Virus record (IMG/VR): IMGVR_UViG_3300025012_000163
Span: 1-44,149 of that record
Strand: one strand, 5' to 3'
DNA: 44,149 nucleotides
Origin: a virus
The notes below the pieces were generated by a model, which saw only the letters and a list, made by a program, of their open reading frames with translations, did not search any database and was not told where the DNA came from. How positions within the stretch are numbered: position 1 is the first letter of the stretch; each line of letters begins with the position of its first letter. The translations under genes were made by a program, and so were the position numbers. This document shows, piece after piece, positions 1-44,149 of the stretch.

Positions 1-1
1 A

Positions 2-82
2 TCGGAAAGCCAGCCCAACATGTACCACGAAGAAAAAGGCTTGATGCAGGACTGCCAGTGCATAACTAAATTGCCTGCCTAA
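2..82 (+). CDS. 3' end of an unidentified small protein (partial)
   Basis: An open frame enters from the left edge and ends at TAA 80-82, giving 26 residues that finish ...QCITKLPA. It is followed at once by a hairpin, as the end of a transcription unit would be. Nothing in this fragment allows a function call, and the other + frame through the same stretch also stays open to about position 69, so the assignment is weak. Confidence 0.3.
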   Translation, partial: SESQPNMYHEEKGLMQDCQCITKLPA

Positions 83-85
83 TCA

Positions 86-129
86 CCAGGGCAAAGACTT
101 TGCAATATTGAGCTTTGCCCCCCCCCTGG
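86..129 (+). other. stem-loop with a nine-C run
   Basis: CCAGGGCAAAG (86-96) can pair with CTTTG at 113-117 followed by a C9 run and TGG. The 3' arm therefore has about six more C residues than the 5' arm can pair. It lies just after the stop of the partial gene. There is no T tract behind it on the + strand, so it is not a textbook rho-independent terminator; it may protect a 3' end or separate units. Confidence 0.5.
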
Positions 130-182
130 TTATGAGTTAGTCAATTTAATAACCTTAGATATGACCAAATGTTTAGTTTCGC

Positions 183-219
183 TGTTCATCCTTGAACAAC
201 CATTACAACAATTTACACT
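183..219 (+). promoter_or_regulatory. putative sigma70 promoter overlapped by an inverted repeat
   Basis: TTGAAC (192-197) and TACACT (214-219) are 16 bp apart and match 4/6 positions of each sigma70 box. The perfect inverted repeat TGTTCA-TCCT-TGAACA (183-198) covers the -35 box, as an operator would. A Shine-Dalgarno-like AGGGGAG follows at 221-227. It would drive the first run of small + strand genes. The boxes are moderate matches and no regulator is identified. Confidence 0.4.
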
Positions 220-239
220 AAGGGGAGAATGTTATAATT

Positions 240-428
240 ATGAAAGGCAAAACGATTCGTTTCTACAACAGATTTGGAACCCATATGGGCTGGAAATACC
301 TTGCCAATGTGACATACTTTGAACTGCTTAACTGGCTCAAGGCAGGCAACACATTAAGATTTCAGAAACAAATCCTGACTAAGGACTCTCACAGTAATGA
401 AATCTTCAAAATCTTGCGGAGATCATAA
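240..428 (+). CDS. hypothetical protein, 62 aa
   Basis: First complete gene on the + strand. The protein is basic and rich in aromatic residues, with no recognised domain, signal peptide or membrane segment. The start ATG at 240 lies about 12 nt after AGGGGAG (221-227), a slightly long spacing. Its TAA overlaps the ATG of the next gene (TAATG), so the two are probably translationally coupled. No function is proposed. Confidence 0.75.
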   Translation: MKGKTIRFYNRFGTHMGWKYLANVTYFELLNWLKAGNTLRFQKQILTKDSHSNEIFKILRRS

Positions 429-748
429 TGACAATGACATCAGAAGAGATTATGTCTTTCCAAGGGCACGAGTTTACCTACGTGTTCGAAGATAACGATA
501 CAATGTCAGCATATGTTAAGAAAATAGACTTAGAAAAAGAACTATTATCTTTCTGGAGCTTTTCACTAGTTACAGATAGCGGATATGAGTTTGAACCACT
601 AGATGATGAAGAAAAAATTGAGGGTGCTTGTTGTTTAGGTTATTCAAATACATTAGATAAAATTATTGAATTTATTACAGAAATAAAAACTATTAGAAAA
701 CATTTATCTAAACAAACAGGAATTTATTTTGACGGATGTCCATTCTAA
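428..748 (+). CDS. hypothetical protein, FxGxxhxY small family, copy 1
   Basis: This 106-residue acidic protein starts in a TAATG overlap with the previous gene, preceded by GGAG. Its layout is FQGHEFTY near residue 12, then AYVKKID, a FWSFS strand, a conserved Cys-Leu (CCLGY) and a long amphipathic helix, ending FDGCPF. The same order of features occurs in the proteins at 2484-2834 and 6187-6419, so it belongs to a three-member paralogous set in this phage. The fold looks like a small beta-rich domain with a C-terminal helix. Function is unknown. Confidence 0.75.
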   Translation: MTMTSEEIMSFQGHEFTYVFEDNDTMSAYVKKIDLEKELLSFWSFSLVTDSGYEFEPLDDEEKIEGACCLGYSNTLDKIIEFITEIKTIRKHLSKQTGIYFDGCPF

Positions 749-759
749 GGAGCTTAGAC

Positions 760-1203
760 ATGAAAAAACTCTGTCCAATTTGCAACACCCTCAATGAAGC
801 AATCGGCTTCAACTTAACTGAAAAAGAAATTCATAACATTCGTAAGATTGGTTTGTCCGAACAGCTTTGCAAGACCTGTTACCAGAAAGAACTTGCAACC
901 AGGCTAGAATCTACCAAAGCTACTTTAATTCCGCTGAACAAAGAAAAAGAAATTACTCAGACTGCATACCATAAAGCCTATGAAGCATGGAAAGAAGTAG
1001 CCAGCATTTATCAAGCTATCGATTACAATCTCAACATGAATAAACATGCAATCAAAATGAAAGAATCAACCAAGATAAGAGTGCCAAAAACTAGTGAACC
1101 AGTCAACATTGAGCTTCTTTGCCAGCAGATTCTTTCTACCCTAAGTAAAGAACAACAACAGGCTATTATTCAAACCTTTAAAGCAACTCAAACCATAGGA
1201 TAA
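760..1203 (+). CDS. zinc-binding hypothetical protein
   Basis: The ATG at 760 is chosen over an in-frame upstream ATG at 736 because GGAG (749-752) lies 7 nt before it and it avoids overlap with the previous gene. The 147-residue protein has two CxxC pairs near the N terminus (C5/C8 and C37/C40), the pattern of a small C4 zinc finger. A long charged helical region follows, then a predicted C-terminal helix rich in Gln. It may bind nucleic acid, but the family is not recognised. Confidence 0.75.
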   Translation: MKKLCPICNTLNEAIGFNLTEKEIHNIRKIGLSEQLCKTCYQKELATRLESTKATLIPLNKEKEITQTAYHKAYEAWKEVASIYQAIDYNLNMNKHAIKMKESTKIRVPKTSEPVNIELLCQQILSTLSKEQQQAIIQTFKATQTIG

Positions 1204-1208
1204 CTAAA

Positions 1209-1532
1209 ATGACTAAAATAGACCAACTATTTATTAGAGCATGCAAAAGTAAAGATCCTTATAAAAGACTTAAATCTATTCGTCGTCGTTTCTACATTCG
1301 CCTTAATGATGATGACAAATATATTACAATGAAATTGGCTGAAATATGTGATACATACATTCCAGTTAAATCCATTAAAATATTTGAGGACCTTACTCAT
1401 CCATTTGTAATGCGTAATGCCACTATTCAAGAGAAGTTATTTCGTCTTTTCTTGAATAATATTAGATTTGCTGAAATAACTGCATTTCCTGGCATGATAC
1501 CGCCTGCGATGTTTAGAAAAGTTAAAGATTAA
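1209..1532 (+). CDS. conserved phage hypothetical protein
   Basis: A 107-residue basic protein starting 5 nt after the preceding stop. It begins IDQLFIRACKSKDPYKRLKS and ends with FPGMIPPAMFRKVKD; this pairing of an N-terminal FIRACK segment and a C-terminal FPG.IPPA.FR motif is, as I recall it, seen in small proteins of several environmental phages. No catalytic or metal-binding pattern is visible. The role is unknown. Confidence 0.75.
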   Translation: MTKIDQLFIRACKSKDPYKRLKSIRRRFYIRLNDDDKYITMKLAEICDTYIPVKSIKIFEDLTHPFVMRNATIQEKLFRLFLNNIRFAEITAFPGMIPPAMFRKVKD

Positions 1533-1561
1533 ATATTTTCCAATTAATAGGAACCATTACA

Positions 1562-1843
1562 ATGTCAAGCCCAATCATTACATTCCGCTTCACAACCTAT
1601 CAACTTGCTCGTGGCCTGCAAATTGTCCGCAGCCTGGAGCCGAACTTCCAACTTACTAGTCTTAGCCAACTAGTCAAGATCATCTATACTGATTACCTGG
1701 CAAAAATGACCCTTAGCCAAACAGATGAAGTAAATCCAGACATTATGCAAGAAACCCAAGTTTTTATCTTAAATCCCAGAAAGAGAGAAATCAACTTGAT
1801 ATCATTGGCTGATGAGGAAAACTTCACTCATCAGGAGGTATAA
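1562..1843 (+). CDS. ribbon-helix-helix-like protein
   Basis: 93 residues. The N-terminal half has a short strand (ITFRFTTYQ), a helix (LARGLQIVRSL) and a second helix after LTSLSQLVKIIYTDYL. This is the order of a ribbon-helix-helix DNA-binding fold and is alignable with the protein at 2179-2436. The C terminus ends HQEV, where the AGGAGGT ribosome binding site of the next gene is encoded. It could be a small transcriptional regulator; this is inferred from layout only. Confidence 0.7.
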   Translation: MSSPIITFRFTTYQLARGLQIVRSLEPNFQLTSLSQLVKIIYTDYLAKMTLSQTDEVNPDIMQETQVFILNPRKREINLISLADEENFTHQEV

Positions 1844-1844
1844 T

Positions 1845-2150
1845 ATGAAAAGAATACACGTAAACAATATTGTTATATGTAAAACATATTATGCAGTATG
1901 TGTGGGTTCAATATCAGCAATACAATTTGAAGAGATAATGATACCTAAAGATACAGTACATAATTTCAGAACAAATTTTACTTATGCCTGGTACTTGTCT
2001 GATATTGGTATTGAATATGAAAATGAATCATATATAAACAATCTTAATCGAGTATTTGATACGGAAGAAGAAGCTAAGAATTGGATAAGCACTGAAGAGT
2101 ATAAACAAGATTTAGAACGCCATTGGAATGTGTGTTCTTTTGGTAAATAA
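1845..2150 (+). CDS. hypothetical protein, 101 aa
   Basis: The start at 1845 is set by AGGAGGT (1834-1840), which overlaps the end of the previous gene; an in-frame alternative at 1812 has no comparable site. The protein has beta-rich N-terminal stretches and an acidic helical C-terminal part (EEEAKNWI). No domain is recognised. Codon use is markedly AT-rich, as in the neighbouring small genes. Confidence 0.75.
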   Translation: MKRIHVNNIVICKTYYAVCVGSISAIQFEEIMIPKDTVHNFRTNFTYAWYLSDIGIEYENESYINNLNRVFDTEEEAKNWISTEEYKQDLERHWNVCSFGK

Positions 2151-2178
2151 CATCAGTCAATTAATAAAGGAACCAACT

Positions 2179-2436
2179 ATGAGTAAAGCCCGCGTAGTTT
2201 CAACCCGAATGACTATTGAAGATCTTGCCAAAGCTCGTGATGGCCTACTTGCTAAAGGCATAGACCCAGCTGAATTAACAACTAGTCAAATTATCAAACT
2301 TACTTTTTATTATGGAATCATTTATCTCTGCCAAGATCCAAAATCTCCACCGAGTCAAGAATCCATAGACTTTGTAAGGCAGAAATTCAGCAAGACAAAA
2401 GTAACCAGGAGAATGCTCTTAACTGATCTGGAATAA
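2179..2436 (+). CDS. ribbon-helix-helix-like protein
   Basis: The ATG at 2179 follows AAAGGA; the longer frame from 2128 overlaps the previous gene and is unlikely. The 85-residue protein starts with a strand (RVVSTRMTIEDL), then helix A (AKARDGLLAKG) and helix B (TTSQIIKLTFYYGIIYL), matching the ribbon-helix-helix layout. It is probably a paralogue of the protein at 1562-1843. A DNA-binding regulatory role is plausible but unproven. Confidence 0.75.
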   Translation: MSKARVVSTRMTIEDLAKARDGLLAKGIDPAELTTSQIIKLTFYYGIIYLCQDPKSPPSQESIDFVRQKFSKTKVTRRMLLTDLE

Positions 2437-2483
2437 TAATCTTGCAAGATTTTAAAGAACTCACAATCAAAGGAGACATAAAA

Positions 2484-2834
2484 ATGATAACAAGAGATAA
2501 TATGAAAACAATGCTTGGAGTTGAATTTGATTACATTGACAGGAATGGAAGTATAACAAAGGCTTTTGTAAAAGTAGTTGATCCACAGAAAGGTATATCT
2601 TTATTTTCATTATCTGACAGAACAGAAGATGGTTTTTGTCCAAGAGATGAAGGATTTAAAACTGAACAAGATGGTACTTGGTGCTTAGCATCTTTAGACT
2701 TCTCAGTAGAAAGGGAACTTGAAATTGCTTTAATGGATTTAAATGAAATTAATTCTACAGGAAAATTAGCCCCATTTAAAAGAGTAGAATCAGATTATGA
2801 TGGCAGTAATAATATAAATTGTATTTTTAGTTAG
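2484..2834 (+). CDS. hypothetical protein, FxGxxhxY small family, copy 2
   Basis: The ATG at 2484 follows AAGGAGA; the in-frame upstream TTG at 2442 is not supported by a binding site. The 116-residue protein carries LGVEFDYIDRNGS, then AFVKVVD, then GISLFSLSD, then WCL, and an acidic helix, in the same order as the proteins at 428 and 6187. It ends NINCIFS, parallel to FDGCPF in copy 1. It stops at TAG, showing that amber is used as a stop in this genome. Function is unknown. Confidence 0.75.
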   Translation: MITRDNMKTMLGVEFDYIDRNGSITKAFVKVVDPQKGISLFSLSDRTEDGFCPRDEGFKTEQDGTWCLASLDFSVERELEIALMDLNEINSTGKLAPFKRVESDYDGSNNINCIFS

Positions 2835-2862
2835 GAGTACTCATAATAAAGGACCAAAAACA

Positions 2863-2979
2863 ATGAAATTAATATTCAAACTTCTTACAGCCCTTATCAT
2901 CTTAATCCTATTCGGCATTGCAGGAGAAATGGATTATCAACATACCATCTCGCAACAAGAACCAGTAGTTCAATATTAA
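2863..2979 (+). CDS. small single-pass membrane protein, 38 aa
   Basis: A short reading frame with AAAGGA upstream. It has a positively charged start (MKLIFK), one hydrophobic segment (residues 4-20) and a polar tail. The next gene starts after AAAGGAG that overlaps this stop region. It is one of several tiny membrane proteins scattered between + strand genes. Such proteins in phages may alter host envelope processes, but none is assignable here. Confidence 0.55.
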   Translation: MKLIFKLLTALIILILFGIAGEMDYQHTISQQEPVVQY

Positions 2980-2992
2980 AAGGAGCACTATT

Positions 2993-3235
2993 ATGTGGGA
3001 CTTCACTAAGAATGCGCAATATTCTTTTCGTACTTTTTATATCCCTGAACGTATGATGTATGGATTGGAGCGTTATATTGAGGGGCACATTAAACCAGGA
3101 GGTTTTCTCTCAGCAGTTCTTAAAAATGATCTTCGCGGCGCTATTAACCATGCAGATAACGAAAACATTCAAAAGCTGCCAGCATACATAGAATTTTTAT
3201 ATAATGAAGCACCAAGCTTATGTTGTGGGAAGTGA
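2993..3235 (+). CDS. conserved phage hypothetical protein, C terminus apparently frameshifted
   Basis: An 80-residue reading frame after AAAGGAGC. It contains IPERMMYGLERYIEGHI, then GGFLSAVLKNDLRGAINHAD, then a YNEAP motif, a pattern I recall from a widespread small phage protein family. Members usually go on with CWGSxEK...W. Here the frame stops at TGA 3233-3235 just after CCGK, but the shifted frame from 3228 reads GSEKKFNDWLNNK to TAA 3267-3269, which fits the expected C terminus. One extra base near 3221-3229 would explain this. Confidence 0.7.
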   Translation: MWDFTKNAQYSFRTFYIPERMMYGLERYIEGHIKPGGFLSAVLKNDLRGAINHADNENIQKLPAYIEFLYNEAPSLCCGK

Positions 3236-3274
3236 AAAGAAGTTTAACGACTGGTTAAATAATAAATAATCACC

Positions 3275-3511
3275 ATGAAAAAACTCCCACACTATAAGAC
3301 ACCAACTAACTTTCTTTGTCCAGCCTGCAATCAGCCCTGTCGCATAATTGCCTTAGACGATTCATTCAGTTATTCTGGCACTCATTGCACTTATGGCCAA
3401 GCTGGCATTCACTATCCATCTGATTATGGCTCACCTGTAACTGATTGCTGCGAGGCAGACGTTCCAGATGCTGAGATGGATGAACCAGATTATTATGATT
3501 ATGGAGATTAA
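3275..3511 (+). CDS. zinc-ribbon-like conserved phage protein
   Basis: 78 residues with CPAC near residue 15, a Cys at 22, HC in the middle and CC near residue 58, followed by an acidic, tyrosine-rich tail. The segment YPSDYGSPVTDCCEADV resembles a motif seen in small phage proteins paired with helicase or recombination genes. Cysteine spacing suggests a zinc ribbon. It sits 3 nt before the helicase gene and may be co-expressed with it. Function is unknown. Confidence 0.75.
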   Translation: MKKLPHYKTPTNFLCPACNQPCRIIALDDSFSYSGTHCTYGQAGIHYPSDYGSPVTDCCEADVPDAEMDEPDYYDYGD

Positions 3512-3514
3512 GTT

Positions 3515-5035
3515 ATGGTAATGAAATATAAAGGCAAGACTCTTACCACCGAACAAGAGTCGCATGTCAATACCATTCTTGATGGAAACAATTATGCCAT
3601 CCAAGCACCTCCTGGCAGTGGCAAAACATTCTTACTCCTCGCTATGGCGCGCAAAATGTCAGGATACGGATTATCAATTTCATTCAACAAACTTCTCGCT
3701 CAAGAAGCTGTAACCAAGTTTTCTAGCAACATAATGTGCAAAACTGGCCATGCCTTAGCATACGGTGCAATTGGTTACAAATATAAGAAGAAGCTCAGCA
3801 AACTGACAGGCAAACAACTAGCTGATACTTTCGACATTGGAGAATGGCAGTTATATAACAGTCCAGCCAACAAAGGATACCTCATTCTAAATACGATCCG
3901 CAAGTACTGTTATTCTAGCGATGAAGTTATTCAATACAAACATTTGCCAAGATTAACAATTCTTCAGGATGCAGACCTGGATATTATGCGTGAAGATTTG
4001 GTTCACCATGCCAATCTTGTATTTAATGAAATGGCTGATGTTAATAAGCATATGCCAATAACTCATGATGTTTATCTCAAAATCTGGGCATTAACAAACC
4101 CAATCATTAACAAAGACTTTATCTTCTTTGACGAATATCAAGATAGCAACCCAGTTATTGCACAAGTAATCAAGAATCAAAGTTGTCAAAAGATCTTCGT
4201 TGGAGACTGTTTCCAGCAAATCTACAGTTGGAGAGGTGCAGTCAATGCCTTGCAAGACGAGAATTTGGCAAAGCTATACATTACTAGAAGTTTCCGATTC
4301 GGTGAAAACATAGCCAATATGGCAAACACTATAATCATAGGCTATTATCCATATCAGTTTGCTTATGTGCCATTTCATGGCAACGACGATGTTGTTTCTT
4401 CTATCCATTACGAGCCCCTTCCAGCTGTGGATGCCATTCTCTGTCGAACAAACAAAGGAATTATTGCAGAAACAATCGAAGCTCTTGATAAGAATCTTTC
4501 TGTCCACATCCTGGGAGGTACTCAACAACTTACATATCTTATCAACTCTATAATTCAGCTCAAACTCCAGGGATATTCAAATCATCCAGACTTATTCCTT
4601 TTTAAGAACTTTGTCGATCTAGTCGAGTATGCTAATTCTCCAATGGGCGGAGATATTAAGCCAATCCTAAAATTAATCGAACTCTATGGCAGGGAACGCT
4701 TATTAAGTATTCTAGAGTCAACTGTGGAAGATCCAAACGAAGCCGACGTAACCATAATTACGGCCCATAAAGCAAAAGGTCTGGAGTGGCCTAGAGTGAG
4801 GCTAGCTAACGATTTCAAGGTTCCCAGCGATCAGGGCAACCCTACTACTGAAGAAACCAACATATTGTATGTAGCCGCATCCAGGGCACTTCATCAACTC
4901 GATGTAAGCAAGTGTGAAGCTTGCTGGCCACACACATTTGACAAGGCTCGAAAGGTTGCCTATGAACAATGGCAAGTAGATCAAATGACAGAAAAGGAGA
5001 CTAAGCATGAATACAAAACAACAGAAGATAATTAA
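3515..5035 (+). CDS. UvrD/PcrA-like superfamily 1 DNA helicase
   Basis: 506 residues with the SF1 motifs in order: Walker A APPGSGKT (31-38), Walker B DEYQD (206-210), motif III GDCFQQIYSWRGA, motif IV LCRTNKG, motif V TAHKAKGLEWPRV and motif VI NILYVAASRA. It is shorter than cellular UvrD (about 720), typical of compact phage versions. Known members couple ATP hydrolysis to 3'-5' unwinding; a role in replication or recombination of phage DNA follows from its neighbours. The start is at ATG 3515, with GGAG 8 nt upstream; a second ATG lies two codons on. The last 29 nt overlap the next gene. Confidence 0.95.
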   Translation: MVMKYKGKTLTTEQESHVNTILDGNNYAIQAPPGSGKTFLLLAMARKMSGYGLSISFNKLLAQEAVTKFSSNIMCKTGHALAYGAIGYKYKKKLSKLTGKQLADTFDIGEWQLYNSPANKGYLILNTIRKYCYSSDEVIQYKHLPRLTILQDADLDIMREDLVHHANLVFNEMADVNKHMPITHDVYLKIWALTNPIINKDFIFFDEYQDSNPVIAQVIKNQSCQKIFVGDCFQQIYSWRGAVNALQDENLAKLYITRSFRFGENIANMANTIIIGYYPYQFAYVPFHGNDDVVSSIHYEPLPAVDAILCRTNKGIIAETIEALDKNLSVHILGGTQQLTYLINSIIQLKLQGYSNHPDLFLFKNFVDLVEYANSPMGGDIKPILKLIELYGRERLLSILESTVEDPNEADVTIITAHKAKGLEWPRVRLANDFKVPSDQGNPTTEETNILYVAASRALHQLDVSKCEACWPHTFDKARKVAYEQWQVDQMTEKETKHEYKTTEDN

Positions 5036-5219
5036 TAACTTATCATTTGAGATATCCAGTGCTTTAATTTCAGCAGATCATTATTATTGCAGTCAAGAGT
5101 CTGATCGAGATAAGATTGAAGCATATCATAAAGGTTATATGCAAAGGGTTGAAAAATTACGAGTCATTCGTGAACAACTAGAAAATGAATTTACAACTAC
5201 AATGTATGATCCAAGATAA
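5007..5219 (+). CDS. hypothetical protein, 70 aa
   Basis: It begins inside the end of the helicase gene in another frame, after AAAGGAG, and so is probably translationally coupled to it. The protein is mostly helical and charged (for example DRDKIEAYHKGYMQRVEKLRVIREQLENEF), like a short coiled coil. No domain is recognised. The overlap suggests expression together with the helicase but says nothing definite about function. Confidence 0.7.
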   Translation: MNTKQQKIINNLSFEISSALISADHYYCSQESDRDKIEAYHKGYMQRVEKLRVIREQLENEFTTTMYDPR

Positions 5220-5231
5220 AGGAGTTAAATT

Positions 5232-5405
5232 ATGAACAAACGACAACTAAAGAAAATAATCACCCTATATCGAGAAGGCTTATCTTGTGAAATCTGCATA
5301 GCTGTTATTGTGGATTTAATGAAGGGAAAAACTCCATTAGAAATAGGAACTGCAATTCATTCTTTTTATGAATTAATATTTGATCTTGATGTAAAGAAAA
5401 GTTAA
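5232..5405 (+). CDS. hypothetical protein, 57 aa
   Basis: ATG at 5232 after AAAGGAG, with coding to TAA 5403-5405. The protein is helical with a hydrophobic middle (CEICIAVIVDLMKGKTPLEI) and a pattern close to a small helix-turn-helix (LREG...-like LYREGLSCEICIAVIVDL). That similarity is weak. The gene fits neatly between its neighbours on the same strand. Function is unknown. Confidence 0.6.
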   Translation: MNKRQLKKIITLYREGLSCEICIAVIVDLMKGKTPLEIGTAIHSFYELIFDLDVKKS

Positions 5406-5438
5406 ATTAAAGCATAAATAACTAAAAAGGAGATTATA

Positions 5439-5969
5439 ATGAAAGTAACAGTAGAATTAGATTTTTATGATGTACAAGAAAACGGATTTGAAACAGCTAT
5501 TGAAAATGCTATTATTTATAAATTAACATCTGATTTTGAAAAACGCGCAGAAGCATTTATTTCTGATAAAATTAATATAATGCTTCAATCAGCAGTTGAA
5601 GTTACTATTGAAAATAAAATGCGAAATCTTTTAAATGAGGATGTTGTAATCACTGATAAGTGGGGAAAGAAAATATTTGTTGGAAGTCCTGAAGATTATA
5701 TTAAAAAGCAAATGGATGAAAAATTATTATCTCCTGTAGATAATTCTGGTAAAAAACTTTCAGGATGTACATCTTCAGGTCAAACTTGGCTAGAATGGAA
5801 TATTGAAAAGGCAATAGAATCTACTATAAAAACACTAACTTCTGAAACTAGAAGTAGTGCCTTAAAAGAATATACAAAACTTTGTAATGATATTCTTGAA
5901 GAAATTAAAATGAGTTCAACTCATGATGCTTTATCGAAAGTTATGAAAGATATTGTTAATCAAAAGTAA
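5439..5969 (+). CDS. conserved phage hypothetical protein, 176 aa
   Basis: It follows AAAGGAG. The N-terminal part is long and helical, with acidic and basic residues alternating. A central segment reads TDKWGKKIFVGSPEDYIKKQMDE, followed by a Gly/Ser turn (GKKLSGCTSSGQTWLEW) and a second long helix. I recall proteins with this WGk...tv.dyi...l layout as phage proteins of unknown role. No catalytic motif is seen. It could be a structural or complex-forming protein. Confidence 0.75.
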   Translation: MKVTVELDFYDVQENGFETAIENAIIYKLTSDFEKRAEAFISDKINIMLQSAVEVTIENKMRNLLNEDVVITDKWGKKIFVGSPEDYIKKQMDEKLLSPVDNSGKKLSGCTSSGQTWLEWNIEKAIESTIKTLTSETRSSALKEYTKLCNDILEEIKMSSTHDALSKVMKDIVNQK

Positions 5970-5992
5970 AAATTTTTATAACGGAGCCAATT

Positions 5993-6163
5993 GTGAGCAA
6001 ACGCAAATTCTTGCCAGAACTCTTCGGAATGAATCTTTACCAGACTGGTCGCAACGAAACTTTTTATGCCTGGAATCATAAACATGCCATTAATAAAAGG
6101 CCAAACGAATTGATTTATTTTATTACAGATGTTGGGAAAAGAATATTAATTATTAATAAATAA
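5993..6163 (+). CDS. hypothetical protein, 56 aa, GTG start
   Basis: GTG at 5993 follows CGGAGCC at good spacing, and the frame runs to TAA 6161-6163. The product is basic (SKRKFLPELFGMN..., pI high) with a hydrophobic C-terminal strand. The ATG at residue 13 would cut off the basic start and has no binding site. No family is recognised. Confidence 0.55.
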   Translation: MSKRKFLPELFGMNLYQTGRNETFYAWNHKHAINKRPNELIYFITDVGKRILIINK

Positions 6164-6186
6164 TTTAAATTAAAAGGGGCACTTAA

Positions 6187-6419
6187 ATGTTTGAAGGAAA
6201 GAGAATTAAATACATTAGTCCAAGTGGTAATTCATATGATGCTATGGTTGTTTCTTGTGTAAAAGATATAGGAATAACATTAGTAAATGCCGATACTTCT
6301 TCACAATATCTTTGGTGTTTACAGAAGCTAGAAAGGGTATAATAAATGGTATTGTAGATAGAACTCTTGAAAAGATAGGAGGATTTGCTTCTTCTGAGTC
6401 TTGTCTATTTGGACAATAA
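6187..6419 (+). pseudogene. FxGxxhxY small family, copy 3, apparently frameshifted
   Basis: The frame opens at ATG 6187 after AAAGGGG and encodes 51 residues: FEGKRIKYISPSGN, then AMVVSCVKDIGITL, then YLWCL, stopping at TAA 6340-6342. The order matches copies 1 and 2. After the WCL position those copies have a helix and a Cys-hydrophobic-Phe end. Here that continuation appears in the shifted frame (EARKGIINGIVDRTLEKIGG ... CLFGQ, stop 6417-6419). One lost or gained base near 6318-6324 would restore a protein of about 76 residues. The truncated 51-residue form may still be made. Confidence 0.6.
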
Positions 6420-6429
6420 GGATACAAAT

Positions 6430-6693
6430 ATGATCATTAATAATAAAATAATAATAAGTATTGGTATACTTTTTAGTGCTATTATAATATTTTTTGCTTT
6501 TAAAGCTGACTTAGAAAAGAATAAAAGAATAGCTGAACTGAAAGAAAGGGCAAACTTAGTGCCAGTCGTAACTGTTGACGCACTAGGCATTTGTAAAGTA
6601 ACGCAAGGAGGCAAAACTTACATGCTGATTGATGTTACTAATGAAACGAAAGCACTTGATGAGGTTAAACAAACTATTAGTACGGAGAAATAA
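6430..6693 (+). CDS. single-pass membrane protein, 87 aa
   Basis: The ATG at 6430 follows AAGGA; an upstream in-frame start at 6385 lies inside the previous gene and is less likely. Residues 5-23 (NKIIISIGILFSAIIIFFAF) form one membrane segment, followed by a charged linker (KADLEKNKRIAELKERAN) and a small beta-like domain (VPVVTVDALGICKVTQGGKTYML). An N-in, periplasmic C-terminal topology or its reverse is possible. The family is unknown. Its stop overlaps the next start (TAATG). Confidence 0.65.
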   Translation: MIINNKIIISIGILFSAIIIFFAFKADLEKNKRIAELKERANLVPVVTVDALGICKVTQGGKTYMLIDVTNETKALDEVKQTISTEK

Positions 6694-6803
6694 TGTGCGA
6701 AAGATTACTCGAATACTTCATACTCTTCTTACTCGCCTGTGTAACCTTAATTCTTTTTTTACGCGAAAAAGTAAAAGCTCTTATGATCAGGATAGAAAAA
6801 TAA
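6693..6803 (+). CDS. small membrane protein, 36 aa
   Basis: The start at 6693 overlaps the previous TAA (TAATG), with CGGAG upstream. Residues 7-23 (EYFILFLLACVTLILFL) form one hydrophobic helix, ended by positively charged REKVKALMIRIEK. The tight coupling to the membrane protein before it supports translation. No function can be inferred. Confidence 0.5.
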   Translation: MCERLLEYFILFLLACVTLILFLREKVKALMIRIEK

Positions 6804-6837
6804 TGCGAATAGCTAGACTACATATTTGGAGGGTAAA

Positions 6838-6996
6838 ATGAATACTGTAAAAAATACTTTAATCTTTCTAGCATCTTTTATAATCGTAGGATTATTTGTC
6901 CTTCTTATTGATCAATTGTACCCCACACCTCCGATTGATCAAGCAGCTTTTCAACCTTATTCTAATAGAAATGTTATTACAAGTTTGGATAAATAA
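6838..6996 (+). CDS. small membrane or exported protein, 52 aa
   Basis: ATG at 6838 after GGAGGG. The N terminus has a Lys and a hydrophobic stretch (LIFLASFIIVGLFVLLI, residues 8-24), then a Pro-rich polar part. It may be a signal anchor with an extracytoplasmic tail; no lipobox Cys is present. It is the last gene before the non-coding stretch that holds the strong promoter at 7076-7104. Confidence 0.55.
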   Translation: MNTVKNTLIFLASFIIVGLFVLLIDQLYPTPPIDQAAFQPYSNRNVITSLDK

Positions 6997-7075
6997 CTTG
7001 GATTTACCTATAAATTGAGTAAGTATTTAAGGATTTTATGAAATAGTAAAAAGGCTAAAAAAGTGAAAAGAGTGC

Positions 7076-7104
7076 TTGACAAGGGCGATTTTTTCTGTTA
7101 TTGT
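7076..7104 (+). promoter_or_regulatory. strong sigma70-type promoter
   Basis: TTGACA at 7076-7081 is a perfect -35 box; TATTGT at 7099-7104 is the -10 box with the ideal 17 bp spacer. Transcription would begin near 7111 and read the gene at 7213 and the structured RNAs at 7572-7934. This is the best promoter match I found in the window. The preceding stretch 6997-7075 shows no gene. Confidence 0.8.
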
Positions 7105-7110
7105 GGTCGA

Positions 7111-7212
7111 ATAATACCGGATTTTACCGGAAAGCACCAAGGGACGTAAAAAGCCGTTTTCAAGTCGGGCATGTCGCCCATTCTACAAACCCACTAATTA
7201 GGAGAATCAAAA
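7111..7212 (+). promoter_or_regulatory. structured 5' leader
   Basis: The stretch between the predicted transcription start and ATG 7213 holds no gene. It carries TACCGGA twice, 10 nt apart (7115 and 7125), so that CCGG-ATTTTA-CCGG forms a small palindrome, and a second hairpin GGGC-ATGTC-GCCC at 7167-7179. An AGGAG ribosome binding site lies shortly before the ATG. A leader of about 100 nt is long for such a short gene and may have a stability or regulatory role. Confidence 0.45.
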
Positions 7213-7575
7213 ATGAGCATGATCAAAGTAGTTAGCAACCAGGCATCTCGTGAAATCACCGTAACTGAGCCGGCAGTATTGAACCTCGGAACTATCGAAG
7301 AAATGGTACAGGCGCTCGGTGAGGATCTTACCGTGAACATGATCAAGAACCAGCTGAAGGTTTCTTTCCGCGCAGTTATTCGGCGCAAACTGGAAGAAAA
7401 AGATGACAATAACGAGTTCAGCAATACTGACGAAGCCATCACAGCTGAAGACTTCAGCGACTGGAAGCCGACTCTTCGCATTACTAAGACTCCCGAGGAG
7501 AAAGCTCTGGAAGCTCTTGGTAATCTGCCTCCGGAAGTTCGTGATGCAGTTCTGGCGCAGTTCAACAATCGGTAA
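7213..7575 (+). CDS. abundant-type small phage protein of unknown function
   Basis: 120 residues starting MSMIKVVSNQASREITV, with an acidic linker (EEKDDNNEFSNTDEAI) and FSDWKPTLR, ending in a helix (PEVRDAVLAQF). Base use is clearly more GC-rich and codons more regular than in neighbouring genes, and it has the strongest promoter in the window, so high expression is likely. I recall related short proteins in other phages as uncharacterised. Its stop codon lies in the first helix of the RNA fold that follows. A nucleic-acid-binding role is possible but not shown. Confidence 0.8.
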   Translation: MSMIKVVSNQASREITVTEPAVLNLGTIEEMVQALGEDLTVNMIKNQLKVSFRAVIRRKLEEKDDNNEFSNTDEAITAEDFSDWKPTLRITKTPEEKALEALGNLPPEVRDAVLAQFNNR

Positions 7576-7672
7576 GCTTGCCTGACAACTTGGAAAGACA
7601 AGTCGTATAGGACACGCATACGTTAAAGCGAAGTGGGGGTCGGTGGAAGCCCGACATTTCTTATTTGCTTAT
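7572..7672 (+). ncRNA. branched structured RNA element 1
   Basis: A closing helix GTAAGC (7572-7577) / GCTTAT (7667-7672) surrounds three consecutive hairpins: ACTTG/CAAGT (7588-7603, 6-nt loop), CGTAT/ATACG (7604-7622, 9-nt loop) and GTCGG/CCGAC (7639-7655, 7-nt loop). The order and stem sizes look like a cloverleaf, but the 7-nt loop TGGAAGC is not a T-loop and the closing helix is short. The first strand overlaps the stop codon of the preceding gene. It is probably part of the same transcript or is processed from it. Confidence 0.5.
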
Positions 7673-7676
7673 ATTA

Positions 7677-7822
7677 GTAGTGGTGGCGAAATAAAAAATG
7701 GTAGACGCAGCCGATTGTGTCCATAAGTAAACCTAGCCCATGTTTCTATGGCCGGACACAGAGCGAATAGTGTAATCGAGGGTAAAGGCTATTCAATTGC
7801 AGGTTCAAATCCTGCCCACTAC
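7677..7822 (+). ncRNA. tRNA-like RNA, class II type, with an expanded anticodon region
   Basis: A perfect 7-bp acceptor stem joins GTAGTGG (7677-7683) to CCACTAC (7816-7822). T and G at positions 8-9, a 3-bp D stem GCG/CGC, GG in the D loop and a perfect T arm (GCAGG, TTCAAAT, CCTGC; 7799-7815) all match tRNA rules. The D loop has an A-rich insertion (17 nt). Between D and T arms are 90 nt instead of the usual 30-45: helix TGTGTCC/GGACACA, a nested CCAT/ATGG hairpin and GAATAG/CTATTC. No normal anticodon loop can be placed and CCA is not encoded. A run TTTTT follows. Confidence 0.6.
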
Positions 7823-7831
7823 TTTTTAACT

Positions 7832-7934
7832 CTTACTGCCGGAAACGCATTGGATAGCAAGTCCATGCGCACCATTCGACCTGAATTGACAGGTATCGCC
7901 AGCATGACGATGTTGGAATCGGCTTCTTAGTAAG
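7832..7934 (+). ncRNA. branched structured RNA element 3
   Basis: The closing helix is CTTACT/AGTAAG (7832-7837, 7929-7934) stacked on GCCG/CGGC (7838-7841, 7920-7923). Inside are three hairpins: CGCA(T)TGGA/TCCATGCG (7846-7869), CGACCTG/CAGGTATCG (7877-7898, 2-nt bulge) and CCAGCAT-GACG-ATGTTGG (7899-7916). The three-armed layout is again cloverleaf-like but without tRNA sequence landmarks. It ends 23 nt before the next gene, so it could also act on that gene's translation. Confidence 0.55.
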
Positions 7935-7956
7935 ATTCAACGAGAGGATTTCTCAA

Positions 7957-8928
7957 ATGAATTTTTACGAAAAAATAGACTATAGTGCATTATTCACTTA
8001 TCAGTTATGTCCACGCAAGTTTCTCTTCCAGTATGTAATGCATCTCAAACCAGCTGGACAGTCCATCCATTTAGTCTTTGGCTCCTGTTGGCATTATGGC
8101 CTTGAGGCTGCTTACAACGAATTACTTAAAAACCCATCTCTTAATGTTATCGAAGTAACTGAAATCTCCATCAAGGCGTTTAACAAACTCTGGAAGCTCG
8201 ACGGCGAGCCTTTCTGGAAAAATGAAGATGCAATCTTCCCCAAGAGCCCAGGACATGCAGCTAATATGTATAAGGGTTATTGGGACCGCTTTCTTAAGGC
8301 TGACGTTCACGAGCGTTCAATCCTCGCTGTTGAAGCACCATTCTCAATTGATCTTTCTATCAATGGTTCGCATCTTCCCAATTATGTTGGCAGACTAGAT
8401 TTAGTATTTTCAAATGGTCGTGATAGCGTAGATGTGTTGGATCACAAAACTACGAAAGCTCTCTATGCTACGACCTCACAATCTTACGAAATGTCATATC
8501 AATCTGACGGTTACTTAACCGCTGGACGGATATATTATGATAAAATTCCAACCATTACTTATCGCATAGCTTTGTGTCAGAAATCCAAGATTGACTTCAT
8601 CCCGATTACGATTAACAAACGATCTGCATCTATTGAGCATTTTTTATCTGATCTATGTCATTATGCAACAGAGATTCAAAAGAACCTAGTTTTGCTTGAA
8701 AACGACAAGGTTACTTGTCATGATCGAACTGATACATTACAATCTTTTCATCGCAACCCTGGATATTCATGTACTTCATTTTCTTCTACCTGCCCATATT
8801 ATGATATATGCAAAATTCGGAATAATCCATTAATGTGGCTTGATAAAGCTCCTCAGGGATTTCATTTCTCTGAATGGGATCCGGAATTACACGAGGCAAA
8901 CACTAAGCAAAGGTTGGGTGAGGTGTAA
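7957..8928 (+). CDS. Cas4/RecB-like PD-(D/E)XK nuclease with Fe-S cluster
   Basis: 323 residues. C18 (QLCPRKF) at the N terminus and C272, C279 and C285 at the C terminus are placed to bind a 4Fe-4S cluster, as in Cas4 and AddB. H46 with GLE (HYGLE) and the DHK core (D162, K164 in VLDHKTTK) fit the nuclease site. Family members are metal-dependent exonucleases that resect DNA ends. Next to a Sak4-like ATPase and a DUF669 protein, a role in phage recombination or replication is likely. There is no CRISPR array in the window, so an adaptation role is not indicated. Confidence 0.9.
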   Translation: MNFYEKIDYSALFTYQLCPRKFLFQYVMHLKPAGQSIHLVFGSCWHYGLEAAYNELLKNPSLNVIEVTEISIKAFNKLWKLDGEPFWKNEDAIFPKSPGHAANMYKGYWDRFLKADVHERSILAVEAPFSIDLSINGSHLPNYVGRLDLVFSNGRDSVDVLDHKTTKALYATTSQSYEMSYQSDGYLTAGRIYYDKIPTITYRIALCQKSKIDFIPITINKRSASIEHFLSDLCHYATEIQKNLVLLENDKVTCHDRTDTLQSFHRNPGYSCTSFSSTCPYYDICKIRNNPLMWLDKAPQGFHFSEWDPELHEANTKQRLGEV

Positions 8929-8930
8929 TT

Positions 8931-9161
8931 ATGAAACATGGTATAATTACAGAAATTAATTGGAAATATATAGCAGCTGTATTAGCTAATGAAGGTGATG
9001 ATGTGCAAAGTGATTTTTTTAAATCATTTGTTGCAGAATGTAAAACTTGGGGAACATCATACGAAGTTCAAACACAATTAGCAAGTATAAATGCTAAACT
9101 TACTAAGGATGAAAAAGAATTATTAGGAATGATAACTTATCAATCTGATAGTGAGGTGTAA
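8931..9161 (+). CDS. conserved phage hypothetical protein, 76 aa
   Basis: Starts 2 nt after the nuclease stop, with GGTGAGGT at the end of the previous gene as binding site. The helical protein has the pattern FFKSFVAECKTWGTSYEVQTQLASINAKLTK (quoted in parts), reminiscent of a small family found near phage replication genes. The C terminus DSEV encodes the binding site for the next gene. Function is unknown. Confidence 0.75.
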   Translation: MKHGIITEINWKYIAAVLANEGDDVQSDFFKSFVAECKTWGTSYEVQTQLASINAKLTKDEKELLGMITYQSDSEV

Positions 9162-9162
9162 T

Positions 9163-9393
9163 ATGAGCCATTATTCAAATGATTCAACAATGATTAAATT
9201 AGATCATTCTTCAGAATATGGAAAAGATTGTTTGAGATTTTTTTATAATGGATCTATTATTGCTGAGATAATTTGTTTTCAATGGATTCCTAAAATACAA
9301 GAACAAATTATTTTTGTTAATGATAAATATTTTGTAACAGAAGTTATTCATGATTATATAAACAAAACTTGTTCTTGCTATTTGTCAAAATAA
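9163..9393 (+). CDS. hypothetical protein, 76 aa
   Basis: The ATG at 9163 directly follows the previous TAA (TAATATG) and GAGGT; the frame from 9151 overlaps that gene and lacks its own site. The protein has several hydrophobic strands (CLRFFYNGSIIAEIICFQW, IIFVNDKYFVTEVI) and no catalytic motif, suggesting a small beta-rich domain. No family is recognised. Confidence 0.65.
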   Translation: MSHYSNDSTMIKLDHSSEYGKDCLRFFYNGSIIAEIICFQWIPKIQEQIIFVNDKYFVTEVIHDYINKTCSCYLSK

Positions 9394-9417
9394 ATTAAAA
9401 TTGCTGGAGGTGTAACT

Positions 9418-9516
9418 ATGTTATTTCCAGGCACTGCAAAAGGATTTTACATTACTATGGCAATTGCAGCAATTATTATTTTAGTGGTAGTATTTACTGA
9501 TAATTATAATTGGTAG
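9418..9516 (+). CDS. membrane microprotein, 32 aa
   Basis: ATG 9418 follows GGAGGTG at good spacing and the frame ends at TAG 9514-9516. Residues 10-27 (GFYITMAIAAIIILVVVF) form one membrane helix. It is another of the single-helix microproteins of this half of the genome. No function can be assigned. Confidence 0.5.
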   Translation: MLFPGTAKGFYITMAIAAIIILVVVFTDNYNW

Positions 9517-9563
9517 ACCTCATGCACCCCCTTTTTTATTACTATCATTTAAAGGAGTTTTAA

Positions 9564-10115
9564 ATGAAAACATTTGAATTAGTTTACACAATCGAAGCAG
9601 GTTCATCCTGGAGAGGTAAAGAAGCTATTAAGATTAAGAGCAATCTTGCTGATGACAAACTGGTAGATTGTGAACTTTCCCAAAGTCTTATTGATCATCT
9701 CAAAACAGAAGCTGCTGTTCTTGATCCAGATAAACTTCTCCTAACTATTGCCGAGGCACAGAAACGAGAAATTCAAACTAGTATTGAAAACATGGACGAC
9801 ATGGCTGTTCTAGCAAAAGCTCATGCTGATAAAGCATATGAAATTCTCTCAACTATTTCTGAGGAAGCAGAGACTAAGTATGCAGAGATTGAAAAGAAAT
9901 TTTCAGCTACAGAAAAGCGTTTCAAAGATAAGATGCTTTCCACTTCTGAGAGTATCAAAACTCATATGGAAAAACTCTCTGCTGTTGATGAAAAACTTAC
10001 AAAGATTGACAATTGGCAACTGGAAAAACTAACTGAGACTTTGAAACAGTTAATTAAAATCATAGAGGTTGATCCTGAACTTGTTAAGCTGGTTTTGGAT
10101 TATAAGAAGGCATAA
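9564..10115 (+). CDS. coiled-coil hypothetical protein
   Basis: 183 residues after the leader TTTAAAGGAGTTTTAAATG, the same leader that precedes the next two genes. The N-terminal 30 residues are beta-like (FELVYTIEAGSSWRGKEAI); residues 65-165 are a long, charged heptad-rich helix, consistent with a coiled coil. It stands directly before the Sak4-like ATPase and shares its leader, so it may be an accessory of the recombination module. The family is not recognised. Confidence 0.75.
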   Translation: MKTFELVYTIEAGSSWRGKEAIKIKSNLADDKLVDCELSQSLIDHLKTEAAVLDPDKLLLTIAEAQKREIQTSIENMDDMAVLAKAHADKAYEILSTISEEAETKYAEIEKKFSATEKRFKDKMLSTSESIKTHMEKLSAVDEKLTKIDNWQLEKLTETLKQLIKIIEVDPELVKLVLDYKKA

Positions 10116-10139
10116 TTATTTTATTTAAAGGAGTTTTAA

Positions 10140-10946
10140 ATGAATCCACAAGTAGCTACAGTACCAAATTTCAACAAGACAAAGCTAACTGAAAAGCAAC
10201 GAATCTTTAATCTTAAATTCCTCTTGACTGGTAATTCAGGTTCTGGCAAAACTCACTTCACAGCAACCTACACCAAGGGACCGCTTCATTATTATATGTT
10301 TGATAAGGGAGGAGAAAAGACAATAGAGAAAATAGCATCCAAAAGGAACGATATCACAATTGATAATTTCTCAGCTGACTCTTTGCTCTTCTCTGATTTT
10401 TGGCGGACATTCCAGGAGGATGAAAAAAATGGTCTGTTCCAGTGGCTGAAGGAACAGTCAGGCATGTTAGTTCTCGACTCTCTGACAAATGCTAACAAGA
10501 AAGCAATCCATGAAATTGAAAAGAAGTCTGGTATTACTCCGAGCGGCATTGGTAAAAAGATCGACATGAAGATGGGAATGGCGCCTGCTCATTGGGGCCA
10601 ACTGTTGAACTGGATGAGCACTTTAGTAAGTTCACTCCAGGAATTGCCGTGTGCAGTTGCAGTGACTGTCCATTTGCACACGCTCATGAATTCTGATCAA
10701 GAAGTAGTAGCAAGGTATCCCGCAGTCAACGGCCAGTTTCGTCAGTTATTGGCTGCTGATTTTGATGAAGCCTACTTGCTAACGACACAAGGAACTAAGA
10801 GGCAAATCTTCTTTACTGAAAAGCTTGCATTCGAAGCAAAGTCCCGAGTGTTTGATATGCCAAAGGTTGAAGGAATTTCTATGGATCAGTTGGCAGCAGC
10901 TTATTTGGCAGGTAAAACAGTTATTCCACAATCCATCTCAGCTTAA
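10140..10946 (+). CDS. Sak4-like RecA-fold ATPase (AAA_24 type)
   Basis: 268 residues with Walker A GNSGSGKT (31-38) and a Walker B strand MLVLDSLT ending at D113. The core after Walker A (PLHYYMFDKGGEKTIEKIA) and the QLLNWM and AVTVHLH segments fit the phage AAA_24/Sak4 group of single-strand annealing or recombination ATPases. The position between a Cas4-like nuclease and a DUF669 single-strand-binding protein is typical of that module. The protein would act on resected phage DNA. Confidence 0.85.
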   Translation: MNPQVATVPNFNKTKLTEKQRIFNLKFLLTGNSGSGKTHFTATYTKGPLHYYMFDKGGEKTIEKIASKRNDITIDNFSADSLLFSDFWRTFQEDEKNGLFQWLKEQSGMLVLDSLTNANKKAIHEIEKKSGITPSGIGKKIDMKMGMAPAHWGQLLNWMSTLVSSLQELPCAVAVTVHLHTLMNSDQEVVARYPAVNGQFRQLLAADFDEAYLLTTQGTKRQIFFTEKLAFEAKSRVFDMPKVEGISMDQLAAAYLAGKTVIPQSISA

Positions 10947-10963
10947 TTAAAGGAGTTTTAATT

Positions 10964-11242
10964 ATGAAAATTGGAGTCAAACCAAAAAGTTATACCGATG
11001 TTATATGCTTTGATATTCCTGATAAAGAAAATGCTCAATTTATTGATGATATTTTTAATTCTATTTCAGTTAGTTCAGAGGAAGAGCTTGATTTTGTAGT
11101 AACTGTCACAGGCAAAAAGAAAGATAAAATAGTCAATAAAGATTTTTATCAAATAGTTGCAGATGAATTAAATATAACAAGAGAAGAAGCAAAGAAAGCA
11201 ATATTAAATCTTCAGTATAAAGGAGAAAATAAAACAGAATAA
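10964..11242 (+). CDS. hypothetical protein, 92 aa
   Basis: Starts after AAAGGAGTTTTAATT, the repeated leader of this module. The N-terminal part is beta-like and acidic; residues 55-85 (KKKDKIVNKDFYQIVADELNITREEAKKAIL) are helical with a helix-turn-helix feel. Codon use is AT-rich compared with the flanking genes. No family is recognised; it may be an accessory of the recombination set. Confidence 0.7.
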   Translation: MKIGVKPKSYTDVICFDIPDKENAQFIDDIFNSISVSSEEELDFVVTVTGKKKDKIVNKDFYQIVADELNITREEAKKAILNLQYKGENKTE

Positions 11243-11285
11243 AACTAAATTAAAACAAACTAAACTAAAGTAATTAAACTAACTT

Positions 11286-11312
11286 TTGACTAGAGAATAG
11301 TTCTTTGGTCAA
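11286..11312 (+). promoter_or_regulatory. 12-bp stem-loop in the 5' leader of the SSB-like gene
   Basis: TTGACTAGAGAA (11286-11297) pairs over 12 positions, two of them G-U, with TTCTTTGGTCAA (11301-11312) around a 3-nt loop. It lies in a 112-nt gap without a gene (11243-11354), after a nearly G-free stretch built of AAACTAA-like units. There is no T tract after it, so it is more likely an RNA processing or stabilising element than a terminator. The AAAGGAG site for the next gene is at 11340-11346. Confidence 0.45.
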
Positions 11313-11354
11313 GCATCACGCATCATACCAAACTTATTTAAAGGAGATTTACTC

Positions 11355-11777
11355 ATGTCTATGATTCCTAATCTGTCCGAAATTCCTGACAAAGCACCTG
11401 TTGAAGCTGGCGAATATGACCTCACCATCTCTAAGGTCAAAGAGACCAAGTCTCAGCGCACTGGCAGGTATGGTTGTCAGCTGATTATTAATATCGACGG
11501 AGAAGATAACGCATCAACTATCTTTCACACTCTCTGGTATGGTAACTACAAAGATTATCAGGGTGACGATGAAGAAAAGAATAACCTCATGTGGCGGATG
11601 GTAAAAGATTTTCTCCGTGCACTTGGACTTGATCCAGACCAGGAAACCGACGAATCTGATCTGGTCGGCCTCAATTTTACGGCTGAACTCAGTTTTAATG
11701 ATGGCATGTCGACAGATGATGATGGTAATCCGATCAAGGTTGGTCAGCCAAGGAATGAAATTGCTCGTGTAGTTTAA
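11355..11777 (+). CDS. DUF669-type single-stranded DNA-binding protein
   Basis: 140 residues, beta-rich with an acidic tail. The opening PVEAGEYDLTISKVKETKSQRTG, the TIFHTLWYG strand, LMWRMVKDFLRALGL and the closing VGQPRNEIARVV fit the phage DUF669 group, whose members act as single-strand DNA-binding proteins. Codon use is GC-richer than average here, like the gene at 7213, which suggests strong expression. It completes the nuclease, ATPase and binding-protein set. It is followed by a dense hairpin array and a terminator. Confidence 0.8.
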   Translation: MSMIPNLSEIPDKAPVEAGEYDLTISKVKETKSQRTGRYGCQLIINIDGEDNASTIFHTLWYGNYKDYQGDDEEKNNLMWRMVKDFLRALGLDPDQETDESDLVGLNFTAELSFNDGMSTDDDGNPIKVGQPRNEIARVV

Positions 11778-11803
11778 TAACGGAGCTTTATGATCAAGTT
11801 TAA

Positions 11804-12104
11804 TTCGATATTAGAGTCTAGTTACCACTTTCAGTTAGCTAGGTCTGGCATTGCCGGAACAATGTCATTCTGAACGAGGCGTTGATGTGACGCCTACAAG
11901 ATATCGGAATAAATAAAACTTGCTGTTCACTTATGAACGAACTGTTGAATGGTTCGCAAGTAAGTGAACAGCAACTTACAATTGAATGTATGAATCTAAT
12001 AATCCACATAGATCTGGCCTATGGTTAGGATTATACCTAAAGTAGCATTTGTGTAATGCTATAGCTCGTAGTTACCAGACATAAGATACTGGACTCAGAG
12101 CTAA
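11804..12104 (+). ncRNA. structured non-coding RNA, dense hairpin array
   Basis: About 300 nt without a convincing gene. A bulged closing helix near 11804-11811 / 11901-11909 holds GGCATTG/CAATGTC (11847-11866) and AGGCGT/ACGCCT (11877-11895). Then come a perfect 13-bp stem TTGCTGTTCACTT/AAGTGAACAGCAA (11920-11974) with an inner CGAAC/GTTCG, ATAATCC/GGATTAT enclosing CATAG/CTATG (11999-12034), TAGCATT/AATGCTA (12043-12061) and TAGCTC/GAGCTA enclosing CCAG/CTGG (12062-12103). TAGTTACCA occurs in both the first and last parts (11819, 12069). It ends at a terminator, so it is probably the 3' part of the SSB transcript or a processed RNA. Confidence 0.65.
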
Positions 12105-12106
12105 GA

Positions 12107-12150
12107 ACATGAGAGGTATAATACCAATGCCTCTCATGTCTTGTTTTTAT
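12107..12150 (+). terminator. rho-independent terminator
   Basis: ACATGAGAGG (12107-12116) pairs perfectly with CCTCTCATGT (12130-12139) over 10 bp, followed by CTTGTTTTTATTTAT. It closes the transcript that carries the SSB-like gene and the hairpin array. Confidence 0.85.
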
Positions 12151-12175
12151 TTATCTTACTAAATAAATATTACTA

Positions 12176-12373
12176 ATGAAACTAATTAAAACATTAAATG
12201 ATTGGTTATTAAAACGGAAGAGAAAGAATTGTAAGCATCAATGGGCTTCTTCAGATAATTTTCACAGAACCTGCTCTGTTTGCGGATTGAAACAGATTAT
12301 TGTTTATTATCGATTCGGACCAATAAGGACAGAATGGATTCAAGATCCATGGCAACTTATTAATAAAGGTTGA
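12176..12373 (+). CDS. zinc-finger-like protein, 65 aa
   Basis: A short basic protein with the pattern CKHQW...FHRTCSVCGLKQ, where Cys-x-His and CxxC could bind one zinc ion, followed by a short beta hairpin and a Trp-rich end. Similar small C-H-C-C proteins are common in phages. There is no clear ribosome binding site before ATG 12176, only AT-rich sequence after the terminator, so the start is uncertain. Confidence 0.6.
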   Translation: MKLIKTLNDWLLKRKRKNCKHQWASSDNFHRTCSVCGLKQIIVYYRFGPIRTEWIQDPWQLINKG

Positions 12374-12397
12374 TATTATCTTTACTAAGAATTAATC

Positions 12398-12420
12398 TGC
12401 TAAAATATTAATGTTTAGCA
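12398..12420 (+). other. stem-loop in the leader of the ligase gene
   Basis: TGCTAAA (12398-12404) pairs with TTTAGCA (12414-12420) around a 9-nt loop. It sits 30 nt before the ligase ATG and 14 nt before its AAAGGAG site. It may affect translation or act as an operator; no matching promoter with proper spacing was found here. Confidence 0.4.
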
Positions 12421-12450
12421 AAGATAAATATCCTTCTAAAGGAGCTACCT

Positions 12451-14208
12451 ATGAATCATGAACAACTCATAAAAGAAATCTCTCAAGCAAACATGGCTTA
12501 TGCTTCTGGCATACCATTCATGACAGATTCTGAATATGATCTGTTATGGCAACAACTTTATGCTATAGACCCACATAACAATATCCTTTACCATACTGCA
12601 CAAGGTCGGGCTGCTTTAACGGGCAAAACCTGGCACAAGCACCCCATCTACGGAACTAACAAAGCATTCAACATGCTCGACCTTAAGCCATTCCTTACAA
12701 GGTTTGGATCTTATAAATTACGGATCGAACCCAAATACGATGGTTGTGCAGCAGTTATAACTCTTACAGATACCGGAGTAAACATTACTCTTGAAGGTGA
12801 CGGCAGATGTGGACGAGATATAACTCACTTAATGCCATACATTACGTTTCCATTTCATCTTCGGCACTTTCAAGCAGTTGAGATTCTTATCCTACTAAGT
12901 GAGTGGAATCCAGATTATGGAGCAAATCCAAGAAATGTAGTTGCTGGCTGGCTAGACCGCAAATATGACAAGCCTTCTGCCCTGATGACAGCCATTCCAC
13001 ATAATCATGGCAACCTATTTGAAGAATATAACTACTCCGGTAGCTTAGAAGCTATGGGAGATTTTCTGCTTGAGACATATAACAAATGGTCAAAGATCTA
13101 TCCGATGGATGGACTTATGATTAAGGTGGCTGATGAAAAAGTGCGGCTGGTTGCAGGTAATAATGGACAGACCAATAACTGGAGCATAGCTTGGAAGCCA
13201 CCAATCCAAGTTAAAGAAACAAAAGTTACCAATATTGAATGGAACATATCTCGCTTAGGTAGAGCTGTGCCAACAGTTATCTATGAGCCGATTGAACTTT
13301 GTGGAACTACAAATAATAGAGTAACAGGTAATAATGCTCAGTGGATTAAAGACAGAAAGATTATGCCTGATTCTACAATATTAGTAGGTAAAGCAGGAGA
13401 AATAATTCCAAAGATTTTAGTAGTTCAAAATGATATTCCTAATGAGTATAGAAGAAATTTTCTTCCTACTAACTGTCCAAAATGTAATAATATTCTTCAA
13501 TGGGAAGGAGTACATCTTGTCTGTAATGGAGCTAAATGTATAGCAAAATCAATCGTTTCCATTGCTTACTTCTACTCTCAGAAAGGTATAAAAATCGACG
13601 GAGTTGGCGAAGGCATTATAGAAAAGCTACTTCAGAATGAAAAATGTTATTCAGTTCTTTCAACCAAGCCTTGGGCACTTCTTGATCCTCTTAGCTACGA
13701 CCTTGTGCCAGACATAATAAATACAATCGGAGTAACAATTTATAGCAACATCGCTGAACAAGTATTTTCAATGAATAATCAATGCACAATGGCACACTTC
13801 GTCGCAGGTTTAGGTCTTCCAGGCTTAGCATATAAATCATCTCTGCGGCTTTGTCAATATTTAAAAACTGGACAGATTAATATTCACATAACTGATAATG
13901 CTAAACGCAGCTTTATTACTGCTGCAACTATTTATACAGAAGCAATTAAGGAAATGAAAAATTTCTCTTTCGCGCAACTCCCTAGTGAAGCAAAAGCAAT
14001 TTATTGCATTACCGGATCGTTGAGCCAGTCACGAGAAACTATAATAGAAATTCTGAACGGTTACGGATATGAATTTTCATCTGGAGTAACGAGAGAAACA
14101 AACTATCTGATCGTCGGAGATGATCCAGGCAGAACTAAGATCGAAAAGGCAACTCGTTACAACATCCCTCAAATAACTGAGGAACAACTTTTTAACCTTT
14201 TACGGTGA
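12451..14208 (+). CDS. ligA: NAD-dependent DNA ligase
   Basis: 585 residues with the LigA layout: an N-terminal Ia-like helical part (DSEYDLLWQQL), the adenylation motif KYDG with catalytic K95, PMDGLMIKV and SIAWKPP motifs, an OB-like segment, a C4 zinc finger (C342, C345, C358, C363), a helix-hairpin-helix region and a C-terminal BRCT-like domain from about residue 512. It is somewhat shorter than bacterial LigA (about 670), as phage versions are. It would seal nicks in phage DNA. AAAGGAG precedes the ATG. The last bases overlap the next start. Confidence 0.95.
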   Translation: MNHEQLIKEISQANMAYASGIPFMTDSEYDLLWQQLYAIDPHNNILYHTAQGRAALTGKTWHKHPIYGTNKAFNMLDLKPFLTRFGSYKLRIEPKYDGCAAVITLTDTGVNITLEGDGRCGRDITHLMPYITFPFHLRHFQAVEILILLSEWNPDYGANPRNVVAGWLDRKYDKPSALMTAIPHNHGNLFEEYNYSGSLEAMGDFLLETYNKWSKIYPMDGLMIKVADEKVRLVAGNNGQTNNWSIAWKPPIQVKETKVTNIEWNISRLGRAVPTVIYEPIELCGTTNNRVTGNNAQWIKDRKIMPDSTILVGKAGEIIPKILVVQNDIPNEYRRNFLPTNCPKCNNILQWEGVHLVCNGAKCIAKSIVSIAYFYSQKGIKIDGVGEGIIEKLLQNEKCYSVLSTKPWALLDPLSYDLVPDIINTIGVTIYSNIAEQVFSMNNQCTMAHFVAGLGLPGLAYKSSLRLCQYLKTGQINIHITDNAKRSFITAATIYTEAIKEMKNFSFAQLPSEAKAIYCITGSLSQSRETIIEILNGYGYEFSSGVTRETNYLIVGDDPGRTKIEKATRYNIPQITEEQLFNLLR

Positions 14209-14423
14209 ACAAAATGCTTAAAGAAGAATGTAAAGTAACTGCACGAATAGACAAAGACTTGTACGAACAAGTCCAGGAACACTTTCATCATGGGCAGCAA
14301 ACAAAACTGTTCAGGCAAATATTCCTTTCGCTGAAAAGCATAATTAATGGTGGAAAGCTGAATGAGGTTCTTGATTATATGTATAAAGGAAAAGCATTAA
14401 CTTTGCCAGGCATAGAGGAATAA
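14205..14423 (+). CDS. ribbon-helix-helix-like DNA-binding protein
   Basis: The frame begins with GTG at 14205, overlapping the ligase stop (GTGA), with an alternative ATG at 14214; no strong binding site distinguishes them. The protein has a short strand (CKVTARIDKDL), a helix (YEQVQEHFHHG) and a second helix (QTKLFRQIFLSLKSII), the ribbon-helix-helix order. It is the third protein of this type here, with those at 1562 and 2179. A regulatory role is plausible. Confidence 0.65.
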   Translation: MNKMLKEECKVTARIDKDLYEQVQEHFHHGQQTKLFRQIFLSLKSIINGGKLNEVLDYMYKGKALTLPGIEE

Positions 14424-14425
14424 TT

Positions 14426-14803
14426 ATGTCTATAGATAATGTAATAAATTCAAAACAAACAGAATTAGCATATTGGCAAGCTAGGAATTTTCCTTCATCA
14501 GAATTATTTGCTTTAAGTAAAGAAGATTTAGTACTAATGATCTGCAATCTGCAAATGACTTTAGGTATGTGTGAAGAGATTGGTGAAATAGCTCATACAG
14601 TTCTTAAAGGCACTCAAGGTATTCGTGAAGGTAAGAATGGAATTAATAAAGATCTTCTTGCTGATGGCTTTGGTGATGTTTTCATTTATGGCTCTCAATT
14701 AATGACTTTAAATAAAATAGATGTATCTGATGCTATAAATACAACTATTCAGCAGGTTTTAAAAAGAGACTGGCAAAATAATAAAGATGATGGTGAGGTT
14801 TAA
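14426..14803 (+). CDS. MazG-like nucleotide pyrophosphohydrolase
   Basis: 125 residues. The helix MCEEIGEIAHTVLKG supplies the metal-binding acidic residues (E50, E51, E54) and DGFGDVFIYG adds D80 and D84, the all-alpha MazG pattern. Enzymes of this group hydrolyse NTPs or dNTPs to monophosphates, or act on alarmones. Placed in the replication module, it may adjust nucleotide pools. The C terminus DGEV encodes the GGTGAGGT site of the next gene. Confidence 0.85.
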   Translation: MSIDNVINSKQTELAYWQARNFPSSELFALSKEDLVLMICNLQMTLGMCEEIGEIAHTVLKGTQGIREGKNGINKDLLADGFGDVFIYGSQLMTLNKIDVSDAINTTIQQVLKRDWQNNKDDGEV

Positions 14804-14805
14804 CT

Positions 14806-15096
14806 ATGCCACTAATGGATCGTATTTACTGCCGATCATTCTTAGAAATGTCTTATCCTGAGCAAGCCAGACTAATTGAACGCGTTCGGACTATGCGAAC
14901 CTCTGCGCTGAACGCAGCACTTGTTAAGTCTCAAAAGATCACTAAGTCTGCTATGAAAAATATTTCTAAGAACTCTGGAACAAAGCGCGGCAAGAAGATG
15001 CTGGCGGATCCTACCAAGAATGCAACAGACTTGCTTGGTAAACTTTCAGCAGATCAAATAGAGTTAATAAAAAGGCAGTTTCAAAATTTAAACTGA
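14806..15096 (+). CDS. basic hypothetical protein, 96 aa
   Basis: A lysine- and arginine-rich, mostly helical protein (SYPEQARLIERVRTMRTSALNAAL, then ITKSAMKNISKNSGTKRGKKML). The basic middle could contact nucleic acid, but no domain is recognised. It is coupled to the MazG-like gene by a binding site within that gene's end. Confidence 0.7.
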   Translation: MPLMDRIYCRSFLEMSYPEQARLIERVRTMRTSALNAALVKSQKITKSAMKNISKNSGTKRGKKMLADPTKNATDLLGKLSADQIELIKRQFQNLN

Positions 15097-15101
15097 GGCT
15101 T

Positions 15102-15305
15102 ATGATGATAGACAGAGAAATTGTAGTTACATTAAGTCAGGCTATTCAAATTGGTCCTGATGAATGGAAACAGCATAAGATAAGTAGAATATTTTCAAGT
15201 ACAAGAAGTCTTAGAGATATGCTTTCATAGGCTGAAGCAGAAGGATTAATTAATCCACAAATATCAGATTTACAATTTTCTGAATTTACAGGTAAGAGTA
15301 TATAA
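15102..15305 (+). pseudogene. small conserved phage gene interrupted by an in-frame amber codon
   Basis: The frame from ATG 15102 (or 15105) codes 42 residues, meets TAG at 15228-15230 and goes on in the same frame for 24 residues to TAA 15303-15305. The part after the TAG (AEAEGLINPQISDLQFSEF) looks like normal protein and joins the first part naturally as DMLS-x-AEAEG. A TGG-to-TAG change is the simplest account. Suppression by an unusual tRNA cannot be excluded. TAG ends other genes here (2834, 9516). Confidence 0.6.
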
Positions 15306-15338
15306 AAATTAATTAAAGATAAAGTTAAAGGTTAAATC

Positions 15339-16769
15339 ATGCAACTTTTTCAAATAGAAAAACGTAATATTTCCGACATTATTATCAAAGATCGTGCTCG
15401 CACAACAGTAGGTGACATATCAAGTTTAGCTGATTCAATCTCGATGGTTGGCCAGCTTCATGCGATCCTCATAGATTCAAACAACGTCTTAATTGACGGT
15501 TTGCATCGCATCGAAGCCTTTAAAAAGCTTGGTAGGGAAACAATTGAAGTCCGAGTATTCGACGGTATTACTGAAGACGATCATTTCTTGATCGAACTTC
15601 TTAGTAATATGGACCGTAAGGAATTTCTGTGGCATGAGGAAATTGATCTCAAGTATAAACTTCACAACTATTGGGTAGAATCAGCAATCAAGGAAGGCAA
15701 ATCTTGGGGCTACAGAGAAACAGCCAAGAGGCTCAAGTGCAGTCTTGGTGGCTTATCTACTGACCTTGCTTTCGCTGAGGCTCTTAAAGTCTTTCCAATC
15801 TTGAAAGAACAGTCTACTAAAGGCCGAGCTAAAGAAGCATACAAAGCTCTTGGTGAACAAGCTAAGGCACTTCAGCGAATGGGTAGCTTTACCGATACAG
15901 AAAAGGAACGCTTGGTTGCATTACAAAGCGGAGTTATGACGGCTCCTATAAAGAATACGGTAACTCAAAATGTATTTGAGAAAACCAAGCAAGCCAAGAA
16001 AAAACTTGATGATTTTGATGAAGATGATCAAGACCTTAACGATGAACAAGAACCAATCCGATCTAACATCCAAGTAATTTATGTAGCTGAAAACTACAAG
16101 ACTTTCCTCGATAAGATTCCAAGTAACTCTGTGGGAATGGTAGAACTTGATCCGCCATATGCAATTGATTTTAATGACAACTATGGTAAAACGAATAAGA
16201 TCGAATGCAAAGCACAAGACTGGGATGAGAAAGAGCTTTATGACTTCTACTTCAATTATCTTCCGTTAGTCTATGAGAAGATGCTTGACTGTAGTTGGGC
16301 TTTAGTCTGGACAGGTAAAGAACATTTTATACAAATCAACAATATTGCACGAGAAATCGGCTTTGGAGTTCAATCTCCTGGTTCATGGAACAAAGTTGGT
16401 GGCAGTACCAATAAACCAAAAACTAATATGGTGAGCAACTGGGAAATGTTCCTCTTGCTGCGTAAGGGAAATGCACAGTTCAATACTCCTAGCTTGTCGT
16501 CTTCAATTAACATAAGTACAGTCAGTTCAAGTCAACGTATTCACCAATGGGAAAAACCGATTGAACTTTATGATCATTTCTTAAAAGCCTTAGGTAAGCC
16601 TGGCACTTTATTTATGAGTCTCTTTGCTGGATCTGGTAATTGTTTGATTAGTGCAGCTAAAGAAAAAATGATGCCGGTTGGATGTGATAAGAGCCAGAAG
16701 TATATCCCGGAATTTTATCAGAGACTTGAGAATTATCTTGGAATAACTGCCGAAGTGGAGGGATTATGA
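15339..16769 (+). CDS. ParB-like domain fused to a DNA methyltransferase
   Basis: 476 residues. The N-terminal 85 or so residues have the ParB/Srx nuclease-like fold motifs (GQLHAILID, LIDGLHRIEAFKKLG). An acidic linker around residue 225 leads to a class beta N4/N6-type methyltransferase with DPPY (271-274) before FAGSGN (429-434). The enzyme would methylate adenine or cytosine in a recognised sequence. No restriction enzyme is nearby, so protection of phage DNA from host restriction, or regulation, is more likely than a restriction-modification system. The stop overlaps the next ATG. Confidence 0.9.
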   Translation: MQLFQIEKRNISDIIIKDRARTTVGDISSLADSISMVGQLHAILIDSNNVLIDGLHRIEAFKKLGRETIEVRVFDGITEDDHFLIELLSNMDRKEFLWHEEIDLKYKLHNYWVESAIKEGKSWGYRETAKRLKCSLGGLSTDLAFAEALKVFPILKEQSTKGRAKEAYKALGEQAKALQRMGSFTDTEKERLVALQSGVMTAPIKNTVTQNVFEKTKQAKKKLDDFDEDDQDLNDEQEPIRSNIQVIYVAENYKTFLDKIPSNSVGMVELDPPYAIDFNDNYGKTNKIECKAQDWDEKELYDFYFNYLPLVYEKMLDCSWALVWTGKEHFIQINNIAREIGFGVQSPGSWNKVGGSTNKPKTNMVSNWEMFLLLRKGNAQFNTPSLSSSINISTVSSSQRIHQWEKPIELYDHFLKALGKPGTLFMSLFAGSGNCLISAAKEKMMPVGCDKSQKYIPEFYQRLENYLGITAEVEGL

Positions 16770-16945
16770 TTATAAAATATATAATTATGTTTTTATTAAG
16801 AATAATATTTCTTCCATTTATTATAATACCAATTATAGGAACTGCTTTAATTGAATTTATGAGTATTAATAGTGATTGGGATCATTGGAAAAGATATAAT
16901 AAATATTTTATTGAACTCCTTCCTTGGTCTAAATACAAGAAGTAA
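16766..16945 (+). CDS. small membrane protein, 59 aa
   Basis: ATG 16766 lies in an ATGA overlap with the methyltransferase stop and after GGAGGG. The N-terminal 31 residues are hydrophobic (MIIKYIIMFLLRIIFLPFII, then PIIGTALI), one or two membrane segments, followed by a Trp-rich basic tail. Function is unknown. Confidence 0.6.
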   Translation: MIIKYIIMFLLRIIFLPFIIIPIIGTALIEFMSINSDWDHWKRYNKYFIELLPWSKYKK

Positions 16946-16957
16946 ACAGGATTTATT

Positions 16958-17227
16958 ATGACAAAATATAAAGTAGGCCAACTATCTGAACAGAAAGCTC
17001 CTATCACGCCTGGCTCTAACTGTTGCCTACATAAAAACATCGTGCCACTCGAAATAGGTTTTGCATCCAAGAGCTGGCCGAACGGCTATAAGAATGAGCC
17101 AAATTATAACTTTGCTATCAACATCATCAGTGCAAATGTTATTCGAGTTCGTTCTTATCTTTGCTTAGATTGTAAGCAGGAAATAAAGGCTCCGAATCCA
17201 GGAGCATTGACTAAGGATAGGATATGA
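16958..17227 (+). CDS. hypothetical protein with possible zinc site, 89 aa
   Basis: The protein carries NCCLHKN near residue 22 and CLDCKQE near residue 68, which could form a C-H-C-C zinc site, and a beta-rich middle. Codon use is closer to the core genes than to the AT-rich microproteins. Its stop overlaps the next start (ATGA). No family is recognised. Confidence 0.7.
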   Translation: MTKYKVGQLSEQKAPITPGSNCCLHKNIVPLEIGFASKSWPNGYKNEPNYNFAINIISANVIRVRSYLCLDCKQEIKAPNPGALTKDRI

Positions 17228-17412
17228 AAAAATCAGAGCTCAGATCTGTTCTTAATAAATTTGGATATCAATTCTTAGAACAAATAAATAATGATATTTC
17301 AAAAATCTTATTTGAAATAAAACGAGATCCTAGAAAGAGAACTAATATGACTTTAGATACATTTATCAACACTTTAGATGAAGAATTAGAATCTAGAGAA
17401 CGAGGAGAATAA
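17224..17412 (+). CDS. hypothetical protein, 62 aa
   Basis: Starts in an ATGA overlap and is mainly helical and charged (LEQINNDISKILFEIKRDPRKR). It ends RERGE, encoding the GAGGAG site for the next gene. No domain is recognised. Confidence 0.65.
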   Translation: MKKSELRSVLNKFGYQFLEQINNDISKILFEIKRDPRKRTNMTLDTFINTLDEELESRERGE

Positions 17413-17414
17413 AC

Positions 17415-17639
17415 ATGACAGGTGCTAACAATGGAACTCCTGTACAAATGGAAAATCTATTTGAAGAATCCTTAAAGAAAGTTATAGAAAAAATTAGTAA
17501 GTCTAATAAACTTATATCAATCAAACCTACTAAACTAATATTACCACAAAATGTTATAGATTATCTTGCAGATTTAGGTTATGATTCACAAGAAAAAATA
17601 AACGAATTAATAATTGAGCTAACTAAGGATCAGTCATGA
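17415..17639 (+). CDS. hypothetical protein, 74 aa
   Basis: Follows GAGGAGAATAAAC. Helical and Lys/Glu-rich with a Pro-containing centre (LILPQNVIDYLADLGYDS). The stop overlaps the start of the DNA polymerase gene (ATGA), so the two are probably coupled. Function is unknown. Confidence 0.65.
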   Translation: MTGANNGTPVQMENLFEESLKKVIEKISKSNKLISIKPTKLILPQNVIDYLADLGYDSQEKINELIIELTKDQS

Positions 17640-20158
17640 TAATCCCTAGCATATCAACTACAGCATCACCGCAGAAAGAAGGTTCTTTCAATGCATTAGC
17701 TGTAGAGTGCGCTCCAACTGACAACATACTCACGGCTGAGATTGCTATGGTTGGCGAAGCTCCAGGCGAAATCGAAGTCCTGAAGAATGAACCTTTCGTA
17801 GGTCCAACAGGCTCTCAGCTTAATCGCATCTGCGCAGCAGTCAGACTAGCAAGATATAAAATCTATCTCACTAATGCTTGCAAAGCTAAGTTCCCCAAAA
17901 ACAATACCGCTGTCTTATGGACTGATAAAGGCTATCGGCATCCAGACTGGAGCAAGTTGCAAGCAGCACTAATTGACGAGCTTGCTCAATTTCCAGGCAA
18001 AATCATAATGTTGCTCGGTGCAACTCCAATGAGGTTATTGCTAGATGAGCCTAAGTTCGATTCAATTACAAAATATCGTGGTGCATTCTACCATGCTGAA
18101 GACTTCCCACATTTAAAAGAAAAACTGGCTGGCAAAATAATAGGTTTGTCTTACCACCCATCTTTCACCCTCCCATACGGGCAGCCAATCCACTTTTATA
18201 CAATGATTGCAGACTTCACGAAAGCCTTGCGGATTATTGAAGATCCAGAATTGCTTACTGATAATGTGGAAATAAAAATCAAGCCTAGCTTTGAAGAAAT
18301 CATGCAGTTCTACGCATTGATTAAGACAAAGCAATATGTAGCCTTTGACATCGAGGCTACGCCAGAATTTATTACCTGCTATTCATTGGCTGTATATCAC
18401 GATAACAAGATTCTATCCATGTCTGTTCCTCTAATGAACAACCAGGGCAATTATTGGACAACAGGAGAAGAGATAAAAATCTGGACTGGCTTAGCTGAAA
18501 TACTTAACAATGAAGCCATAGGTAAGATTTGTCAAAATGGAATGTTTGACATCATGTTTACTTTTCGCACCATGATGATCAAAACAGATAACTTTTATTT
18601 TGATACCATGCTGGCACAGCACATATGTTATACGGAACTTCCAAAAGGTCTTGATTATTTAACTTCAACTTACACATACTATCCATATTATAAGGACGAA
18701 GGAAAGCAATCTCACCTTAAGGCCATAAAGAACTGGCCACAATACTGGACTTATAATGCCAAAGACTCAGCATACTTATTGCCAATCACTGAGAAGCTTC
18801 TTGAGGAGTTAGGCGAGTTCGATTCTATGGATGCTATGGATTATACAATGAATCTCCATAAGCCACTCATGGAAATGGAATTCAATGGCATCTTGACTGA
18901 TCCAGCAGGCATTGAAAATAAAAAGAAAGAACTTGAGCTTGAACTGATTGATCTGCAAAAAAAGTTGAATGAGTTGGCTGGAAAAGAATTAAATATGTCT
19001 TCATCGAAACAAATGATCTCATATTTCTATGGCATTTGCATGATCAAACCATATGTAAATCGCAAAACTGGAGCTATATCGTGCGATGCTGTAGCTCTTC
19101 ACAGAATTGCTAAGAAAGGAGTTAAAGGTTCTGCAGAAGCTAGAGTTATCATTCGTATGCGTGAGTTACAGAAACTCATTTCAACTTATTTTAATGTTGC
19201 AGTAGATGAGGATAATAAGCTTCGTTGTAATCATAAAATATCTGGAACAGTCTCAGGCAGGATTGCCACTGAAAAGACATACTTTGGAACCGGCACAAAC
19301 TTACAGAACCAGGTCTATATTTTTAAGTATTACTTATTGGCTGATCCTGATTGGATTTTATGTGAATGTGATCTTGCCAAAGCGGAAGCTCATGTAGTTG
19401 CATATCTTACTCAAGATGCTAACATGATTCAATCATTCGAATCTGGTATTGACGTGCATAGCTTTAATGCAAGTAAGATATTTGGAGTTCCAATTGAAGA
19501 TGTAATTCATGAAGCGAAGACTAAAAAGGCTGATCAAAAATCAACAATGAGATATATGGGAAAGAAGGTTGTTCATGCATCTAATTATTCAATGGGTGCG
19601 CAGACTTTCTCTGACAATCTTGCAAAAGAAGAAATTTTCAAATCTCAATCAGATTGCAAGAGGCTACTTGATAATTATTCTGATCGCTTCCCTGGACTGA
19701 AACGCTGGCATAGATCAATCGAAGAAGAGGTTCAAAAGAATCGAGTTCTCTACAACTTATTTGGCCGACCTCGCAGGTTCTTAGGTGAAATGAATGCAGC
19801 ATTATTCAGGAATGCTTATAGCTACAAGCCTCAGTCAACAGTTGCAGAGTTGCTCAATCGTGGAATGATTAAAGTAGTGAATGATCCTAGGCTCGGCAAA
19901 GACGGATTTGATATTCGCTGTATGACAACTGTCCATGACTCGTTTGTATTCAGGTTTCACAAAAGCCAGATTCCAAACTTGCCTCAGATCCTTCTTATCA
20001 TTAAAGATCATCTGACACATACGTTTACTTACAAAGGAAAGAGTTTTACCATTGGCTTGGATGCTAAGATTGGCACTCAATGGGCAGGTAACACTGCTGA
20101 AATCAGTAAGTTTACTCAGGAAGAATGTGATAAAGCAATTGAAAAGATAGGATTCTAA
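17636..20158 (+). CDS. family A DNA polymerase with N-terminal uracil-DNA glycosylase-like domain
   Basis: 840 residues. Residues 1-190 have the UDG-superfamily motif GEAPGE (40-45) and LTNACK. A DEDD 3'-5' exonuclease follows (D238, E240 in FDIEAT; QNGMFDIMF; YNAKDSAYL). The polymerase has motif A DLAKAE (D579, E584), motif B R639...K643...Y651 and motif C HD (767-768). It is the probable replicative polymerase. The position matching E. coli Pol I F762 is His (H647), and Ser replaces the Gly after the motif B Tyr. No 5' nuclease domain is present. The start overlaps the previous stop. Confidence 0.95.
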   Translation: MIIPSISTTASPQKEGSFNALAVECAPTDNILTAEIAMVGEAPGEIEVLKNEPFVGPTGSQLNRICAAVRLARYKIYLTNACKAKFPKNNTAVLWTDKGYRHPDWSKLQAALIDELAQFPGKIIMLLGATPMRLLLDEPKFDSITKYRGAFYHAEDFPHLKEKLAGKIIGLSYHPSFTLPYGQPIHFYTMIADFTKALRIIEDPELLTDNVEIKIKPSFEEIMQFYALIKTKQYVAFDIEATPEFITCYSLAVYHDNKILSMSVPLMNNQGNYWTTGEEIKIWTGLAEILNNEAIGKICQNGMFDIMFTFRTMMIKTDNFYFDTMLAQHICYTELPKGLDYLTSTYTYYPYYKDEGKQSHLKAIKNWPQYWTYNAKDSAYLLPITEKLLEELGEFDSMDAMDYTMNLHKPLMEMEFNGILTDPAGIENKKKELELELIDLQKKLNELAGKELNMSSSKQMISYFYGICMIKPYVNRKTGAISCDAVALHRIAKKGVKGSAEARVIIRMRELQKLISTYFNVAVDEDNKLRCNHKISGTVSGRIATEKTYFGTGTNLQNQVYIFKYYLLADPDWILCECDLAKAEAHVVAYLTQDANMIQSFESGIDVHSFNASKIFGVPIEDVIHEAKTKKADQKSTMRYMGKKVVHASNYSMGAQTFSDNLAKEEIFKSQSDCKRLLDNYSDRFPGLKRWHRSIEEEVQKNRVLYNLFGRPRRFLGEMNAALFRNAYSYKPQSTVAELLNRGMIKVVNDPRLGKDGFDIRCMTTVHDSFVFRFHKSQIPNLPQILLIIKDHLTHTFTYKGKSFTIGLDAKIGTQWAGNTAEISKFTQEECDKAIEKIGF

Positions 20159-20159
20159 T

Positions 20160-20507
20160 ATGCATAAATTAAAAATCAAACTATTAAAATGGCTTGGTAT
20201 TATTTCTCTTGATTGTAAAGTTAATTCATTATATGGAGAACTTAGAGCATTACAAAGAATCTTTAAAGAGCGTACTGATTATCATTTAGATATTCATCAG
20301 TATGAAGGTAGTAATTCTCAAATAATTATTATTGGTAAATATAAGAAAAGAGACTTTGTTAAATGTTATTCTATTTCAGCTAATGATTTAGATTCTTTAA
20401 TTAGACATTGTAAAGATCTTGAGGTAACTGCTAAGATAGGTAAAATAGATGTATGGCCTGATGTTAGTGCAGTTATTAAGCATGAAGTTAATTACGAAAA
20501 GTATTAA
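20160..20507 (+). CDS. hypothetical protein, 115 aa
   Basis: Begins immediately after the polymerase stop (TAATATG). It has an N-terminal basic helix (LKIKLLKWLGIISL), a helix-strand middle and a beta-rich C-terminal half (IIIIGKYKKRDFVKCYSI). Codon use is AT-rich, unlike the polymerase before it. No family is recognised. The 68-nt gap after it holds only AT-rich sequence and the AAGGA site for the next gene. Confidence 0.7.
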   Translation: MHKLKIKLLKWLGIISLDCKVNSLYGELRALQRIFKERTDYHLDIHQYEGSNSQIIIIGKYKKRDFVKCYSISANDLDSLIRHCKDLEVTAKIGKIDVWPDVSAVIKHEVNYEKY

Positions 20508-20575
20508 ATTTAAGAGATAACAAAAATGGGAAAGCCCATTCAACAATCGTATGTTGCTATTCAAGGAACCTTTTC

Positions 20576-21847
20576 ATGTCGAGGCAATTAGATAATTGGT
20601 TAGCTCATTATATGAAGTACACACAGCGAACAGAGCCACCAGAACTTTACCATCTTTGGAGCGGACTAACTGCAATAGCTTCTGCCTTGCGAAGAAAGTG
20701 CTATTGTAACTGGGGAGCACTTCGTGGTTATGTTTATCCAAACTTATTCGTTTCTCTTGTCGGTCCACCTGGAGGACGGAAAGGCACAGCCATGAAAATT
20801 GCAAAGAGCTTTGTCCAAAAACTAGATGTTAATATCGGAGCAGATTCGCTAGGATCCACCCAAGCGTTGTATAGAGAACTCATGGACAGCGAAGATACTT
20901 ATGTTGATCATGCTGGACTTACTCGCAAGCATAAGAGCGTATCAATCTGGTCAGAAGAATTTCAAGTCTTCCTGAACGACAGAGATCAAATGCTTCTAGC
21001 ATCCCTAACCGATCTGTTCGATTGTGCAGATACTTGGAAGTATAAAACCCTAGCAAGAAAGACTGAAGACATATCCAATTGTTGGCTAACGCTCTTTGGT
21101 TGCATAACTCCTAGTCTTTTGCAATCTAAGTTGAGTCAAGATGCTGTTGGTGGTGGCCTGATCTCTCGGATTATTTTCGTAGTTGGCCAAGGTCCAAAGC
21201 AAAGAAGAGCCTTACAGTTTTTAACTGAAGAAGAGGAAGATACACAAAAGAAGTTAGAAAACGACTTGCAGGAAATTGCAAACCTATCTGGACAGTTCAC
21301 CCTAAGTAAGGATTTTCTCAAAACTTATGTACGTTGGTATGAGCAAGACTATGACGAGTCTGGTGTGCCCAGCGAGCGATTCTTAGGCTATAATCATAGA
21401 AGGCCACTGCATTTGAACAAGGTCTGCATGTTGGTATGTGCTGCCGAGTCTGACGATATGATCATTACGGCTGAACATTTCGAGCAAGCCCTAGCTATAA
21501 TGCAAGCAACAGAACTTGAAATGCCAAACGCTTTCTATGGCCTTGGTTTGTCAAGCCAGGCTAACATCTATGCAAAGATACTTTCATTCATTGATAATCA
21601 CGAATCTTTTGAGTGGACAGAACTGGTTAGGAACTTTCACCTGGATGTAGACAACATACCTCAGCTACGAGGCTATGTTGAAATGGCTGAGCAATCTGGG
21701 ATACTCAAAGCAGAGAATTCTGCTACAACTTGCAGATATACCACAATTCGTAAGCAACAAAAGCTTCGTGACCCAACGTATCTTGATAGAACAGTCTTTA
21801 GATTGATGGACAGAAATGTTATTAAAAATCAAATGGAGAAAAACTGA
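20576..21847 (+). CDS. DUF3987-like replicative helicase/ATPase
   Basis: 423 residues. A P-loop variant GPPGGRKGT (63-71) is followed by a Walker B-like strand SIWSEEFQVFL, the sensor-like LTLFGCITPSLL and the arginine segment GGGLISRIIFVVG. This pattern belongs to DUF3987-type phage ATPases found beside polymerases and thought to act as primase-helicases. The C terminus has a winged-helix-like region (EWTELVRNF ... LRGYVEMAEQSGIL). No primase active site is visible, so a helicase role is favoured. AAGGA precedes ATG 20576. Confidence 0.8.
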   Translation: MSRQLDNWLAHYMKYTQRTEPPELYHLWSGLTAIASALRRKCYCNWGALRGYVYPNLFVSLVGPPGGRKGTAMKIAKSFVQKLDVNIGADSLGSTQALYRELMDSEDTYVDHAGLTRKHKSVSIWSEEFQVFLNDRDQMLLASLTDLFDCADTWKYKTLARKTEDISNCWLTLFGCITPSLLQSKLSQDAVGGGLISRIIFVVGQGPKQRRALQFLTEEEEDTQKKLENDLQEIANLSGQFTLSKDFLKTYVRWYEQDYDESGVPSERFLGYNHRRPLHLNKVCMLVCAAESDDMIITAEHFEQALAIMQATELEMPNAFYGLGLSSQANIYAKILSFIDNHESFEWTELVRNFHLDVDNIPQLRGYVEMAEQSGILKAENSATTCRYTTIRKQQKLRDPTYLDRTVFRLMDRNVIKNQMEKN

Positions 21848-22471
21848 ATGACACCAGCTACAAAAGTACTCTTTTTCGACACTGAAACATCTGACTTTAT
21901 TAAAAAAGCTCTTTCTGCCAATGATCCCGAGCAAGCCTGGACAGTACAGATCGGAGCAATTCTTGCCAGCCAAGAAGAAGAATTTGATCAAATGAATGTC
22001 ATCATCAAAAGTAATGGCCGGTCAATGAATTATTATGCTCAAGAGGTTCATGGCATCACCATTGAGCGCGCAGACACTGAGGGCATTGAAGAACTTGAGG
22101 CTGCCGAACAATTTGGCTTGATGCTTCGGCAGGCAGATTTGGTTGTATGTCATAACTTTTCTTTTGATTGGAACTACGTTTACCAGATGATGGAACGAAA
22201 CCTTGAAGAGCTGTCAGACCTGGCAAGAAGTGCATTCTATCTTGATCTTCCAAACCATTGTACCATGAAAGATAAGAATGTAGTAAAAATGTGTGGATTG
22301 AAAAACAAAGCTGGTCGTGCAAAATGGCCAAAGCTAACCGAGTTGCATGAGCATTTATTTGGTGAAAGATTTGATGGAGCTCATGACGCATATGCAGATA
22401 TCAGTGCAACTAAGCGATGCTTTTTTGAATTGGTGGATAGAGGAATTGTTATTCCTAATCTAGAGGGTTAA
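21848..22471 (+). CDS. DnaQ/RNase T-type 3'-5' exonuclease
   Basis: 207 residues with the DEDDh motifs: D11 and E13 in FFDTETSDF (exo I), HNFSFD (102-107, exo II) and H179...D184 in HDAYAD (exo III). Family members trim single-stranded DNA or RNA 3' ends. The polymerase already has its own proofreading domain, so this enzyme may serve repair, recombination or host RNA/DNA turnover. It starts directly after the helicase stop and its stop (22469-22471) lies just before the next start. Confidence 0.92.
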   Translation: MTPATKVLFFDTETSDFIKKALSANDPEQAWTVQIGAILASQEEEFDQMNVIIKSNGRSMNYYAQEVHGITIERADTEGIEELEAAEQFGLMLRQADLVVCHNFSFDWNYVYQMMERNLEELSDLARSAFYLDLPNHCTMKDKNVVKMCGLKNKAGRAKWPKLTELHEHLFGERFDGAHDAYADISATKRCFFELVDRGIVIPNLEG

Positions 22472-22472
22472 T

Positions 22473-22649
22473 ATGACTATGGATAAAAATATAATGCTAT
22501 CTTATCTACGTAACCCTTATGGTATTGATGAACTTGAATTACGCACAGCAAGATTACAAGCTGCTGATGAACTTGAAAGGCTTTACAGAATTGAAAAAGG
22601 ATTGAAAGAGATTGTAGCAAAAATAGAAAAACATAATAATGGAGCTTAA
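22473..22649 (+). CDS. hypothetical protein, 58 aa
   Basis: ATG 22473 follows GAGGGTTAAT, and the frame ends at TAA 22647-22649. It is a helical, charged protein (ELELRTARLQAADELERLYRI) likely to form a coiled coil. Its last codons encode GGAGC, the binding site of the next gene. Function is unknown. Confidence 0.6.
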   Translation: MTMDKNIMLSYLRNPYGIDELELRTARLQAADELERLYRIEKGLKEIVAKIEKHNNGA

Positions 22650-22651
22650 CT

Positions 22652-22984
22652 ATGCAAATTGATCCTTGTCCCTCAGAAGAAGATTATGACACTGGTCCTT
22701 CATTACGTGCATCAGAATGGTTAAAGTTTAGTAAAAGAGTATTCAATCATATTGAATCTTATACTGTTCCGCAATACGGAGATAAAGGATCAGATCAATG
22801 TTCAGAATTTAGCGAAGCTGACTTTATCACTCAGATGAAAAAATACCTCAATAGGTATGGAAAAAACTCTCGTGAAGGCCAACAGAGGCTTGACCTGCTA
22901 AAGATTGCACACTATGCAGGGATGCTTTATACAAAGTTAGCTGAAGAAGAACAAGAATTGAATAAAATCATTATGCATGAATAA
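22652..22984 (+). CDS. conserved phage hypothetical protein, 110 aa
   Basis: The centre reads FNHIESYTVPQYGDKGSDQ, followed by a helical C-terminal half (KKYLNRYGKNSREGQQRLDLLKIAHYAGML, quoted in pieces). I recall this VPQYGDKG...DLLKIAHYA combination from uncharacterised proteins of several phages, often near replication genes. No catalytic residues are evident. Confidence 0.75.
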   Translation: MQIDPCPSEEDYDTGPSLRASEWLKFSKRVFNHIESYTVPQYGDKGSDQCSEFSEADFITQMKKYLNRYGKNSREGQQRLDLLKIAHYAGMLYTKLAEEEQELNKIIMHE

Positions 22985-22992
22985 GGATATTT

Positions 22993-23190
22993 ATAGAAAT
23001 TCAAAAATTCATAATCACTATCCAATGGGGAAAAGGTATGCATTATGTTGCATCTACTTGTGCAACTGAAAAACGTGCGTCAGAATTAGTTGTTTTCCAT
23101 ACTGGAAGATGTGATAAATTAAAACTTAAAACCAGACGTGGAGCTAAAGCAACTGTTCGATCATGGCAATTAGTAACAGAGTCTAAGTGA
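22993..23190 (+). CDS. hypothetical protein whose start codon appears to be ATA
   Basis: The frame is open from just after 22980 to TGA 23188-23190 and reads MEIQKFIITIQWGKGMHYVAST..., but the first codon in the right place, 5 nt after AAGGA (22983-22987), is ATA at 22993. The only ATG in frame is at 23038, which would remove the first beta strand. Either ATA is used, a mutation or sequence error has hit the start, or a 50-residue form is made from 23038. The product is basic (KLKTRRGAKATV). Function is unknown. Confidence 0.5.
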   Translation: MEIQKFIITIQWGKGMHYVASTCATEKRASELVVFHTGRCDKLKLKTRRGAKATVRSWQLVTESK

Positions 23191-23423
23191 ATAAATTTAT
23201 GAAGAAACTAACTGAATTAGATCTACAGAATGCTCTAGATGAGTGCGAATTATTACAATTCAAATCTCACGGAGACTGGCTGGCTGGAATGGTCAAGCGA
23301 TTGAATATTACACTTGGTAGTATAACAGAGAAGAAAATTGTTAAAGGTTTTCCTAAGTCTGCAAAACAAACTGTGATTAAAACTGGCAATTCTGTTGAAC
23401 CAGAAGTTCCATGCATTAGCTGA
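23187..23423 (+). CDS. hypothetical protein, up to 78 aa
   Basis: GTG at 23187 overlaps the previous stop (GTGA); ATG at 23199 is an alternative giving 74 residues. No clear binding site decides. The N-terminal half is helical (LTELDLQNALDECELLQF), the C-terminal part basic with Pro and Cys. No family is recognised. A 6-bp hairpin follows. Confidence 0.55.
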   Translation: MNKFMKKLTELDLQNALDECELLQFKSHGDWLAGMVKRLNITLGSITEKKIVKGFPKSAKQTVIKTGNSVEPEVPCIS

Positions 23424-23433
23424 AGTGATTAAC

Positions 23434-23450
23434 TACACCTGGAGGGTGTA
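23434..23450 (+). other. small stem-loop between genes
   Basis: TACACC (23434-23439) pairs with GGTGTA (23445-23450) around TGGAG. The GGAG in the loop resembles a ribosome binding site, and GGAGG occurs again at 23461-23465 before the next gene. No T tract follows, so it is not a clear terminator. Confidence 0.35.
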
Positions 23451-23473
23451 ATAAAATACTGGAGGTCACATAA

Positions 23474-23638
23474 ATGAGTAATGAAATGCTTCTTGTGTTT
23501 ATAACTAATCTATATGCAATAGGATTTAATTTTTTAACACTTTCATCAAAAGATCTTCCACGATTTATTTCATACCATGGATATTTACTTTGGATATTAG
23601 CAGTAATTAATTCTTTCATTATGATGAATATAAAATAA
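23474..23638 (+). CDS. small membrane protein, 54 aa
   Basis: ATG 23474 after GGAGG. Two hydrophobic stretches (LLVFITNLYAIGFNFL and YLLWILAVINSFIM) suggest two membrane passes joined by a short polar loop. The TAA overlaps the next ATG (TAATG). It has the size of a very small holin, but it lies far from the lysis-type genes, so no role is assigned. Confidence 0.55.
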   Translation: MSNEMLLVFITNLYAIGFNFLTLSSKDLPRFISYHGYLLWILAVINSFIMMNIK

Positions 23639-23835
23639 TGTCAATGATATTCAAAACTATAGTGCTGCAAAAACTTCAAGCCTTCTTACTTTCTCGGGAA
23701 GCGGAGCCAACTAGAGATGCAGCCAACGTAATAATTCCTGATGGAGTTACAGCAGCAGCCACTGTACAAGCAATTAAAGATTGTATTAAAATAGTTGAAG
23801 GAACAAATAATGAAATCACATCTGAAAACACTTGA
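23638..23835 (+). CDS. hypothetical protein, 65 aa
   Basis: Begins in a TAATG overlap with the membrane protein before it. Mostly helical, with ANVIIPDGVTAAATVQAIKDCIKIVEG in the second half. Its end overlaps the start of the next gene. No family is recognised. Confidence 0.55.
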   Translation: MSMIFKTIVLQKLQAFLLSREAEPTRDAANVIIPDGVTAAATVQAIKDCIKIVEGTNNEITSENT

Positions 23836-24064
23836 CAAAGCTGGTATTAATGCTCCATTGCTTCGAGAGTTTCTTACTAAAGATCTAACAGAGGCTAGTA
23901 TAATTGCTATTAATGAAAAGATAAAGCAGCTTAATTATCAGATACAAGTTCTATCTGAGATACAAGTGCAATTAAGGAATAAATCAAAAGACTGTACAAT
24001 TGATTCCAAAGAGGATTTGCATAATGATTTGATAGCAGCCTTGGCTCATGAGGATGGAGAATGA
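23810..24064 (+). CDS. hypothetical protein, 84 aa
   Basis: The ATG at 23810 follows AAGGA (23799-23803); it overlaps the previous gene by 26 nt. The product is helical with a likely coiled-coil centre (IIAINEKIKQLNYQIQVLSE). The C terminus HEDGE encodes the GGATGGAG site that serves thyX. Function is unknown. Confidence 0.6.
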   Translation: MKSHLKTLDKAGINAPLLREFLTKDLTEASIIAINEKIKQLNYQIQVLSEIQVQLRNKSKDCTIDSKEDLHNDLIAALAHEDGE

Positions 24065-24068
24065 AATT

Positions 24069-24950
24069 ATGAAAATAATCAAACCAAGCGTTGAATATTT
24101 TGGAGAAGTACCGACAGAATATAATGCCGCTCTTAAGTTTATCGAGATGGCCGGCAGAACTTGCTACAAGTCAGAAGACAAGATCACTGAAGATAGCGCC
24201 AAGGGATTTGTTCGGAAGCTGAGCAAGGCTGGGCATCTGGCTATGGTTGAGCACTCAAATTTTGTGGTGCGAACTAACAACAGTTTCACTCCTACATATA
24301 TTGCATTGATGACAGAACAGTTAGGAAAATATATTAATGTCAAAGTATGGAAAGACTTTATTTATGTAGGCGGTAGTTTAACAGCATGGGCGCAAATAAC
24401 CATGGAGATTAGGTACGCTGCAGTGCTTGTCCCATTTGTGAAAATATATGGAAAGTTGTTTAATCAAAGTATGGTAGCGATGCATTCATCTTGGGAAGTC
24501 TGCTCCCATGACGAAATCCCCAAGGAGCTTCACCGCTACTCGGCAAAATTCATTTGTGATCGTGGGGTCAGCCATGAGTTAGTGCGGCATCGACCATGCT
24601 CGTTTGCTCAGGAATCAACCAGGTATGTGAATTATGGCGGTAAGAATATGGAGTTTATTGAACCAGAAGGTTTTGATGACTGGAAGACATATGATAAAGA
24701 TGTATTTCTTGGTGCTTGCAGGCAAGCTGAAGGAAATTATAATTGGCTTCTGGATGGGAAAACTTGTTCGCCCCAACAAGCCCGAGCCGTCCTGCCCAAT
24801 GCTTTGAAAACTGAGATCGTGGTTACAGCAGATGCAGCTGAATGGGTGCATATTTTTAAGCTTCGCTGTGCTCCAAGTGCGCATCCAGATTTTAGAAGGC
24901 TTGCATTAATGCTTAAAGATAAATTTATTTCTTCAGGATTATTATGTTAA
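24069..24950 (+). CDS. thyX: flavin-dependent thymidylate synthase
   Basis: 294 residues from ATG 24069, chosen because GGAG lies about 10 nt upstream; longer in-frame starts at 24048 and 24054 overlap the previous gene. The ThyX signature is present as RHRPCSFAQESTRY from R173. The enzyme makes dTMP from dUMP using methylene-tetrahydrofolate, FAD and NADPH, supplying thymidine for phage DNA. It is the last replication gene before the convergent terminator. Its 3' end overlaps the HNH gene by 7 nt. Confidence 0.95.
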   Translation: MKIIKPSVEYFGEVPTEYNAALKFIEMAGRTCYKSEDKITEDSAKGFVRKLSKAGHLAMVEHSNFVVRTNNSFTPTYIALMTEQLGKYINVKVWKDFIYVGGSLTAWAQITMEIRYAAVLVPFVKIYGKLFNQSMVAMHSSWEVCSHDEIPKELHRYSAKFICDRGVSHELVRHRPCSFAQESTRYVNYGGKNMEFIEPEGFDDWKTYDKDVFLGACRQAEGNYNWLLDGKTCSPQQARAVLPNALKTEIVVTADAAEWVHIFKLRCAPSAHPDFRRLALMLKDKFISSGLLC

Positions 24951-25411
24951 CTGTAGAAGATCTACATAAAATAATAAATTATTGTCCAAATACTGGTAAA
25001 TTTACTCGAAATCCAAAGTGTAAAAAAGTAGCAAGAAAATTGACTGCTAAAGGATATCTTCGATTTAGAGTCAATGGAAAAATGTATATGGCACATAGAT
25101 TAGCTTGGTTATACATGACAGGAGAATTTCCAGTATTACAAATAGATCATATTAACAGATTGCGTAGCGATAATCGATGGTGTAATTTACGTGAGGCTAC
25201 AAACTCTGAAAATCAGTTTAATTCTTTTATACGATTAGATAATACATCAGGCTGTAAAGGAGTATCATTTGATTATAATACAGGAAAGTGGAGAGCCTAC
25301 ATGCAAAATAATAAAAAATGGTCACATATAGGATTATTTAAATCTAAAGATGAGGCAATAATTGCAGTACAAGAAGCTATGAAAAAGCATAGAGGAGAAT
25401 TCTTTTATTGA
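24944..25411 (+). CDS. HNH homing endonuclease with AP2-type DNA-binding domain
   Basis: 155 residues. The HNH core is QIDHINRLRSDNRWCNLREA (His-Asn-His/Asn metal finger) after AHRLAWLYMTGEFP, and the C-terminal part GCKGVSFDYNTGKWRAYM...GLFKSKDEA is an AP2-type DNA-binding domain. This is the common free-standing mobile endonuclease of phages. It starts inside the last codons of thyX and has AT-rich codon use, consistent with later insertion at a conserved gene end. thyX itself appears complete. Confidence 0.9.
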   Translation: MLTVEDLHKIINYCPNTGKFTRNPKCKKVARKLTAKGYLRFRVNGKMYMAHRLAWLYMTGEFPVLQIDHINRLRSDNRWCNLREATNSENQFNSFIRLDNTSGCKGVSFDYNTGKWRAYMQNNKKWSHIGLFKSKDEAIIAVQEAMKKHRGEFFY

Positions 25412-25451
25412 TAATCTAATAAGCAACATAAAATTTTAGCTATAAATAAAA

Positions 25452-25481
25452 AATAGGGCATGAATCTCTCCATGTCCTATT
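25452..25481. terminator. bidirectional terminator between the convergent halves
   Basis: AATAGGGCATG (25452-25462) pairs with CATGTCCTATT (25471-25481) over 11 positions (one G-U) around an 8-nt loop. On the - strand the stem is followed by TTTTTATTTAT; on the + strand by AGTTTTAAAT. It therefore suits both the + strand replication unit and the - strand late operon. Confidence 0.85.
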
Positions 25482-25494
25482 AGTTTTAAATACT

Positions 25495-28400
25495 TTATAA
25501 GGTCTCTGCAACGTCAAAATATCTTTTCAATATCACCTCTCGTTGCTGCTGCAACTGTCCAAGTCTTTCCCTAACATTTGTTGTCTGATCAATCTTTTTC
25601 AACTTATTAATTACTGCCTGGTTTCGATTTAGTGCTGATTGAAAATTTTCATGTAACTTCATTTGCTTGAATCCATCCAGGTTTGAGTTCAAGAAAGTTC
25701 GTTTATCTTCCGAGTTTTCGAGTTGCTTCTTGAATATATCTACTTCCTTGCTGACCTTACCAAATTCTTGTTCGTTGCTACTTTTCTTATAGTCTTCTCC
25801 TCTGCCGTAATGCCAATAATAAAGCTTACCTGCAATCGGGATAGACTCTACAATTCTGACATGATCAAAATCTATTGTATCTCCCGTAATGTAGGATCCA
25901 TACAATTGGTTAAGATCCTTACTGATGGAGTTTACAAATCTGAATGGAGGCAAAATTTGTCCAAGCAATCCAGATCCCAAACCTTCCCGAGCCGTTTGCA
26001 TCCGCACATACTTTGAGGCTCCACCCATTGTGAGAAAGTTTTCAATCACGTGATCTTCAAACTTAGTTTCCTTACCAAGCAGCAAGGCCTTCAATTCATC
26101 TGCACCAGCATTAGCAAGTGTAAGTAAACTAACCAGCTTGATCATGTTACCAATTCCTTCAATAACCTGATCTCGTTCTCCAGTCTTAATTTTGTGCCAA
26201 GCTTCGTTTCTGAATACATCAAACTGCTTGAGTGTGTATGTCTTGAGCATATAAAAAACTCGGCCATTTCCACTCTTTAGGTACTGCTCTGACATTTCAG
26301 AAAGCGCAACAGGTTGAAAATCAAGCAAGCGATGATACAACAACATCTTCACGTTGTCTGTCGGATTCCCGGCAAGCAAATCATTTATTACACTCTCAGA
26401 TTGTGTTCCAAAGATCGGCTTGATTTGCTTCAACAATGTTTGTCGTCCAGCCTCAGTACTGGCCATAACCTTGTAGTTGCTAAACGCATTGTTGATTAAA
26501 GTCTCTTTGCCGATAGAATCTATTCGTTCAAGCTGCACTTTTTTGAATACCCAACTTACTGCATTCCCTAGTGTCGTTCCGTCTGCAAACTCCTGGGCGA
26601 TCCTCTCAATCCCTAAGTCTTCCTTAGTTATTTCAGACTTCTTAGTTATGGCTTTACCAACATTCTTAACTGTATCAGCTAGGCCACGTGGTGTCCATAC
26701 CTTGCCTACATACATCGCCCAAGCTAAGTCTCCAATCTGCGTTAACGCAGATATAGGTGAACCCATTACGTCGATGTATGACATATTTTTGTAAGCATTA
26801 ACTATTCCTGTAGCTCCATGTTCGTGGAACCTAGCATCAAGAATATCTCTAACTACTTTTTCATCATCTGCCTGGATTCGACCAGACATTCGCAAGTCAT
26901 TAATATATGTACCAATATTCTCAGTATAGTCTCTTTGCAGTTTGTACTTATCCAATTCTTGCTCTATTCTAATCAAGTCGCCTGAAACATCTTCTATGCG
27001 TGCAGTATTATTAGCCTTTTCATATTCTGTGAGCATTACCTGCTTTCGTTTCTTTTCAGTTTTCAGGCTTGCTATTCTCTCTGGAACCTTACCAAAGAAT
27101 CTCCGTGCTTCAATTTTCTTGGTCATACTATAGATGTATTGCATCAATGCTGCATCACTATCCATGTAGAACTTATTCAACTCAGGCGGGACAGTTTCAT
27201 ATTGCCTGGCTTGAATATTGCCTGGCCCACCAATTCCGAGGTTCCTGCCAAGTATTGTGTTGCTTGCAATATCTGCTGCCTGCTCAGGATATTCAATTTC
27301 AAACTTTTCCACTGTCATCCCAAGCTTATCTGCATAAACTTTGATTGCATCAGTAATAACTGGACGTTGAGAAATTCCTTTAGTTGCCTGTAAGAATCCC
27401 TCTTGATCCTTAATTATGCGAGGCCAGTATTCTTCGATAAATCCCACATCATAACCAACATCAATTGCATCCTGACGAATTTGATCTAGGACTGATCGCA
27501 ACTTTTCTTGATCAGCGGTCATGCTGTATTTTTCTGCAATCTCTTTTATCTTAACCTCGTCTGAATTTCTCCTAGCTGCATCCCAAACAAATTTATCTTG
27601 CGGACTCATTTGTTTAGTCTTCTCAAGGAGTGGATGAGCAATTCGTAAAGCGGTTACAATCTTTTGTGAAGTCCGAAAATCGAGGTTTCTAATCTCTGAA
27701 CGGAGCATTGGATCTACATTCTTAAGCCTAGTTGATATAGACCCCAATCCCTTGTCGATGAGTTGCTTAATTTCATGTCCGCGCATATGAAGAGTCTGGC
27801 CGATTGTACGAACTAAACTATTTCGTTCGCTGAACATTTGGTGATAAACATCATCGCTGATCTTCTGAACTGGGGCTTCACGAACCTCGAACATCGGCAT
27901 ACCTTCACGGAGTGCCTCAGCTTGCCGCTCATAAATCTTTCCACTTTCTACTTCACGAGCCAACCCTAAGACTGTTTGCTTGCCAAATGATAGCAACTGC
28001 TGAAAGAAGTCCATTACTCTCTGAATTACTTTACCGAAAGCAGTGTTGCGATACTCAGCTCTGTTAACCATAATCTGAGCAAACATATTTGCCCTGTTTT
28101 CAACCATTCGCTGCTTCGGGTCTTTGTGAGTACTAAGAGCAAAATCAAGCTTGTTAAGTTTGCGAAGTTTATTAAACTCACGATTCAATGCGCTATCATC
28201 TGCTTCTGTAATCAATCCCAAGTTGTCAAGAACATGCTTGTTCTCATGCCATAATGTTTTGTTGTCTGCAAAGTTTTCATCAAGAAGAATTTCATTCCCA
28301 ACCGTAACTCCGAAGATTACGTCATTCTTTTGCGTCTGCTCAGTTTCAATAGCTAACTTAATGAAGCCTTCGCCAGCATTTTGAATACTGTTGATCTTTA

Positions 28401-30774
28401 CGCCTTTTCCATTTTTGAACTGTACAGATACTGAACCATTTTCATGTTGAGTAACTGTTTGATTTGGAAAAGCCTTTTTAATGTCTTCAAGATTTACTTT
28501 GCCTAGGGCTTCTTGATTTTCAGCAACTTGAAACTGTGGAACACTACCTACTTGCCGTTCATTAGTGAACCCACTCTGCAAGCCTCCGGGCAAGTTTCTA
28601 GGAATCTCAGTTTGAACTGTCTGGCTATTTGCTGTCGGAACATCTCCGAGGTCTTTAGCAATTTGTTGAAACCATGCCTGACGTTTATTCTGCTCAGCTA
28701 AAGATGGAACAACATTTTGTTTTGCTCCAACTTGTGCTGCCGTATCACTTTTAACATTACCTTCAATATTAGCAAGTTGCGTCTCAAAGAACTTCTTCCT
28801 CATGAACGCTTCCGTTCCAGGAGTCATTTCTTCCTGACGAAGATTCAATTCCTTTTTAACTTCCTGCCAATAATTCTCAATAATCTTTCTTTCTTCGGGA
28901 GTAAAACTATTATTTATATAAGTCTTTACGTAGTTTACATAAGCTTCAATTTGTCTTAAGTTATGTTCTTCCTCAGGAGTTCTTGAAGTTGATTGATCAT
29001 TTAAAGTTGATCTCTCCTGAGATTTATTTGCAATTATTTGATTTGCATAATCAGCTATAGATTTTGGAACTATTTCACTTTCTATAATCTTTGCAGATTC
29101 AGCAGCATCTTTCTCTACACCAATTTTTTCTCCTACATTTACAGTCCCAAAAAGTTCTTCAAGATATTTCTGCCTATCTTCTCTAGTAGTGTAAGGAGCA
29201 AAAGCCTTCTTAAGTTCTGGACTTTTCTTATCAAGTACTTCATTACGACGTTTGTTTAAAGTAATAATTTTATCTGCAATTACTTTCTTTTCTTGCTCAT
29301 TTAATGGATCAAGTTTACTATAATATGAAGACGATAAAGTATCAATTTCATTATCAATACTTGTAATTCTATCATTCAGCTGACTTGCATCTTCATATCT
29401 TTTAGTATTTAACTTACTTTCAATCTCTCGTGCTTCCTTCTCTTCAGGAGAAAGTTGCTCATATTCTTTCTTAGCCAGTTCTTCTTTCTTCTGAATTTTT
29501 GCATTAATTCGATCCAGGAGGCTCTGATTATTTTTATTCTCATCAACAGTCTTTCTAATTAATTCAGCCGGCTCAACATTTAACTCTCTTGCTTTTTGAT
29601 CAAGTTTATAAGGATCATCAAGAATTTCTTTATTCAAATTAAGAGTATCATTTAAAGTTTGAATACTCTTACCAAGTTCATCTTCCTTAAGATTAAGGAT
29701 GTTCGTTGCTCTTCGGTCAAGCTCAATCTCTGCATCAGTCTTTCCAGGGCCAGAATCCTTAGCCTGTGCTGAGAAGCCTGCATTAACTGCTGCACCAGCT
29801 CCACCACCGACAGCACCAGCAGCCATACTTTCAATAATGCGTTCAACATTATCAGCAGTCAGCAGCTTCTCATCAGTGTTTGCTACAGTATTAAGAACAC
29901 TAAGCAACTCCTGTCCACCTTCCTGCAGGGCTTCTTGAGGGATATTTGTAAGCAATTCCTTTGCTGATCTCTTAACAGTTCCAGTAGAACCCTTACTCAA
30001 AGCATCTACAAAAGTATCTACCAACTTACTGTTACCACCAGCAAATTCTAATGATGTTGCCAAAGCACCAAACAGCAATGCAGTCTCAGGTGCGTCAATG
30101 CCCTTCTCTTGTAGCAACTCAGCGTACATGCCACCAGACTCAAGGGGCATAACTGATCCGGCAATACCAACCTTGCCACCAAACTTCTTCAGAGCTTGGC
30201 CAGTAAGTTGCTTTCTTACCTGAGCTTCTGTCAAATCTCCAATTCCACGTTTGATTGACTGCTTGACAGCTTCATCAATTCCTTTCTTAAGAATTGTTCT
30301 ACCTGCCAACCCTCCGGCAATAGTACCTGGGCCTGGAGCAACAACAGATCCTATACCAGCACCGATCGCAGCCTCAGCCATACTTGGAACAAGTTCACCT
30401 AAGGTTCCTTGAGCCCAGTCAAGAGCACCACCAATACCTGTCTTGCCAGTATAAATATCTTTAAAGGAATGTTTTTTAGGATATAATTTTGCTTCTTCAA
30501 TATTCCTATTATATCCTTCCATGCCAAAGTCTTGCAAACTCTGGCCAGCAGATTCAGCACCAAGCTTTTTCAATCCAGAGCCTGCAAGTGCAGTAGCACC
30601 ATATGCAGATGCTTGAAGATTCTGAAGTCCTCTCTTCACTCCAGGTATAAAATCAGAATCGGTTGATGCAGCAACAGGATTATTTACTGATTCAGCAGCA
30701 CCAAACATCTTAGCAAATTCGTCTGATTCATCTGCACTACTATTTCCAAACATCTTATCAAACTCATCCATCAT
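25495..30774 (-). CDS. large polyvalent internal virion protein with HExxH motif
   Basis: 1759 residues, the largest gene. The N terminus repeats DEFxKMFG twice, then has Gly/Ala-rich hydrophobic segments (residues about 125-165) and helical, Lys/Glu-rich stretches. WHENKH at H843-H847 is a zincin-type HExxH motif, with ENRANMFAQIM as a possible third-ligand helix about 50 residues on. The C-terminal 700 residues resemble LPD38-type regions of large polyvalent phage proteins. Such proteins are packaged and ejected into the host with DNA. The start ATGATG overlaps the previous stop. Peptidase activity is inferred from the motif only. Confidence 0.8.
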   Translation of the reverse strand: MMDEFDKMFGNSSADESDEFAKMFGAAESVNNPVAASTDSDFIPGVKRGLQNLQASAYGATALAGSGLKKLGAESAGQSLQDFGMEGYNRNIEEAKLYPKKHSFKDIYTGKTGIGGALDWAQGTLGELVPSMAEAAIGAGIGSVVAPGPGTIAGGLAGRTILKKGIDEAVKQSIKRGIGDLTEAQVRKQLTGQALKKFGGKVGIAGSVMPLESGGMYAELLQEKGIDAPETALLFGALATSLEFAGGNSKLVDTFVDALSKGSTGTVKRSAKELLTNIPQEALQEGGQELLSVLNTVANTDEKLLTADNVERIIESMAAGAVGGGAGAAVNAGFSAQAKDSGPGKTDAEIELDRRATNILNLKEDELGKSIQTLNDTLNLNKEILDDPYKLDQKARELNVEPAELIRKTVDENKNNQSLLDRINAKIQKKEELAKKEYEQLSPEEKEAREIESKLNTKRYEDASQLNDRITSIDNEIDTLSSSYYSKLDPLNEQEKKVIADKIITLNKRRNEVLDKKSPELKKAFAPYTTREDRQKYLEELFGTVNVGEKIGVEKDAAESAKIIESEIVPKSIADYANQIIANKSQERSTLNDQSTSRTPEEEHNLRQIEAYVNYVKTYINNSFTPEERKIIENYWQEVKKELNLRQEEMTPGTEAFMRKKFFETQLANIEGNVKSDTAAQVGAKQNVVPSLAEQNKRQAWFQQIAKDLGDVPTANSQTVQTEIPRNLPGGLQSGFTNERQVGSVPQFQVAENQEALGKVNLEDIKKAFPNQTVTQHENGSVSVQFKNGKGVKINSIQNAGEGFIKLAIETEQTQKNDVIFGVTVGNEILLDENFADNKTLWHENKHVLDNLGLITEADDSALNREFNKLRKLNKLDFALSTHKDPKQRMVENRANMFAQIMVNRAEYRNTAFGKVIQRVMDFFQQLLSFGKQTVLGLAREVESGKIYERQAEALREGMPMFEVREAPVQKISDDVYHQMFSERNSLVRTIGQTLHMRGHEIKQLIDKGLGSISTRLKNVDPMLRSEIRNLDFRTSQKIVTALRIAHPLLEKTKQMSPQDKFVWDAARRNSDEVKIKEIAEKYSMTADQEKLRSVLDQIRQDAIDVGYDVGFIEEYWPRIIKDQEGFLQATKGISQRPVITDAIKVYADKLGMTVEKFEIEYPEQAADIASNTILGRNLGIGGPGNIQARQYETVPPELNKFYMDSDAALMQYIYSMTKKIEARRFFGKVPERIASLKTEKKRKQVMLTEYEKANNTARIEDVSGDLIRIEQELDKYKLQRDYTENIGTYINDLRMSGRIQADDEKVVRDILDARFHEHGATGIVNAYKNMSYIDVMGSPISALTQIGDLAWAMYVGKVWTPRGLADTVKNVGKAITKKSEITKEDLGIERIAQEFADGTTLGNAVSWVFKKVQLERIDSIGKETLINNAFSNYKVMASTEAGRQTLLKQIKPIFGTQSESVINDLLAGNPTDNVKMLLYHRLLDFQPVALSEMSEQYLKSGNGRVFYMLKTYTLKQFDVFRNEAWHKIKTGERDQVIEGIGNMIKLVSLLTLANAGADELKALLLGKETKFEDHVIENFLTMGGASKYVRMQTAREGLGSGLLGQILPPFRFVNSISKDLNQLYGSYITGDTIDFDHVRIVESIPIAGKLYYWHYGRGEDYKKSSNEQEFGKVSKEVDIFKKQLENSEDKRTFLNSNLDGFKQMKLHENFQSALNRNQAVINKLKKIDQTTNVRERLGQLQQQREVILKRYFDVAETL

Positions 30775-31823
30775 ATTTCTCCATTAGCTATTTTCTGAAG
30801 AATAACTTCTCTAGTAATGTTTGGATTAGCTTTAATCAAGGCATTAATTTTATTTCTTTGTTCAGGATTAACTTGTGGGACTGAAGTTGTTTGCTGCCCT
30901 GGTGTACCATCAACATATCCAGTTCCTTTATCATTTGGAATTAAAACTCTCTGTCTCTTGGCCATTCCAGAAGGATCAGTCGGATCAGGCTCTTCAATTA
31001 CCATAGGCTTTAAGACACTTTCTTTAAGCGGAGGATTCTGCAACACATCACCTTGAATACCTCGCAATTTATTTTCTGCAATAACTCCCTGCTCATCAAT
31101 CCGATTCTTATCTGCATCAAGAGAAAGTTGATCTCTTGCAATCTGGTTACGGTCTAAAGTAGAAAGGAAATTTGCCCTATTAACATCTCGATCTGCTTCA
31201 GCATTTACTATTTGTGCATCAGCTCGAGCCTGTCTACTTTGTAATCCTCGTACAAACATTCCACCAATACTATCATCTACAGGTGCTTCCTTAGTTATTG
31301 GATTTACTCCAAAGAATCTACCACGAGGAGAATCTCTTCTTGCTGCTTGCTGCTCAAAATAATCATCCCAAGTTGGTTGCTGCCTACCTGATTGATTTAT
31401 ATTTCTTAAATTGATCTTTCCTTTATCATTCCGATTATATGAAAGAGTGTTTCCACCAATATCATAAGTGACTATGTCTCCATCAGTTGCTACGGTCATC
31501 TTGCCTAACTCTGCATCTCGCTGTGCATTAGGAATTTCTTTAAGTTTAGGAAAATTTGAATTTACATTTACTGGAGGCTGATATAATGAAGGTGTTTTTG
31601 GTTCACTTAAAGGAGCTGATTGAATCATTGACTTTTGAATATTTTGTGGATTACTTCCGCCATAAAATGATTCGCTATTCGGATCGCCTGGAGTTATTGG
31701 AGCTTGTATCTTTTTTACAGGTACAGGAACATTCCAAGCCTTACCTGTAAATGCTTCATCCGTAGTAGGAAGAAGAGCTAACTTTTTTTTCTTTTTTTCT
31801 TCTTCAATTTGATTCAAAGCCAT
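30771..31823 (-). CDS. putative internal virion protein, 350 aa
   Basis: Begins MALNQIEEEKKKKKLALL. The N-terminal half is Pro- and Asn-rich and probably unstructured, with SFYGG and YQPP segments; residues 190-290 are helical and Arg/Asp-rich (RANFLSTLDRNQIARDQLSLDADKNRI, quoted in part). The C terminus has an ITREVILQKIANGEI helix. Its place between the 322- and 1759-residue proteins suggests a virion or ejected protein. Two A-AAA-AAG heptamers near the start are noted separately. Confidence 0.65.
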   Translation of the reverse strand: MALNQIEEEKKKKKLALLPTTDEAFTGKAWNVPVPVKKIQAPITPGDPNSESFYGGSNPQNIQKSMIQSAPLSEPKTPSLYQPPVNVNSNFPKLKEIPNAQRDAELGKMTVATDGDIVTYDIGGNTLSYNRNDKGKINLRNINQSGRQQPTWDDYFEQQAARRDSPRGRFFGVNPITKEAPVDDSIGGMFVRGLQSRQARADAQIVNAEADRDVNRANFLSTLDRNQIARDQLSLDADKNRIDEQGVIAENKLRGIQGDVLQNPPLKESVLKPMVIEEPDPTDPSGMAKRQRVLIPNDKGTGYVDGTPGQQTTSVPQVNPEQRNKINALIKANPNITREVILQKIANGEI

Positions 31824-31846
31824 TTTAGCCTCGCAGATTAATTTTA

Positions 31847-32815
31847 TTATTCAAATGCACTAACAGATTGAGAAACAATACTGTTCAAAGACATCAAAGC
31901 AGCTTGTGCAGTCTTTGCAAAAACATCCGCAGCAGCAGCAAGTGCTTGAACATCAACTTGACTATTCTGAGTAGCATTATCTCGCCTATGTTTATAAACA
32001 TCAACTCCTGCACCAAGCTCCGCAAGTTTTGACTGCAATATCATTTGATCGCGATTCTGTCGTGCTCTGTACCAATCTGCAGCAGCACTCATCATCTTAG
32101 CCTTAATATCTGTATTTAAGGCTGCAATCCTTGCTGCTGCATCGGGAGCTACTGCCAGAGCCCGAATATAATCAATTGCTGCCTGCATAGCTGCCAATCT
32201 AGATTCAATAGCCTTCCCTATGGCAAACTTAATAGTCTCTATAGCTATCTCAATTTGTTTCACAGCAACTGTTGTTGTAGCAACACCGATCCTGCCTGCC
32301 TGTTCAAATGCTGCCTGGTTAAGATCATAAACCATTGGGCCTTGAACAAGTGAGAATCCCCTCGCAGCATATCCAGCAGCTATACCATTAGAAACTCTCT
32401 GCCCATCCTTAATAATTCTATCTCTTTCACGCTGAACTATTTGATCTTCAAGTGCTGCAGGAATTCCAGTTCCTCCGTTAGTAATCGTGTTTACTAACCA
32501 ATTTGTTGCTTCGTCAAAAGCATCACTTGCCAACGGATAATAGGTGGCAAAAAAGTTTGCCAGTTGAGCAGATAAAAGTGCAATTAATGCATCACGTTCT
32601 GCTTCATAATTATATGTGGCATCATCTACTGTTGGTATTTCTGGCTCTACTGCATCAACAGTAAATCCTGTAGTAGTTGCTGGTGGAGTAACATAAAAAC
32701 CCGCATTACTGTTAATAAGATCTTCTGCAGCATCTTGAGCCGACTCAGTTGATGTATTTGCAGTAGCAATGGCATTTTCAATAATTTGATTTACAATCTC
32801 TGCCGTGGTAGCCAT
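31847..32815 (-). CDS. helical structural protein, 322 aa
   Basis: Alanine-rich and helical almost throughout, with a Pro/Thr-rich segment near residues 40-65 (YVTPPATTTGFTVDAVEPEIP). RERDRIIKDGQRVSNGIAAGYAARGFSL resembles segments of phage tail or ejection proteins that form long helical bundles. The start overlaps the preceding stop (TAATG). It is probably part of the ejected or internal set with its two downstream neighbours. Confidence 0.65.
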   Translation of the reverse strand: MATTAEIVNQIIENAIATANTSTESAQDAAEDLINSNAGFYVTPPATTTGFTVDAVEPEIPTVDDATYNYEAERDALIALLSAQLANFFATYYPLASDAFDEATNWLVNTITNGGTGIPAALEDQIVQRERDRIIKDGQRVSNGIAAGYAARGFSLVQGPMVYDLNQAAFEQAGRIGVATTTVAVKQIEIAIETIKFAIGKAIESRLAAMQAAIDYIRALAVAPDAAARIAALNTDIKAKMMSAAADWYRARQNRDQMILQSKLAELGAGVDVYKHRRDNATQNSQVDVQALAAAADVFAKTAQAALMSLNSIVSQSVSAFE

Positions 32816-33996
32816 TAAATTCTCCTATTTAACTGCATGATTTCAAGCATAATATTTTCAAGATCAAAATTATAACCATTATTCGTAAGTACATAATTCC
32901 AGTAATATCCAGAAAGTCCACTTCCCATATTAACACGTTGCTTTGTCATTGTAGTACTTGAATCTTTCATTTCAAATGTACGAGTTTGTCCATCAGCTTC
33001 AACTGTTAATGAAAGTTTTCCACTTGAACTTAGTCCTAAATAAGCAGAAGTAACTCTCTTCTTATAAATTGAGCCTAAATCAGTTTTACCGAAATCAACC
33101 AGTGCATCTATTTCAATTCCATTATCAGTATCTCCAGTTAATTCATAAATACCATCTCTTGCTATACCATAGTTTTTACCTTCATATGAATAGAAAGAAA
33201 GATATCCATAATTATCATATTGACTGGTTGCATTAGTATCCATGTTAACTACCCAAACTCTAGCAGTAGTATCAAGTGCAGCAACATTATTAATTGTTGC
33301 AGTAGTACCAGATGTAGCAATAACTACATCATCTGTTATTATAGAAGTATCAAACGAAGCAAGAAATGATCCAATAACTGTAAAGGTGTTAGTCGCCTGC
33401 ATAGAAGCTAGCAACTGAGATATGTATATATGACTTCCAGTAATAGTATCAACGATCTGCCCTGAATTATCAAGCACGACAACAAAAACTGGCCGTCGAC
33501 CAAATGCATCTAAAGTATAACAGAAACTATATAACTTGCGCTCAAATGGAGTAGCATCATAGATACCAGAAGAAACAAGTGCCGGAAACTCAGCCAAGCC
33601 TTCTCCATATTCTCCTTCACCACCCTTAGCAAGCATTGCAGGAAAATCAGCATCGCCATCAAGATATGAGATAGTACCAAGGATGCCTGAGGATACCATT
33701 TTGGGGAATGAGACAAATCCGTAGTTGGTTAGTACAGGCACATATAGCCCACCTTCGGCATAGGATTGCATTGAGGGAAACGATGCATCTCCTGCTCCAT
33801 AGTTAGTAATATCTCCACCAAACCCTGCCAGTGGTGGAAACAATGCATAGCCGTAATTGCTTGCTGCCGTGGCAACCATCTCACCAACACCGGACATAGT
33901 GACATTTGCCGTCTGGGGATTGGATAATGTTAGCGATCCAGTGCCTGTCATCAGCACTTCATAATCCTGGATTGTCAGTGTTCCATAACCTATCAT
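32815..33996 (-). CDS. tail or appendage protein with FPxL/M repeats
   Basis: 393 residues. Residues 47-145 hold five imperfect repeats of about 20-24 residues built around Y.....[AS].FP.[LM] (F at 53, 73, 97, 118, 137) in a Gly/Tyr-rich setting. The rest (from about 150) is beta-rich with alternating hydrophobic residues and a FVVVLDNSGQIVDTITG segment. Similar repeat proteins occur among phage tail genes. The junction with its neighbours is TAATG on both sides. Confidence 0.7.
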   Translation of the reverse strand: MIGYGTLTIQDYEVLMTGTGSLTLSNPQTANVTMSGVGEMVATAASNYGYALFPPLAGFGGDITNYGAGDASFPSMQSYAEGGLYVPVLTNYGFVSFPKMVSSGILGTISYLDGDADFPAMLAKGGEGEYGEGLAEFPALVSSGIYDATPFERKLYSFCYTLDAFGRRPVFVVVLDNSGQIVDTITGSHIYISQLLASMQATNTFTVIGSFLASFDTSIITDDVVIATSGTTATINNVAALDTTARVWVVNMDTNATSQYDNYGYLSFYSYEGKNYGIARDGIYELTGDTDNGIEIDALVDFGKTDLGSIYKKRVTSAYLGLSSSGKLSLTVEADGQTRTFEMKDSSTTMTKQRVNMGSGLSGYYWNYVLTNNGYNFDLENIMLEIMQLNRRI

Positions 33997-35291
33997 TAGA
34001 CACTCCCGTACTGGATCTCGCCAGTCCTAAAAATAGCAGATGTTACCTTATCACCTGCTGTATATAGATAGCCGTAAGCATAAAGAGGAAGCAACCGAGA
34101 TGCAGTTGGAACGGTGCTAGTGTGAACGACAGAATCCGCGTCGGTCTTTGCCATGTAGACAATCATATTGTCAGGTTGCCGATAGATCCTGATCTCCGTT
34201 AGTTCGGTCTGCACAGAGAACATGGTCTTTACCATCGCCCCGTTTTCATATACTCTCACTCCGTTCTGGTCACAGATGATTCCGTGCGAGAACCTCGCCA
34301 CTCCTGCACCCTCCATCCCTTTGCTGGCGATACTGATACAAGCACTCGTCACCCCGGACGCTGCTGTGAATTTGATGAACGTACCTACCGCAAGAGGATT
34401 GATCGATCTCGCCCAAGTATTCCAACCACTGTTAGTCAGTTGCAGTAGTTCCTGATAGGTAAGCGGATCGTCTGCACTGTTGGTCGCCTCTTGCGCCGGC
34501 ATAGTGGTCTCGACAGTATACGTCGAAGTTGGGACGGTCTGATCCCTGATATACGGAACGCCATCATTGAACGTCCCAGAGTAGACATCCGTAAATGAAG
34601 TATCATACCCATCAACCATTTCAATATCAAATAGTTCCCCCCACGATTCTCCATCCTTACCCTCTTGATAAATCCACTTTGTCCTATCTTCTTGAAGTAT
34701 TCCGTCTATTATAGCATCATAATTCTTCTGATTGAATCCAGTAGAGTCTTCTGAAAGAGTTTGTGTGGGTTTAGAATATTCATATTCTACAAAGTGGTAC
34801 AGCCCATATCCCACGAACCCCACCCAGAACGCGAGGTAACTGCCATCTGGATACGAATATATAGGCACCCCCAATTGACTCTTGCCCTGATACCAGACAA
34901 TTTTATGGTGGTTGACCCTCGCCTGCATATCAGTGACCGTACCATCCCAATCACTCGGATATAAGGATCGCATCATGTCATTTTCCTGCGCCGTTGTGGC
35001 GAGATAGATGCCTTTCTTTCCTGTCCTCTCTCCGTCAGGTGGAGCATCTCCAATAAACCCGTCAGGGTAGAAAATCCCTCTATCCGTCATGGTATAGCCA
35101 GTCACCAGTCCACCAGTTTCATCTATCCACTGGCCATTAGCCAGTTGAGTCCAGCCATCAGGGATATAGTAATAGGTCAAGGTGGACTGTCCAGATGTGC
35201 CGGTATTCGTGGAGGTATACCCTTCAGTTCCAGCCGTACCACCGTAACGAGTAATAAGTTCATACTTATAATCCTTTATCAATATGCTCAT
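33996..35291 (-). CDS. tail-region structural protein, 431 aa
   Basis: A beta-rich protein dominated by Gly, Tyr, Thr and Asp. The first 200 residues have several Trp-Tyr-Gly patches (YYIPDGWTQLANGQWIDETG, FWVGFVGYGLYHF). The C-terminal third (NTWARSINPLAVGTFIKFTAASGVTS ... GVRVYENGAM) looks like a jelly-roll or lectin-like domain. Base composition is more GC-rich than in neighbours. The place in the appendage cluster suggests a tail fibre or receptor-binding role, not proven. Confidence 0.6.
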   Translation of the reverse strand: MSILIKDYKYELITRYGGTAGTEGYTSTNTGTSGQSTLTYYYIPDGWTQLANGQWIDETGGLVTGYTMTDRGIFYPDGFIGDAPPDGERTGKKGIYLATTAQENDMMRSLYPSDWDGTVTDMQARVNHHKIVWYQGKSQLGVPIYSYPDGSYLAFWVGFVGYGLYHFVEYEYSKPTQTLSEDSTGFNQKNYDAIIDGILQEDRTKWIYQEGKDGESWGELFDIEMVDGYDTSFTDVYSGTFNDGVPYIRDQTVPTSTYTVETTMPAQEATNSADDPLTYQELLQLTNSGWNTWARSINPLAVGTFIKFTAASGVTSACISIASKGMEGAGVARFSHGIICDQNGVRVYENGAMVKTMFSVQTELTEIRIYRQPDNMIVYMAKTDADSVVHTSTVPTASRLLPLYAYGYLYTAGDKVTSAIFRTGEIQYGSV

Positions 35292-37108
35292 GGCATTCCT
35301 ATTGCGTATTTATCATAAGGCCCAACCGGACTTTGTGGGACAATTGGAGGACACTGATAAGCAGCGAGAGCATCTGCTCTTGAATCGTCACCGTAAAGTC
35401 CAATAGCAAAGTTGTCAGCGGATCCAACTGAGAATGGTAGTTCACCCATCACCTGCCACAAATCTGTGCTTTCTGCTTCCTCATCAGTTGCTGCTGTCCA
35501 ATTTAGTGAAGCAAATGCGTACTTCTCAATTGCATCAACGGTGTGCTTAACTACTCCGATTAAGAATATCCTCTCAGGCGTGACTATGCAAGGACGGACA
35601 CTGATAAGTTCTACTCCTTCAGGGCATCCAGGTAACTGAGTCCATCCTATAAAAGGTGAACCGTAATGAACGGATTTAATCCGCCCCCTGACTTTATTAC
35701 AGACACACAAGTATAACGGAACCGTTTCAAATGTCCCTGCGTAGGTGATATCAGGGCGTACTCCAGTTTCATCTACTAATGGAGTTGCTGTAATATTCGC
35801 ATAAAGAATATCAGTAGGGACAGAAAGACTTACTGTAAACAATCCTGTCGGAGTAAACTTAACCGATCCATACTTTCGTGTCCAGGTATATATATTTCCA
35901 TCATGTGCATGGAACATTACCGAGTCATAAGGAACTGTAAAATTAACATTCGGATATGCACCAGCAACTTGTTCAAACATCCTTTTTGCATCGAACCAGC
36001 TAGCTGTAAGATCAAGCGTTGTTAAACTGTCAAGTGTTGCAAGAAATTGATTTGAATTTACCAGATGTACATTGTTTCCAACTGTCATTGAGTAAAATAG
36101 CCTCCACTTCTCGTCTTCTGTATGAACTCCATAATACTCAGATGCCTCGCAGGTTTCCGCCCCAGATGAGAAAACATGGCATGATGCATTCACAGCATGA
36201 AAAAATGTTCCTTCAAAAGCATACGATCCAAGCGGTTCACATGAACCATCATTCTCTGAAGTGCTGAGTATAATTCTCAAATCTTCAGGCATTAATGTAT
36301 TAAGGATTTCACTAAAATAAATATTGTCTGCTGTTCCAGTAAGGACATCGAAGTTAAACCCCACTGTTTTTACAGGAGGACTTCCAACAAAATCGTATAA
36401 CCATGTACTGTGAAAAGAAGTGTATCTGTCTTCCCCAGTCTTTTGATAAATCCTCCAAGGTGTATAAGAGTTTTCATATTCAATATGCTTGGCAATGCAA
36501 TTCATCCGGCTTGCCTGACTACCATTAGCAATGTAGAATGAAGTGTTTTTTTCAAAAACTTGTCGCCACCAATCAAACGTCCCATCTCCTGCAAGATCAT
36601 ACTTCATCGAATCAGAGACAATTACGTTGAACAACTCGCCATGGAACGGAAGAAGCACCGGCCTGCAGGAGTAGTCTTCGGTCCACACAGTATCAGGTCC
36701 CTCAGTATCTCCGTCTATGAGTCCATACGGAGATAGACTTACCGCAGGCAAGAATTTAACTGGATAATACCCTGTAGATGGACCAATGGAGCCGTTGAAG
36801 AATGTCGTAAAATCACCAGCAATCCCCAGATCTTTGAACATCACATATAGGTCCTGTGCAGGATTGAATCCACTTGCCCAATAATCAGCTACGGCTATCT
36901 TGATACCATCCTGTGTCGAGCAGGCCACTACTGCTCCCATCGGGGCAGTCACTCTCCCGCCGTCGATGTCTCCGAGTTGCCATACCTTAAATCTGAACCC
37001 ATCCCATACCGGACAGGCTGAAGGAATATCCATCTCCTTGATCTGAGCAAGCTTCTTCTTGGCGAACCATCTGCGCTTCAGGCTGCGATCACCATCAAAG
37101 GTAATCAT
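35288..37108 (-). CDS. tail-region structural protein, 606 aa
   Basis: A large beta-rich protein with ATGA overlaps at both ends. The N terminus is basic (SLKRRWFAKKKLAQIKEM), followed by GGRVTAPMGAVVACSTQDGIKIAVADYW and many short strands. Repeated Y..F....T.D.I and W....G patterns fit a fibre or appendage protein. No enzyme motif was found. Its function is inferred from position. Confidence 0.6.
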   Translation of the reverse strand: MITFDGDRSLKRRWFAKKKLAQIKEMDIPSACPVWDGFRFKVWQLGDIDGGRVTAPMGAVVACSTQDGIKIAVADYWASGFNPAQDLYVMFKDLGIAGDFTTFFNGSIGPSTGYYPVKFLPAVSLSPYGLIDGDTEGPDTVWTEDYSCRPVLLPFHGELFNVIVSDSMKYDLAGDGTFDWWRQVFEKNTSFYIANGSQASRMNCIAKHIEYENSYTPWRIYQKTGEDRYTSFHSTWLYDFVGSPPVKTVGFNFDVLTGTADNIYFSEILNTLMPEDLRIILSTSENDGSCEPLGSYAFEGTFFHAVNASCHVFSSGAETCEASEYYGVHTEDEKWRLFYSMTVGNNVHLVNSNQFLATLDSLTTLDLTASWFDAKRMFEQVAGAYPNVNFTVPYDSVMFHAHDGNIYTWTRKYGSVKFTPTGLFTVSLSVPTDILYANITATPLVDETGVRPDITYAGTFETVPLYLCVCNKVRGRIKSVHYGSPFIGWTQLPGCPEGVELISVRPCIVTPERIFLIGVVKHTVDAIEKYAFASLNWTAATDEEAESTDLWQVMGELPFSVGSADNFAIGLYGDDSRADALAAYQCPPIVPQSPVGPYDKYAIGMP

Positions 37109-37935
37109 TCCAGTATCTCAGTCTGGCCTGAGAAATTTGTCCAAAATTCGACAGGGACAGGAGTAAATCCGTAAGTATTCAAATTAAGTGTATTTGTTCC
37201 AGGCTCTTTTAATATGTAAAAAATTTCGGAATCTTCATTTGCAAAAAAGCCAGCAATCCGTGCACCTCCAATATCAGTTATATCTGTTTCTGTATATGTG
37301 GACAAATCCCAGGCTGTTGAAAAATCCACTCTTATTAAGTTAGCAGTACCAAAATTTACTGCATACAATCGTCGTCCTGTCGGAGACATAAAAAGATTAG
37401 GAGCAAATCCTCCAGAAAAGAAAGTAAACACATCTACTTTCACAGCTGTTTCTATATCAAAGGGACTAGACAGCACATACTTAGTAATTCTTAAGCCCCC
37501 ACTACTGGTATCCACTGACAGAAAAAGAGAAATACCATCAGCTGTAATAAAACCTGAATGAATCCAATTTGAGCCTGTACCAGCAGCATCAGAGAAATAT
37601 TTCGTGTGTACATGCACAGCAGTTGATAAATCCCCAGACAAAGAATACTGATATACATTAAAAACCCCATATGACAGCCTTTGACAAATATATATATTGC
37701 TGGAATCTGGTGCAAGAAAACATGATTGCAAATATGTAGTTGGAGACAATGTATTAGCTGTAAATGTAGCTGTGCTTATATTCCAAGGGATAGAAAAGCT
37801 TAATTCTCTCACTCGTTCAGGTGATAGAGACTGGTATACAATATATGCCATTGTTCCTGTACTATTAAACGAAAGAGAGTACCCGTAGCCAACCCCTAGG
37901 TTTTTGGTTGCAAGATATGTATAGATATCAGCCAT
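37105..37935 (-). CDS. beta-propeller-like tail protein, 276 aa
   Basis: Repeats of about 50 residues carry a pattern such as SFNSTGTMAYIVYQ...IPWNISTATF, SSNIYICQ...LSGDLSTAVHV and PTGRRLYAVNFG...STAWDLSTYTE. This S..G..lY.....PWDlSTA layout is typical of phage proteins predicted to fold as beta-propellers and placed next to tail fibres. It starts in a TAATG overlap. A role in adsorption is inferred. Confidence 0.7.
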   Translation of the reverse strand: MADIYTYLATKNLGVGYGYSLSFNSTGTMAYIVYQSLSPERVRELSFSIPWNISTATFTANTLSPTTYLQSCFLAPDSSNIYICQRLSYGVFNVYQYSLSGDLSTAVHVHTKYFSDAAGTGSNWIHSGFITADGISLFLSVDTSSGGLRITKYVLSSPFDIETAVKVDVFTFFSGGFAPNLFMSPTGRRLYAVNFGTANLIRVDFSTAWDLSTYTETDITDIGGARIAGFFANEDSEIFYILKEPGTNTLNLNTYGFTPVPVEFWTNFSGQTEILE

Positions 37936-38405
37936 TATTCAGCAGGATCTCCAATGGAATATGAATTAATGGGTTGCACTACTCCTGAAGTCATGTAAGC
38001 ATTGGCAATGATCAAGTCCTTGCCAACTGTACCTACTGTACCTTGTACTCGTTTTTCAGTTGTACTCAGTACTCCTGTATCGGTACTGAGAACTCCGCGA
38101 TAAAAAGATGCATACCCAGAAGCAACATTCGTTCCAGTCCATGTCTCAGCCGCAGCCTTGGCAATTACTCCAGCAGATGGCGTACCAAATGTACCCCCAG
38201 TACCTCCGCCATCTACAGAAACAATGCAAAGCAAGGTAGCCGAACCAATAGCAGCGTCTGCTGTAGCAGGAATAAGTGCATCAGCTGCAGCTTGGCTAGT
38301 TGCTGAGCCATAAATCTTAATGAGAAATCCGCTCATCCCCGCAGCAAACGACCCAGTGCCAAGACGATAATTCCGTAACCCTGTGCTGATTTTAAAAGAA
38401 CCCAT
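37935..38405 (-). CDS. minor structural protein, 156 aa
   Basis: Small, Ala/Gly/Thr-rich protein: SGFLIKIYGSATSQAAADAL, then ATLLCIVSVDGGGTGGTFG and a TWTGTNVASGYASFYRG strand. The layout is that of the small beta-sandwich virion proteins found next to tail genes in podoviruses and siphoviruses. GAGGTG precedes the start. No more precise role can be read. Confidence 0.7.
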   Translation of the reverse strand: MGSFKISTGLRNYRLGTGSFAAGMSGFLIKIYGSATSQAAADALIPATADAAIGSATLLCIVSVDGGGTGGTFGTPSAGVIAKAAAETWTGTNVASGYASFYRGVLSTDTGVLSTTEKRVQGTVGTVGKDLIIANAYMTSGVVQPINSYSIGDPAE

Positions 38406-38413
38406 TATTCACC

Positions 38414-38809
38414 TCAATCCAGTGCGGCGATGATTTCGCCAATTTCAAAAGTTAGGGGGCTAGCATTGCTGATCGACCTTGAAGTAGTAAGAACACCATA
38501 CATGATACAGTTTCCCGCAGTAGCCGCAGTCCATATACTCACATGCGTAACCGTATATGTTCCTGCCGCAACTGCTGGTGTGAATACAACCTGCGTCGTG
38601 CTAGCAGATGATCCGGTGGTAGATGTCCCCATCGTAACAGCCTGTCTCACATAGTCTGCATCGGTGCCAACGATCATCTCAGCAACCGCCCCTGTCTCAG
38701 TTGGGTCTGCGGTATGGATAGCAACGAACCAAGCTGTAGGTCGAGTCACCGAATCAGTATTAAATGCCCAGTTGATAAGGAGATTTTCTCCATACGTAGT
38801 AAATGACAT
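38414..38809 (-). CDS. tail-associated small structural protein, 131 aa
   Basis: Begins MSFTTYGENLLINWAFNTDSVTRPTAWFVAIHT (in parts) and contains ADPTETGAVAEM, YVRQAVTM and VTHVSIWTAATAGN. This ALhT.DPT..G...E......YaR pattern is, to my knowledge, that of small tail-fibre-associated proteins of many phages. AAGGAGG precedes the ATG. It probably decorates the tail or head. Confidence 0.75.
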   Translation of the reverse strand: MSFTTYGENLLINWAFNTDSVTRPTAWFVAIHTADPTETGAVAEMIVGTDADYVRQAVTMGTSTTGSSASTTQVVFTPAVAAGTYTVTHVSIWTAATAGNCIMYGVLTTSRSISNASPLTFEIGEIIAALD

Positions 38810-38818
38810 AATTCCTCC

Positions 38819-39325
38819 TTATGCCGAGACGAGTGCGAACCCGATCGGAACTCGCAATGCACCAAGATTGGCCATAGTAAATGGAGATGCAAAAAGTGCA
38901 GCAGATACCAGTAATCCTGTATCTGTTCCTCGTGTTAGTCCAGTCGTAATGAATGCCCCTCGTATAGTCGCTGCTCCAGTAAATGCAAACTCATTCGGTG
39001 ATGCCGAAGTAGTAATTGATCCAGCTACAGGAGCGGGTAAAGTCAATGTCAATCTGTTTGTTCCAGTCGTAGTATAACTAGTATTCTCCCCACAGGCTGC
39101 CATGAAGGTCGTCATTGTATCAGTTGCCAACGGAGTATAGTTGTTCTCGAACAGTGAAAGATAATACGTTGAATATTGACTACCCCCTCTCAATGCAGCA
39201 TTGAGCATGTATGTGATCATGTCTCCAGGCATAAGATTATGCATCTCTTGCTGAGAAATAATCTGCCCATCCTCGTCAATCTGTGTCGGAGTATAAACAA
39301 ATCCGACTTTATAATCATTATTCAT
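38819..39325 (-). CDS. structural protein, 168 aa
   Basis: After an N-terminal MHNLMPGDMITYMLNAALRGG segment it reads YYLSLFENNYTPLATDTMTTF and TTSASPNEFAFTGAATIRGAFI, the layout of a small beta-sandwich tail/head protein akin to the previous two. Start in TAATG overlap with the gene before. Likely virion component; exact role unknown. Confidence 0.7.
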   Translation of the reverse strand: MNNDYKVGFVYTPTQIDEDGQIISQQEMHNLMPGDMITYMLNAALRGGSQYSTYYLSLFENNYTPLATDTMTTFMAACGENTSYTTTGTNRLTLTLPAPVAGSITTSASPNEFAFTGAATIRGAFITTGLTRGTDTGLLVSAALFASPFTMANLGALRVPIGFALVSA

Positions 39326-40557
39326 TATGCCTCTCTTCGAATTTGTTCAGCAGTTATCCAACTATTTGCTGCCATAGCCGACATTGATGGATTATTCAAA
39401 CTTGTTATAGCCTGTATCATACCATTTTCTTCACTAATCAACATAGCTCCTTTATTGCTGTAATCTGAGGCTACTTGATCTTCCTGCATGTTTTTTATTT
39501 CTCCTCCGTTTCCTGCCATAATTAATCCTCGTGTTGAAAACCAATAAACATTTTTATCTGCTCGCTTTTGCCCAGTACCAAGTGACGCACCATAATCAAG
39601 TTTAGTTAATTGCTGAAAGTTCTCAGGACCACTTCCAGCAAAGAAATAAGTTTTATCCGCAACAATCCAAACTCCATCATCTACAGGCTCAATTACAGTT
39701 ATATCATCAGTGAATTGAAAAACACTATTACTTAATTGTGAAACAAGATCAGTTGAATATGATTCAGTTACATAAAGTAAATTATCTTTTGCAATCAAAA
39801 GTCTACCATTATGCTCACGTATGATTTGTCCAGCAGGTGGTTTTGTCATAAATAAAGTTTCAAGCACCTTTCCACCATCATAAGCTAGTGTAACTGAATA
39901 ACTTAACGTTCCAATCGCAACATCTCCGCACTGATAAAAGACTTGACCATTCGCAGTAGTCATGTATAAACGAATTCCAATAACCTGACTATCACTAGAA
40001 GATGGAAGATTTGTAAAAACAATACTACTATTTTCTGCAACTGAGATAGAAGCAATATCACTTGCACCAGATTCATTGCCAAGTGCATCGTAAAAAGTCA
40101 GACAACATAAATAAACTCCTGTACCAAATATTCCAGCAGAACTATAAACTACTGGAGCAGAAGGATTACTCATGCCCCAGTTTTGTGATACACCATTTAA
40201 AATCTTTTTTCCTACCAAGCCATCACTAAAAAATAACTCATTATTGTGTTCATAATGAGCAAAAGTATCACCAAGTATTCCACCTGAAATATCAGTCTTT
40301 GTCCAATCAGTATTGACTTTTTTAAGTGTTGTACCTTCAACAATAAATTGTCCTTGTGAACAAGCAAAGCCATATTTTATATCAAATCCAGCACATCTCT
40401 TTGTGCTGCCATTCCGCATTTTAATCTTACCTGCATTAGTAAAATCAACACTCACAGCATTTCTAACCATCGTACTTGAATCTTCTGAATTAACTGGCAA
40501 AGCATGATCTTCAGCACGATTATTCATGCCTTTAAAAGGCCCAAGTGCAAGTTTCAT
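39325..40557 (-). CDS. P22 gp10-like DNA stabilisation / tail hub protein
   Basis: 410 residues. The N terminus LALGPFKGMNNRAEDHALP...VRNAVSVDF...KIKMRNG has the GMnNr....lp....RNA.NvD...G.i..R.G pattern of podoviral packaged-DNA stabilisation (gp10-like) proteins, which close the connector after packaging. The rest is a beta-rich, propeller-like domain. Next to the adaptor-like gene this order fits a P22-type neck. AAGGAGC precedes the ATG. Confidence 0.7.
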   Translation of the reverse strand: MKLALGPFKGMNNRAEDHALPVNSEDSSTMVRNAVSVDFTNAGKIKMRNGSTKRCAGFDIKYGFACSQGQFIVEGTTLKKVNTDWTKTDISGGILGDTFAHYEHNNELFFSDGLVGKKILNGVSQNWGMSNPSAPVVYSSAGIFGTGVYLCCLTFYDALGNESGASDIASISVAENSSIVFTNLPSSSDSQVIGIRLYMTTANGQVFYQCGDVAIGTLSYSVTLAYDGGKVLETLFMTKPPAGQIIREHNGRLLIAKDNLLYVTESYSTDLVSQLSNSVFQFTDDITVIEPVDDGVWIVADKTYFFAGSGPENFQQLTKLDYGASLGTGQKRADKNVYWFSTRGLIMAGNGGEIKNMQEDQVASDYSNKGAMLISEENGMIQAITSLNNPSMSAMAANSWITAEQIRREA

Positions 40558-40568
40558 TTTAGCTCCTT

Positions 40569-41483
40569 TTACTTAAGCATAAATCCACGAGTATAAGATG
40601 GAATAGTTAGTTCAAGAGTTCGCATGGATTCAAGAAAAAATCTTTTATACTTAAGCGTATTTTTCATTTCATCATCTTTATCATCTTCAAGCCTTTCATA
40701 TGCTTTCCATGCACCAAAATTAACCAATAGCGATTCTTGCAAATGCTCTGGAAGTCCATCAGGAGTATCAGCATCATTAACCATGTTTACTGGTTTTCGA
40801 TAATAGTGTAATGTTACTGTTTCACTACTTGTAGGAATACCTTGATAATACAACCTTCTACCATGTTCAATTACTTCAGAAATTTTACCTGACTTATTTA
40901 ACAACGGATAAATTTCTGCAAATTCAATAAATGATTCTGCTATGTCAATTTCACTTCCAGTAGAGGATGATACAAACTGTAAGTCTCTATGAAAATTAGT
41001 TGGCATGTTTACATAAGCATCACTTGTAGAAGTTGCAACTGTATCTATTGTAAATAAATTAGGTAAAGGTGGTGTAAGTGAATTCGGTAATGGATTATCA
41101 ATTCCATCCATCAGTGAAGGCATTCCGCCTGCAATTTCATAAACACCTTGATTGATAAAATCGCCTAAAAAGTCATATATTGCAGGATTATCAATAAGAA
41201 TATTTACTCTCTCTATCAATGATGCAAAAGTATGACTAGATGGTGTTACTGCAATATCTCCATAAAATATCTGAAGATTATCATCATCAGACATAGAAGA
41301 TGTATCATATGCTAAGGTAAAAACTTTTCCAACAAGTGTTCCAGTATTTACAGATGAAGTTGAACTATAAATAATAATTTCATCTGTACTATTAATTATA
41401 GCTTCAATTTTATCTTCAGCTACAGTGTCAGTGAAAGTTACTGTGCCTTCGCTGGCATCAAATACATAATCAGTTCTAAGCAT
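40569..41483 (-). CDS. head-tail adaptor-like protein, 304 aa
   Basis: The N-terminal third is beta-rich (YVFDASEGTVTFTDTV). The rest is helical and ends with LPEHLQESLLVNFGAWKAYERLEDDKDDEMKNTLKYKRFF (in parts), a pattern typical of connector or adaptor proteins that sit under the portal (P22 gp4-like or equivalent). Position before the gp10-like gene supports this. GGAGC precedes the ATG. Confidence is moderate because the portal gene is not in view. Confidence 0.6.
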   Translation of the reverse strand: MLRTDYVFDASEGTVTFTDTVAEDKIEAIINSTDEIIIYSSTSSVNTGTLVGKVFTLAYDTSSMSDDDNLQIFYGDIAVTPSSHTFASLIERVNILIDNPAIYDFLGDFINQGVYEIAGGMPSLMDGIDNPLPNSLTPPLPNLFTIDTVATSTSDAYVNMPTNFHRDLQFVSSSTGSEIDIAESFIEFAEIYPLLNKSGKISEVIEHGRRLYYQGIPTSSETVTLHYYRKPVNMVNDADTPDGLPEHLQESLLVNFGAWKAYERLEDDKDDEMKNTLKYKRFFLESMRTLELTIPSYTRGFMLK

Positions 41484-41504
41484 TAGAAGAGCTCCAATAT
41501 TTTA

Positions 41505-41744
41505 TTATAAATCATCAGGAGTAATTGGAACAGTTATAAAATTTTCCTCAGGTTCAGGCCTATGCACAGGCACACTTTGCTTCTCACCTAACGGTTTTGG
41601 ATCAGTATAGTGCGGATGCTTTTCTTCCCAACAAGTATCAGCACAAACAAACAGCTTATCCCAAGTCATTCGACATTCAGATGCATATCGTTGGAATCCG
41701 CATTGATCACAGATTACTAAATAATCACCAGGTTTATATGACAT
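41505..41744 (-). CDS. zinc-ribbon conserved phage protein, 79 aa
   Basis: MSYKPGDYLVICDQCGFQRYASECRMTWDKLFVCADTCWEEKHP (in parts) shows CxxC and a second Cys pair with the GdY..ICD.CGf..yas....W..l.VC.d..E.rHP pattern that I recall from many phage structural operons. The C-terminal part has a run of Pro-containing residues. Function is unknown; the start overlaps the previous stop (TAATG). Confidence 0.8.
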   Translation of the reverse strand: MSYKPGDYLVICDQCGFQRYASECRMTWDKLFVCADTCWEEKHPHYTDPKPLGEKQSVPVHRPEPEENFITVPITPDDL

Positions 41745-42220
41745 TATTCAAAAAGCTCCCATGCTTGTTGATAAAATTCATTCCAAGTTTGTCGATGTGG
41801 TTTCCCTGGTCTCCATGCCTCAATGTATTGTTCCCAGGATCGTTCATATTCGTCTTTTTGAGGTAGAGTATCTGGCAGGGTCCAAAGTAGCAGGCGGGCA
41901 TAAACCGTGGCCAGGGCGTCGTTATGCTCGATTGCATTGTAGCTGGTATCGAGATCGAAATCATATTGCAATCGATCAAGGGCATCGCGGATTAGCGGGC
42001 TGGTGCGGTGATGATGGAGTAGGACTCCTGCCACACCACCTTTCTTCTCGAACTGATAGAATCCTCTAGCTGGTCCACCAATCTGGCGACGGTGAATGAA
42101 TCTTGATTCCTGCATCCCAATAGTAAGCAGCATTACAATAGCCGCTGGAGAACTCATTTGTTTCGGAAGTAAGGCCAAGCCAGGATAGATAACAACTTGC
42201 AAAGCATCAGAAATTTTCAT
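41744..42220 (-). CDS. SLT-like transglycosylase / muramidase-like protein
   Basis: 158 residues. LLTIGMQESRFIHRRQIGGPARGFYQFEKKGGV (in parts) has a QESRF motif with a likely catalytic Glu (E38), followed by GPARGFYQFE, as in phage proteins of the lytic-transglycosylase fold. The protein may cut peptidoglycan during DNA entry or release. The binding site AAGGA lies in the stop region of the previous gene. The catalytic assignment rests on the motif alone. Confidence 0.7.
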   Translation of the reverse strand: MKISDALQVVIYPGLALLPKQMSSPAAIVMLLTIGMQESRFIHRRQIGGPARGFYQFEKKGGVAGVLLHHHRTSPLIRDALDRLQYDFDLDTSYNAIEHNDALATVYARLLLWTLPDTLPQKDEYERSWEQYIEAWRPGKPHRQTWNEFYQQAWELFE

Positions 42221-42224
42221 TTAA

Positions 42225-42956
42225 TTATCCTTGAATAATTGTCTTCTTCGCAAAGGCACACTCACCACCACGTTTCATAAATACCTCAGCAAAATCATCA
42301 AGGTCCATTACCCAGTATCCATTACGCAATAAGTTCCAATCTGGCCATGAATTTGGACCACCAATAATATTTTGATGAAGATTAATAAAAGTTCCCGCAG
42401 TACAATGTCCACCAACTACTTCACCACCAGGAGTACTTAATCCATCTACTTCACGAGGATACATCATACCCTCAGTCCATTCTAGCCCAAGTATCGCAGA
42501 ACCATAATAAGCAATACCACGAATAACTTCATCAACTGTTCGTGCTCGACAATATGATTCAATCAAACCTTCTTGCTTTGCAGTTTGCATTACTGTTGCA
42601 AGTGATGTTCCATAACTAATTGGCTTCGATCCTGGTCTTTCTGAGCCTGGCCATTGATCATTATCTTGACACCTAAAATAAAACTCAAGAGCCCATTCAT
42701 CTCCAAGAGTTCTTATTCCAGGTTCATGTTCAAGAAAGGCTGCAAATCCAAACCCACCACAGGCACTCCATTTATCCTGATTAAGCAAAGGCTCTTTGAA
42801 TTTCTTTACTCGATATTTGCTAATTAATTCTCGATATCGAAGATCAATACCATCATCAATCGGTGGTACAGCAAGAAGATTTGAAGCAAGTGGATCAGAT
42901 TGAAATATAAGTCCACAACGAGAATCTTGAGTTTCACTACCATCTTTAAGTAACAT
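42225..42956 (-). CDS. papain-like (C1 family) cysteine peptidase
   Basis: Start set at ATG 42956, just after the previous TAA and AGAGG; the longer frame from TTG 42986 overlaps that gene. In the 243-residue product, LLNQDKWSACGGFGFA supplies the oxyanion Gln (Q60) and nucleophile C66, GGHCTAGTFI the His (H184) and GPNSWPDWN the Asn in the NSW motif (N202). Together these are the C1 peptidase set. No signal peptide is evident. It may act in lysis, entry or maturation, given the transglycosylase-like neighbour. Confidence 0.82.
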   Translation of the reverse strand: MLLKDGSETQDSRCGLIFQSDPLASNLLAVPPIDDGIDLRYRELISKYRVKKFKEPLLNQDKWSACGGFGFAAFLEHEPGIRTLGDEWALEFYFRCQDNDQWPGSERPGSKPISYGTSLATVMQTAKQEGLIESYCRARTVDEVIRGIAYYGSAILGLEWTEGMMYPREVDGLSTPGGEVVGGHCTAGTFINLHQNIIGGPNSWPDWNLLRNGYWVMDLDDFAEVFMKRGGECAFAKKTIIQG

Positions 42957-42957
42957 A

Positions 42958-43440
42958 TTACCTCTGTATTTTTCTAATTTCTTCAATGAGAGTAGCTAAG
43001 TTATTTCGTTGATCATCTTTCACTTCTTCAATTGATTTTTCAATCGAACCAAATCTTGCTGCTCCAGAAGAGAATCTTTCAGCAAAAATTTCATGACACT
43101 TAGACTGTTCTCCTAAACATACTGTTCGTGTAATAAATCTTGGCTCACCATCAGCCGCTTTAAAAATAGTAAGAATATCTTTTATTGCACTTCTTAATTC
43201 AGCTATATCTACATTTTGTGAACTAATGGCAGTCTTAACTAAAACTACATCTGCTTTTAAATTATCTACTTCTATAAACTTTTTATCATGGTCATTTAAA
43301 CGTTTATCGCTACTTTCAATTCTTCCAGAAGATTTTTCTATTTTTCTTCCCAATCCAACTAATGAAAGAATCCAACCTAATATAACACCAAGGCCTGCAA
43401 CACCTCCGATTACAGCCCAAAAACCTCCATTCTCCGGCAT
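42958..43440 (-). CDS. membrane-anchored coiled-coil protein, 160 aa
   Basis: Residues 7-30 (FWAVIGGVAGLGVILGWILS) form one membrane segment followed by basic residues and a long heptad-rich coil (residues 32-85), then a Cys-containing part and a second helix. The layout resembles i-spanin- or holin-accessory proteins, and the neighbours (peptidase, muramidase-like) would fit. Without an o-spanin or classical endolysin beside it, this stays an inference. Confidence 0.65.
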   Translation of the reverse strand: MPENGGFWAVIGGVAGLGVILGWILSLVGLGRKIEKSSGRIESSDKRLNDHDKKFIEVDNLKADVVLVKTAISSQNVDIAELRSAIKDILTIFKAADGEPRFITRTVCLGEQSKCHEIFAERFSSGAARFGSIEKSIEEVKDDQRNNLATLIEEIRKIQR

Positions 43441-43986
43441 TTATATTTCCTTTTCATCTTGATAAAGAATATCTTCATTATTTGGTAATCGAGTATCCAA
43501 TATTCTCGCCCAGTGATTATTTCTCGCATTAGCTAGTCTTCTTAATCTATCTTGCACAACAGGATTATTTAGTGGATCAGCATCTTCCTTCCGATTTTTT
43601 GAGAACCACGAGAAAAACAGCAGTCCCATAGTACTGACTGCCGATAGATAGATGCCGCTGACAGGAATCAAAGTTTTTATCTTTGGCCATACATTCATGT
43701 CGGCTGCCATGATGAGAGATACACAATTCAGGAAAAACCGTCCATTAGCTCCCACGAAGGTACTCAATGTTTTTGCAGAACATGCCCACTCCACATCATG
43801 ACAAAATCCAGCAGGACTAAGACTTACTGTCCCAATATGATCAGGAACAATCTTATCCCCAAGGCCTTGACCAGCACCACAGAACGTCGGCCATTCTTCA
43901 GGAGGCAAATCATGAGGCCATAGAGACTCAAGAAAATCAGGTATAGTAAGATCAGCACCCCAATATGAAATCTTAACAAAATTCAT
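43441..43986 (-). CDS. PLA2-like membrane protein, 181 aa
   Basis: Start set at ATG 43986, in an ATGA overlap with the nuclease stop and after GGAGGAAG; an earlier in-frame ATG at 44085 overlaps the nuclease gene. FCGAGQGLGDKIVPDHI, then SPAGFCHDVEWA (H63, D64) and NGRFFLNC resemble the C-G ... HD ... N/D.F pattern of phage phospholipase A2-like domains. A membrane helix follows at residues 109-128 and a basic cytoplasmic-type tail. It may aid membrane passage of DNA or lysis; the enzyme call is tentative. Confidence 0.6.
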   Translation of the reverse strand: MNFVKISYWGADLTIPDFLESLWPHDLPPEEWPTFCGAGQGLGDKIVPDHIGTVSLSPAGFCHDVEWACSAKTLSTFVGANGRFFLNCVSLIMAADMNVWPKIKTLIPVSGIYLSAVSTMGLLFFSWFSKNRKEDADPLNNPVVQDRLRRLANARNNHWARILDTRLPNNEDILYQDEKEI

Positions 43987-44149
43987 TTCTTCCTCCACAC
44001 CCACGGCTGTACCGGAGCAGGACCAGACCACAGCCCCACCCGATTGCCTGCAGAAATACCTTGTAGCTTTTCCCAGGCCTGACAAAACGACTTCTTACAA
44101 TACTGTGGATAAATCCAAGCATAACCTGCAAGCAAAAGCTGTTCCTGCA
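43983..44149 (-). CDS. staphylococcal-nuclease-like (SNase) protein, 3' end (partial)
   Basis: The last 54 codons of a gene entering from the right edge. AGYAWIYPQYCKK, then CQAWEKLQGISAGNRVGLWSGPAPVQPWVWRKK matches the C-terminal AWvYp.Y......L..ae..Ar....GLW....p.pPW.wR end of thermonucleases. The Arg/Glu catalytic part lies outside the window. Such enzymes degrade nucleic acids using calcium, and in phages could recycle host DNA. The stop overlaps the next ATG. Confidence 0.8.
   Translation of the reverse strand, partial: QEQLLLAGYAWIYPQYCKKSFCQAWEKLQGISAGNRVGLWSGPAPVQPWVWRKK

Follow-up and report, generated by a model that had tools for sequence, protein, structure and literature searches.

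The window analyzed here, a stretch of 44,149 nucleotides of viral DNA taken at its full length, contains a gap of 381 nt between a gene for a 120-aa protein and a PD-(D/E)XK nuclease gene that run in the same direction, and this gap holds three separate structured RNAs, herein termed M1, M2, and M3. The best-covered polymerase relative is from a Desulfofustis phage (30.9% identity), and a 606-aa protein of the window (35291-37108) has no match in phages. The features of the locus are as follows.

7076-7104, + strand: sigma-70-like promoter, TTGACA, spacing of 17, TATTGT, with TG before the second hexamer; a consensus match only (10/12)
7213-7575, + strand: 120-aa gene, the kept neighbor upstream of the RNA locus; unmatched in PHROG and Pfam at E 0.001
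7588-7603, + strand: optional hairpin directly before M1, ACTTG...CAAGT (sequences by eye)
7604-7655, + strand: M1, pseudoknotted RNA, 52 nt; covariation in 38 distinct sequences, match to covariance model R1 in the window at E 8.6e-21
7604-7608 with 7618-7622, + strand: M1 stem 1, 5 bp
7613-7615 with 7633-7635, + strand: M1 pseudoknot, 3 bp
7639-7643 with 7651-7655, + strand: M1 stem 2, 5 bp, with the 7-nt T-loop-like loop UGGAANC
7677-7822, + strand: M2, tRNA-like RNA, 146 nt; elbow and arm comparison, with pairing counted over 11 aligned rows of related units
7677-7683 with 7816-7822, + strand: M2 acceptor, 7 bp, tRNA-like pairing
7686-7688 with 7706-7708, + strand: M2 D-stem, 3 bp, GG in the loop, tRNA-like pairing
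7709-7798, + strand: M2 variable insert replacing the anticodon arm, 90 nt, from comparison with relatives
7799-7815, + strand: M2 T-arm, GCAGG-TTCAAAT-CCTGC, a tRNA-like arm
7837-7923, + strand: M3, four-helix RNA, 87 nt, with a GCCG/CGGC closing helix, three arms, and a conserved GACG tetraloop; 7 distinct sequences
7957-8928, + strand: PD-(D/E)XK nuclease gene, the kept neighbor downstream; Pfam PF12705 at E 2.2e-15, PHROG exonuclease

The promoter that a sequence-only reading of this region had placed at 7076 is present, and the number of promoter-like sites between 6900 and 8100 (3, versus 1.9 expected) is at the chance level; it is the only such site on the + strand. The same interval has one terminator-like site, which is hairpin 2 of M1, and no strong terminator was seen between the 7076 promoter and the nuclease gene. 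The AlphaFold model of the 120-aa protein is poor (mean pLDDT 44.7), too poor for a structure search. A 60-aa open reading frame at 7748-7930 overlaps M2 and M3, but M2 is exchanged in relatives and the lengths of M3 (87, 88, 81, and 120 nt) do not fit a single frame.

The 363-nt stretch that spans the modules folds with an energy below that of 100 of 100 dinucleotide shuffles (z -2.39), which is a modest signal, and hence the case for structured RNA rests on comparison. Throughout the window ARAGORN finds neither a tRNA nor a tmRNA, and no Rfam 15 family matches at its gathering score; permissive thresholds applied to 7000-8000 gave four weak matches, none of them meaningful. The Rfam covariance models for GOLLD and ROOL are unmatched in the whole window and also in 14 related or M1-bearing loci. 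Taken with the comparisons below, there is very little doubt that the region 7572-7934 is a structured RNA locus, and it is made up of three independent modules rather than one ornate RNA.

Structure and distribution of M1

The sequence-only reading had drawn three successive multi-arm folds, each closed by its own helix. This holds for M2 and M3 but not for the left-hand fold, where the conserved core, M1, has two hairpins of 5 bp each, a pseudoknot of 3 bp, and no conserved closing helix. Among 38 distinct 52-nt cores from the loci examined, the window's own type included, 98.8% of 494 cells are paired and 8 of the 13 pairs show changes on both sides, with a covariation score of 0.445, as compared with 0.141 for shuffles and no more than 0.099 when partners are slid. 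Counts of further pair types separate less clearly (17 versus 14.6, reached by 47/500 shuffles). The folding energy of the 52-nt core is at the chance level (z 0.14), and the structure is thus supported by covariation and not by energy. Wobble pairs in M1 are G-U on the + strand, in agreement with a + strand transcript. By the measure of covariation M1 appears to be an RNA family of its own, and no Rfam family matches it.

The loops and the junction are nearly constant ([A/U]GGACWCGC, UUAAAGNGAAGWGG, and UGGAANC on a 5-bp stem), and this constancy is partly by construction, since the search patterns prescribed most of loop 1 and the junction as well as two pseudoknot pairs. The remaining pseudoknot pair, in the middle, was the only one free to covary, and it is A-U in 34 sequences and U-A in 4, the latter being the helicase-gap group (L100, L103, and L113) and L133; one other pseudoknot pair is broken in the L065 type. 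The UGGAANC hairpin matches a tRNA T-arm in size, and a T-loop might form in it. In L050/L177 the optional hairpin before M1 reads ACCTG...CAGGT, one pair being altered on both sides (by eye). Among the open-licence papers listed in literature searches, no title or abstract opening names M1 or M2, and the matches listed in an exact-word search contain GGACACGC only and have unrelated titles.

The sequences point to M1 as a widespread RNA that matches no catalogued family and occurs in many unrelated phages. Three patterns located 72, 84, and 113 stretches in viral contigs, the last set being listed in part, and GenBank phages gave 49 records, 47 of Pseudomonas phages and 2 of Salmonella phage 9NA, some phages being entered twice; by BLAST of phage records a 47-nt M1 match is found in 34 Pseudomonas phage records. 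Of 41 chosen sources, model R1 matches 29 at E < 1e-4, in a search mostly of the loci that supplied the model's own sequences; beyond these it matched L178, which has a changed junction letter, and, as the weakest, 9NA (E 6.6e-5), where loop 1 differs. In the window's own record M1 occurs once. A first scan of one genome per species (84,980 species) gave no chromosomal M1, and a second (84,980 species) gave seven stretches that all lack the GGACNCGC loop of hairpin 1, so none was counted. There was no match in E. coli genomes, and six records of a plasmid collection matched, five from P. aeruginosa and a weak one from Persicobacter.

A same-strand tRNA lies within 1.5 kb of M1 in 39 of 92 distinct neighborhoods, and these counts are lower bounds as some loci end near M1. 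They divide into 36 of the 56 neighborhoods of the Pseudomonas type, none of the 4 in the window's group, and 3 of the 32 others (L120, L153, and L154), with L101, counted among the others, being a one-letter variant of the Pseudomonas-type M1. In L120, L153, and L154 M1 has a tRNA-like placement between two tRNA-Leu genes, which in L120 are separated from it by gaps of 5 and 9 nt. In phage D3 it lies under a predicted small ORF, orf86, upstream of tRNA-Gly, Asn, and Thr, and in most of the listed records the site has no annotated feature. Elsewhere M1 precedes a gene for an SNF2-type helicase (L118) or a head-tail adaptor (L145), follows the capsid and gp41 genes (9NA) or a gene annotated as antitermination Q (Pseudomonas phage Ab31), or is closely followed by a GC-rich hairpin with a T-run (L064, L074, L089, and L098). 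It stands just after an SOS-box-like region in L125, L129, L130, L139, and L144, and in L130 before a gene with a LexA DNA-binding domain. For the helicase group, an HNH identity of the small gene that precedes M1, suggested by eye, was dropped, since the gene is unmatched in Pfam and its PHROG matches are all to families of unknown function.

Several other elements were seen around M1. In the five loci with the SOS-box-like region, GTTTAAAC stands directly before M1 on one or both sides of GCGAACGTTC, an arrangement that resembles a LexA-type operator. L140 has, at ~1060-1130 after M1, a tRNA-like unit, GGGGATT...GTGGGTTCGATCCCCAC...AGTCCTC, that ARAGORN does not call (by eye). A unit GGAGTGA...TCACTCC with a middle that varies between phages follows M1 in L023 (phage D3, ~980-1260), L022, and L024 (by eye), and behind it D3-like phages have a further fold, neither being annotated as RNA in the records examined. 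The three annotated tRNAs of L022 (OR683406.1, phage Marin) lie ~345-351 bases upstream of the ARAGORN positions.

M2 and its inserts

The middle fold had been credited with tRNA landmarks, and M2 does fold as a closed cloverleaf that contains them, namely a 7-bp acceptor, the TG linker, a D-arm with GG, and a T-arm with a 7-nt loop, with 90 nt at the place where the anticodon and variable arms are expected. There is no 5-bp anticodon stem with a 7-nt anticodon loop in M2, ARAGORN makes no tRNA call here, and M2 is not above the gathering score of the Rfam tRNA model RF00005. We term it tRNA-like and not a tRNA as it fails two defining tests, the anticodon arm and the Rfam score, and agrees with tRNA in the other features compared. 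The related M2 units examined are likewise uncalled by ARAGORN, except for one in L206 with a 17-nt anticodon loop that is reported as tRNA-???. The closest true tRNA is the tRNA-Leu of L017 (L017:12083-12170), which is similar in its acceptor geometry, TG linker, D-arm GGCGGAATAGGTAGACGC, and form of the T-arm, but the M2 units have an insert of 36-153 nt rather than 34 nt, no recognized anticodon arm, and no CCA. With tmRNA, M2 shares tRNA-like ends around an insert that is not tRNA, but ARAGORN finds no tmRNA in the window or in the related loci examined.

A scan for the elbow in the window and related loci gave 13 distinct units, which are the true tRNA-Leu with its CCA and 12 tRNA-likes, whose inserts span 45-153 nt and whose acceptors are not followed by CCA. 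Four more with slightly irregular arms (L162, L165, L173, and L186) and two more from whole records (L209 and L216) bring the tRNA-likes to 18. Aligned in 11 rows, which take in the one true tRNA-Leu, the three stems pair in 94.5% of 165 cells and 12 of the 15 pairs show changes on both sides. Their covariation score, 0.678, exceeds those for shuffles (0.206) and slid partners (at most 0.153). Eight of the nine unpaired cells come from the rows of L162 and L165, where the acceptor register is one base off, and the form common to L163, L169, L176, and L185, as well as L186 (8-nt T-loop), L209, and L216, were left out of the alignment. The D-stem is found as GCG/CGC, ACG/CGT, GTG/CAC, and GCA/TGC.

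The energy of M2 is unremarkable (z -1.38, with 20/200 shuffles as low), and given that the range over the units is z -0.55 to -3.90, several of them are no better than shuffles; for 11 of the 13 units, one of them the true tRNA, the minimum-energy fold contains the complete acceptor and T-stem. Beyond its 7 bp the acceptor helix continues for 1-4 further pairs in 16 of the 18 tRNA-likes, with L162 and L165 counted in the shifted register, and also in the true tRNA-Leu, and the extension is likely to be partly due to chance given the A/T-rich flanks. A hairpin insertion in the D-loop recurs in L176, L182, L183, and L187 (by eye).

The inserts differ where their surroundings do not. In L001, L002, L006, and L012 the 120-aa proteins differ by one residue and M3 is identical, and relatives with such near-identical neighbors have different M2 inserts. 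Compared by BLAST, the inserts of L169 and L187 share 17/18 letters and L183 resembles a cut-off L176 unit; nothing else in common was found between inserts. Two M2-type units per genome are present in L012, L018, G012, and G015. At the first locus of L018 an insert stands behind the acceptor TGGTGAG/CTCACCA, and the same insert with its T-arm, 72 consecutive letters, recurs behind TAGGCTG/CAGCCTA at the second locus of L012, 1.6 kb from the first; the second locus of L018 has a different insert of 104 nt. An identical insert behind two acceptors shows, in this one case, that the acceptors stay with the locus and that the insert moved. The window's own insert was not found behind another acceptor, the seven contigs that have its first 25 letters holding it whole, and an insert suspected from equal length to be common to L003 and L013 was discarded as the sequences differ. 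Short-word BLAST of 13 inserts against both strands of the window and loci for antisense targets gave the inserts' own copies and otherwise nothing beyond 13-18-nt matches with E >= 0.07.

Two further observations concern tRNA-like sequences. At L004:5722-5889, and also in L005, L021, L038, L040, L173-L175, and L207 (three contigs), there is a circularly permuted tRNA in the order T-arm, acceptor 3' strand, and TCCA, then a long hairpin, and then the acceptor 5' strand, D-arm, and half of an anticodon stem, with the outer ends paired together. Its minimum free energy in L004 is -49.3 kcal/mol versus -25.9 (sd 3.4) for 200 simple shuffles, the fold being this cloverleaf, and we take the element to resemble two-piece tmRNA genes. 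The second long gap of the window, 11790-12160, has several hairpins, and its pieces ACTTGCTGTTCA...GTTCGCAAGT or similar recur in L209 and L216 and another recurs in L009, beside further tRNA-like units with the acceptor AAGCTGG or TAGTATG (all by eye).

M3 and the gap across relatives

The right-hand fold is also retained, as the four helices of M3, with z -2.95 for the 87-nt core (2/200 shuffles as low). In its 7 distinct sequences 95.5% of 179 cells pair and 7 of the 26 pairs show changes on both sides, five of these in the arm with the GACG loop. The covariation score is 0.262 versus 0.145 for shuffles and at most 0.101 for slid partners, further pair types are not above shuffles (11 versus 11.9), and RNAalifold gives nearly the same helices. 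Parts of the second helix are broken in L186 and L193, and the outer CTTACT/AGTAAG helix of the window is absent in the relatives examined (by eye). M3 seems to be confined to this phage group, since all 24 contigs found with a wider pattern also matched the nuclease or 120-aa query; there is no match in GenBank phages. Compensatory changes, which the sequence-only reading had named as the check on its non-coding structured locus, are therefore present in the homologues of M1, M2, and M3 and point to selection that maintains the pairing. They support that locus, and the refuting outcome that the reading had foreseen, their absence, did not occur.

The 120-aa gene is present in 36 loci, which have 29 distinct sequences behind the gene, near-duplicates (L159/L160 and L171/L172) included. 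M1 is in 4 of these, M2 in 15, M3 in 16, and at least one module in 20. Among the nine without a module, L183 is cut off inside M2, L184 has another tRNA-arm-like structured unit (by eye), and L180, L188-L192, and L194 each form a stem of 13-17 bp within 150 nt of the start of the gap, directly followed in L180 and L190 by a T-run in the manner of a terminator. The gap after the 120-aa gene thus seems always to hold a folded element, the frequency of stems being counted in this gap only, and stems of 13-14 bp are also found in the module-bearing gaps of L162, L165, L187, and L193. The modules occur in various combinations, with M1 and M3 but no M2 in L177 and L178, M3 alone in L170 and L179, M2 without M1 and M3 in L181, L182, L185, and L187, and M1 without M3 in Pseudomonas phages and most environmental phages.

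Other folds were seen by eye behind the 120-aa gene. L182 and L177 have an RNA unit TGTCCGAGAAAACTATCGGCAAT...GTGAAAGTAGCCGAG, and L181 and L182 an H-type pseudoknot, CCGA(AGCTACAA)TCGG...TTTGTAGC, of which L193 has a CCTA/TAGG version. In L184 and L186 a short unit after the 120-aa gene or M3 has two T-arm-like hairpins, GCAG-TTCGAGT-CTGC and AAAGG-TTCGAGT-CCTTG or similar, and no D-arm was seen.

A possible processing boundary and its alternatives

We tentatively propose that M1, M2, and M3 are a processing and stability boundary between the messages of the 120-aa gene and the nuclease gene, with M2 being cut by enzymes that act on tRNA ends. As there is no other + strand promoter-like site and no strong terminator was seen in between, one transcript from the 7076 promoter would run through the 120-aa gene, M1, M2, M3, and the nuclease gene. 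Mitochondrial tRNA punctuation is a precedent for tRNA shapes as cutting signals. RNase P and RNase Z possibly do not need an anticodon arm, in which case the anticodon region would be free for other sequence. Both enzymes read the tRNA elbow, RNase Z acts on pre-tRNAs without CCA, and tRNA-mimicking RNAs recruit RNase P, all according to PMC4810234. Since the elbow and acceptor are what they read, host RNase P and RNase Z would be expected to cut at M2, thereby freeing the upstream mRNA, capped by M1 at its 3' end, and the downstream mRNA, capped by M3 at its 5' end, and M2, insert included, would be released as a stable tRNA-shaped RNA. M2 would differ from mitochondrial punctuation and the mimics in its phage setting and replaced anticodon domain, its cleavage being a prediction. 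Where M1 is flanked on both sides by a tRNA-Leu gene (L120, L153, and L154), tRNA cutting alone would free it.

The boundary is chosen mainly because the gap seems always to hold a folded element, and it is consistent with the covariation of each module being well above that of the slid controls and with the lack of CCA after the acceptor in M2 units when the true tRNA-Leu of L017 has one. Several findings count against it. The acceptor extension leaves position 73 paired, which is an unusual substrate for tRNA 3' maturation, and an identical insert at two loci is more than a signal for processing alone would require; we expect some inserts to have a function of their own, one being preserved unchanged at both loci. 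Four M3-bearing relatives lack M2 (L170, L177, L178, and L179) and four M2-bearing relatives lack M3 (L181, L182, L185, and L187), M1 also occurs away from tRNAs and tRNA-likes, as before the SNF2-type helicase gene and in 9NA, and the stems of 13-14 bp are not limited to gaps that lack modules.

There is also a wider reading, which we regard as possible, short of probable, in which phages carry tRNA-shaped cassettes with a fixed, locus-specific acceptor and elbow and an exchangeable insert that replaces the anticodon arm and reassorts between loci and phages, one lineage having the permuted tRNA. The tRNA shape would then serve as a vehicle for delivery and maturation, and M1 would be a widespread pseudoknot RNA, so far without a name, that accompanies phage tRNA arrays and occurs elsewhere as well.

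For M1, an alternative that we consider doubtful is that it acts in cis on RNA polymerase like the put RNA of phage HK022, so that polymerase is carried through the untranslated, structured, or terminator-bearing M2 and M3. M1 is likewise a short, compact two-hairpin element in phage operons, and its positions after the antitermination Q gene of Ab31, just after the SOS-box-like region in five loci, and closely before the GC-rich hairpins with T-runs in four others would suit such a role. According to PMC9378689, putRNA is ~70 nt with two stem-loops and acts on Rho-dependent and intrinsic terminators, and putR lies ~270 nt from its promoter. M1, however, has a pseudoknot with one freely covarying pair, a word absent from PMC9378689, as well as the UUAAAGNGAAG junction; in L120 and L153 it is in the middle of a tRNA array and not at its start, and the likeness is one of description.

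That M2 is a tRNA decoy, occupying a host defense protein that binds or cuts tRNA, with inserts that diverge in an arms race, is unlikely. Such a decoy would explain why the anticodon domain varies by phage type among near-identical neighbors, why some genomes have two units and one insert is at two loci, and why compensatory changes preserve the D-stem, T-stem, and acceptor. Yet no canonical anticodon arm is recognized that an anticodon nuclease could use, with the exception of a possible 7-nt loop TTTATAA on a short stem in L165 (by eye), the acceptor helix is longer than that of a usual tRNA, and no defense system was identified. Still less is to be expected of the inserts as antisense or guide RNAs on a tRNA scaffold. 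The one insert on two acceptors does resemble exchangeable cargo, but the search for targets in the window and loci yielded only the short matches given above. We regard it as highly improbable that the units are relics, decayed tRNA-Leu genes and leftover terminators without RNA function, in spite of the resemblance of D- and T-arm letters to the true tRNA-Leu of a relative and of the energies of some M2 units, because decay would not yield changes on both sides in 12 of 15 pairs of the acceptor, D-stem, and T-stem, and M1 and M3 covary too, so that the pair counts contradict it. That the locus is one large, ornate RNA like GOLLD or ROOL, which the sequence-only reading had cited as precedents, has next to no probability left, since for all the likeness in surroundings (phage and tRNA-like genes) the modules of 52, 146, and 87 nt occur independently and no Rfam model matches the window, whereas GOLLD and ROOL are described in PMC12286853 as structured RNAs of phages that often lie close to tRNA islands and have no known function, with many GOLLD members exceeding 800 nt.

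Both tRNA mimics and structured RNAs near the tRNAs of phages belong to known kinds. To our knowledge, the combination of modules with exchangeable inserts has no precedent. As M1 is present in the classic phage D3, it is open to immediate testing in a laboratory phage. M2 suggests that a tRNA may retain its shell and yet have its decoding part swapped, and this bears on the purpose of the tRNA and tRNA-like genes of phages.
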